Assembly (NCBI GenBank): GCA_017406005.1
Contig: JAFQZI010000035.1
Location: 1 to 35,822 of the forward strand
Direction of reading: 5' to 3'
Source: Oscillospiraceae bacterium
GTDB taxonomy: Bacteria; Bacillota; Clostridia; Oscillospirales; Oscillospiraceae
Length of the DNA stretch: 35,822 nt
Part shown: in pieces, positions 1 through 35,822 of the stretch
Position numbering within the stretch: position 1 is the stretch's first letter
Layout: the number at the start of each line of letters is the position of its first letter
Program-made: the position numbers and the translations under genes
Notes under the pieces: generated by a model
Databases searched by the model: none
What the model was told of the DNA's origin: nothing
What the model saw: the letters and a program-made list of their open reading frames with translations, nothing else

Positions 1-644
1 AACTGTTCCCCGATGTGGAATTTACTGAGTAGTTTGTCTACTCCAAGTCCGTCATATACGGCTGTATCCGGGTAGAAGCAGAGAAAGAAGTAAAAGGTAT
101 CATCCGTCTGTGCCGGATGTTCATAAAAGGCATCGTCCCAGTATCCTGCCCCCGCATCACAGCAGATGTGAAAGCAGGTTCCATCTGTATTATGCCCAAT
201 ATGGCGTTCATCCAGCTCAAAGTTAATGTTTCCTTTGTCTGCCGGATCTTTTGTGTTGTAGTAGATCCGGTCAGGGAAAACGAGGATATATGCCCCGAAG
301 GAAACAATCTGCTTTTCGCCTTCTGTCAGTCCATCATAGACGAGAGCATTATCATAGTAGAGCTTTCCGTCATCTACAAAGGCAAGCTTTTCCTTTGCCA
401 GCATCCCGCCCGGATTCTGCATATGCCGGATAAGCCCGCGTCTTTCCCGGTTCCCGAAGAGCGGGAAATCCTTTGTGGAAAGATTCATCGTGTCGTAGAA
501 TTCCCCGTCTTTGATTTTCAGGTTGTGGTTGTATCCGGAGAAGGTATCCGTCACAAGCCTTTTCGTATTCACTTCTTTCAGAGTCGGATAGTATGGCATA
601 ATATTTCCTTTCCCGGTTTTCTTTTTGGTAGCAGTTTCAGCCAT
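1..644 (-). CDS. Phage structural protein, C-terminus beyond window edge
   Basis: An open minus-strand frame begins at 644 with residues MAETATKKKTGKGN and runs uninterrupted off the left edge, so only about 214 residues are visible. A second in-frame ATG at 599 (MPYYPTLKEVNTKRL) also has a purine-rich site before it. I chose 644 because AAGGAG lies at ideal spacing. The stretch on tailed-phage type signals (TFSGYNHNLKI, GEFYDTMNLS, FPLFGNRERRG, YILVFPDRIYYN) resembles proteins that follow capsid genes in Clostridia prophages, judged from memory. It lies 51 bases downstream of the major capsid gene on the same strand, so it is probably cotranscribed with it. Its precise role (tail, neck or decoration) is not known. 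Confidence 0.72.
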   Translation of the reverse strand, partial: MAETATKKKTGKGNIMPYYPTLKEVNTKRLVTDTFSGYNHNLKIKDGEFYDTMNLSTKDFPLFGNRERRGLIRHMQNPGGMLAKEKLAFVDDGKLYYDNALVYDGLTEGEKQIVSFGAYILVFPDRIYYNTKDPADKGNINFELDERHIGHNTDGTCFHICCDAGAGYWDDAFYEHPAQTDDTFYFFLCFYPDTAVYDGLGVDKLLSKFHIGEQ

Positions 645-667
645 AATAAGCTCCTTTTTTACAGAAT

Positions 668-688
668 GGGGTCAGGCGTCCTGACCCC
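668..688. other. Hairpin between capsid and next phage gene
   Basis: GGGGTCAGG and CCTGACCCC form a perfect 9-bp stem with a 3-base loop in the gap after the capsid stop codon. On the minus strand, the direction of the phage genes, no T-run follows, so it looks more like an mRNA processing or stability hairpin than a terminator. On the plus strand CTGTTTTATC follows. Confidence 0.5.
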
Positions 689-695
689 TGTTTTA

Positions 696-2054
696 TCAGT
701 TGGCGAGGTCGTCGGAGGCGAAGTAGCTCAGGGTCTCCACACGGGTGACACGCTCTTCATAGAGAATGGTCGCGCCGTTGGTCTCGAACTTGTAGCCGAT
801 CGTGCTGAACTGGTTCAGCGGCCCGCCGTATTCCTTGCCCTTCACGATCACTTCCAGTGTTCCGGATTCGCCGTCCGGGTCGACCATAGCGAACCCGTCC
901 TTGCCGAAGGCATAGGAGAGGTAAACGTGCTGGCCGTTTCCGGCAGCGGATGCGGAGAGGATCTCCGTCCCGTTCGCATAGGTTCTGGCAGCGCCGTCCA
1001 GGGTGATCGTGGTTGTGGTGTTGCTGACGATGGTTCTGGGCTCCGTTTCCGTGCCGACGTAGACGAGCTCGCCCTTCAGGCAGTCGTCCTCCGGCAGTTC
1101 TTCTCCGGAAGTCAGCGTCACGGTGTTCCCGGCGGTGCCGAGCGCCTGGATCGTCAGCTTGCAGGGGGTGTCCCCGTCGGAGAGGTTTGCGCCCACAACA
1201 GGCGCGTCAGGGTTGGTGATGATGCGGATGCCGTGCAGCATGCCGACTTCGCCGTTGAAGATCTGTTTCACACCCTGTTCGGTGTATTTGGATACGCTTA
1301 GCCAGTCTTCGTTCTCACGAAGGTCATAGATCACGGAGGGATGGCAGACCATAGCGTATTCCCTGGTTCCTTCCAAGAAAGGCACATGGTTCTTCCTCAT
1401 CGCCGTGAAGATTTTGTTGATCATGGTCGGGGTGAGATAATAAGTGCAGTCACTGTCCGCACCAAGATCCAGGCGGGAGGTCACCGGGGTGACGGTTCCG
1501 TCTTCCTCCACGGCATCGGCAAAGATCACGTTGGTGCCGGAAGCCAGCGCGTCACGGATCAGCATCTCATGGGTGGTGGCAGCGGATTCCGCCATTTCCT
1601 CCACGCATGCCATGATGATCGGGTCATGCCCGCGCATCTCAAGGATATCGGATACAGCCACATAGGTACCGTACTGGCCGACATTGGCCTTGATCGCTTC
1701 CATCCCGAGCTTCTGGCCGACAGGGATAACGCCTTCCTGCAGCTTGTCGCCTTTCTTGAAGCGGTTGATCTTGCGGAATTCGACGGTCTTGCCGTGGTTG
1801 CGCGGGAGTGCCTGGCGTTTGCCGAACTGCCCGTACATCAGGTTGGTTCGGTAGCCGTGCAGGAGGTCTGTGTCATAGAATTCCTTGACTTCCGGAGCAA
1901 GGTTGTTGTTTACCGGATCGGGCGCACCTGCCACACCGGTAATGGCGTTTACGTTATAGCTGCCCTGCACTCCGCTGTCCATGACGTTGACCACGTCCGT
2001 CGCAGCGAAGAACTGCAGGTTCAGCTTGATTTCATTATCTAAAAGACAAAACAT
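696..2054 (-). CDS. Phage major capsid protein, N4-gp56 family
   Basis: 452 residues, the usual size for an N4-gp56-type (HK97-like fold) major capsid protein. Features that support it are the N-terminal NLQFFA stretch, the run KEFYDTDLLHGYRTNLMYGQFGKRQALPRN cut here into pieces around residues 57-86, the TVEFRKINRF block, EGVIPVGQKL, and a C-terminal GPLNQFSTIGYK region followed by a GATILYEERV block. A glycine/threonine-rich insertion at about residues 290-370 (TLTSGEELPEDD, TTTTITLDG) looks like an added immunoglobulin-like or surface domain. The ATG at 2054 has AAGGAG seven bases upstream. It follows the remnant at 2066-2355 by 11 bases, the usual scaffold-capsid order. The gene itself is intact although the prophage is not. 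Confidence 0.9.
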   Translation of the reverse strand: MFCLLDNEIKLNLQFFAATDVVNVMDSGVQGSYNVNAITGVAGAPDPVNNNLAPEVKEFYDTDLLHGYRTNLMYGQFGKRQALPRNHGKTVEFRKINRFKKGDKLQEGVIPVGQKLGMEAIKANVGQYGTYVAVSDILEMRGHDPIIMACVEEMAESAATTHEMLIRDALASGTNVIFADAVEEDGTVTPVTSRLDLGADSDCTYYLTPTMINKIFTAMRKNHVPFLEGTREYAMVCHPSVIYDLRENEDWLSVSKYTEQGVKQIFNGEVGMLHGIRIITNPDAPVVGANLSDGDTPCKLTIQALGTAGNTVTLTSGEELPEDDCLKGELVYVGTETEPRTIVSNTTTTITLDGAARTYANGTEILSASAAGNGQHVYLSYAFGKDGFAMVDPDGESGTLEVIVKGKEYGGPLNQFSTIGYKFETNGATILYEERVTRVETLSYFASDDLAN

Positions 2055-2065
2055 AATATTTCTCC

Positions 2066-2355
2066 TTATCCAAATTTGTATCTCCCGGCAGCGACCTGCT
2101 TTTTCACTTCGGCGAATTCCTCATCGGTCATCTCGGAGAATTTCTTCTGCGGGATTCCGGCGGTGTTTTGCCGGGTGTTCTGGTTCTCTTCCGGAAAACC
2201 CTTATTGCTTGCAGCTGCACCGGCATAAGCCTTTGCCACATTTCCGGCAGCTGCTTGAATTACATCGTTGCCATACAGAGCAAGATATGCCTGTTCCACA
2301 GTCATGCCGTGGCCGTTCTGGAATGCCTGCGGGCTGATGTAATACTTGAAAGCCT
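2066..2355 (-). pseudogene. C-terminal remnant of pre-capsid phage protein (scaffold-like)
   Basis: The last 90 or so residues (GMTVEQAYLALYGND ... EEFAEVKKQVAAGRYKFG) resemble the end of the scaffold-like protein that precedes N4-gp56 capsid genes, including the ending in which an M/L-T-x-E-E/Q-x-x-x-I/V motif is followed by a basic tail. Upstream the frame stays open to 2518, but residues before about FKYYISPQAFQ are just the reverse strand of the integrase gene. The 5' part is therefore lost and the gene is truncated at a junction near 2340-2372. It has no start codon or ribosome binding site of its own. Confidence 0.7.
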
Positions 2356-2364
2356 GGTTTTCTA

Positions 2365-2926
2365 TAGAGATTCTTTCACAGAAGAACAGATTTCCAATAT
2401 CAAAAAGCATATCGACTCCGTCAATTATGCCGATTATATTTACTGTATGATCTATCTTGGCTTCAGACCTTCCGAATTCCTTGCTCTGGATATTTCTGAT
2501 TACGACAAAAAAAATCATTATTTCAGAGCCGGTGCAAAGACAGAGGCCGGTATCAACCGTGTCGTAACGATTTCACCAAAAATACTTCCTGTAATAAACA
2601 GAATTGCAGAAAGCAAAGATTCCGGTGCCTTTTTTGGCGATAAGGAAGGTAAGCATTTCAATCTGCAGTATTTCACAGAGAGTTGTTTTTATCCGGCATT
2701 GGAATCCTGCGGTATTGAAAACCCGATAGTTGAGATATCCGGTGGAGTGAAACGCCACAAGTATACCCCTCACAGCTGCAGGCATACCTTTGCTACTCTC
2801 ATGAAACGCGTTGAAGGTCCCAGTAAGGACAAGCAGGAACTGATTGGTCACTCCTCCGAAGAGCAGTTGAAATACTATCAGGACGTGGAAATCGCTGATC
2901 TAAGGAGAATCACAGATTTAATATAA
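2365..2926 (+). pseudogene. Tyrosine recombinase/phage integrase, catalytic-domain fragment
   Basis: About 186 residues of a lambda-integrase-type catalytic domain. All the visible catalytic residues are present: Arg in GFRPSEF, Lys in AGAKTEAG, the HSCRHTFA box (His-x-x-Arg), His in IGHSS, and the Tyr nucleophile in KYYQDVE. The N-terminal arm-binding and core-binding domains are missing. The open frame continues upstream to 2168, but that part is antisense to the phage scaffold-like gene. The fragment points toward tRNA-Pro, 133 bases away, the usual place for an integrase beside its attachment site. An imperfect long-loop hairpin (2976-3011) follows it. Without its DNA-binding half and start codon it should be inactive. 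Confidence 0.85.
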
Positions 2927-3022
2927 AAAAATCCCTATTCCTGTCCGGTTCCTGTCTACTTAGTTTTCGACAAAATTATAGGCTTTTTCTTAATAACTAT
3001 TTAGCCTATAAAACCAACAAAA

Positions 3023-3052
3023 AAGCTCCAAGATCATCAGATCTTGGAACTT
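3023..3052 (-). terminator. Terminator after tRNA-Pro
   Basis: A 13-bp stem with a 4-base loop (arms 3023-3035 and 3040-3052) begins 8 bases past the tRNA 3' end on the minus strand and is flanked by T-runs on both strands. It would end the tRNA transcript and could also stop plus-strand transcription coming from the integrase fragment. Confidence 0.85.
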
Positions 3053-3059
3053 TTTTAAG

Positions 3060-3132
3060 TCCGAGTGGGGCGATTTGAACGCCCGGCCTCTTGAACCCCA
3101 TTCAAGCACGCTACCAACTGCGCTACACCCGG
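3060..3132 (-). tRNA. tRNA-Pro (anticodon GGG)
   Basis: 73 bases fold as a full cloverleaf. The acceptor CCGGGTG pairs with CACTCGG (one G-U), the D-stem GCGC pairs with GCGT around AGTTGGTA, the anticodon stem CTTGA/TCAAG holds loop ATGGGGT, and the T-stem GGGCG/CGCCC holds TTCAAAT. The anticodon GGG reads proline codons. The discriminator base is A, and CCA is not encoded. The integrase fragment lies on its 3' side, so the 3' half of this gene is a likely attB site. No second copy of its 3' end is seen in the window, so one att end is missing or outside. Confidence 0.96.
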
Positions 3133-3149
3133 ATTTCTTTAGCTTTGTT

Positions 3150-3178
3150 AATATAGCACAATTGAAGCAGAAATGCAA
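3150..3178 (-). promoter_or_regulatory. Sigma-A promoter of tRNA-Pro
   Basis: Minus strand: -35 TTGCAT (3173-3178), 17-base spacer, -10 TATATT (3150-3155). The start would fall about 10 bases before the mature tRNA 5' end. Confidence 0.75.
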
Positions 3179-3246
3179 CTATTTTTTTGAAGCTCCAATC
3201 CTCTTTAGAAATAAGAATCCTGTTTACTGACAGCTGTGTTGTCATG

Positions 3247-3290
3247 AAAAGAAAAACAGTCCGCAGTAAAGAGAAATCTCTCCACTGCGG
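3247..3290 (-). terminator. Terminator after deoxyribonucleotidase gene
   Basis: The stem CCGCAGT/ACTGCGG (3261-3290) with inner AGAGA/TCTCT is followed on the minus strand by a T-rich tract (CTGTTTTTC). It lies just downstream of the gene ending at 3328. Confidence 0.75.
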
Positions 3291-3327
3291 GCGATAATTG
3301 TATTTACTGCTGTCAGGAAGGGCAATA

Positions 3328-3879
3328 CTACATTGATTCGGCAAGATTAGATATGACCTGTTCGATTTCTTCCCAGTTATGGACACGAATCATTCCATGC
3401 GCTTCCGCATCATAGTTTTTGTTATGCGGCGCTGTCATCAGGATTTTGATATAATCCCCACCTTCGAGATTATGAATGCCGTCGTCGATAAGCACATCTC
3501 CTTTGATCATCTGCTTGTTGCCTGTGATAATAACCTGATCCCATGAGAGAAACGGAAAATAACGAAAAAGGACGTCGTGCATTTTTTCGGGGACAGATTC
3601 ATGCGGCGTTGCCGTCACGATAAAGACTCTGTGCCCGGAATCCATCAATCGCTGCAGAGCTTCTGCAGCCCCCGGAATCGGTTCGACTGTGCTCCAGAAT
3701 CCGGGCTGCATGGGGATGGAATAAACCTGCTCCCAGGTTAATCCGGGATATGCCGCAGAAACATCCCAGGATAGAACGTCATCATAGGATATATTCCGAT
3801 GAAACTGCTCATTTGCTCCTTTTACCCATGCTTTCAGCAGATACTCGACTGTGTCATCCATATCGACAAGAATTGTCAC
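3328..3879 (-). CDS. 5'(3')-deoxyribonucleotidase (NT5C family, HAD fold)
   Basis: 183 residues, the usual size. The N-terminal DMDDT (residues 6-10) is the HAD motif I with nucleophile Asp6 and acid/base Asp8. A motif II threonine sits in VFIVTATP, and the late acidic motif is LIDDG. The cap region holds the WxxxxxxPGFW-type substrate element (YSIPMQPGFWSTVEPIPGA). Family members dephosphorylate deoxynucleoside monophosphates and limit dNTP pools in the cytosol. The start is GTG at 3879 with GGAGGTG about nine bases before it. The gene is followed by its own terminator. The upstream MazG-like gene on the same strand is also a nucleotide-pool enzyme, so the pair may share a role. Confidence 0.9.
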   Translation of the reverse strand: MTILVDMDDTVEYLLKAWVKGANEQFHRNISYDDVLSWDVSAAYPGLTWEQVYSIPMQPGFWSTVEPIPGAAEALQRLMDSGHRVFIVTATPHESVPEKMHDVLFRYFPFLSWDQVIITGNKQMIKGDVLIDDGIHNLEGGDYIKILMTAPHNKNYDAEAHGMIRVHNWEEIEQVISNLAESM

Positions 3880-3957
3880 GTTTTAATATCACCTCCGGAG
3901 CGTCTTGAAAACAAGGGATAAAATGGTTTGATCTCTGATATGGAGAAAGAGCAGAGA

Positions 3958-4257
3958 TCAATCAGAACTGACTCTTCCTTTTTCCTCAAATCTTTTTCTG
4001 TATTTTCCAAGTGCCTGGTTCAGTGCGGCTTCCGGGTTGATGCCCATCTCTACGCAGAGAGAAAGAATGGAAAAAAGGCAATCACCCATCTCTTCCTCTG
4101 TTTCCTGTGTCAGGGAATAGGTAGTCTTGCCATATTCGGTAGAGGACAATATTTCTTTCCCGAGTTCTCCGACTTCCGAGACAAGATCGATGTATCTGGC
4201 AACTGCAGAACAGTGAAGATTATATTGATCCAGGAAAGATGATATCATTGAATCCAT
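3958..4257 (-). CDS. MazG-like nucleotide pyrophosphohydrolase
   Basis: 99 residues, the size of a single all-alpha NTP pyrophosphatase domain. The metal-binding residues are in SEVGELGKE (Glu28, Glu31) and EEEMGD (Glu55/56, Asp59), the ExxE...ExxD pattern of the MazG superfamily. These enzymes cleave nucleoside triphosphates to monophosphate and pyrophosphate, often removing noncanonical or surplus nucleotides. An aGGCG-type site lies six bases before the ATG at 4257. It lies 78 bases upstream of the deoxyribonucleotidase gene on the same strand, and a good promoter stands before it. Confidence 0.88.
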   Translation of the reverse strand: MDSMISSFLDQYNLHCSAVARYIDLVSEVGELGKEILSSTEYGKTTYSLTQETEEEMGDCLFSILSLCVEMGINPEAALNQALGKYRKRFEEKGRVSSD

Positions 4258-4305
4258 AGCACGCCTTTCCGATTTCAGCCTTTGTAATTCCGATGTGTCG
4301 ACACC

Positions 4306-4333
4306 ATTTTACCATATAACATCGACATGTCAA
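4306..4333 (-). promoter_or_regulatory. Promoter of MazG-like gene with palindromic operator-like site
   Basis: Minus strand: TTGACA (4328-4333), 16-base spacer, TAAAAT (4306-4311). A perfect 10-base palindrome GTGTCGACAC (4295-4304) sits at the expected start of transcription, and a second short palindrome GACATGTC overlaps the -35, so a repressor site is possible. Confidence 0.6.
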
Positions 4334-4394
4334 CAGAATATCCCCGGTGTTGTTGGCATGTTGTGGTTTAATTAACTATCTCGTCCTTTTTCTC

Positions 4395-4424
4395 TTTACT
4401 GCAGGCAAATCCCTGTGTTATAAT
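4395..4424 (+). promoter_or_regulatory. Promoter of MBL-esterase-cyclo-ligase operon
   Basis: TTTACT (4395-4400), 18-base spacer, TATAAT (4419-4424), about 50 bases before the MBL start codon. Confidence 0.6.
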
Positions 4425-4475
4425 AAAAAACACAATGTCAAAGAAGTATAAAATCAAAAAATGGAGGATAATATC

Positions 4476-5162
4476 ATGAAAAGAGTATTATGCAGCGGTA
4501 TGTTACTGTCAATGCTCCTGTTGGGCTGCACTTCTGCAATGGCTGAAAACTCGTTCTCTGGTCACAGACTTCTCTATCAGGGGCACGGAAGCCTGCGCAT
4601 TGTCACAAATGAAGGAAAAGTAATATATGTGGATCCCTATGCAGGAGAGGGATATGATCTGCCCGCTGATCTGATTCTTGTCTCTCACGCACATCCGGAT
4701 CATACCGCTGTTAATCTGATCGGAAACAGGAATGAAGGCTGTCAGGTTATCTATTATAAGGATGCACTGGTCAACGGAGAATACAAGACATATGATCTGG
4801 GTTATGCGACGGTTGAAGCCGTCCAGGCAGGAAACAACCCCAATCATAATATCAAAGAATGCGTAGGGTGGCTGATTACACTTTCAGACGATGTCTCAAT
4901 CTATGCTACCGGGGACACTTCCACGACCGACCAGATGGCGGAACTGGCTGATCGTGATATCCATTATGCTTTTTTCGTGTGTGACGGCCGTTATAACATG
5001 GATATGGACGAAGCGATTGCCTGTGCAAAGCTGGTTAATGCTCGCCACAGCATTCCTTATCATATGGCTCCAGGTGCTCTCTTTGACCGGAATCGAGCGG
5101 AACTGTTTGAAGTTCCGAATCGACTGATCGTTCCGGCAGGGGAAGAAATTGTTCTGGAATGA
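4476..5162 (+). CDS. Secreted metallo-beta-lactamase-fold hydrolase (UlaG-like), lipoprotein
   Basis: 228 residues. The signal peptide (MKRVLCSGMLLSMLLLGC) has a lipobox LLGC with Cys18, so it is probably anchored outside the membrane; a signal peptidase I site after AMA is the alternative. The metal-binding motif HAHPDH is at residues 71-76, followed by GDTS (the third ligand Asp) and a C-terminal PYHMAPG with the last His. The overall layout is that of the UlaG/beta-lactamase_3 group. The substrate is unknown. An earlier ATG at 4461 is really the ribosome binding site (ATGGAGG), so 4476 is the start. The stop overlaps the start of the esterase gene (ATGA), implying translational coupling. 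Confidence 0.88.
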   Translation: MKRVLCSGMLLSMLLLGCTSAMAENSFSGHRLLYQGHGSLRIVTNEGKVIYVDPYAGEGYDLPADLILVSHAHPDHTAVNLIGNRNEGCQVIYYKDALVNGEYKTYDLGYATVEAVQAGNNPNHNIKECVGWLITLSDDVSIYATGDTSTTDQMAELADRDIHYAFFVCDGRYNMDMDEAIACAKLVNARHSIPYHMAPGALFDRNRAELFEVPNRLIVPAGEEIVLE

Positions 5163-6316
5163 TGCCGACGGCCACTTTTCACGGCCGGATGTATTGGAAC
5201 CGATTGTCCATGAAAAACAGGATCCTCCTGATATTTGTCTTCCTGCTCTTTACCGTGTCCGCTCTGCTGTTGATTCCTGAAATCCTTGAAAAGACTGACG
5301 GCAAACAATTTCAACCTCTTTCTCAGCCTGATTTAGTCTCGGTACCAGAGTGTACCCACCCTGCCCATAACAGGGAAACGCAGCTGTGTGATACATGTGG
5401 CAAGAAAGTGTGTCATGAATACTCCAACGGGATCTGCCGATGCGGAAAGAAGATGACCTTTACTACGGATTATTTTGATCCGGATTTGTGGAATGACTGT
5501 GAAGAGAAGGGCACAATAGAAACGTTGAAATATGAGACGAAAGATATACACGGGGATCTTCACGTCAAGCAAATGGAAGTTTATCTTCCATATGGATACA
5601 ATTTTCAAACAAAATACAATGCCCTGATACTTCTGCACGGAACCGGGGGAGATGAGCATTACTGATTCAAAGAACGTGGCTATGCCTATCCATGGGGAGA
5701 CAGCCCCTGGAAGGTGTTCTCAAATGTCCTGGACAATATGATCAGCCGGAAAATCTGTCAGCCCGTAATTGTGGTTTCTCCCACGTATTATTTAAATGAG
5801 GAAGCCCGTGAAGAAGGGAATCATTTCGAAGATGATATTCAGCAGATGCGGTTTGAAGTGATTAAGAATATTCTTCCAGCCGTTGTAAACAGATATTCCA
5901 CGTATGCTGCGGGCTCTGATTATCTATCTCTTTGCAAAGCTCGTGACCATTTCGGCTTTCTGGGAGCAAGCTATGGCGGGATGCTCTGCTGTAATGCGAT
6001 TCTGACCTATGATATCGATGTTTTTTCATGGATCGCTGCAGTTTCCGGATTATATGCGAATGTTCCGGAAATGAACAGAATCTGGGATGATCTCGGATTT
6101 GAAAATCTGAATATAAATTCCCTTTATACATCTGCGGGGGATAATGACATGATGAGGGAAGACACGGAAGAAAGTTATGCAGCACTTTTAGAATTCAGTA
6201 CAAAAGTTTCCGAACAGAACAGTGTCTATGTTTTGGTCAAAGATGCTGACCATGAAGAACGAGTATGGGATAATGCCGTATATGACTGCCTTCAGTATTT
6301 CTTCGGAGGAGTTTAG
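5159..6316 (+). pseudogene. Alpha/beta-hydrolase esterase (feruloyl-esterase-like) with one in-frame TGA
   Basis: One frame encodes about 385 residues, broken only by TGA at 5663-5665. The first half has a membrane segment (about residues 18-42; the likelier start is the ATG at 5210, MKNRILLIF), a Cys-rich mini-domain (CTHPAH..CDTCGKKVC..CRCGKK) that may bind zinc, and the oxyanion strand LILLHGTGGDEHY. After the TGA the frame continues FKERGYAYPW. The second half holds the nucleophile elbow GASYGG, Asp in AGDNDM and His in DADHEERVW, a complete triad. The family consensus at the TGA position is Trp-Phe, so a TGG to TGA change explains the break. Trp is encoded by TGG elsewhere in the gene. 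The protein is probably an extracytoplasmic, membrane-anchored esterase when intact. Confidence 0.85.
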
Positions 6317-6317
6317 C

Positions 6318-6896
6318 ATGGTAGTACGGAAATCTGAACTGCGTGTAGAAGCGATAAAAGCCAGGGAATCGCTCACTGCTGAGGAACGTGCCGAGAAATC
6401 AAGGCAAATCTGCAGCAAGATCCTTCAAACCGCAGAGTATCAGAACGCACAAACGCTTATGCTGTACAAGAGCGTTCGGGGGGAAGTGCAGTTAACAGAT
6501 CTGGAAACGGCATGCAGGAAGGACGGTAAAAAGATCGCTTATCCGGTTTGCATTGCAAACCGAGCTATGCTGGCTGTGAGCGGTGAGAACTGGAAAAAGG
6601 GAAGCTTTGGAATTCCGGAGCCTGATCCGGAAAGCGGGGAGATTCTTTCGCCGAAAGATCTTGACCTTATCATCTGCCCCTGCGTAGCATTTGACCCGCA
6701 GTGTTATCGCCTGGGAATGGGCGGAGGGTATTATGACCGATTCCTCTCAAAACTCGGTTGTGAAGTGAAAATCTGGGGTGTTGCTTTTGAGCTGCAGCAA
6801 GTTGATTGGATCCCGGCAGAGCCATGGGATGTACCTCTCCGGAGAATCATAACGGAGGATAAGATCTATTACAATTCTGCGCAGCCGGAAGGATAA
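6318..6896 (+). CDS. 5-formyltetrahydrofolate cyclo-ligase
   Basis: 192 residues, the normal size. The C-terminal signature RLGMGGGYYDRFL, preceded by DLIICPCVAFD, is diagnostic of the family, and the N-terminal KxxLRxxAxxxRxxL-type helix and FGIPEPD element are present. The enzyme uses ATP to convert 5-formyl-THF to 5,10-methenyl-THF in the cytosol. The ATG at 6318 lies one base after the esterase stop and has GGAGGA eight bases upstream. The open frame extends back to 6222, but that part overlaps the esterase. It is the last gene of the run, before a terminator. Confidence 0.94.
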   Translation: MVVRKSELRVEAIKARESLTAEERAEKSRQICSKILQTAEYQNAQTLMLYKSVRGEVQLTDLETACRKDGKKIAYPVCIANRAMLAVSGENWKKGSFGIPEPDPESGEILSPKDLDLIICPCVAFDPQCYRLGMGGGYYDRFLSKLGCEVKIWGVAFELQQVDWIPAEPWDVPLRRIITEDKIYYNSAQPEG

Positions 6897-6901
6897 ACAT
6901 C

Positions 6902-6944
6902 AGCCCACAGCAAAGACCAAGATTCTCTGCTGCGGGCTTTTCTG
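6902..6944 (+). terminator. Terminator after cyclo-ligase gene
   Basis: Stem AGCCC-CAGCA/TGCTG-GGGCT (one mismatch) followed by TTTTCTGTGCTTT. Confidence 0.75.
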
Positions 6945-7027
6945 TGCTTTCTCAAATTCGGCAATTGTCAAAAATCGGAGATTAATTGAAAAGACGAAAT
7001 ACTGATAGTGTCAAGATAACTCAGAGG

Positions 7028-7978
7028 TTAGTCTTCATCCGGATAATCAGGCAGAATAAATTCCTCGGGAAGACTGATGGAGAGCCTGGCTCCGCCGTCA
7101 ATGAAGGAAAAAAGATCATTGCTTCCTAATTCCATCGTGCCGTCAAGAGATCCGTCCTCGCTGATGGAAAAAGCCCAGTCCGAATATGCTTCTCCTTCTT
7201 CTCCGGAAGTGAACAGTTCATGTGAACGTATCACCTGGACCCGTTGCGGGTCCATCTGGAAATAATACAGAGTGGATTCATCACCGTAAGGATATTCAAA
7301 TGCAAAGGAAAACTCCCCGTGGTTCTGATGATCAGCAAACCCGCTGAAAGATTCCTGAACGTATCCGATAAACGATTCGATATCTTCTTCCGGATGCTGC
7401 TCCTGATAATAAACCAGTGCATTCTTCACATTCAGGAAAAGATCGTAGTAGTTTTCATCTGCCCAGAGATCAACCATTTCCTCTGCAGAATCGTCATCAG
7501 ATCCGTCATAGAGGTTCAGGTCATCAAAAGCTCCCCAGATTCCATCCTCTTCAAACAGCTGGTATAGCCTGTTTACCTGGTGTTCCAACGGCTTTTTCAG
7601 ATAGGTCAGGGTGGCAAGCAGGGAATAATGAAGGCTCTGATCCATATCGGAAGCAGTATCCATATTGGAGAAAATATCATGCAGGATAACCCGAAGTGAG
7701 GTTAATCGATCGGCTATATCTTTTACCAGTGCTTCAGCGGAGGATACGGGATCTTCAGCGTAATCATCCTTCTCAGTGTCACGAGCCAGCGATTTCATTC
7801 TTTCCTGAACTTCGAACAAATCGGGAAACTCATAGCGAAGGAAATAGTATTCTTCTTTTTTATCAGCTGCGGGAAAGCCATGATCGAGCAGCTGCTTTAC
7901 CATGTCCAGCCCGGTTCTTGCATCATAAACGGTTTGGCGAACGACGGAATACAATTCATCACGATTTTCGGAATTCAT
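7028..7978 (-). CDS. Unrecognised acidic protein
   Basis: 316 residues from the ATG at 7978, which I chose because GGAGGAAG stands five bases before it. The frame is open to 8083, but the earlier ATGs have poor sites. The protein is strongly acidic and rich in Asp, Glu, Tyr and Phe, without a signal peptide or membrane segment. The first 170 residues look helical (SSAEALVKDIADRLTSLRVILHDIF). The last 100 look like a beta-rich domain (FSFAFEYPYGDESTLYYFQMD, YSDWAFSISEDGSLDGTMELG). I recognise no family. It is monocistronic, convergent with the cyclo-ligase gene and divergent from the spermidine-synthase-like gene. Confidence 0.82.
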   Translation of the reverse strand: MNSENRDELYSVVRQTVYDARTGLDMVKQLLDHGFPAADKKEEYYFLRYEFPDLFEVQERMKSLARDTEKDDYAEDPVSSAEALVKDIADRLTSLRVILHDIFSNMDTASDMDQSLHYSLLATLTYLKKPLEHQVNRLYQLFEEDGIWGAFDDLNLYDGSDDDSAEEMVDLWADENYYDLFLNVKNALVYYQEQHPEEDIESFIGYVQESFSGFADHQNHGEFSFAFEYPYGDESTLYYFQMDPQRVQVIRSHELFTSGEEGEAYSDWAFSISEDGSLDGTMELGSNDLFSFIDGGARLSISLPEEFILPDYPDED

Positions 7979-8208
7979 ATCTTCCTCCGTAAAATAGTAA
8001 TCTGTATGAGGCAATATTGTTTCTGTAATCATTATACGGTGCTGCAGTCCTGATGGCAAGCTGTTTTTGCGATAATCATCCAAAACTTGCCCTTTTGAGC
8101 GGGCAATGATATACTCTTACCAATACTCAACGGTTAGGGGGAATTCATATGGAATTCAAAATGACCACTCTATTCTTTTTCTCTTTCACTGTATAATGGA
8201 GGTTGCCG

Positions 8209-9009
8209 ATGTCAGCCAGGAAAAGCAGACGGAAAGAACCGCCGACGCATATCGAAACGGAATACGGCTATATCCAGATCGAGGACACAACGATAGGCGG
8301 TGAGCCTGTTCGCTATTATCGCCATAATGGGGCTTATTCCTCCGGGACTTTTTTGCGGGAAGAGAAAAAATACGAGCTGTTATTTGAATATCCGAAAAAA
8401 TATGAAGAAGCCTTCCGATTCCTGGAGATCAAGAACGCTTTGATGATCGGCGGAGCAGCCTACCAGTATCCCCAATATTATATCAGCCACCATGACGGCA
8501 ATATGGATGTTGTCGAAATTGCTCCTCTGGCGGAACAGATAGCAAGGGAATGGTTCTTCCTGGAGGATCTGTATCAGGACTTTGACCTGTACAGCAATCA
8601 CCGCCTCAACTGTATTACGGCAAATGCACGGGATTATCTGGCATCGACGGATAAGGTTTATGATGTGGTCTTCAATGATGCGTTTACCGGTTCTTCACCG
8701 GTACCAGAACTTGCGACATTGGAGGCTGCAACCGCGATTCGGGAACATCTGATCGATGGCGGAATTTACATGTCCAACATCATCGGATCTACCATCGGGA
8801 AGGACTCCGAATTTTTGAAAGCGATGGTAGTCACCACAAAGCAAGTTTTTCGGTATGTGCATGTTCTGTATACCGACCCTGAGGACCGCAGCGGGCTGTA
8901 CCGAGGCAATTACATGGTTCTGGCGACCGACAGGGAGGTCGACCCGACAGGCAAAATCCGTTATCACAGCAGCCGTTATGATACGATCCTGACCGACGCA
9001 ACGGTTTAA
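8209..9009 (+). CDS. Spermidine-synthase-like methyltransferase-fold protein
   Basis: 266 residues with the fold of spermidine synthase/class I methyltransferase. It has a beta-strand N-terminal domain (TEYGYIQIEDTTIGGEPVRYYRHNGAYSSG), the glycine motif ALMIGGAAYQYP, the acidic end of strand 2 in MDVVEIAP, and VVFNDAFTG with an Asp where aminopropyltransferases have the catalytic D. Such stand-alone fused-type proteins are common in Clostridia and their substrate is usually unknown, so polyamine synthesis is not assured. The ATG at 8209 has GGAGG six bases upstream. No polyamine genes lie nearby. Confidence 0.85.
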   Translation: MSARKSRRKEPPTHIETEYGYIQIEDTTIGGEPVRYYRHNGAYSSGTFLREEKKYELLFEYPKKYEEAFRFLEIKNALMIGGAAYQYPQYYISHHDGNMDVVEIAPLAEQIAREWFFLEDLYQDFDLYSNHRLNCITANARDYLASTDKVYDVVFNDAFTGSSPVPELATLEAATAIREHLIDGGIYMSNIIGSTIGKDSEFLKAMVVTTKQVFRYVHVLYTDPEDRSGLYRGNYMVLATDREVDPTGKIRYHSSRYDTILTDATV

Positions 9010-9085
9010 AACCCTTATCTAATCCCTACTTTTATGCCTGCTGAAAATATATTTCAATTATGTTGACATTTTTTACAATATTATG

Positions 9086-9114
9086 TTGACATTTTGTAAT
9101 TAATGTGTTATTAT
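9086..9114 (+). promoter_or_regulatory. Strong sigma-A promoter of the 58-residue protein
   Basis: TTGACA (9086-9091), 17-base spacer, TATTAT (9109-9114). A second TTGACA 23 bases upstream (9063-9068) sits in the repeated context TATGTTGACATTTT. The leader of about 67 bases contains a bulged hairpin (TTCCGAG/CTCGGGAA, about 9126-9160) before the GGAGGG ribosome binding site. Confidence 0.8.
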
Positions 9115-9187
9115 TTCTTCACGTTCCGAGGAGGGCTTTCACACTTGCTCGGGAAACAATACTCTCTTATAAAATGGAGGGAGAAAA

Positions 9188-9364
9188 ATGAGCGTTGAGA
9201 AGCAGGCACAGAGTCGCGGATTCAAGATCGTAGGACGCCTTTACCGATACGATGACCCTGTACAGTCAAAGCGTTTTATATGCTACATGGACGAAGCAGG
9301 AAATGAGTACATCATGTATCGCGGTGTATTGACGATCATTTCCGCTAACGGGGAAGTCTTCTGA
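9188..9364 (+). CDS. Small orphan protein, 58 residues
   Basis: MSVEKQAQSRGFKIVGRLYR begins a 58-residue protein with no signal peptide or membrane segment. It looks like a compact beta-rich domain (RFICYMDEAGNEYIMYRG, VLTIISANGEVF). GGAGGG stands six bases before the ATG. It has its own consensus promoter and is followed 21 bases later by a long hairpin, so it is a single-gene transcript likely to be well expressed. The repeated Tyr-Arg-Tyr/Tyr-Ile patterns suggest an adaptor or nucleic-acid-binding fold, but I recognise no family and assign no function. Confidence 0.82.
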   Translation: MSVEKQAQSRGFKIVGRLYRYDDPVQSKRFICYMDEAGNEYIMYRGVLTIISANGEVF

Positions 9365-9385
9365 TAGAAACCGGAAGAACAGAGT

Positions 9386-9448
9386 AAGCTCTCTATGTGA
9401 GGTATGTGGAGGTCATTTTACCACAGGACTCATATAGGGAGCTTTTCT
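9386..9448 (+). terminator. Long hairpin/terminator after the 58-residue protein
   Basis: Arms 9386-9401 and 9429-9444 pair over 16 bp with only two G-U pairs. The loop holds a further short inverted repeat (GGT...ACC). The T-tract (TTTTC) is short, so this may be a terminator or a structured 3' end. Confidence 0.65.
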
Positions 9449-9498
9449 GAAGAATAATATTGCAGATACGGTTATGTCAAATAAGAAAGGCAAAAGCG

Positions 9499-10881
9499 AT
9501 GAATATTCTTATCCTGAATGGTTCACCGGCGGGAGATGACAGCATTACGCTGCAGACGATGCTTTATATCCAGAAGTATTACCCGGACCATACCTATGAG
9601 CAGCTGAATGTCGGGAGGAAGATCAAATCGATCGAAAAAGACTTTTCTCCTGCAAAAGACTTGCTGGAAAAGGCGGATCTCCTCATGTTCTGCTATCCTG
9701 TATACACTTTCCTGGTACCGTCGCAGCTGCACCGTTTCATCGAGCTGATAAAGGAATCCGGAATCCGGCTCGACGGGAAGTGTGCGACGCAGATTTCCAC
9801 CTCAAAGCATTTTTATGACACGACGGCGCATGAGTTTATCCGGGAAAACTGCGCAGATCTTCATCTGAACTTTATCCGTGGCTTGTCTGCGGATATGGAA
9901 GACCTTCTCGGAAAAAAAGGGCAGAAGGAAGCGTTAGACTTTTTCCGGTATGTGCTCTGGGCGGTTGAGAACAAAGTGTTCTGCCCCTGTACGATGCCTG
10001 CGGCAAGAGCGGAAGCTCTTAAAAGTGCGGATATACCGGAATCAACTCGCGTCCAGTCTCAACAGGGGCAGATCGCACTTGTGGTTGACCTGGATGGGGA
10101 GAACGAAGCTCTCCGTGCGATGGTTGAGCGTTTTATGCGGGTATCACCGTATCCCTGCAAACTTGTGAATCTCCATGACTTTCCGTTTTCCGGCGGCTGC
10201 CTGGGCTGTTTTCACTGTGCCTCAGACGGGACCTGCATCTACAAGGACGGGTTTGCCAGCTTTCTTAGGGAGAACATTCAGGGGGCAAAAGCCACAGTCT
10301 ACGCTTTTACAATCAAGGACCATTCCATGGGCTACCGGTTCAAGCTCTACGATGACCGGCAGTTCTGCAACGGCCACCGGACCGTAACAATGGGGAAACC
10401 GGTCGGATATCTCGTTGACGGACATCTCAGCGAGGAACCGAACCTTCGGCAGCTGATCGAGGCCAGAGCGCAGGTTGGCGGGAATTATCTGACAAGAATT
10501 GCCTCTGACGAGTCAGACCCTGACCGCGAGATTGACTGCCTGTCAGCGGAACTGGAATACGCGATCCAAAATGACTATCAGCAGCCGGCAAACTTCTACG
10601 GGGTCGGCGGCATGAAGATCTTCCGCGACCTTATTTATACCATGCAGGGCATGATGAAAGAGGACCACAGATTTTATAAAAAGCATGGTTTTTATGACTT
10701 CCCGCAGAAGAAGAAAGGGATGATTCTGGGGATGTATCTTGTGGGGTCTCTGATGAACAATAAGCGGCTGAGCAGGAAGATCGGTGCGAATATGACCAAA
10801 GGGATGCTGATGCCGTATAAGACGGTCATCAACAGGACCGGAACAGAAAAGAACCCGAAAAAGAAGCAGATCAAATCTTAA
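9499..10881 (+). CDS. Two-domain flavodoxin-fold protein (NADPH-dependent FMN reductase / iron-sulfur flavoprotein type)
   Basis: 460 residues from the ATG at 9499 (AAAGG eight bases upstream; the frame is open to 9460). The N-terminal half starts MNILILNGSPAGDDS, the FMN phosphate loop, and continues LLMFCYPVYTFLVPSQL, an NADPH-dependent FMN reductase fold. A second flavodoxin-like half begins IALVVDLDGENE and contains GGCLGCFHCASDGTC, the CxxCxxCx5C pattern that binds a 4Fe-4S cluster in iron-sulfur flavoproteins. The C-terminus is Lys-rich. It is expected to be a cytosolic redox enzyme; the electron partner is unknown. The next gene starts 16 bases later, so the two may be cotranscribed. 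Confidence 0.88.
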   Translation: MNILILNGSPAGDDSITLQTMLYIQKYYPDHTYEQLNVGRKIKSIEKDFSPAKDLLEKADLLMFCYPVYTFLVPSQLHRFIELIKESGIRLDGKCATQISTSKHFYDTTAHEFIRENCADLHLNFIRGLSADMEDLLGKKGQKEALDFFRYVLWAVENKVFCPCTMPAARAEALKSADIPESTRVQSQQGQIALVVDLDGENEALRAMVERFMRVSPYPCKLVNLHDFPFSGGCLGCFHCASDGTCIYKDGFASFLRENIQGAKATVYAFTIKDHSMGYRFKLYDDRQFCNGHRTVTMGKPVGYLVDGHLSEEPNLRQLIEARAQVGGNYLTRIASDESDPDREIDCLSAELEYAIQNDYQQPANFYGVGGMKIFRDLIYTMQGMMKEDHRFYKKHGFYDFPQKKKGMILGMYLVGSLMNNKRLSRKIGANMTKGMLMPYKTVINRTGTEKNPKKKQIKS

Positions 10882-10897
10882 AAAACGGAGGAACCAC

Positions 10898-12157
10898 ATG
10901 ATTCACTGCAGGCGATTGCTGATGTTCATTACGGCTTTTTTGCTTTCATCGCTTTGCATCTCTGCCTATGCGAATCCGTTTGCTCTCGCTGAGGGGACTG
11001 CGGAGCCTTTCGCAGACGGCTTCGATCTGTGCGGCACCCACTATTCCATAGATGTGGAGGAAATTGATCTATCCGACAGATCCTTACTCGATGCAAAGGA
11101 TATCGACATACTCAGGCAGATTGCTCAGTACACCAAAAACCTGAAGAATATCAATCTCGGGACTGAAAACACCTCTCCATACAGCTGGGAAACGATTTCA
11201 CAATTGCAGGAAGCTCTTCCCGATAAGCATATCTCTTACAGCTTCAGCCTTTACGGAGAGCCGATGACCCTGGATACCGAATATATTGATCTCAGAAAGA
11301 TTAAAGTGGACGATGACGGGGCTGCCGTTATGGCTGCTCTTCCGTGTATGAAAAAGTGCACCTATCTGGATATGGACCAGAGCGGGGTCGACAATGAGCA
11401 TATGGCCATTATACGGGATGCTTTCCCTGATGTAAAGGTTGTGTGGCGTGTCCGTTTCACCAATATGGACTACAGCTGCCGGACCGATGTGAAGACCATT
11501 TTATGCTCTCTGTGCGGAATAGGCCTTACCGATGATGAATGCTGCAAGCCGCTTACCTATTGCACGGAACTGGTAAATCTTGATGCCGGCCATAATAACA
11601 ACATGAGAACGCTCAGTTTTCTCAGGTATATGCCGAACCTGGAAGTCTTCATCACGTACAACAATTACCTGCGCGATGTGGACGACCTTGTTTACTGCAA
11701 GAAGCTGAAATACCTGGAGCTGTTCGGAAGCTCGATGCATAACATTGATTCGATCGGAGAGCTTTATGAGCTGACGGATCTTCAGATCGGATATTGCTAC
11801 AATCTGAATGACATTTCACCAATCATCCCGGCGGACCGCGTCCCGAAGCTCCAGCGCCTATGGCTGACACCGGGGAATATCCCGCAGGAGCAGATCGATG
11901 CCTTCAAGAGGAATCATCCGGATTGTGTAGTGAATGATACCGACAATTCAGTCGGCTGGTACTGGCGCTTTATTGATCCCATCCATGAATACAACACTCC
12001 CGAAAACAGGACTCCTGCCTATCAGAAGATCGTTTCGATCTTCCATTACGGAACGGAAAACTACCTGAACTACAGCTTTTCCACAAGTGACCCCTATTAC
12101 ACGACGCCGCATGGCGAGCTGGTCGTGGGGGAGCGGGTATCATGGTTTTACGGATAA
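10898..12157 (+). CDS. Secreted leucine-rich-repeat protein
   Basis: 419 residues with a signal peptide (MIHCRRLLMFITAFLLSSLCISAYA, cleavage near residue 25). The body has degenerate leucine-rich repeats: IDVEEIDLSDRSLLD, LKNINLGTEN, CTYLDMDQSGV, LVNLDAGHNNNMR, LEVFITYNNYLRDVDDL, LKYLELFGSSMHNIDSIGELYELTDLQIG. It ends in a Tyr/Trp-rich region (VGWYWRFIDPIHEYN). No LPxTG or choline-binding anchor is seen, so it is probably released or loosely cell-associated. Repeats of this kind bind proteins or glycans. GGAGG precedes the ATG. It follows the flavoprotein gene closely and precedes the double-glycine peptide gene. Confidence 0.87.
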   Translation: MIHCRRLLMFITAFLLSSLCISAYANPFALAEGTAEPFADGFDLCGTHYSIDVEEIDLSDRSLLDAKDIDILRQIAQYTKNLKNINLGTENTSPYSWETISQLQEALPDKHISYSFSLYGEPMTLDTEYIDLRKIKVDDDGAAVMAALPCMKKCTYLDMDQSGVDNEHMAIIRDAFPDVKVVWRVRFTNMDYSCRTDVKTILCSLCGIGLTDDECCKPLTYCTELVNLDAGHNNNMRTLSFLRYMPNLEVFITYNNYLRDVDDLVYCKKLKYLELFGSSMHNIDSIGELYELTDLQIGYCYNLNDISPIIPADRVPKLQRLWLTPGNIPQEQIDAFKRNHPDCVVNDTDNSVGWYWRFIDPIHEYNTPENRTPAYQKIVSIFHYGTENYLNYSFSTSDPYYTTPHGELVVGERVSWFYG

Positions 12158-12216
12158 TTCAGGGAGTCAGGAAATAATTTATAGTTTTGTGACACTTTTG
12201 TGCTGTTTTGTATGGT

Positions 12217-12222
12217 ATACTG
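12217..12222 (+). promoter_or_regulatory. Extended -10 promoter of the double-glycine peptide
   Basis: TGGTATACT is an extended -10 element 30 bases before the start codon. The -35 region is weak. Confidence 0.6.
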
Positions 12223-12252
12223 GACTCAGCAAAGAAGAAGGAGGCAATAAAC

Positions 12253-12405
12253 ATGAAAGAACTCAAAGATTTCGAGCTGGAAAAAGTATCCGGCGGGACC
12301 GTTCACCCGAATCCAACAGATCCCAAGCCGGAACCGCCCACACCGCCTACGCTGGTAACAAAGGATTATGAGAACGAAAAACTGATAAAACCGATAAAAC
12401 CGTAA
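12253..12405 (+). CDS. Double-glycine-leader peptide with proline-rich core
   Basis: 50 residues. The leader MKELKDFELEKVSGG has the hydrophobic/acidic spacing (F-ELEKV-S-GG) recognised by C39 peptidase exporters, and cleavage after Gly15 would release a 35-residue core rich in Pro (about ten), Lys and Thr that ends in KLIKPIKP. There is no Cys and only one Tyr, so lanthionine or disulfide chemistry is unlikely. AAGGAGG is well placed. The gene has its own extended -10 promoter and a terminator, so it is a free-standing transcript. No C39 exporter, modifying enzyme or immunity gene is nearby. It may be a signal peptide or an unmodified bacteriocin; the assignment rests on the leader motif. 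Confidence 0.82.
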   Translation: MKELKDFELEKVSGGTVHPNPTDPKPEPPTPPTLVTKDYENEKLIKPIKP

Positions 12406-12415
12406 ACAGTCGTTG

Positions 12416-12447
12416 GGAGCATCCGTTTGGATGCTCCTTATCCTTTT
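12416..12447 (+). terminator. Terminator after the peptide gene
   Basis: GGAGCATCC/GGATGCTCC, 4-base loop, followed by TTATCCTTTT. Confidence 0.85.
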
Positions 12448-12457
12448 CTGCAGTGTT

Positions 12458-12485
12458 TTGCTTGTTTTCAAAAAGCTTTTATGAT
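12458..12485 (+). promoter_or_regulatory. Promoter of aldolase gene
   Basis: TTGCTT (12458-12463), 16-base spacer, TATGAT (12480-12485), 49 bases before the aldolase start codon. Confidence 0.55.
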
Positions 12486-12534
12486 ATTGTATTTTCAGAA
12501 AAAATGATGAAACAGGAAGCGGAGGATTTGAAAA

Positions 12535-13308
12535 ATGAAAAACAAATTGGCAGAGCAGCTGCACAAAAAGGAAAAACCGCTTGGGATCTTCATTGACACG
12601 GCAAGCAGTTATGTCGTCGAATGCGTAGGGCGTACAGGTTTTGATTTTGTGATCATAGACAACGAGCATTCGCCGGTGGAAGCGGAAACCAGTGCGGATC
12701 TGATCCGTGCTGCTGAATTGTCCGGGCTTACGCCGCTTGTGCGGGTCAGGGAGAACTCCCGGCCGGCAGTCCTGAAGGTCCTGGATGTGGGAGCGCAGGG
12801 GATTGTCGTTCCCAATATACAAAGTGCGAATGAAGTGAGAGAGCTGATCTCTTACTGCAAATACAAGCCGGTGGGGAACAGAGGCTTCTGCCCGAGCAGG
12901 AAGGACGGCTGGGGCTATGACCTCGGCATGAACGTGTCGGATACCATGCGGTATTTTAATGAGCAGGTTCTGCTGATCCCGCAGTGTGAAACGGCCGGCG
13001 CACTGGAAGAAATCGAATGTATTGCAGATCTGGACGGTGTCGACGGGATCTTTATCGGGCCATATGATCTCTCTATTGCTATGGGAATTCCCGGTGAATT
13101 TGAGAATCCCGTTTTTCAGGACGCATTGAAAAGAATCCTGTCAGCAGTTCACCGGAGCGGGAAATTCTGCATTCTCTTTACAGGAACTGCCGAAGGGGTT
13201 GTGGACGGTTTTCAGAAAGGATATGACGCCATGACGTATTCTTTGGATGCCGGCCTCCTGATCGACTGTTTCCGGGAACGGGTCCTGAAAATAAGGGAAC
13301 AGATTTGA
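12535..13308 (+). CDS. HpcH/HpaI family aldolase (2-oxo-3-deoxy acid aldolase type)
   Basis: 257 residues, the usual length of class II HpcH/HpaI aldolases. Supporting motifs are GIFIDTASSYVVE near the N-terminus, FVIIDNEHSP (with the catalytic His), LVRVREN, GAQGIVVPNIQSA, the metal-binding Glu in IPQCETAGALEE, and GVDGIFIGPYDLSIAMG with the second metal ligand Asp. Members cleave 2-oxo-3-deoxy sugar acids to pyruvate (or tartronate semialdehyde) and an aldehyde. The exact substrate cannot be told here, as no uronate or galactarate genes surround it. GGAGG precedes the ATG, and the phosphoesterase gene follows after 14 bases. Confidence 0.9.
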   Translation: MKNKLAEQLHKKEKPLGIFIDTASSYVVECVGRTGFDFVIIDNEHSPVEAETSADLIRAAELSGLTPLVRVRENSRPAVLKVLDVGAQGIVVPNIQSANEVRELISYCKYKPVGNRGFCPSRKDGWGYDLGMNVSDTMRYFNEQVLLIPQCETAGALEEIECIADLDGVDGIFIGPYDLSIAMGIPGEFENPVFQDALKRILSAVHRSGKFCILFTGTAEGVVDGFQKGYDAMTYSLDAGLLIDCFRERVLKIREQI

Positions 13309-13322
13309 AATAAACAGAAACC

Positions 13323-14069
13323 ATGGCTTTGTATGCAATCGGAGATCTGCATCTCCATTTTCAGACAGAAGTAAAAGCGAAAAACCAGATAATAGACCGA
13401 ACCTGGAAAAACCATGAAGAAAAATTCAGGAAAAACTGCGAGGAACTGATACACCCCGAGGATACGCTTGTCCTAGTCGGCGACCACAGCTGGGGGCACA
13501 ATCTTTCGGAATGTGAGCAGGATCTTCAGTATATCATCGACCTTCCCGGCAGAAAGATCCTCCTGCGTGGGAATCACGATATGTTCTGGGATGCAAAGAA
13601 AACTCCTCTGCTCAACCAACTCTATTCCGGCAGGCTCGAATTTCTTCAGGATAACTTCTTTAACTATCGCGACTACGCTCTGGTAGGGACGAAAGGGCAT
13701 TGTTTTGAAGGGCCGTTTTATCTGAACCGTCGGGGCCAGATCATTGGCTGGGATGAGAAACAGGAAGAACACTCCAAAAAACTGGTGAAGCGGGAAATTG
13801 AAAGGCTGCGCATTTCTTTAGAAGCCGCAAGAAAAGCTGGTTTTCGAAAGACCATACTCTTCCTGCACTATCCGCCGACGAACATTCTGGAGGATGACAG
13901 CCCGTTCACAAGAATGGCGGAAGAATACGGTGCGGAGCAGGTGATCTATGCGCACAGCCATGGGGAAGTTCGTTTTTATGACAGTATTCAGGGGAAAAAG
14001 AACGGCATCCGATACAGCCTTGTCTCGGGGGACTATCTGAAATGGAAGCCGATAAAAGTTCTCCCGTAG
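13323..14069 (+). CDS. Calcineurin-like metallophosphoesterase
   Basis: 248 residues with the full binuclear-metal motif set: GDLHLH (Asp8, His10), LVGDHSWG (Asp54), GNHD (residues 83-86), FLHYPP and HSHGEVR. It lacks a signal peptide and has no extra domains. It resembles the small family of predicted phosphohydrolases related to COG1768. It probably acts on a small phosphoester in the cytosol; the substrate is unknown. The gap to the aldolase gene is 14 bases and to the MBL gene is 32 bases, so the three may form one operon. The predicted ribosome binding site for this gene is weak, consistent with coupling to the aldolase. Confidence 0.9.
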   Translation: MALYAIGDLHLHFQTEVKAKNQIIDRTWKNHEEKFRKNCEELIHPEDTLVLVGDHSWGHNLSECEQDLQYIIDLPGRKILLRGNHDMFWDAKKTPLLNQLYSGRLEFLQDNFFNYRDYALVGTKGHCFEGPFYLNRRGQIIGWDEKQEEHSKKLVKREIERLRISLEAARKAGFRKTILFLHYPPTNILEDDSPFTRMAEEYGAEQVIYAHSHGEVRFYDSIQGKKNGIRYSLVSGDYLKWKPIKVLP

Positions 14070-14101
14070 CAGAACAACTATAGAAAAGGAGATCATGCAA
14101 T

Positions 14102-14980
14102 ATGTTTGAGCTGGTTCGGTTAACAGAGAATTGCTGCTATATCGAAAGCCCCGCGAAAATCGGGCTTGTGCAGCTGAGCGGTTCCGATGTCTGCCTGATT
14201 GACAGCGGAAATGACAAGGATGCCGGTCGTAAGGTGCGTCAGATTCTGGATGCAAACGGATGGAAACTGAAAGCGATCTATAACACGCATTCCAATGCAG
14301 ACCATATCGGCGGAAATCGATATCTTCAGGGGCAGACGCACTGCAGGATCTTTGCTCCGGGGATCGATTGTGATTTCACCAGGCACCCGATTCTGGAGTC
14401 CTCTTTTCTGTACGGCGGTTATCCCTGCAAAGACCTCAGGCATAAGTTCCTTCTTGCGCCGGAGAGTGATGCGGAAGAACTGACTGCCGATACCCTTCCG
14501 GGCGGATTTGAAATGATTCCGCTCCCTGGCCATTTCTTTGATATGGTTGGCTTCCGCACGCCAGACGATGTTGTTTTCCTTGCTGACTGTCTCTCCAGCA
14601 GGGAGACGCTGGAAAAGTACCAGATCGGTTTTATCTACAATGTGGCTTCTTATCTTGCAACATTGGAAAAAGTAAAGCAGATGAAGGCAAAAATCTTCGT
14701 GCCGGCGCATGCAGCCGTAACGGAGGATATCACCGGCCTTGCCCAGTATAATATCGACAAAGTGCTCGAAATTACAGAAAAAATCCTGCAGATTTGCTCC
14801 GAATCCCGGTGTTTTGAAGAAATCCTGCAGAAGCTTTTTATTGCGTATTCCCTGACCATGAATTTTGAGCAGTACGTGCTTGTCGGCAGTACGGTGCGCT
14901 CTTACCTGTCATGGATGAAAGATACCGGAAAAGTCGAATGCATCTTTGAGAATGGAATGCTGCTCTGGCATAAAGTATAA
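14102..14980 (+). CDS. Metallo-beta-lactamase-fold hydrolase with variant HxNxDH motif
   Basis: 292 residues. The metal site reads THSNADHIGG (residues 62-71): the second His of the HxHxDH motif is Asn65. The other ligands are present: His in PLPGHFFD, Asp in FLADCL, His in VPAHAA. The C-terminal 90 residues are a helical domain of the kind that caps glyoxalase II-like or lactonase-like members. It is cytosolic, as no signal peptide is seen. The function is unassigned. GGAG precedes the ATG. It is the last gene of the aldolase-phosphoesterase-MBL run. No convincing terminator is seen before the next promoter. Confidence 0.88.
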   Translation: MFELVRLTENCCYIESPAKIGLVQLSGSDVCLIDSGNDKDAGRKVRQILDANGWKLKAIYNTHSNADHIGGNRYLQGQTHCRIFAPGIDCDFTRHPILESSFLYGGYPCKDLRHKFLLAPESDAEELTADTLPGGFEMIPLPGHFFDMVGFRTPDDVVFLADCLSSRETLEKYQIGFIYNVASYLATLEKVKQMKAKIFVPAHAAVTEDITGLAQYNIDKVLEITEKILQICSESRCFEEILQKLFIAYSLTMNFEQYVLVGSTVRSYLSWMKDTGKVECIFENGMLLWHKV

Positions 14981-15024
14981 TGAAATAAAATTGAAAGAAT
15001 TTTGAGAATAATTGAAGTTTTTGC

Positions 15025-15053
15025 TTGACTTATTCGGATGATAGTAGTATATT
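15025..15053 (+). promoter_or_regulatory. Promoter of Phd-type antitoxin gene
   Basis: TTGACT (15025-15030), 17-base spacer, TATATT (15048-15053). The leader of about 60 bases ends in AAGGAGG. Confidence 0.75.
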
Positions 15054-15121
15054 TAGATAACAAAATGGCTACAATAGTATTGTTCTTTTTTGAACTCAAA
15101 ATTCTTTAAGGAGGCATCCCC

Positions 15122-15373
15122 ATGGTCACTGCAGCGGCGAAAGATATCCAGGCGGATATGAAAGAATATTTTGATCGAGCCTGTAAAGGGGAAGATGTTT
15201 TTGTCCCGAGAAGCGGGAATGAAAATGTATTTATCATTTCTGAAAAAACATATAATCAGCTGCAGGAAGCCAGGAAAACGAGCGAGTTTTTATCAGGGCT
15301 TGAGGATTCTTCAGAAAACAGCCGCAACAGGGAAGTCCTTGCAAGAAGCGTTGAAGAATTGAGGCTTGTCTGA
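15122..15373 (+). CDS. Phd/YefM-type antitoxin-like protein, solitary
   Basis: 83 residues. MVTAAAKDIQADMKEYFDRACKGEDVFVPR and the following NENVFIISEKTYNQLQEARKT match the Phd/YefM fold, in which an N-terminal DNA-binding beta/alpha part is followed by a toxin-binding helix. Normally it would bind and neutralise a Doc- or YoeB-type toxin and repress the operon. Here no toxin gene follows: a terminator begins 20 bases after the stop, and the next ORF is on the other strand. It may be a lone regulator or protect against a toxin encoded elsewhere. AAGGAGG precedes the ATG. Confidence 0.82.
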   Translation: MVTAAAKDIQADMKEYFDRACKGEDVFVPRSGNENVFIISEKTYNQLQEARKTSEFLSGLEDSSENSRNREVLARSVEELRLV

Positions 15374-15392
15374 ACTGCTTTAAGGAATTATT

Positions 15393-15427
15393 AATCCCAG
15401 CCCTCAGATGAGGAGCTGGGATTTTTT
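15393..15427 (+). terminator. Terminator after antitoxin gene
   Basis: AATCCCAGC/GCTGGGATT (15393-15401, 15415-15423) with inner CTC/GAG, followed by TTTTTTC. It lies between convergent genes. Confidence 0.85.
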
Positions 15428-15428
15428 C

Positions 15429-15614
15429 TCATCGAAATCGGTTGGTTTCCGGATCATAAAGGTAGCCTATTGCCTCAAGCGGTATTGTGATCTGAGGCTC
15501 TTCCGCATCCAGACCCTCACAGAGTTCACTGAGGGAGGCATATTCATCCCGCAGCTTGGTGTTGATATAGCTTAAAAGAATAACCGGATCTGCGGGCAGT
15601 TTGCTGTTTGCCAT
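15429..15614 (-). CDS. DUF4250 domain-containing small protein
   Basis: 61 residues: MANSKLPADPVILLSYINTK followed by LRDEYASLSELCEGLD and AIGYLYDPETNRF. The LPxDPxxLLSxxNTKLRDxY...AIGYxYDxExNxF pattern is that of DUF4250, a short helical protein of unknown function common in Bacillota. AAAGGG precedes the ATG. It is monocistronic, with its stop close to the terminator of the antitoxin gene. Confidence 0.87.
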   Translation of the reverse strand: MANSKLPADPVILLSYINTKLRDEYASLSELCEGLDAEEPQITIPLEAIGYLYDPETNRFR

Positions 15615-15645
15615 GATATTTTACCCTTTCCTGATGATATAGCTA

Positions 15646-15767
15646 TTCAGTACTATAGTCCTAACCCTATATAGCTCGCGACGGAGCACTGAAATTAAGT
15701 ACAACGTTCCCTTCGCGAGCCATAGTTTGTACTAATCTCGAGGTGACTGACTAATAGCATTATACCA
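15646..15767. repeat. Dispersed palindromic repeat, copy A
   Basis: Core 15673-15720: AGCTCGCGA and TCGCGAGC arms around a central section with GGAGC and GTTCC that can also pair. An upstream TTCAGTAC (15646-15653) can pair with internal ACTGAA or with the tail GTACTAAT (15728-15735), so alternative folds are possible. A conserved tail ACTGAYTAA-N4-ATTATACCA (15746-15767) is shared with copy D. It occupies the gap between the divergent DUF4250 and ABC transporter genes. Confidence 0.8.
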
Positions 15768-15846
15768 GGAAAGCGTAATCCCGTAAAGGAAAAACGAAAC
15801 CGCGTAAACAGGCTTTTTGTTTTGATATTTTAGGGTTGGAGCTACT

Positions 15847-16548
15847 ATGAGTTACATTTCTTTCGATCAGGTCTGCAAAGACTACGTTACCGGTGAAATA
15901 GTTGTCCATGCGGCGGACCACGTGAACTTTTCGATTGAGAAGGGTGAGCTTTGCGTCGTTCTCGGCGTTTCGGGCTCAGGGAAAACCACGTGCCTAAACC
16001 TTCTTGGCGGAATGGACCGTGTTACGTCAGGCAAAATCACTGTTGGTGACAAGGAAATCACAGCCCTTTCCGACAGCCAGCTCACGGAATACCGGAGGCT
16101 GGATGTTGGGTTTGTATTTCAGTTTTATAACCTGATGCAGAATCTGACGGCGCTGGAAAACGTCGAGCTTGCCCGTCAGGTCTGCAGAAATGCGCTCGAT
16201 CCGCGTGAAGTGCTGGAGCAGGTAGGCCTGGGCGGAAGAATGAACAACTTCCCCGCGCAGCTTTCGGGCGGTGAGCAGCAGCGCGTCTCCATTGCCCGGG
16301 CTCTTTGCAAAAACCCCGCACTGATGCTTTGCGATGAGCCGACCGGCGCCCTTGACAGTAAAACCGGCGAGCAGGTGCTCGAGCTTCTCACGCGCCTCTG
16401 CCATGAATACAACACAACCGTTGTGATTATAACGCATAATGCATCCATTGCCCCCCTCGGCGACAGAATTATCCGTCTGCATAACGGTTCTGTTCAGGAG
16501 ATCAAAGAAAATCCCAATCCGATGCGAGTGGAGGATATCAAATGGTAG
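15847..16548 (+). CDS. ABC transporter ATP-binding protein (MacB/LolD type)
   Basis: 233 residues. Walker A GVSGSGKT (residues 40-47), Q-loop FQFYNLM, signature LSGGEQQR, Walker B LMLCDEP, the D-loop ALDS and switch His in ITHN are all present. The IEKGELCVVLGVSGSGKTT and TALENVELA patterns are typical of ATPases that drive FtsX-like permeases (MacB, LolD). The next gene, a permease, starts before this gene's stop, so the two are translationally coupled. It powers the exporter made with the permease and HlyD-like adaptor that follow. GGAG lies six bases before the ATG. Confidence 0.94.
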   Translation: MSYISFDQVCKDYVTGEIVVHAADHVNFSIEKGELCVVLGVSGSGKTTCLNLLGGMDRVTSGKITVGDKEITALSDSQLTEYRRLDVGFVFQFYNLMQNLTALENVELARQVCRNALDPREVLEQVGLGGRMNNFPAQLSGGEQQRVSIARALCKNPALMLCDEPTGALDSKTGEQVLELLTRLCHEYNTTVVIITHNASIAPLGDRIIRLHNGSVQEIKENPNPMRVEDIKW

Positions 16549-18887
16549 GCAGGCAGTCTTCTGTTGCCTCCGGCCCCCCGCAGCATCCGTTGAGAAAGAA
16601 GCTCCTGCGCGACCTGAAAGGCAACGCCATGCAGATCATTGCCATGATTCTGCTGTGTTTCCTCGGCACCTGGGTTTTTGCCGGTCTCGATGGCAGCTGG
16701 CGGTTGATGGATTACAACATAGAAACCTATTTTGAAACCTGCAATCTGGCGGATTTCTGGGTGAACGGTTCAAACTTCACCCGGCAGGATCTGTCGGATA
16801 TCCGTCATGTCAGCGGCGTCAAAACCATCATCCCCCGCACATCCGTTACCGTGGATGTAGAAGGCCTGGGTGACGATGTCGAGGCCGCTCTTGAAATCTA
16901 CGAAGGGCCGATGGACATCAACAGGCCCTATCTCCGCTCCGGCAGCCTTCTGCAGGAGGGGGATACCCGCGGCTGTCTGATGGAGGAGCAGTTTGCAGCT
17001 GCTCACAGTCTGCAGCCGGGCGATTCCGTCACCCTTCTGATTGCCGGAGACCGCCTGCGCTTCACGATCCGCGGCACGATCCTTTCTGCGGAATACACGG
17101 TGACCTCCAAAGGAACCGTTCCCGATCCGGATCATTACGGCTTCATCCTGCTGAACCACTGCGCGGTGCCGGCATTGCCCTATAACACTGTTCTGGTAGA
17201 GCTGGAGGATGGGGCGGATGAGAGCGCAGTCCAGTCAGCCATTGAGGAAGTCGTCCCTCTGGCGCTGGTTGTCACAACCAAAACACACAATAACGTCTCC
17301 ACCGCGCGCGGCTATGCCAAGATGTTCCACGGCCTGGCGTATGTCTTCCCGGTTCTGGCTTTTTCCGTGGCGGCGATGATAGTCGTTTCCACGCTCAAGC
17401 GCATGATCGACAAGCAGCGCATGGAAATCGGCACGCTCAAAGAGCTCGGCTATACCAACCGCCGCATCAGGCGGCACTATCTCTGGTATGCGCTCCTTCC
17501 TTCGATTATCGGCTCCGTCATCGGGCTTTTTGTCGGCTGGTACACGATCCCGAAAGTCATCTGGGAGATGATGGTGCACAATTCACGCTATCCCTATATG
17601 ATGTGGCCGCCGATCAGCCTCATTGCCTACGGGATGACAGCTCTCTCCATTGTACTCTCGGTCCTGATCTGCCAGATCGCCCTGCGCTCCTCTATGCGGG
17701 AATCTCCCGCAGAACTGCTGAGGCCGAAGCCGCCGAAGGGCGGCACGCGCGTTCTGCTTGAACGCTGGACGGGGCTTTGGAAGCGCCTCTCTTTCAACAG
17801 CAAAATGATCATTCGCAACCTGATGCGCAACAAGGGGAGAACAATCATCCTGCTTGCCGGCATCATCTGCTGCAATATGCTGATCATCGCAACCTTCGGC
17901 CTGCAGGATTCCATAGAATACTTTATGCGGCAGTATTACGGCGGCACGCTCACGTATGACGTGCGGGTGGATCTCAAACCCGGTCAGGCCGGTACGCTCG
18001 AAAGTTACCGTTCTCGTCTGGATGCGGACTGCACCGAAGGCGTCATGGAGATCAGCGTTTCGCTCCATGGTGGGGGAAAAACCCGAGCCTGCCTGCTCAC
18101 CGTGATGGAAGATGACCAGACCATCTGGCATCTCACGGCGGATCAGAAAATTCTTCCCCTCCCGGAAAAGAATATTGTCATCAGCCGGAAGCTCGCCAAT
18201 ATCATGGGCATTTCCCTCGGTGATCCGGTTGAGATCTACCTTCCGGGGGATAGCGATCCCATCCGCCTGACGGCGGAAGAATATGCCGACGTCAATGTCG
18301 GCCAGGGTATCTTTATGGGCAGAAAAGCCTGGGAAAAGTGCCGGAAGGGTGATTTTACTGTCACGGCGCTGATGCTTCAGAATCCTACCGACCTTGCAAG
18401 GCACCTCATTGATGAGAGTGACGATACGGAATCCGTAAAAGAGCTTGAAACACAGTATACAGAAGGCCTGACGATCCTGGATGCGACCGCCACCGCTTTT
18501 TCCATTATGTCCGGCGCGGCGCTGGGCCTGTCCTTCGTCATCTGCTACAATATGGGCCTGATGAACTTCACAGAGCGCATTCGGGACTATGCAACCCTCA
18601 AGGTGCTCGGCTATCACCAGCGGGAGATTCGCTCCCTCATGCTGCGTGAGAGCGGCCTCACGGCACTGCTCGGCACACTTCTCGGCATTCCGCCGGGCAT
18701 AGCGCTTGTCAGCATCATTCTACGGACCTGCGAATTTGATTCCATGGTCTTCGTCGGCCATGTGACGATTTTTGCCGTACTTCTGGCCAGCGTTATTACA
18801 TTTACTTTTGCCGTGTGTGTGGAATGGCTCCTCACACGCAAAGTCCGCGGCATCGACATGGTAGAAGCCCTGAAGAGTGTAGAATAA
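16542..18887 (+). CDS. ABC transporter permease, two FtsX-like domains
   Basis: 781 residues. After a short cytosolic start (residues 1-25) come a membrane segment (MQIIAMILLCFLGTWVFAGL) and an external domain of about 200 residues. A first FtsX-type bundle of three segments (YVFPVLAFSVAAMIVVSTL; YALLPSIIGSVIGLFVGW; ISLIAYGMTALSIVLSVLI) follows, then a further segment near residue 430, a second external domain, and a C-terminal FtsX bundle ending in a coupling sequence VRGIDMVEALKSVE. Two MacB-PCD-like external domains are usual for Gram-positive exporters of peptides or lipids. The start ATG overlaps the end of the ATPase gene. GC is slightly higher than in the neighbours. Confidence 0.92.
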   Translation: MVGRQSSVASGPPQHPLRKKLLRDLKGNAMQIIAMILLCFLGTWVFAGLDGSWRLMDYNIETYFETCNLADFWVNGSNFTRQDLSDIRHVSGVKTIIPRTSVTVDVEGLGDDVEAALEIYEGPMDINRPYLRSGSLLQEGDTRGCLMEEQFAAAHSLQPGDSVTLLIAGDRLRFTIRGTILSAEYTVTSKGTVPDPDHYGFILLNHCAVPALPYNTVLVELEDGADESAVQSAIEEVVPLALVVTTKTHNNVSTARGYAKMFHGLAYVFPVLAFSVAAMIVVSTLKRMIDKQRMEIGTLKELGYTNRRIRRHYLWYALLPSIIGSVIGLFVGWYTIPKVIWEMMVHNSRYPYMMWPPISLIAYGMTALSIVLSVLICQIALRSSMRESPAELLRPKPPKGGTRVLLERWTGLWKRLSFNSKMIIRNLMRNKGRTIILLAGIICCNMLIIATFGLQDSIEYFMRQYYGGTLTYDVRVDLKPGQAGTLESYRSRLDADCTEGVMEISVSLHGGGKTRACLLTVMEDDQTIWHLTADQKILPLPEKNIVISRKLANIMGISLGDPVEIYLPGDSDPIRLTAEEYADVNVGQGIFMGRKAWEKCRKGDFTVTALMLQNPTDLARHLIDESDDTESVKELETQYTEGLTILDATATAFSIMSGAALGLSFVICYNMGLMNFTERIRDYATLKVLGYHQREIRSLMLRESGLTALLGTLLGIPPGIALVSIILRTCEFDSMVFVGHVTIFAVLLASVITFTFAVCVEWLLTRKVRGIDMVEALKSVE

Positions 18888-18936
18888 CCCAAAAGGGTAA
18901 TTGAAATATACCCCCTTATCAGAAAGGAAAATCTAT

Positions 18937-19992
18937 ATGAAGAAATGGATTTCTTTATTGCTCACGATGGCCGTTCTGGCAGGTGTCACAGCCTATGCTG
19001 CCCCTGCCGAAACGGATCTGACCGCTTATTCCGTCGCCAACGGCGTTGTCACATCGTCTTCCTTTGAAGATGTCACAGCCCCGTTTTCCGGCACGCTCAC
19101 CTCCTTTGATCTGGATCCGGGAGATACCGTGGAGTCCGGCGATGTACTCTTCACCATGCTGACGACGCCAGTTTCCGCTCCAGAGGACGGTGCCGTGCGC
19201 TATCTCTTCGCCGGCAGCGGAGAGAGTGCCGATGCTGCCATGAAGACCTACGGTGCTGTTGCGGCTCTCGAGCCGGCGAGGCGCCAGCGTCTGGAATGCA
19301 CCTATTCCGGTGCGGCCAATTATGATGACTGTCGCCATCTTCACATCGGCGAACTACTCTATTTCAAAATTGACAAGGAGAAGGGTACCGGTATCGTCAT
19401 TGCTACGAGAAAAGATGCCTATGATGTTGAGGTGCTGACAGGGGAGTACGATGCCGATAAAACGCTTGACCTGTTCAAAGACGATGATTATGCCTACGAC
19501 AATAAGGTCGGCAACGGCAAGATTGTTCTCCGGGAGGATGTGCCCATTGCCGGCTCCGGTATGATTGCCGAGATGCTCGTTTCTCCCGGTGATATCGTGA
19601 AGAAAGGGGACACGCTCTTCACCCTGATGGCACAGGATGCGCCATACGGTGCTTCTCCTGAGATCAAGGCACCGGCTGGCGGGGTCATCGCTTCCGTCCC
19701 GGTAGCTTCCGGACAGCAGGTATGGAAAGGCCAGCTCCTCGCCCGGATTTACCGCACCGATTCGCTCGAGATCGTCGCCGAAGCGGACGAAATGGACCTC
19801 GGCTCCCTCAAGGTCGGCGACACGGTTCCCGTGACGCTCGATACGGATGAATCCCACGTTATGGCTGGAACTGTCACCGAAATCTCCTCCCTCGGCACAC
19901 AGCGGCAGAATGCGGCTTACTATACCGTCCATGTCACTGTCCCGGATCCCGGCCTGATGCTCGGCCAAAGCGCCTCCGTCTATCTCCCATAA
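18937..19992 (+). CDS. HlyD/MacA-like efflux adaptor, secreted or membrane-tethered
   Basis: 351 residues from the ATG at 18937 (AAAGGA upstream); the frame is open from 18901 but lacks a site there. It has a signal peptide MKKWISLLLTMAVLAGVTAYA. Two biotinyl-lipoyl-like hairpin halves are visible: APFSGTLTSFDLDPGDTVESGD near residues 45-70 and APAGGVIASVPVASGQQVWKGQ near 245-270, with a further copy at MIAEMLVSPGDIVKKGD. The last part (LEIVAEADEMDLGSLKVGDTV) is an HlyD beta-barrel. It should link to the FtsX-like permease and guide substrate across the envelope. It lies 49 bases after the permease gene. Confidence 0.9.
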   Translation: MKKWISLLLTMAVLAGVTAYAAPAETDLTAYSVANGVVTSSSFEDVTAPFSGTLTSFDLDPGDTVESGDVLFTMLTTPVSAPEDGAVRYLFAGSGESADAAMKTYGAVAALEPARRQRLECTYSGAANYDDCRHLHIGELLYFKIDKEKGTGIVIATRKDAYDVEVLTGEYDADKTLDLFKDDDYAYDNKVGNGKIVLREDVPIAGSGMIAEMLVSPGDIVKKGDTLFTLMAQDAPYGASPEIKAPAGGVIASVPVASGQQVWKGQLLARIYRTDSLEIVAEADEMDLGSLKVGDTVPVTLDTDESHVMAGTVTEISSLGTQRQNAAYYTVHVTVPDPGLMLGQSASVYLP

Positions 19993-19994
19993 AA

Positions 19995-20022
19995 TGGAAA
20001 ACAGCCCGGTTTCCCGGGCTGT
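19995..20022 (-). terminator. Terminator of Pro/Thr-rich membrane protein gene (minus strand)
   Basis: ACAGCCCGG/CCGGGCTGT, 4-base loop, followed on the minus strand by TTTTCCATTTTA. It lies between convergent genes; on the plus strand only A residues follow, so the efflux operon would use it less well. Confidence 0.8.
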
Positions 20023-20031
20023 AAAAATTTC

Positions 20032-20703
20032 TTACCACCTTATCGTTTCATCAATCGTATATCCGTAAATCTCGACCGGATTGCTGCCGTAGTCCACATA
20101 AGTCCCTACGAAGTCCCACTTCACCTTCAGCGGGAAGCTTGCACTTTCTCCCATATTATACGGCATGGAGAATTCCGCTCTTCCGATTTCCGTGCTCTGC
20201 GGATTGTTGATATAAGTCCTGATTTCTTTTGACTCCATCTGCTGTGTAGCAGTTCCTACGCTGATTGTCAGCCCGACCGGGCTGTAGTCCAGTGAGTAGT
20301 GGTCTGCATAAACGACCACTTCAATCACGGCAACGCCGTTGCCGATGGTTGTTGCCCGCCAGTCCGCATGCATATTCAGCAGCAGTGCTCTTCCGGTTTT
20401 AAAACTTCCGCTTCCCAGCAGCTGAGGTACGGGTTCCGGCGTGGAAACATAGGGCGTCGGGGTTGGCTCCGGCGTGGGTTCGGGAGTGGGTTCCGGAGTC
20501 GGTATCGGGGTTTGAACAGGTGCCGCAGTATGCTCAGGAGGTGCCTGATCTGATCCTGATTGATTCTGTTCGCGGATCGAGAAACCGGGGATATAAGAAA
20601 AACCTTCCCGTTCTCCGGGTGACCGCATAATGAGAAAAATTGCAACACCGATCAGAAGAAAAAGTAAAACCAGAAATATGATTTTTACTGTCATGTGTCT
20701 CAT
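20032..20703 (-). CDS. Membrane-anchored protein with Pro/Thr linker, function unknown
   Basis: 223 residues. A single membrane segment (IIFLVLLFLLIGVAIFLIM, residues 8-26) is followed by a Pro-Thr-Glu repeat linker (PTPEPTPEPTPEPTPTP, about residues 70-90). The external domain of about 130 residues (from LLGSGSFKTGRALLLN) has a beta-sandwich look (AVIEVVVYADHYSLDYSPVGLTISVG). The domain is not recognised. The start at 20703 is chosen because GGAAGGGG is eight bases upstream; the frame extends to 20808 without a better site. A good promoter precedes it and a strong terminator follows. Confidence 0.85.
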   Translation of the reverse strand: MRHMTVKIIFLVLLFLLIGVAIFLIMRSPGEREGFSYIPGFSIREQNQSGSDQAPPEHTAAPVQTPIPTPEPTPEPTPEPTPTPYVSTPEPVPQLLGSGSFKTGRALLLNMHADWRATTIGNGVAVIEVVVYADHYSLDYSPVGLTISVGTATQQMESKEIRTYINNPQSTEIGRAEFSMPYNMGESASFPLKVKWDFVGTYVDYGSNPVEIYGYTIDETIRW

Positions 20704-20733
20704 AATCATTACCCCTTCCAAGGTACACGCCTT

Positions 20734-20762
20734 ATCATAACACACTAATGTCTTCCAGGCAA
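20734..20762 (-). promoter_or_regulatory. Promoter of Pro/Thr-rich membrane protein gene
   Basis: Minus strand: TTGCCT (20757-20762), 17-base spacer, TATGAT (20734-20739). Confidence 0.7.
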
Positions 20763-20825
20763 GAACTTTTTGTCTTTTTAATGTAACTTTTTGTTTAATT
20801 ATGTTCATTCTTCATCAGGTTATCC

Positions 20826-20855
20826 TTGACAAATCTTCCGCCCATATGGTAGAAA
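20826..20855 (+). promoter_or_regulatory. Promoter of DUF2007-like gene
   Basis: TTGACA (20826-20831), 18-base spacer, TAGAAA (20850-20855), 37 bases before the start codon. Confidence 0.55.
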
Positions 20856-20891
20856 TAACTGTAAACAACAAATACCAACGGAGGAACTGAA

Positions 20892-21212
20892 ATGGAAAAG
20901 CTTTCCTGGGGTAAAAGCCTGCCCGATGATCTTCTGGAGCGCTGGCCGAAGGACGAATCCGGTGAATACGAAGAGCCTGTTTTTCTCTGCAACTGCCGGC
21001 CGCAGGATATGAACGATGAACTGAAAATCAATATGCTGGAAGCGTATGGCATTCCCTGTCTCAGAATCTACCCGGGAGACGGCAGCTTCGGTCGCGTCGT
21101 TCTCGGCATGAGCGGTCTGGGGACGGATATTTACGTTCCCCGCAGCCAGTTGGAAGATGCCACAGCACTCTGCAATCCGGAACCGATAGAAGAACTTCCA
21201 ACAGAAGAATAA
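20892..21212 (+). CDS. DUF2007-like putative signal-transducing protein
   Basis: 106 residues. The section EPVFLCNCRPQDMNDELKIN, then MLEAYGIPCLRIYPGDGSFG and GTDIYVPRSQLEDATALC, follows the DUF2007 layout: a short strand, a helix that counts back through 'the lowest ligand', then a GIP turn and a final VPxxxxExAxxL helix. The family is small, often found alone or fused to zinc ribbons. Its function is not established. GGAGG precedes the ATG. A terminator overlaps the stop codon region. It is a single-gene unit. Confidence 0.75.
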   Translation: MEKLSWGKSLPDDLLERWPKDESGEYEEPVFLCNCRPQDMNDELKINMLEAYGIPCLRIYPGDGSFGRVVLGMSGLGTDIYVPRSQLEDATALCNPEPIEELPTEE

Positions 21213-21246
21213 TTCAGGCGCCCTCCCAGGCGCCTGAAAACTTTTA
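21213..21246 (+). terminator. Terminator after DUF2007-like gene
   Basis: TTCAGGCGCC/GGCGCCTGAA, 6-base loop, followed by AACTTTTAT. Confidence 0.82.
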
Positions 21247-21298
21247 TGGAATGATACCCACTCCGAAGCCCAACAAGCCTCGACTAATCGAACAACTT

Positions 21299-21362
21299 AG
21301 CTCGCGACGGAGCGCCACAATCGAAGTACAACATATCCTTCGCGAGCAGCTGGAACGCACTG
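21299..21362. repeat. Dispersed palindromic repeat, copy B
   Basis: Core 21299-21347, with AGCTCGCGACGGAGC and TTCGCGAGC arms; the tail GCACTGAT and GGTGATTAA match copy A in part. It sits between two convergent genes. Confidence 0.75.
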
Positions 21363-21393
21363 ATCACAAGGTGATTAACAAGGAAGGCATTCC

Positions 21394-22521
21394 TTACTTA
21401 ATCACATGCAGATTATACTCTCTCGTCCCCAGTCCGATCTTCTCACCGTGTTCCAGCGTTTCCTTCCACTTGACGTTGGGGTTGCTGTCCAGGAAGCAGT
21501 CGTGGTGATGATGCCACTCAGGATCCGCCAGATGGTCACCCAGCTGGCTGTTGCGGATAGGCGTTGCCTTCTGGCAGAGGTCGGCACATGCCTGGTCCAG
21601 AGCTACAGGATCAAAAGAAGCAAGCATCCCGATATTGGGTAGGATGGGAGCGTCGTTCTCATCATGGCAGTCACAGTTCGGCGAGACGTCCATAATCAGG
21701 CTGATATGGAAAGTCGGTCTGCCGTAGCAGAGAGCGTGCGCATACTCTGCCATTTTGCAGCAAAGCTTTTCTTTCGCATCGTCGTTATTGTTCGAAATCG
21801 CGTGGAAAGCACACGCGCCGATGCAGCGCCCGCACCCTTTGCAGATCTCCTCATTGATGAAGGCTTTGCCGTCTTCTCCATAGAAAATGGCGCTGCTGCC
21901 GCATTCCCTAGCGCAGCGTTTGCAGCCACGGCATTTCTCCGGATTTACATGCGGTTTGCCTTCTTTGTGCTGATGCATCTTGCCTGCACGGCTGCCGCCG
22001 CCCATGCCGATGTTCTTGAGAGCTCCGCCGAACCCTGTCATTTCATGGCCCTTGAAGTGGGAGAGTGAAACCAGGATATCCGCATCAGCAAGTGCTCTGC
22101 CGACAAATGCGGTCTCGCAGTACTCTCCGCCGGGCACGGGGATCTCAATATCATCCGTCCCGCGCAAGCCGTCTGCAATGATAACCTGGCAGCCTGTCGT
22201 TGTGGAGTTGAAGCCGTTCAGCTCCGCATTCCACAGATGGTCAATCGCATTGGTGCGGTGCCCCGTATAGAGCGTGTTGCAGTCCGTGAGGAAGGGGATG
22301 CCGCCCAGTTCTTTAATCACATCCGCTACGGCCTTTACATAGTTCGGCCGAAGGAAGGACACATTGCCCAGTTCGCCGAAGTGCATCTTGATGGCAACAA
22401 ACTTGTGGTCAAAATCGATTTTGCCGATTCCTGCAGCCTTGCAGAGCTTCTGCAGTTTTTCAGGCTGGCTAACACCAAGCCTGGTTCTGAAATCGGTAAA
22501 GAATACATCCGCTTTTTCCAT
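21394..22521 (-). CDS. DUF362 protein with two 4Fe-4S clusters
   Basis: 375 residues. The N-terminal and middle parts (KMHFGELGNVSFLRPNYV, DILVSLSHFKGHEMTGFGGALKNIGMG) are the DUF362 domain. An internal ferredoxin segment follows with CRGCKRCARECG and CKGCGRCIGAC, two CxxCxxCxxxC sets that would hold 4Fe-4S clusters. The C-terminal part has a His/Cys-rich run (CDCHDEND, WHHHHDC). Proteins of this type are cytosolic redox enzymes of unknown reaction. The ATG has AAGGAG eight bases upstream. It is preceded by a consensus promoter and follows the TIGR04076 gene on the same strand. Confidence 0.9.
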   Translation of the reverse strand: MEKADVFFTDFRTRLGVSQPEKLQKLCKAAGIGKIDFDHKFVAIKMHFGELGNVSFLRPNYVKAVADVIKELGGIPFLTDCNTLYTGHRTNAIDHLWNAELNGFNSTTTGCQVIIADGLRGTDDIEIPVPGGEYCETAFVGRALADADILVSLSHFKGHEMTGFGGALKNIGMGGGSRAGKMHQHKEGKPHVNPEKCRGCKRCARECGSSAIFYGEDGKAFINEEICKGCGRCIGACAFHAISNNNDDAKEKLCCKMAEYAHALCYGRPTFHISLIMDVSPNCDCHDENDAPILPNIGMLASFDPVALDQACADLCQKATPIRNSQLGDHLADPEWHHHHDCFLDSNPNVKWKETLEHGEKIGLGTREYNLHVIK

Positions 22522-22556
22522 AGCTCTTCTCCTTTGTTATATAACTGTATGTTTAT

Positions 22557-22585
22557 TTTATACCATTTTGACAGGGAACTGTCAA
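22557..22585 (-). promoter_or_regulatory. Promoter and palindromic site before DUF362 gene
   Basis: Minus strand: TTGACA (22580-22585), 17-base spacer, TATAAA (22557-22562). The -35 is one half of a perfect palindrome TTGACAG-N4-CTGTCAA (22568-22585), and a second TTGACAG lies just upstream, so a repressor may act here. Confidence 0.72.
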
Positions 22586-22608
22586 CTGCTTGTTGACAGA
22601 ATATCAAA

Positions 22609-22914
22609 TCACTCTTCTATGGTCTCCAGGAGAAAGCTGACCGGCCGAAATCCGTCATTGCAGGATAACATGGCTGACCTGCTGTTCTTCATCCACCCGT
22701 CATAGAAGTTCTCTGCACCGTGGGATAGCGCCATCACAAAAGGTGACACCGTTTCCCAGGCACTGTCGCAGAACCCTTCCGGCTTTTGCCATCCGTCTGC
22801 AATAAAAACCTGCCCGAGCTGCATGTCACAGGCATGTTCAATCGGGTTTTCATATTCCTCCATCAGGTCCCGGTAATACGCTATCCGTTTGACCGTGATG
22901 CGCACTTTTTTCAT
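22609..22914 (-). CDS. TIGR04076 family protein
   Basis: 101 residues: MKKVRITVKRIAYYRDLMEE, then CDMQLGQVFIADGWQKPEGFCDSAW and MLSCNDGFRPVSFLLETIE. The pattern of a small protein beginning MKKVxITVxR with a conserved Cys before the GQxFxxDG-x-x-x-P-E-G-FC block and ending in C-x-DG-x-RPVxF matches TIGR04076. Its function is unknown; members are often near radical-SAM or redox genes. Here it stands before the DUF362 ferredoxin-like gene on the same strand, consistent with a redox context. AGGAG precedes the ATG. Confidence 0.88.
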   Translation of the reverse strand: MKKVRITVKRIAYYRDLMEEYENPIEHACDMQLGQVFIADGWQKPEGFCDSAWETVSPFVMALSHGAENFYDGWMKNSRSAMLSCNDGFRPVSFLLETIEE

Positions 22915-22942
22915 GCTTTCAACTCCTTTTCATATTGTAACT

Positions 22943-23032
22943 GTTCAGTGCTGTCTTTTTCATCATAATCAGCTCGCGACGAAACACTGAAATAGAGGTA
23001 TTGCGTTGCCTTCGCGAGCCATAGAATGCACT
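22943..23032. repeat. Dispersed palindromic repeat, copy C
   Basis: Core 22971-23019, with AGCTCGCGAC and TTCGCGAGC arms. Upstream TTCAGTG (22944-22950) pairs perfectly with internal CACTGAA (22985-22991), or AGTGC can pair with GCACT in the tail (23028-23032). Confidence 0.78.
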
Positions 23033-23067
23033 TGTTACAAAGCGTCTGAACAGTTTTCCCACACTCT

Positions 23068-23166
23068 AGTTCGCGCGACGGAGCAGTCAGAAGTGGTACT
23101 GTGTTCCATTCGCGCGAAACAGGAATGCACTAATAAAGGATGCTACTGATTAAACAAATTATACCA
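23068..23166. repeat. Dispersed palindromic repeat, copy D
   Basis: Core 23068-23118. The arms are TTCGCGCGA/TCGCGCGAA in place of GCTCGCGA/TCGCGAGC, so both sides changed together. The tail GCACTAAT and ACTGATTAA-N4-ATTATACCA match copy A. It is 49 bases after copy C. Together with the terminator that follows, these two copies fill the 456-base gap between TIGR04076 and the sugar kinase. Confidence 0.78.
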
Positions 23167-23214
23167 CTTATTTCAGAACTCTGTAAAGCGAAAACCAATC
23201 AGTACCAATCATTC

Positions 23215-23248
23215 CCTCTCCCTCACCTTTGCGGCGGAGAGGCTTTTT
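23215..23248 (+). terminator. Orphan plus-strand terminator downstream of repeats C and D
   Basis: CCTCTCC/GGAGAGG (23215-23221, 23236-23242) followed by CTTTTTAT. No plus-strand gene lies between 21212 and here. Confidence 0.65.
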
Positions 23249-23282
23249 ATGACTCTCATGCATAATTTTATCTGAAATATTA

Positions 23283-23311
23283 TTGACAATTGCCGCAAGA
23301 GAAACTATAAT
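23283..23311 (+). promoter_or_regulatory. Consensus sigma-A promoter of the sugar kinase gene
   Basis: TTGACA (23283-23288), 17-base spacer, TATAAT (23306-23311): both hexamers are perfect. Confidence 0.88.
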
Positions 23312-23370
23312 TTTCCGCATCAGCGAAGTAAAAAATGCTGTAAAACCTGGATAATGGAGGAGCAGGCAAG

Positions 23371-24330
23371 ATGAAATACTATATTGCTATTGTTTCAGGC
23401 GGATTCAAAACTGAGAGTATTCTCTTTGAGGAAACGGGCAAAGTGATCGCGTTTGAGCACGGACGCGGTGCAAATGCTTTTGACATCGGTGTTTCAGAGG
23501 CAACGGATCGTCTTCGTGTTGCAGCTGAAAATCTGAGAGCACGTCTGCCGGAAGGCGGAGAGATCAGCGGTGTGTTCGGCGGTATTTCTGCCGCATCTTT
23601 CTATCCGGAGATTGAACAGCGTGTTGCAGGCATCTTCAAAGGCGCAAAAGTTAAAATGGATTCTGTTGTCAACTGTGTCATGGCTGCCGATCTCGGCAAG
23701 GATGAAGACGGCGTCTGCCTGATTGCCGGCACCGGTTCCTACTGCTGCATAAGGCGCAAGGGCATGCATCGCCATTTTATCGGCAGTGCCGGTTACATGC
23801 TCGATACTGCAGGCAGCGGCTATTTCCTCGGCCAGCAGGCAATGATTGCTGCCCAGCGTGACCGTGACGGCCGCGGCCCGTCCACGATTCTTACACAGTT
23901 GGTCGAAGAGAAGATGGGCGAGTCGATCTTTGATCATCTTCCGATGATCTATGCGGGTGGCCGTGCCTATATTTCTTCCTTCACACGCGTTCTCTTTTCT
24001 GCATACCGTCAGGGAGACGAAGTCGCAAAGAAGATTTTCCAGCAGGGTGTTGACTTCTATGATGAAGCCCTTCAGACGGCTTATCGCATCATGGGCAGGC
24101 CGTTCTACGGTGTCCTGGGCGGCGGCGTATTCCTGCATGTTCCGGAATATGCGGAGGCTGTCCTTGCCTGTGCTCCGGAAAACTGCACCCTCAAGGTGAT
24201 GGAGACGCCTACTCTGTACGGCGCTGCACTTGAAGCCATGTGGCTCACCGGTGATCCGATTTCTCCCGAATTCAAGAGTCGTTTTCTGTACTCTTATGCC
24301 CGTCAGGCAAACCCAGATTACGCCTGGTAA
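23371..24330 (+). CDS. BadF/BadG/BcrA/BcrD-type ATPase (N-acetylglucosamine-kinase-like)
   Basis: 319 residues with an actin-like ATPase fold. The N-terminal phosphate loop reads IAIVSGGFKTESILF (family consensus DGGxTKT is altered to SGGFKTE). Phosphate-2 is DGVCLIAGTGSYC, the adenosine motif is GVLGGGVFLHVPEY, and the glycine-rich stretch AGYMLDTAGSGYFLGQQA is the usual sugar-kinase element. Such proteins phosphorylate amino sugars, or in the anaerobic benzoyl-CoA reductase activators drive electron transfer. Without an iron-sulfur Cys pair at the dimer interface, a sugar kinase is more likely. GGAGG precedes the ATG. It is a single-gene unit. Confidence 0.87.
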   Translation: MKYYIAIVSGGFKTESILFEETGKVIAFEHGRGANAFDIGVSEATDRLRVAAENLRARLPEGGEISGVFGGISAASFYPEIEQRVAGIFKGAKVKMDSVVNCVMAADLGKDEDGVCLIAGTGSYCCIRRKGMHRHFIGSAGYMLDTAGSGYFLGQQAMIAAQRDRDGRGPSTILTQLVEEKMGESIFDHLPMIYAGGRAYISSFTRVLFSAYRQGDEVAKKIFQQGVDFYDEALQTAYRIMGRPFYGVLGGGVFLHVPEYAEAVLACAPENCTLKVMETPTLYGAALEAMWLTGDPISPEFKSRFLYSYARQANPDYAW

Positions 24331-24366
24331 TCTCAAACAAAATAGAATAAAAACCTGTAAATCCAT

Positions 24367-24402
24367 CAGGGACAGCCTCAAGCCGTCCCTGATTCTTTTT
24401 TC
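24367..24402 (+). terminator. Terminator after sugar kinase gene
   Basis: CAGGGAC-GC/GC-GTCCCTG followed by ATTCTTTTTTCTT. Confidence 0.85.
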
Positions 24403-24442
24403 TTCTGTTTTCCGACTTTTCAATTACAAGTCAGTTGTCAGC

Positions 24443-26794
24443 TCAACTCAGAAATTTAGTTAAAAAAGCATCCAGATCGAAATCCGTATAAGCTGGAGTA
24501 GCTGTTTGCGTTGGCGTGGTTTTTTCAGGTTTCGGAGTTGTTTTTTCCAAGGGGAGATTGACGTTTTGAGAGATGACCATGCTTTTCGTTGCCTCATTTA
24601 TTTGATGAGGTTTCTCTGAGGATGTATTATTTTCAGCTTTTATGGTTGTCGTATGGCCTTTCTTCTGATTGATCCTTTCAATTTCTTCTTCAATGATATT
24701 GCCGAAGGTGCGCTCGTCAATCGCCAGGCTTTCTTCTCCTGCAACGGATTTATCCGCAAATGCATCGAAGACAGCCTGCTTGTTTTCCAACAGCTCCGTG
24801 ATTCGCTCATCCACTGTGTTTTCGCAGAGCAGCCGATAAACCAGCACATTTCGTGTCTGTCCCATGCGATATGCTCTTGAGATTGCCTGGTTCTCGGTGG
24901 ATGGTTTAAGCTGCGGTTCACACAGGATTACGACGCTTGCGCTTTGTATATTCATCCCGATTCCGCCGGATAAGATCTGCGCTGTCAGCACCGACCCGGC
25001 AGGGGCTTTTTCAAGCAGGTCAAGTATTTCCTGCCTTCTTGCCGGTGGTACGGAACCGTTGATCGGCCCATAGCAACGCTCACCGAGAAGCGCCCTGACT
25101 TTGTTTATGGTATCAAGAAAGAAGGAAAAGACGATTATTTTGCGTCCGTCTCCGGTTGCATCATTGATGATTTCCAGCATGCGCTTTGCTTTGGAAGAAT
25201 CTTTCAGATCCTCAACATTCCAGGAAACACGTCTGATATCTGCATAATTTCTTCCCAGCACATTTTCTTCATAGATGCTTTCTTCCTCTGCACCTAATGT
25301 GCACCACTCCTGGGTTTCAATCAGTTCAGGCAGCTCCGCCAGTACATCTTCGCGTTTTCTCCTGTAATAAACCGGCGCGACGGCTTCCCTGAATTGCGGT
25401 GCGGTTTTCATAAAGGCCATTCCGGAAACCGTTTTGGCAACGGCAGGTTGAAGGATATCAATCAGCGCGATCATCTTCTCAACCCTGTTTTCCAGTGCAG
25501 TGCCGGTCATGAAAAGCAGCCGCTGCGTATATTCGCAGAGTTTTTTCACATTGGCTGTTCTGCGGGCGGCAGCATTTTTGATATAATGTGCTTCATCAAC
25601 AACCAGCAGAGAAAAGGTATAGTCATCCGGCAGCTTGATGGAGCCGGTCGTTTCATACGTGATCACTGCCACGCCGCCGGTCTCGAGCCAGGTCTGGAGA
25701 GCTGCTTTTCTGCCTGAGCCGTGGATTTTCGTCACACGGAGCCGGCTCATTTTTCGGATTTCTCTGCACCAGTTTGTGAGGATGCTTGCCGGGCACACTA
25801 CCATGAAGTGTGTTGCGCCGGTATTGCGGAGGGAGACCATTGTTGCGATAGCCTCCACCGTCTTCCCGAGGCCCATTTCATCCCCAAGCAGTACCCGTTC
25901 CTGATGAAGGATATACTTTACGCCCCATTCCTGATAACGGCGCAATTCACAGACAAGCCCGTCGGGAAAGAAGCTCTGTTCCTGCACTTCCCGTGCAAGA
26001 TCTTCCGGCAGCCCGTAGACGGGATCATTGTTTGCCAGGATCCCGGGGTTGATCTCTTCCAGTATGTTGAAAAAGCGAACGGAATCTGCAGTAAAATCAT
26101 TCCAGGCATCCTGTTCCGTTGAATCCGTGATCGGGACGGATTCGTCGATCAGCTTCCAGGCTTTTTTTCCGTAAGGCCCGTTCATGAGATCGCAGAGGTT
26201 CTCATAGGCATCGATGGCTTTTTGCTTTCTTGTCCCGGAAGCAAAGAGCCATTTTAATCCGTTGCTGCCTGTTTCCAGGGCTGCGGATTCATTTTCAATG
26301 CTGTCTTCGTATCGATACAGCAGTCTCTGGCATTCATCTGCCACAGGCCGGTAGTTTTTATATTTTGAAATGGCATAGACAACTTTGCTTGAAGCGGGGT
26401 TTTTATCGTCTGTGCTCAAACGGATTCTGAGTCCCTTTTGTGCTTTTGAAGCGATATCGTTGACAACGCCTTTGATAGCGAAAGCGGAGTCTTCACTGAT
26501 CCCGTAAACCGATGCAAGAGAAAATATCGATGCGGTATATAAATCTGCCAAGGTGTTATATCCGCTTTCCCGCAAGGCTTTTATACGAAAACCGCGTTTT
26601 TCGCGGTTGATTTCTTCAACAGGAATATCGGCAAGAATATCGAGCACTTTATGGGCGATAATCTCATCCGATGAGTTCTGCACCCTCTTTTTATACTCTT
26701 CCGCAGTGTCGATAATCGCATGGAGAGCGGAAGCCAGCTTTTGATGCTGCCGGATGATCTGCTTTGCTTCACTTGTGCTGAATGGTCTTGCCAT
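24443..26794 (-). CDS. SNF2/Rad54-type DEAH helicase with helix-hairpin-helix region
   Basis: 783 residues from the ATG at 26794 (GGAGGG about nine bases upstream). The open frame extends to 27064, but that stretch overlaps the promoters. A helix-hairpin-helix-like section lies at about residues 75-115 (LRESGYNTLADLYTASIFSLASVYGIS). The SF2 core has motif I GDEMGLGKT (304-312), motif II DEAH (400-403), motif III MTGTALEN and motif VI QAISRAYRMGQTRNV. The C-terminus is a Thr/Pro/Lys-rich tail (PKPEKTTPTQTATP) ending in an acidic-hydrophobic DFDLDAFLTKFL. SNF2 proteins of this kind move on or remodel protein-DNA complexes. No nuclease or methylase lies beside it, so a defence role is not supported. 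Confidence 0.92.
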   Translation of the reverse strand: MARPFSTSEAKQIIRQHQKLASALHAIIDTAEEYKKRVQNSSDEIIAHKVLDILADIPVEEINREKRGFRIKALRESGYNTLADLYTASIFSLASVYGISEDSAFAIKGVVNDIASKAQKGLRIRLSTDDKNPASSKVVYAISKYKNYRPVADECQRLLYRYEDSIENESAALETGSNGLKWLFASGTRKQKAIDAYENLCDLMNGPYGKKAWKLIDESVPITDSTEQDAWNDFTADSVRFFNILEEINPGILANNDPVYGLPEDLAREVQEQSFFPDGLVCELRRYQEWGVKYILHQERVLLGDEMGLGKTVEAIATMVSLRNTGATHFMVVCPASILTNWCREIRKMSRLRVTKIHGSGRKAALQTWLETGGVAVITYETTGSIKLPDDYTFSLLVVDEAHYIKNAAARRTANVKKLCEYTQRLLFMTGTALENRVEKMIALIDILQPAVAKTVSGMAFMKTAPQFREAVAPVYYRRKREDVLAELPELIETQEWCTLGAEEESIYEENVLGRNYADIRRVSWNVEDLKDSSKAKRMLEIINDATGDGRKIIVFSFFLDTINKVRALLGERCYGPINGSVPPARRQEILDLLEKAPAGSVLTAQILSGGIGMNIQSASVVILCEPQLKPSTENQAISRAYRMGQTRNVLVYRLLCENTVDERITELLENKQAVFDAFADKSVAGEESLAIDERTFGNIIEEEIERINQKKGHTTTIKAENNTSSEKPHQINEATKSMVISQNVNLPLEKTTPKPEKTTPTQTATPAYTDFDLDAFLTKFLS

Positions 26795-26852
26795 GAAAGG
26801 ATGCCCTCCCGCTGATGATTTGTTATTTTTCAAATCCTGATCGGTCGAGTTG

Positions 26853-26882
26853 ATTATACCCCAACGAACAAAATCCTGTAAA
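26853..26882 (-). promoter_or_regulatory. Promoter of SNF2 helicase gene
   Basis: Minus strand: TTTACA (26877-26882), 18-base spacer, TATAAT (26853-26858). Confidence 0.65.
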
Positions 26883-26889
26883 GGAGAAC

Positions 26890-26918
26890 TTGACAAAGAA
26901 TCATACAGGCTGTAAAGT
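26890..26918 (+). promoter_or_regulatory. Promoter of YczE-like gene with palindrome over the -10
   Basis: TTGACA (26890-26895), 17-base spacer, TAAAGT (26913-26918). The palindrome GTAAA-N4-TTTAC (26912-26925) covers the -10 and would suit a repressor. A later short hairpin GAGGT/ACCTC (26947-26961) lies between an AAGGAG sequence and the start codon. Confidence 0.6.
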
Positions 26919-26978
26919 ATTTTACTCTGAAAATCAAAAGGAGAATAGAGGTTTTTCACCTCCTGCCCTGATATACCT

Positions 26979-27632
26979 GTGATGGATAATAAAATCAAAG
27001 CCAGACGAATACTGATGAGCGCCCTTGGCGTGGCGATCTGCGGAATAAGCATAGGCATGTTCAAGCATGCTTCCCTTGGGGTAGACCCTTTCCAGTCTCT
27101 GATGAGCGGCTTGGATGCCGTTATACCGATTCGCTTTGGAACGCTTTATGTTATCGTCAATCTGATGCTGTTGACTTTTGCGCTGGTGTTTAACCGCCGT
27201 AAAATTGGTTTGGCAACAGTGATCAACCTTTTCCTGCTTGGTTATATTGCGGAGTTTTCTCAGGGGATATGTCAGTCACTCTTCCCGAATATCGGCCTTG
27301 CCGGTAGATTTATTCTTTTGCTGATTGCAATTGTGATTATGTGCCTTGCCTCTGCGTTTTACTTTACTGCAGATCTTGGCGTCTCTACCTATGATGCTGT
27401 ATCGTTGATATGGTCAGAGAAGCAGAACAGGATTCCATTCCAGTATTGCAGGATCATCTGCGATCTGATCTGCGTCACCCTGGGAACTTTGCTTTGCCGC
27501 ATCGGCGGCATTAATGTCTTTGGAGAAGTGAATATAGGGACAATTATTACCGCCTTCTTTATGGGACCTTTGATTGCTTTCTTCAACAGGAAAGTCGCAG
27601 AGCCTTTCCTGCGTCAAAGCCCCGCAGAGTGA
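26979..27632 (+). CDS. YczE/YitT-like membrane protein (DUF6198 type)
   Basis: 217 residues with about five to six membrane segments: ILMSALGVAICGISIGMF, TLYVIVNLMLLTFALVF, VINLFLLGYIAEF, FILLLIAIVIMCLASAFYF, IICDLICVTLGTLLC and IGTIITAFFMGPLIAFF. The motif SLGVDPFQSLMSGL in the first loop, with a repeat-like LGVSTYDAVSL later, is characteristic of YczE/YyaS-type proteins, thought to be inner-membrane transport-related proteins of unknown substrate. The start is GTG at 26979 or ATG at 26982. Neither has a normal Shine-Dalgarno: the AAGGAG is about 35 bases upstream, separated from the start by a hairpin, so translation control is possible. Confidence 0.85.
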   Translation: MMDNKIKARRILMSALGVAICGISIGMFKHASLGVDPFQSLMSGLDAVIPIRFGTLYVIVNLMLLTFALVFNRRKIGLATVINLFLLGYIAEFSQGICQSLFPNIGLAGRFILLLIAIVIMCLASAFYFTADLGVSTYDAVSLIWSEKQNRIPFQYCRIICDLICVTLGTLLCRIGGINVFGEVNIGTIITAFFMGPLIAFFNRKVAEPFLRQSPAE

Positions 27633-27842
27633 TTATCCCAGCTTAAGCAACACCAGGTACTGCTTTATGGTACAGTTCCTGGTGTAAACGGGATAAGGCT
27701 TCTTGCTTGAACTAACACGCCATTCTTTTTCTATAAAACCACCATCTTCTAGAAAATCAAGAACTTTAACAACATTGTCAAAGGACAGATCTGCGCAAGC
27801 AACGAAATCGATGCCTGGCTTAAATTGCTCAAAACGTGTCAT
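27633..27842 (-). CDS. Small protein of unknown function, 69 residues
   Basis: MTRFEQFKPGIDFVACADLS followed by FDNVVKVLDFLEDGGFIEKEW and a basic C-terminus (KPYPVYTRNCTIKQYLVLLKLG). The predicted helices around residues 20-40 and the short wing-like part resemble a truncated winged-helix domain, but that is weak. AAGGAGG stands eight bases before the ATG, so translation is likely to be efficient. The stop is adjacent to the YczE-like gene's stop, with the two genes convergent. It lies just downstream of a terminator-like repeat (27904-27945). Confidence 0.72.
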   Translation of the reverse strand: MTRFEQFKPGIDFVACADLSFDNVVKVLDFLEDGGFIEKEWRVSSSKKPYPVYTRNCTIKQYLVLLKLG

Positions 27843-27903
27843 AAAGAATACCTCCTTAAAAATAATAGCAAAATAATGTACCTTATCTGAAAATAAAGAT
27901 CAC

Positions 27904-27945
27904 AAAAGCAGCGGCCTGAAGCGGAGTGTCAAGTCTCACCGGCGG
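27904..27945 (-). repeat. Repeat 2, copy 1, before a minus-strand gene
   Basis: 37 bases (27904-27940) match 31676-31712 at 30 positions. Both copies lie in the 5' region of a minus-strand gene and end, in that direction, in TTTT. The rest of the gap 27843-28112 holds GC-rich inverted segments (27946-28010, GGCAG..GGAG against CTCC..CTGCC) for which I have no explanation, and the T-rich run 28017-28043. Confidence 0.55.
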
Positions 27946-28043
27946 CAGGGGGAGAGGCTGGTGAAAACGGGGTTTCCAACAGGGACCCTCCTGCTCTGCC
28001 TGCTTATTTGATGTCTGCAGATTTTTTTAAAAATTTTTTTATT

Positions 28044-28077
28044 GTGTGATAGAAGTGTGATAGATTGTGTGCTATCA
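28044..28077 (+). promoter_or_regulatory. Three phased GTGTGATAG-like motifs before the thioredoxin-like gene
   Basis: GTGTGATAG starts at 28044 and 28055 and the variant GTGTGCTATC at 28067, 11 and 12 bases apart, about one helical turn. TGATAG (28058-28063) and CTATCA (28072-28077) form an inverted pair. It lies 36 bases before the start codon and looks like an operator. No clear -35/-10 pair is seen. Confidence 0.5.
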
Positions 28078-28112
28078 TGGCATCAACAACAATGTGAAAG
28101 GAAAAAATTATC

Positions 28113-29066
28113 ATGAAAAAACTGATAAGCGTTATTCTGTTGGTTGTCCTACTGGCCGCTGCTATGAGCAGCGCCGCTTGTGCGGATGCGGGTATTGGCA
28201 TTGAGCCGGGTCAGCCCATGCCGGACTTCACGGTATCCCTGACAGACGGAACGACAGCCACTCTCTCTGAACTTCTCAAGGAGAAGGATCTGGTTGTTCT
28301 CAACATTTTCGCAAGCTTTTGCGTCCCCTGCGAGAGGGAGTTTCCCGAAATGGAAGAGGTCTACCAGGAGAACAAGGATCGGATGGAGATCGTCTCTGTA
28401 TCCGGGTACTCTGAAGACACGATGGAAGATATCGCCGAATACAAGGCCAGCCACAACCTGTCCTTCCCGATGGGGCTGACGGGCGACGCACTGGACTTCC
28501 TTGGTTACTCCTCTTACCCGACGACTCTTCTTATCGACGGCAACGGAAAAGTGGGTCTGATCAAGGTTGGCAGCTTTACCAGCAAGGAAGAATTTGAAGG
28601 CAAGGTCAACCACTTCCTTTCCGCGGATTACAGCGGGGAGACTCTGAAGACTGAAAAAGCCGTCAACATCTCCAAATATATCTACGTCTGGATCCTGGTT
28701 GGTGGTATTCTGATGATCATCGGCAGATGGGGCATCCTCCGCAAGGCGGGCAAGAAGGGCTGGCACAGCCTGGTTCCGCTGCTGAATGTCTACAAGGAAT
28801 ACTCCACGGTCTGGAACGGCTGGCTCGGCGTCCTCGCCGGTTTGTGCTTCCCGGTCGGCGTGATCTGCAACATTGCCAAACTGCCCGCTGCGATCTATTA
28901 TGTTCTGCTTGCTGTCGGCTTCCTGATCAGCGTCCCGGAAAGCATCAAGCTGGCGAAGGCCTTCGGCAAGGGCACGGTGTTCGGTCTGCTGATGACCATC
29001 CCCGGGTTCAAAGAGATCGGCCGCCTGATCCTCGGCTTTGGAAAGGCTAAATACATTTCCCAATGA
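28113..29066 (+). CDS. Thioredoxin-like (TlpA/ResA) protein fused to a DUF5684-type membrane domain
   Basis: 317 residues. The signal peptide is MKKLISVILLVVLLAAAMSSAACA. Residues 30-170 are a TlpA/AhpC-TSA-type thioredoxin domain with NIFASFCVPCEREFPEME; the redox pair is Cys70-x-x-Cys73, and the cis-Pro is in YSSYPTTLLIDG. After a short linker comes a membrane segment (YIYVWILVGGILMIIG). A C-terminal part (GWHSLVPLLNVYKEYSTVWN, PAAIYYVLLAVGFLISVPESIKLAKAFGKG) matches the DUF5684 pattern of small integral membrane proteins. The thioredoxin face should be outside the membrane. An AAAGGA site precedes the ATG. The MATE gene starts 19 bases after it. Confidence 0.9.
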   Translation: MKKLISVILLVVLLAAAMSSAACADAGIGIEPGQPMPDFTVSLTDGTTATLSELLKEKDLVVLNIFASFCVPCEREFPEMEEVYQENKDRMEIVSVSGYSEDTMEDIAEYKASHNLSFPMGLTGDALDFLGYSSYPTTLLIDGNGKVGLIKVGSFTSKEEFEGKVNHFLSADYSGETLKTEKAVNISKYIYVWILVGGILMIIGRWGILRKAGKKGWHSLVPLLNVYKEYSTVWNGWLGVLAGLCFPVGVICNIAKLPAAIYYVLLAVGFLISVPESIKLAKAFGKGTVFGLLMTIPGFKEIGRLILGFGKAKYISQ

Positions 29067-29085
29067 GCAGTTAGGAGTGTATGTA

Positions 29086-30823
29086 ATGCAGCAGATAAAG
29101 CCAACATTCATTATCAGGAAATACCGGTCCATACTGACGGCGGCGATCGTCGTTGAATCGGTCAACTATATCATTTCGCTGACAGACAGCATCATAGCCG
29201 GCAATATGCTGGGCGGAGATGCGTTGGTTGCAATCGGTCTGCTTGCTCCGTTTTTGTCTTTGTCGCTTTTTATGTCGTCGATCATCAATTCGGGGACGAT
29301 CATGCAGTATTCTTCTCATATCGGTGCATTCAGGAAGGAACGGGCGCTGGAGTTTTTCAGCCTGGGTGTCTATATGGCTTTGCTTACGGGAGCGGCGTAT
29401 GCCGCGGTACTGTTGGCATCCCGCAATTTCATCATTGCAAGGCTCTCGGATCTGCCCCTGATCCGGGAATATATGAAGGTATATTTCAACACGATTATCC
29501 TGTTCTTCCTGATGAATCCGTTGTCCTATCTTCTGGATAATGCTGTGATAGCGGACGGTGCGGAGAGGCTGTCGGCTGCGTCGAATGTCGTCTTTATCGT
29601 CTCCAATATTGCTTTATCCTATCTGCTTGCACATCTTTGGGGTATCAGAGGCGTTGCGCTGGGCTCGGTGATCAGCAAGTTGCTGTTCATTCTCATGATC
29701 AGCTCACACTTTTTGAGCAAAAGGAATTCTCTGCATCTGGTACGCTGCTGGAATCTCAGGGATTGCAGACAGATTGCCTGCTGCGGGATCGTCAAAGCAT
29801 CGAATTACGCCCTGGAAGGATTGACTGTGTTTGCTGTCAACCTGTTTGCGGGTTTCTATTTTGAGAATGCCACAATCACATTGCTGATCGTGGCAGAAAA
29901 ATTCCTGGGGCTGCTGACCATCTTTATCGGTCTGTCGATGGCTGTCCAGCCTCTGATCGGAACCCTTAACGGGGAGAAAAACAATAAAGCGCTGTGTTTG
30001 CCTGATGAAAGTCGTTTGCAGGGATATGGCGACTGCGGGAATCCTGCTCACCGCGATCACGTATCTGTTTACGCCGTTTCTGGCGCGGGCGTTCGGAATA
30101 ACCGACGGTATGCTGTTTAAAGAGGCCATTCTCGCCATCAGGATCGTTTCGACGCCCCTTATGATCCATGCACTGCTGGTGCTGTTCTTTATCTACTACT
30201 ATCTGATCGACCGGCAGCTTCTGGCATTCTCGATCTGTGTGTTCAAGAATGTGTTCAGTCCTCTTGTACTGGTGGTGCTGTTTTCTGTTCTGATGAAGTC
30301 GGATCTCGGGCTATGGATCGGTCTGGCCTGCGCGCCGGTCTTTTCTCTGGTGATCTGCGGCCTGTTGGTATTTCGGAAATGTGCGAAAACCAATAAAGAC
30401 GAATTCCCGTTCCTGCTTCCACACGACAATGATAAGAATACTTTCATCTGTGATTTTGAGATCAATGCCGAAAATGCGGTGGAAATGACACGGACTGCCG
30501 GCTCTGTGCTGCGGGCATACGGGGTATCCGCGAAAACACAGGGATTGACAAGCCTTTTCATCGAGGAAATAATACAGCTTATCAAGGAGAAAAACGCAGC
30601 TGCAAAAAAGAGACTCATGGCCGAATGTACCATTATCGTGCTGCTGTCCGGCGTACAGTTGATCATACGGGATCCCGGAAAACCGTTTGATATCACGAAT
30701 GTGGATGAGAGGGTGGCTTCCTTCCGTCAATATGTGATTTCGAACCTGATGATTGCGCAAGAGAACAAAGCCTATATCCTGACAACGGGATATAACCGGC
30801 TCGAACTGTTGTTTGCGAGATAG
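29086..30823 (+). pseudogene. MATE-family efflux protein fused to HATPase domain, frameshifted
   Basis: The frame from ATG 29086 (TAGGAG upstream) encodes the N-terminal half of a MATE transporter (SILTAAIVVESVNYIISLTDSIIAGNMLGGDALVAIGL) with about eight segments up to LNGEKNNKAL. It then goes out of frame. The next frame, entered near 29985-30000, continues with CVCLMKVVCRDMATAGILL and completes the transporter. A C-terminal domain of about 135 residues (NTFICDFEINAENAVEMTR ... SLFIEEIIQLIKEKN ... LIIRDPGKPFDI) resembles a RsbW-type HATPase, with a DxG-like motif (DPG) and a final YNRLELLF. The Asn of the N-box is Gln/Lys here, so ATP binding is uncertain. A one-base change explains the break. 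Confidence 0.85.
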
Positions 30824-30886
30824 CCTCATGACGGGTAAGCCCGGTTAAAAATCGATTCATGATACCGCAAGCAGGATTCCAACCTG

Positions 30887-30909
30887 AGCACTCCGAAAGG
30901 GGTGCTTTT
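30887..30909 (+). terminator. Terminator after MATE-HATPase gene
   Basis: AGCACTCC/GGGGTGCT (one G-U), 4-base loop GAAA, followed by TTTC. Confidence 0.7.
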
Positions 30910-30910
30910 C

Positions 30911-31792
30911 TTATTTCAGCAGTTGTTTCAGGACGGATTCACGGTGATCGAGAAACAGTTTTGTGAGTCGGTAGCTTTCTGTCTCTTCCCAGCTGATTTC
31001 ATGAATCACACCACCGTCGAAACTGTAAATCTGGGCATCCGGGATGCCTAAGAGGATGGGCGAGTGGCTGGCTACAATGAACTGGGAGCCCTTTTCGGCC
31101 AGGCGTTTCATGTACAAAAGAAGCGTTAACTGCCTTTGAGGGGAGAGTGCGGCTTCCGGCTCATCCATCAGGTAGAGCCCCGCACTTTTGAAGGTCTGAA
31201 AAAAGCTGAGGAAGCTTTCTCCGTGGGACTGTGCATGCAGGCTCCGGTCTCCGAAGCTAGGTCCCCATGGGCTTTCACGGTCATATTCATCCGCTTTTGT
31301 GGCGAGGTTGAAGAAGCTTTCGGCACGGAAGAAATAACCGGTCAGGGCACGGCGGTAACCTTTTACCAGCATTACAGCGTTGTGGAGTTCGGAATAGTCG
31401 TCATTTGTAGAAAACCGGTAATTGATTGTGCCCCCCTCCGGATTATAGCCGTATGCTACGGCTATGGCTTCCAGAAGGCTGCTTTTTCCTGTCGTGTTTT
31501 CCCCGACAAAGAATGTGATATTCTTTTGAAAAGTAAGTTCCAGTTTGGAAGAAACGGAAGAAAAAAGAATCACCCGTGAACAGGGGGTATGAGAAAAAAG
31601 CTCCAGGGGTTTCAGCAAGGTGGGGAGGGAAGCGGAGGGGACAAAAAAGTTCCCGGCTGATAGGCCGGGAAAGGAAAAAGCAACGGCCTGAAACGGAGAG
31701 ATAAGTTTCGCCTCAGGCCGGCTATATAGTGGGTTTTCAATATCTTGCATAAGTTTATTTACATAAGACAGTTGCGTTATGAGAAATGGCAA
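30911..31792 (-). CDS. COG3910-type AAA/ABC-like ATPase, true 5' end unresolved
   Basis: The recognisable part runs from about LELTFQKNITFFVGENTTGKSSLLEAIA, minus strand from about 31560 down to 30911. It has Walker A GENTTGKS, the sequence SHGESFLSFF (ABC-like signature region), Walker B GLYLMDEPEAALSP and ASHSP with the switch His. The family is a single-domain predicted ATPase of unknown role. Upstream, the frame stays open to a TTG at 31792 (an ATG is at 31750), but the 75 or so residues there (RPEAKLISPFQAVAFSFPGLSAGN) are encoded by terminator-like hairpins and a repeat. Either the true start is an unrecognised codon after about 31640, or the native N-terminus is lost. The stop is shortly after the MATE terminator. 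Confidence 0.78.
   Translation of the reverse strand: MPFLITQLSYVNKLMQDIENPLYSRPEAKLISPFQAVAFSFPGLSAGNFFVPSASLPTLLKPLELFSHTPCSRVILFSSVSSKLELTFQKNITFFVGENTTGKSSLLEAIAVAYGYNPEGGTINYRFSTNDDYSELHNAVMLVKGYRRALTGYFFRAESFFNLATKADEYDRESPWGPSFGDRSLHAQSHGESFLSFFQTFKSAGLYLMDEPEAALSPQRQLTLLLYMKRLAEKGSQFIVASHSPILLGIPDAQIYSFDGGVIHEISWEETESYRLTKLFLDHRESVLKQLLK
31643..31671 (-). terminator. Minus-strand terminator in front of the ATPase core
   Basis: TTCCCGGC/GCCGGGAA (31650-31657, 31664-31671), 6-base loop, then on the minus strand ACTTTTTTG. It lies inside the 5' end of the ATPase open frame, so it cannot be an ordinary end-of-gene site for it. Confidence 0.75.
31676..31720 (-). repeat. Repeat 2, copy 2, terminator-like hairpin
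   Basis: Hairpin CGGCCTGA/TCAGGCCG (31684-31691, 31713-31720) with inner GAAAC/GTTTC; on the minus strand GTTGCTTTTTCC follows. 30 of 37 bases (31676-31712) match 27904-27940. Together with 31643-31671 it forms two stacked terminator-like structures. Confidence 0.65.
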
Positions 31793-31801
31793 ATATATAC
31801 T
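31772..31801 (+). promoter_or_regulatory. Promoter before phage control module 1
   Basis: TTGCGT (31772-31777), 18-base spacer, TATACT (31796-31801). It reads toward the inverted arms and HTH ORF. Confidence 0.5.
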
Positions 31802-31814
31802 ATGGTTAACAAGT

Positions 31815-31926
31815 GTGCAGGTCGGTGCAGGTCATATCTAAAAGTTTGTACGCGCGCGAGAAAAATGAAAAAACAGAAAAATACTTTCTATAGGAAATTT
31901 ATGATTTGACCTGCACGGATCTGCAC
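31815..31926. repeat. Module 1 inverted arms, 72-nt spacer
   Basis: Left arm 31815-31834 and right arm 31907-31926 are inverted repeats matching at 18 of 20 positions. The left arm is itself two direct half-sites (GTGCAGGTC twice). The 72-nt spacer includes GTTTGTACGCGCGCGAGAAAAA and an A/T-rich part ending in a CTATAGGAAATTTA-like sequence. The set looks like protein-binding sites of a phage regulator, replication origin or packaging site. Confidence 0.82.
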
Positions 31927-31971
31927 AAAATAGAAAAAATTTTTCTGAAGAAGACGAGGAGGATTATTACG

Positions 31972-32142
31972 ATGAGAAAAATCGAAAAAAATGATATGCA
32001 TAGACATTCATATCGCCGTGTGCTGAGAATGCATTATATTGAGGGTTTGACCTGGAAAGAAATCTCAATAAGGCTGAATGTGACGAGGAGCAATATCGGT
32101 TATCTGGAATCTCAGGATCTGCGCCAGTTGGCAAGCTTATAG
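31972..32142 (+). CDS. Small sigma-region-4-like HTH protein (phage type), module 1
   Basis: 56 residues: MRKIEKNDMHRHSYRRVLRM then HYIEGLTWKEISIRLNVTRSNIGYLESQDL. The LRxHYIEGLTWxEIxxRLNVTxxxxxxLxxxxL pattern is that of a sigma-70 region 4-like helix-turn-helix seen in small phage regulators. GGAGG lies nine bases before the ATG. It is shorter than usual for the phage family, as the N-terminal region is only about 18 residues. It sits between its inverted arms and a sigma-A promoter. It might bind the arms or the promoter; this is inference. Confidence 0.75.
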   Translation: MRKIEKNDMHRHSYRRVLRMHYIEGLTWKEISIRLNVTRSNIGYLESQDLRQLASL

Positions 32143-32194
32143 CAGCTCCAAAAATTTGTACATGCTTTTGTATCAATTGTACGCACTTTGGCAG

Positions 32195-32223
32195 TTGAGT
32201 CTATAGGGCAATTGGTGTATAAT
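32195..32223 (+). promoter_or_regulatory. Promoter of ~52-nt leader RNA, module 1
   Basis: TTGAGT (32195-32200), 17-base spacer, TATAAT (32218-32223). Transcription would start near 32230 and meet the terminator at 32246-32281. Confidence 0.8.
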
Positions 32224-32245
32224 GTAAACTGTCAGAAAGTATAAA

Positions 32246-32281
32246 ACGAGAGACAAGGCGCGAGGCCTGTCTCTCGTTTTT
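32246..32281 (+). terminator. Terminator immediately before a Shine-Dalgarno
   Basis: CGAGAGACA-AGGC/GGCC-TGTCTCTCG followed by TTTTT, then within four bases GGAGGTGAT. A promoter, a leader of about 50 bases, then this hairpin, then a strong ribosome binding site suggests that expression downstream depends on read-through. Confidence 0.88.
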
Positions 32282-32287
32282 GCGGAG

Positions 32288-32389
32288 GTGATTACAACGG
32301 AATTTCAGCCGGAGATCTCGGGCTGTGTCAGGGTGGCGGTTAAACCTACCGAGACAGCAACAGCACAGCCTGTTAAAATAATGCTGTGA
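32288..32389 (+). pseudogene. Short ORF relic downstream of the terminator
   Basis: GTG at 32288 or, more likely in the original, a codon now ACG at 32297 gives (V)ITTEFQPEISGCVRVAVKPT, ending TATAQPVKIML, about 30 residues. The GGAGGTGAT at 32284-32292 is well spaced only for the ACG position, so an ATG to ACG change may have removed the start. No family is recognised. Confidence 0.35.
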
Positions 32390-32497
32390 CAGTCTGTGAT
32401 GGTCATATCAGAAAGTTTGTACGCGCGGGAGAAAAATCAAAAAAGTAAAAATTTTCTCTATAGGGAATTTACGGAAATGACCGTCTCCGACCGTCAC
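32386..32497. repeat. Module 2 inverted arms, 72-nt spacer
   Basis: Left arm 32386-32405 and right arm 32478-32497 match at 16 of 20 positions as inverted repeats, with the same 72-nt spacing as module 1. The arm sequence differs from module 1 (GTGACAGTC, GTGATGGTC half-sites), but left and right arms changed together. The spacer has the same GTTTGTACGCGCG-GAGAAAAAT core. Confidence 0.8.
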
Positions 32498-32557
32498 ACA
32501 TATAATAATGGCTGATCTGCAGCGTGGATAACCCCGCGCTGTTGCCACGAGCTGAGG

Positions 32558-32683
32558 ATGCACTATATTAATGGCCTGACCTGGCAGGCAATTGCTGAAC
32601 GGTTGAACGTTACGGAAAGACATGCCTATTATTTCAGCAGAAAAGCGCATGACGAATTGCTGCATTATATGGGCGGAACTTAA
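32558..32683 (+). pseudogene. Sigma-region-4-like HTH, module 2, N-terminus lost
   Basis: From ATG 32558 (no usable ribosome binding site) 41 residues read MHYINGLTWQAIAERLNVTE, then RHAYYFSRKAHDELLHYMGG. The frame upstream (CCHEL before RMHY) is closed by TGA and has no start codon. The C-terminal half is fuller than in module 1 and has the normal length of the phage HTH family, so each copy keeps a different good part. Confidence 0.65.
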
Positions 32684-32724
32684 AGTTCAGGCTTTTATCA
32701 TGCAATTTTCAGGGTGTTATCAGG

Positions 32725-32753
32725 ATGACAGCAAGGTGCAATTTGAGTATACT
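32725..32753 (+). promoter_or_regulatory. Promoter of module 2 leader
   Basis: ATGACA (32725-32730), 17-base spacer, TATACT (32748-32753). The next 45 bases match module 1 closely, up to GAGAGACAGGGCG, where the right half of the terminator is missing and a terminase-like relic begins. Confidence 0.7.
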
Positions 32754-32794
32754 GTAAACTGTCAGAAAGTGTAAAACGAGAGACAGGGCGTCAA

Positions 32795-32967
32795 AACCTG
32801 CATATATCGTCTTCGGCATGATACAGAAAGCCGCCAAGGGGGATACCTCGGCGGCGAAGTTTATTAAGGAGATCAACAGGGAAGGGCCTTCCCGGATGAT
32901 ACCGGGATTTTCAATCTTCGTTCCCTCAGCGATGTGGTTCTCTGCCGTTTGGCTGGGTTCACACTGA
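32795..32967 (+). pseudogene. Phage terminase small-subunit-like remnant
   Basis: The frame KPAYIVFGMIQKAAKGDTSAA followed by KFIKEINREGPSRM has the A-K/T-GDT-x-AA-x-FI-x-E-x pattern found near the C-terminus of some small terminase subunits and related phage proteins. After that the frame carries no similarity I know and stops at 32967. There is no start. The fragment begins directly after the broken terminator half, so a deletion probably removed the 5' part of the packaging gene. Confidence 0.4.
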
Positions 32968-33015
32968 AGAAGCTGATGCAGAGCGAGATGTGAAGGCATC
33001 GCATGCTGGAATATA
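32950..33015 (+). repeat. Diverged 66-nt repeat, left copy
   Basis: About two-thirds identical to 34296-34361, with a nearly identical 25-base core (32970-32994, one mismatch with 34316-34340) containing ATGCAGAGCGAGATGTGAA. The two copies flank the CPBP/zinc-ribbon pair. The remaining stretch to 33106 holds no gene I can support. Confidence 0.65.
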
Positions 33016-33106
33016 ATGAAATGAAACAGATAATGGAAGCAATTTCTTCTCTTCCTGTTCATATCCAAACAGCTTTTTTTAACCTCGTCTTTTGACCGTA
33101 TTTCTC

Positions 33107-33874
33107 TTATAACAAAATGATCCAGATGATCTTCCAAACTATATGTGCACCGGCGTGCGCCATCATGGAATACTGAATGGCATGTTTGCGATACAGGTAT
33201 CCAAAGGCCAGTCCACCAACGCCGTTCAGGAGAAAGCATCGCAGCAGAATCATCGGCGTTATTTCGCCAAACATCTGCATGGTAGACGGCAGATGGCCTG
33301 CCGCAAAGAGAAGAGCAGCAATGATATTTGCTGCAACAATGACGCCCGTGGGAAGATTTGCTTCTCTGCGGAAGAAAATCCTCCACGCAATATAGGCGAT
33401 GAGCGACATCATAAACAATCTCAGCATGATTTCTTCAATCACGCCTCCGTAGAGCACTGATGCTATCCAGTATGCAAAAGACGGCTTTCCCTGATACATT
33501 GCGGCAACCTGCGGGATATGGTTCCTGAAATAAAAGAGATCCGTGCAAAGAACCAGGCCGGTAAACAGAGTCATCCCGATTGTAATCATAACCGGCTTTT
33601 TTTCAAATCTTACCGGTTTCATGAGACCGATTTTATCCGAAAGAATATAGCCGAAAAAGCCGAGTATCAACGCATAGATCAGGGTCTGTATAGTGGTGAA
33701 CAGATAGTACAAGCTCTGATTGTTTCCGATTTGCGCCAGAATTTGACCCTTAACATCATCCGTAAGTTCAGCCCAGCCATAGACACCCGTAAAATACCCG
33801 CCGACAATTGCTATGGGAACAAGTGCCAGAACAAACAGCAAAGGCTTTTTGAATTTATGCAGAAGCGTCGTCAT
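33107..33874 (-). CDS. CPBP family intramembrane metalloprotease
   Basis: 255 residues with seven to eight membrane segments. The motifs of the CPBP (CAAX-protease and bacteriocin-processing) family are present: EEIMLRLF in the first conserved helix (EExxxR), FAAGHLPS with the first metal His, and MMAHAGAHIVW with the second pair. An N-terminal segment (LLFVLALVPIAIVGGYF) precedes an external loop with an acidic stretch. Family members process prenylated peptides, mature or give immunity to bacteriocins, or cleave membrane proteins. AGGAGGTGATGAGAA lies before the ATG. The gene starts 14 bases after the zinc-ribbon relic's stop, so they were once an operon. Confidence 0.92.
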   Translation of the reverse strand: MTTLLHKFKKPLLFVLALVPIAIVGGYFTGVYGWAELTDDVKGQILAQIGNNQSLYYLFTTIQTLIYALILGFFGYILSDKIGLMKPVRFEKKPVMITIGMTLFTGLVLCTDLFYFRNHIPQVAAMYQGKPSFAYWIASVLYGGVIEEIMLRLFMMSLIAYIAWRIFFRREANLPTGVIVAANIIAALLFAAGHLPSTMQMFGEITPMILLRCFLLNGVGGLAFGYLYRKHAIQYSMMAHAGAHIVWKIIWIILL

Positions 33875-33888
33875 TTCTCATCACCTCC

Positions 33889-34212
33889 TCAGACTTCTAC
33901 GCAGAATCTTTTGTGGCCGCATTGGGTGCAGGTAAGCTTACGGGTAGCAGGGGTATGCTTTGCCCAAAGTGCTTCTTTGAATGTGGGTTTGTATACCTCG
34001 TGGCATTCCGGACAAATGTATTTTACATAATTGAAGTAGTACCGGCTGACCAGTATGCCCCAGGGAACAGCCACCAGCACCCAGATGACGAACGGCCACC
34101 AAACGCCTTTGACGATCCAGAAAATGATGAAAGACTATTGCAGTGCCGTGACCAGTATCCCGGTCAGGATCATCATCCAGTGCATCTTTTTCAGTTTTTT
34201 CTTGCCTTCCAT
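33889..34212 (-). pseudogene. Zinc-ribbon membrane protein with in-frame TAG
   Basis: The frame MEGKKKLKKMHWMMILTGIL then VTALQ-stop-SFIIFWIVKGVWW and VSRYYFNYVKYICPECHEVYK encodes two membrane segments followed by a zinc ribbon with CPEC and CTQC. The interruption is TAG at 34135-34137 within the first loop. Similar Clostridia proteins continue TALQ-I/W-x-FIIYWIVKGxWWPFVIW, so a coding triplet has been lost here. The short internal ORF from 34080 alone has no ribosome binding site. It precedes the CPBP gene on the same strand. Confidence 0.78.
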
Positions 34213-34295
34213 TATGACAAATACATGACAAAGCGTAACAAGCAATACCTTACGCAGGGGGATTTTTTGATATGGAACAAAAAAACCGAGTCGCC

Positions 34296-34361
34296 TGGCA
34301 GGGTTTACCCTTGGAAAGCTCATGCAGAGCGAGATGTGAAAAGCCCGGCAAACCGGAATGT
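34296..34361 (+). repeat. Diverged 66-nt repeat, right copy
   Basis: Matches 32950-33015 in the same orientation. Its right end lies 12 bases from the stop of the amidinotransferase-like relic. The rest of 34213-34372 holds no gene I can support. Confidence 0.65.
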
Positions 34362-34372
34362 GTGCATTACAC

Positions 34373-34690
34373 TCAGAATAATTCAGCAATCATGCATCTT
34401 GCGGAACCGCCGCCATTTTCTTCAATACAATCCAAAACAGGTGAATAGGGTTCATTTTGGACGATAAAAATCAACTTGTTCATCCGACAGGCTGTCGTAA
34501 GCTGATAGGGACATGATCAGACAGGCTTCTTATTTCTTATTATGGACCTCAAGCATGTTTCCCGCAAAATGGCTCATCTGTTTATATGTGATTTCCACAA
34601 TTGTCTTTCCAGTGTTCTCAGGAGATTTAGTACCATTGATCTTTCTTTCGGATCCGTAATGGATTTTACCTGTCTGTCGATCCTGAAAGA
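34373..34690 (-). pseudogene. Amidinotransferase-like (CtlX/arginine-deiminase-related) C-terminal relic
   Basis: Three pieces read in order on the minus strand: GKTIVEITYKQMSHFAGNML, then after TAA EACLIMSLSAYDSLSDEQVD, then in another frame (from ATG 34483) SPVLDCIEENGGGSARCMIA. Together they follow the end of the arginine-deiminase-like fold, in which EQM-x-x-FAGNxLE is followed by xMSxxAYDSL and finally GGGSxRCM with the catalytic Cys. The gene has an in-frame stop and a frameshift and lacks its first two-thirds. It lies directly after the linear amide hydrolase on the same strand. Confidence 0.6.
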
Positions 34691-34691
34691 A

Positions 34692-35822
34692 TTATTGGCC
34701 AGTTGAAATCCGGTTTCCCTCCACATCAAACGTGAAAGATTTTGAATAGTTCTGGAATGGCCAGACTTCCACTGTTTTCTTCTCGTTGTTGTAAATCGCA
34801 CTGTATTGTGTCATGGAAATGCCGGAGGCATTTGTATAAGGGTTTTGAGCCACGCTCTGGAGGATTACCAAAGCCGTGGATTCCGGCATTATTGTATAAT
34901 ACTCTTCTTTGGCTATATCCCTATAGCATTCCAGCTGTCCCAGGATTGTAACGAAGCGATGATAACCATGACCGTAGCCATAATGATAATTCGGCGTCAT
35001 ATCTTCATCGGTCATTTTAACGGCCTCTTCTCTGAGCTTGCCGTCACGGTAAGAATCCTCCATATCATCGCTGCCCAGGTAGAAGTTTGTGCAGATATCG
35101 GAAGGAATGACTTTGATCAGACTATTCCGGCTCTCAATCACGACGCTGCACCCGGTTGCATCAGATACCATAAAATGACAGTCCTGCCAATCTTCCGGTA
35201 CAAGAATGCCGGTTTCCGTTTTCCGGATAGCCTCATCAACATTCGCACAGTCATCCAGCATGTAACGCAGCAGCATGCTGGATCCGGCCGGGAATCTCGA
35301 AGGTTGATCACCTTCCTTGATATCCACACGCTGAATGGATACGTAAAGACCTTTTTCATTGATCCCATCCATACACTGATAGGGCAGAATATCCAGCATG
35401 TCAATATCAAACCCAATCTGGTCCGGCCCACCCTGCTGCAGCAGCGGATTGCTTTCGTCGCACCAAACTGCGTCGGCAACAGCGATTGATTCATACTTGC
35501 CTTCCGGCTTGCAGTGAAGGATGATGTTTAACCCCGTCAAAGTATGGTCTTCTTCTGACACTCGGTGGGGATAATCATAATTTCGGCAGGTTATGGACTC
35601 TCCTTCGACGTTATGGGTAAAGAAGACCGAGCAACCGGGATCGATATAACCGATTTTTCTCATGGCATTCATCACTTCAGAACTATAATAGTCCTTTGTG
35701 TAGTCCATGAAGTACAGATATCCATCATCATCAAGCCGCGTAACAGCATCATGATTTCCATCGTCAGATGCAAAGACGGAAATTGAGTTGACAACCAGCA
35801 CGATCGCAATCAATGCTGTTAG
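34692..35822 (-). CDS. Linear amide C-N hydrolase (choloylglycine/penicillin V acylase family), start beyond window
   Basis: At least 376 residues to the right edge. The frame does not reach a start inside the window; LTALIAIVLVVNSISVFA at the edge is the hydrophobic core of a signal peptide, so it is secreted. The N-terminal-nucleophile segment is PGCSVFFTHNVEGESITCRNYDYPH: Cys in GCSVF would be the nucleophile, and RNYDYP is the conserved Arg-Asn-Tyr-Asp element. Downstream LYVSIQRVD and FMVSDATGCSVVIE also fit. The acyl substrate (bile salt, penicillin V or N-acyl amino acid) cannot be told. The stop is TAA at 34692. Confidence 0.85.
   Translation of the reverse strand, partial: LTALIAIVLVVNSISVFASDDGNHDAVTRLDDDGYLYFMDYTKDYYSSEVMNAMRKIGYIDPGCSVFFTHNVEGESITCRNYDYPHRVSEEDHTLTGLNIILHCKPEGKYESIAVADAVWCDESNPLLQQGGPDQIGFDIDMLDILPYQCMDGINEKGLYVSIQRVDIKEGDQPSRFPAGSSMLLRYMLDDCANVDEAIRKTETGILVPEDWQDCHFMVSDATGCSVVIESRNSLIKVIPSDICTNFYLGSDDMEDSYRDGKLREEAVKMTDEDMTPNYHYGYGHGYHRFVTILGQLECYRDIAKEEYYTIMPESTALVILQSVAQNPYTNASGISMTQYSAIYNNEKKTVEVWPFQNYSKSFTFDVEGNRISTGQ

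What the first reader, a model, noticed from the sequence alone, without database searches (positions are those of the whole stretch)
31815..32790. Tandem duplication of a phage control module with co-varying binding arms
Modules 1 (31815-about 32281) and 2 (32386-about 32790) share, in order: paired 20-bp inverted arms, a GTACGCGCG core, an A/T-rich tract, an HTH gene, a sigma-A promoter and the same leader. In each module the two arms match each other better than they match the other module, so arm sequence evolved under pairing or dimer binding with new specificity. Spacing is 72 nt in both. I know of no named element with this set.
Basis: seen in the sequence. Interest (0 to 1): 0.75.

Follow-up and report, generated by a model that had tools for sequence, protein, structure and literature searches.

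The report
Orphan phage replication origins in tandem
Two neighbouring stretches of this bacterial chromosome match the DNA-copying start sites that many phages carry just behind their helicase-primase gene, but here they stand without that gene; their changing letters look like an address code read by the phage enzyme.

Summary
The arms are real. Each module holds a ~114-bp element: two tandem ~10-bp boxes (GTGNNGGTC), a 74-nt AT-rich spacer, and the boxes inverted. A model built only from phage sequences finds both (E 9.5e-13 and 8.7e-11 in the window). The same element follows the primase-helicase gene (PHROG 1883) in 79 of 80 phage loci; the annotated Sfi21 origin has the same layout in other letters. 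The variable NN letters track one residue in the primase's C-terminal domain: GA goes with Asn in 16 of 17 primases, Asn with another type in 1 of 61, with about 12 joint switches on the tree. So the arms are most likely origin iterons read by the primase-helicase, not by the HTH protein or a terminase. Here they are orphans: in 102 genomes of the genus 26 of 49 elements have no such primase near; two of these were set aside, and five of the remaining 19 loci are tandem pairs. Module 2 is decayed. Whether orphans are decoys, minimal satellites or relics is open. The origin type is known; the letter code and orphan tandems are new as far as my searches show.

The parts
31814..31927 (+). Origin-type element 1: arms 31814-31833 and 31908-31927, each two tandem ~10-bp boxes (CA type, GTGCAGGTC), 74-nt AT-rich spacer
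   Evidence: phage-only model R2 E 9.5e-13
31848..31856 (+). GTACGCGCG core, also seen in the origins of prophages G000:C143 and G079:C13, which have a primase next to them
31972..32142 (+). Short HTH gene (56 aa, sigma-70 region 4 type; DUF1492 match below cut-off), with AGGAGG ribosome site
   Evidence: Pfam PF08281 E 1.5e-7; phrog_36 E 1.7e-6
32195..32223 (+). Promoter-like TTGAGT-17-TATAAT
   Evidence: read from sequence
32224..32262 (+). Conserved leader GTAAACTGTCAGAAAGT...; near copies in G000:C25 and G082:C43/C30
32243..32280 (+). Leader hairpin followed by T run (terminator-like), then GGAGGTG
   Evidence: (I6), z -3.96
32385..32498 (+). Origin-type element 2: arms 32385-32404 and 32479-32498 (AC type, GTGACAGTC/GTGACGGTC), 74-nt spacer, core at 32419-32427
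   Evidence: R2 E 8.7e-11 (minus strand) and 1.9e-9 (plus strand)
32516..32683 (+). C-terminal remnant of an HTH (DUF1492/phrog_36-like) gene without start
   Evidence: frames; (phrog_36 E 2.9e-7)
32725..32753 (+). Promoter-like ATGACA-17-TATACT of module 2
   Evidence: read from sequence
32754..32790 (+). Leader copy of module 2; 3' half of the hairpin missing
32794..32993 (+). Remnant reading-frame pieces (two frames) of a phage-like protein
   Evidence: phrog_2412 E 0.0043 for the first piece only

Best explanation
Each inverted-arm element is a replication origin of the kind used by phage primase-helicases of the D5/SaPI-Rep type. Each arm is a pair of ~10-bp iterons, GTG-NN-GGTC. A C-terminal DNA-binding domain of the primase-helicase reads the iterons; a single residue in its predicted wing sets the NN letters. 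Two oppositely oriented groups of iterons load the helicase on either side of the AT-rich spacer, which melts. Because one protein reads all four boxes, the two arms keep matching each other while the letters drift between phages: that is the co-variation. In the window the two origins (element 1 of CA type, element 2 of AC type) are orphans: parts of compact phage-derived modules (origin, short HTH gene, late-type promoter, leader with terminator-like hairpin) without a primase. Shown: layout, homology to phage elements, place behind the primase in phages, residue-letter correlation, no PHROG 1883 match on the contig. Inferred: binding, melting, origin activity. Most likely the window pair is now a relic or rarely used site; if a phage of matching type infects, its primase should bind there.
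For: Element downstream of the PHROG 1883 primase in 79 of 80 viral loci, one each, most within 90 bp of the stop; the 80th contig ends at the primase (42 of the 79 were in the training set of model R1). Outside the genus, class-wide, 6 of 6 elements lie behind such a primase. Arm co-variation: 18 of 20 pairs with both-side changes, score 0.375 against 0.136 shuffled. Pattern sample with NN left open, 20 distinct elements: outer NN match 38 of 40 bases, shuffled mean 18.8. Primase columns: the 8 best windows all lie in columns 681-745, top column 733 z 5.05, 0 of 2000 shuffles. Fresh primases under 90% identical: GA-Asn 9 of 10, Asn in 0 of 32 others; AC-Arg 9 of 11, Arg in 0 of 31 others. About 12 joint GA/Asn switches on a tree built without that domain. 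Own-genome primase C25 carries Asn (sequence, my reading) and its box is GTGGAGGAT. Sfi21 origin annotated after the primase, same layout with a 71-nt spacer. SaPI Rep and Cch2 use a C-terminal domain to bind repeats directly downstream of their gene (PMC7581432, passages).
Against: No binding or replication was tested. Model R1 does not find the Sfi21 origin, so likeness there is of layout only. In one search, 44 of 194 primase segments gave no element or no readable boxes by my script, and 8 were dropped because their outer boxes disagree; of these the own-genome primase of C143 (L144) has Met with AT/AC boxes, which the code does not predict. One CA primase (L019) carries Asn, one CA Ser, and one GA primase (L315) Thr. 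No structure could be predicted, so 'wing' rests on a Pox_D5 match below cut-off and recall of winged-helix folds. In G000:C25 the element lies before, not behind, the primase. Three full-length primases in G064 have no model hit beside them. The window elements have imperfect arms (18 and 16 of 20).
Confidence: 0.85

Rival explanations
1. Plain prophage relics (rival about why the orphans are there, not about what the elements are): everything but the origin and scraps was lost.
For: HTH and other reading-frame remnants in the window; G082:C43 and G015:C25 keep primase scraps; several orphans have poor arms, 11-15 of 20.
Against: 24 origins without primase, but only seven strong PHROG 1883 matches (over 370 bits, of 28) without an origin, of which three are full-length genes, one touches a contig start and three are truncated or diverged, although the gene is some 20 times longer than the element (my sorting). 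14 of 18 orphan loci searched have no ORF like those of the viral loci, while all 7 prophage control loci do; but L133, beside a primase scrap, also gave none, so that test misses scraps.
Confidence: 0.6
2. Natural origin decoys: the orphan origins are kept because they titrate or misdirect the primase-helicase of an infecting phage, like the Per effect of the cloned Sfi21 origin; tandem pairs cover two specificity classes.
For: 24 orphans in 19 loci of 10 genomes, 5 loci tandem, the five pairs in direct orientation by model R1. Four of five pairs join a CA/TA-type with an AC-type element (my reading). Ten flanking genes from seven sampled orphan loci: nine have a Pfam match, none phage-type. 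Per effect: PMC6356513, passages.
Against: No infection data; Per depends on copy number, here each element is single. Several orphans have poor arms. The phage-only model scores element 2 of the window slightly higher on the minus strand, so orientation of a near-palindrome is weak evidence. Outside the genus few orphan-like elements were seen.
Confidence: 0.2
3. Minimal satellites: compact modules of origin plus late promoter and packaging start that a helper phage replicates and packages.
For: The compact order origin, HTH, promoter, leader hairpin recurs in G082:C43 and, more loosely, G010:C239. In Sfi21 the order origin ... DUF1492 ... cos is annotated.
Against: No integrase or terminase family among seven ORFs around the modules; attachment repeats and cos were not searched for as such. 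Most orphans shown consist of the origin alone.
Confidence: 0.1
4. RNA hairpin or regulatory RNA instead of DNA origin.
For: Element 1 folds with z -6.35, which an inverted repeat gives anyway.
Against: No Rfam match at gathering score; departures from Watson-Crick pairing are mostly not G-U (122 against 38 of 935 cells); tandem boxes inside each arm; correlation with a protein residue.
Confidence: 0.04

Closest known systems
SaPI Rep / SCCmec Cch2 type origins (iterons directly downstream of a D5-type or related helicase)
   Same: Place behind the helicase gene, short repeats, recognition by the C-terminal domain (PMC7581432 passages); primase-helicase with D5_N domain
   Different: Here two tandem boxes per side, inverted around one spacer, with box letters that switch together with one residue; window copies lack the helicase
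Streptococcus thermophilus phage Sfi21 origin / Per element
   Same: Noncoding stretch after the primase annotated as origin and phage inhibitory; tandem boxes AGTTAC inverted around an AT-rich 71-nt spacer
   Different: Different letters, primases of the S. thermophilus type only about 22% alike over part of the protein, not found by model R1
Phage satellites (P4, PICI, PLE)
   Same: Phage-type origins in chromosomes
   Different: P4, SaPIs and PLE carry their own replication initiator genes (PMC7145576 passages); contig C7 has no PHROG 1883 match; other initiator families were not searched

Membership tests
Primase-helicase (SaPI-Rep/D5-type) iteron origin | Short repeated boxes around an AT-rich stretch | tested here: met
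Primase-helicase (SaPI-Rep/D5-type) iteron origin | Lies directly downstream of the helicase gene (family level) | tested here: met
   79 of 80 viral loci; 6 of 6 in class outside genus; 22 of 49 in the genus have it behind, 1 in front, 26 not
Primase-helicase (SaPI-Rep/D5-type) iteron origin | Same, for the window copies themselves | tested here: not met
   no PHROG 1883 match on contig C7
Primase-helicase (SaPI-Rep/D5-type) iteron origin | Bound by the C-terminal domain of the helicase | not testable with these tools
   indirect: residue-letter correlation
Primase-helicase (SaPI-Rep/D5-type) iteron origin | Replicates when the cognate helicase is present | not testable with these tools
   needs bench test
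Sfi21-type Per origin | Tandem boxes inverted around an AT-rich spacer | tested here: met
   layout only
Sfi21-type Per origin | Sequence homology to the Sfi21 origin | tested here: not met
   R1 gives only a weak hit elsewhere in the Sfi21 stretch, E 2.3
Sfi21-type Per origin | Inhibits phage when present in high copy | not testable with these tools
   reported for Sfi21 only (passages)
Phage satellite | Integrase, attachment sites, own regulatory genes | tested here: inconclusive
   no integrase family among seven neighbouring ORFs, no phage-like ORF by blastp in L147; attachment sites not searched as such

The most novel reading that the evidence does not exclude
Bacteria of this genus carry small arrays of bare phage replication origins, often two of different box type side by side, that act as decoys for the primase-helicases of incoming phages; and the phages escape by switching one DNA-reading residue together with all four boxes of their own origin, a switch seen about 12 times for Asn/GA alone.
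Probability: 0.2. Interest if true: 0.88.

Novelty: new variant of a known kind. Interest (0 to 1): 0.66.

Why it matters
It gives a readable code between a phage replication initiator and its origin: a testable one-residue, two-letter rule that switches repeatedly, so often that box type is almost free of the primase tree (39 changes against a mean of 43.5 for shuffled labels). It lets one predict which phage enzyme should act on an orphan origin. And it raises a question that can be tested: why genomes of one genus hold bare phage origins, in heterotypic pairs, between housekeeping genes.

Tried and rejected
Exact-pattern scans of viral contigs for the core and the leader found nothing; blastn against phages found nothing. 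Rfam at gathering score gave only a tRNA in the window and nothing in nine loci. The terminase idea: remnant pieces searched apart gave no Pfam family and only phrog_2412 of unknown function. The first NN count (42 entries) counted some elements in both orientations; I replaced it (38 elements, 20 distinct). In one search my HTH2 query was in a wrong frame and is worthless; the right frame was used. G008:C29 was set aside as a terminator look-alike (not found by R2) and G028:C90 because it touches a contig end. G111:C35 counts as orphan although an N-terminal-only PHROG 1883 match lies about 3.5 kb away. In the tree I left out three of the 42 fresh primases (L143, L153, L169) because only part of the protein is held. 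The flank search for G010:C267 (72 of 102 genomes with some match) shows that matches on the ATP-synthase side never reach into the element outside G010, but not how the element came in. The class-wide search scored only 9 candidates per genome at a stricter limit, so orphans elsewhere may be missed; three orphan-like elements in records of unknown genus (L152, L154, L162) were seen.

Full report
Observation. The two modules hold inverted 20-nt arms at 31814-31833/31908-31927 and 32385-32404/32479-32498, 18 and 16 of 20 complementary, with 74 nt between the arms in both. Each arm is itself two tandem boxes of about 10 bp: GTGCAGGTC twice in the left arm of element 1; GTGACAGTC or GTGACGGTC outside in element 2. 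Module 1 has a 56-aa sigma-70-region-4 HTH gene; module 2 only a remnant without start. The leader hairpin is strong in module 1 and lost in module 2.

What it is. The same layout was found before a lone primase gene in the same genome (contig C25), where the shared promoter and leader also recur. That primase belongs to PHROG 1883, with Pfam D5_N, DUF5906 and a C-terminal Pox_D5 match below cut-off. Of 435 viral relatives the 80 best were kept. A script and then a covariance model found the arm element downstream of the primase: 79 of 80 loci have exactly one model hit, most within 90 bp of the stop and all within about 400 bp, the 80th contig ending at the primase. The model was trained on 47 elements, 42 of them from these loci. 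A second model from 35 phage elements only finds the two window elements at E 9.5e-13 and 8.7e-11, so the match does not rest on their being in the training set.

Co-variation. On the 47-element alignment the 20 arm pairs form a standard pair in 87.0% of cells against 72.4% for shuffled letters; 18 of 20 pairs change on both sides; sliding the partner destroys the signal. The phage-only alignment gives 87.7% against 74.5%, and 14 of 20 pairs. As a test free of selection on the variable letters I scanned genomes and viral contigs with the boxes fixed and NN left open: 38 elements, 20 distinct; outer NN agree in 38 of 40 bases (shuffled mean 18.8), inner 29 of 40 (16.4), middle 35 of 40 (23.9), 0 of 5000 shuffles reaching any of these. 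Departures from Watson-Crick pairing are mostly not G-U (122 against 38 of 935 cells), which speaks for DNA sites, not an RNA stem.

Who reads the arms. 70 primases with arms were aligned; 57 had agreeing outer boxes, 39 of these remain after removing those 95% alike; the 13 others were dropped. Mismatch between primases was compared for pairs of same and different box type. The eight best windows of the whole protein all fall in columns 681-745, the C-terminal domain; the best column is 733 (z 5.05, 0 of 2000 label shuffles): GA with Asn 7 of 7, AC with Ser/Ala/Arg/Gly 6 of 6, CA and TA with Ile/Val/Met/Phe 21 of 23 (one CA each with Asn and Ser). I then fetched new primases, having noted one forecast beforehand (G119, box GTGGAGGTC, Asn expected). 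Of 194 primase segments, many on contigs fetched before, 149 had readable boxes; 42 distinct ones are under 90% identical to the training set and have agreeing boxes (8 with disagreeing boxes dropped): GA-Asn 9 of 10 (one Thr), Asn in none of the other 32; AC-Arg 9 of 11 (two Ser), Arg in none of the other 31; CA with Ile/Val/Met/Tyr 13 of 13. G119 has Asn. Among the eight dropped, L144 of the own genome has Met with AT/AC boxes, against the code. On a tree of 78 primases (39 of the first set, 39 of the 42 fresh ones) built without the C-terminal domain, GA changes 12 times, Asn 12 times, the pair jointly 13 times; Asn occurs in 16 of 17 GA and 1 of 61 others. So the correlation is not shared descent. 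The column lies in a stretch like RKKTKxGNxIxGLRL that I take, from recall of winged-helix folds, for the wing; the structure tool was off.

Known relatives. The Sfi21 record marks a 302-bp noncoding stretch after the primase as origin and phage inhibitory sequence. Its sequence has CTTTAGTTACTTAGTTAC and its exact inverse around a 71-nt AT-rich spacer: the window layout in other letters; model R1 does not find it. PMC6356513 (passages) reports that this region gives phage-encoded resistance. PMC7581432 (passages) states that SaPI Rep uses its C-terminal domain on an origin of iterons directly downstream of its gene and shows binding of the Cch2 C-terminal domain to the direct repeats downstream of its own. 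PMC7145576 (passages) describes satellite origins and initiators. In print: my searches listed no paper on this element family, its letter code or orphan origins in chromosomes; I saw only listings and the passages named, and most subscription papers are not held.

Orphans. In 102 genomes of the genus, model R1 (E up to 0.01) gives 49 places in 20 genomes. 23 lie within about 800 bp of a PHROG 1883 match, two of them next to scraps only (G082:C43, G015:C25) and one, G000:C25, before the gene. 26 do not; leaving out a look-alike (G008) and a contig-end case (G028), 24 remain, in 19 loci of 10 genomes; the phage-only model recovers the same 24 among its 46 places. Five loci are tandem pairs, in direct orientation by model R1: G000:C7 (the window), G010:C261, G024:C20, G107:C120, G111:C35; in four the two elements differ in box type. 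18 of the 19 loci were searched for ORFs like those of the 80 viral loci: 14 had none, against 7 of 7 prophage loci with many; but L133, beside a primase scrap, also had none. Ten flanking genes from seven orphan loci: nine have Pfam matches, all of host type (ATP synthase, phosphorylase, UvrA-like and others), one has none. Class-wide, outside the genus, six of six elements had the primase next to them. Conversely, of 28 strong PHROG 1883 genes (over 370 bits) in the genus, 21 have an element and seven have not: three full-length in G064, one at a contig start, three truncated or diverged (my sorting). Since the gene is some 20 times longer than the element, 24 bare origins are hard to square with random decay; but detection limits and contig breaks may bias this.

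The window. Elements 1 and 2 carry the GTACGCGCG core also seen in the origins of prophages G000:C143 and G079:C13; G079:C13 has nearly the arms of element 2 and Arg in its primase, as the code predicts. The compact order origin, HTH, promoter with GTAAACTGTCAGAAAGT-like start, hairpin recurs in G082:C43 and, more loosely, in G010:C239. Seven ORFs around the modules gave no integrase or terminase family; one, the neighbouring ATPase gene, matched ATPase-type PHROGs mostly of unknown function, six gave none. I read the pair as two related phage-derived modules, the second decayed. Most likely they are relics or rarely used sites that a matching phage enzyme would still bind; decoy and satellite readings remain open.

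Verdict. Origin type known, code and orphan tandems new as far as searched.

Noticed in passing
window 32972-32993 and 34318-34339: The string GCTSATGCAGAGCGAGATGTGA occurs twice, in both cases ending a reading frame ...LAGFT..KLMQSEM; looks like two remnants of one phage-like protein end.
   Followed up: partly
L006 9161-12293 (G000:C25): A lone intact-looking primase gene with origin element in front, a run of short repeats like ATCCGACCTG, the shared leader and a hairpin, between host-type genes; no integrase noticed, none searched for.
   Followed up: partly
L123, L124, L140, L141, L142: Several orphan elements lie next to the string AGACATATGGCTAA (or a near copy or its inverse); in L123, L124 and L142 a small gene like MPISNARRKANRKWDEANRDRYW (ribbon-helix-helix-like by eye) is beside it; in L123 a near copy of the string returns on the other side.
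   Followed up: no
L191 6928-7135 (Streptococcus phage Javan8): Two element-like matches in tandem after the primase-helicase gene, one strong (52 bits), one weak (24.5 bits).
   Followed up: no
L179 4498-4603: Viral contig with an element between an amidase-like gene and a recombinase-like gene (by eye), no PHROG 1883-type primase found by tblastn in the 6-kb piece.
   Followed up: no
L128 6050-7606 (G107:C120): Two very similar elements with the same upstream flank about 1.4 kb apart: a local duplication.
   Followed up: no
G064 contigs C47, C67, C84: Three full-length PHROG 1883 primases without a model hit beside them; their origins may have letters outside the model.
   Followed up: no
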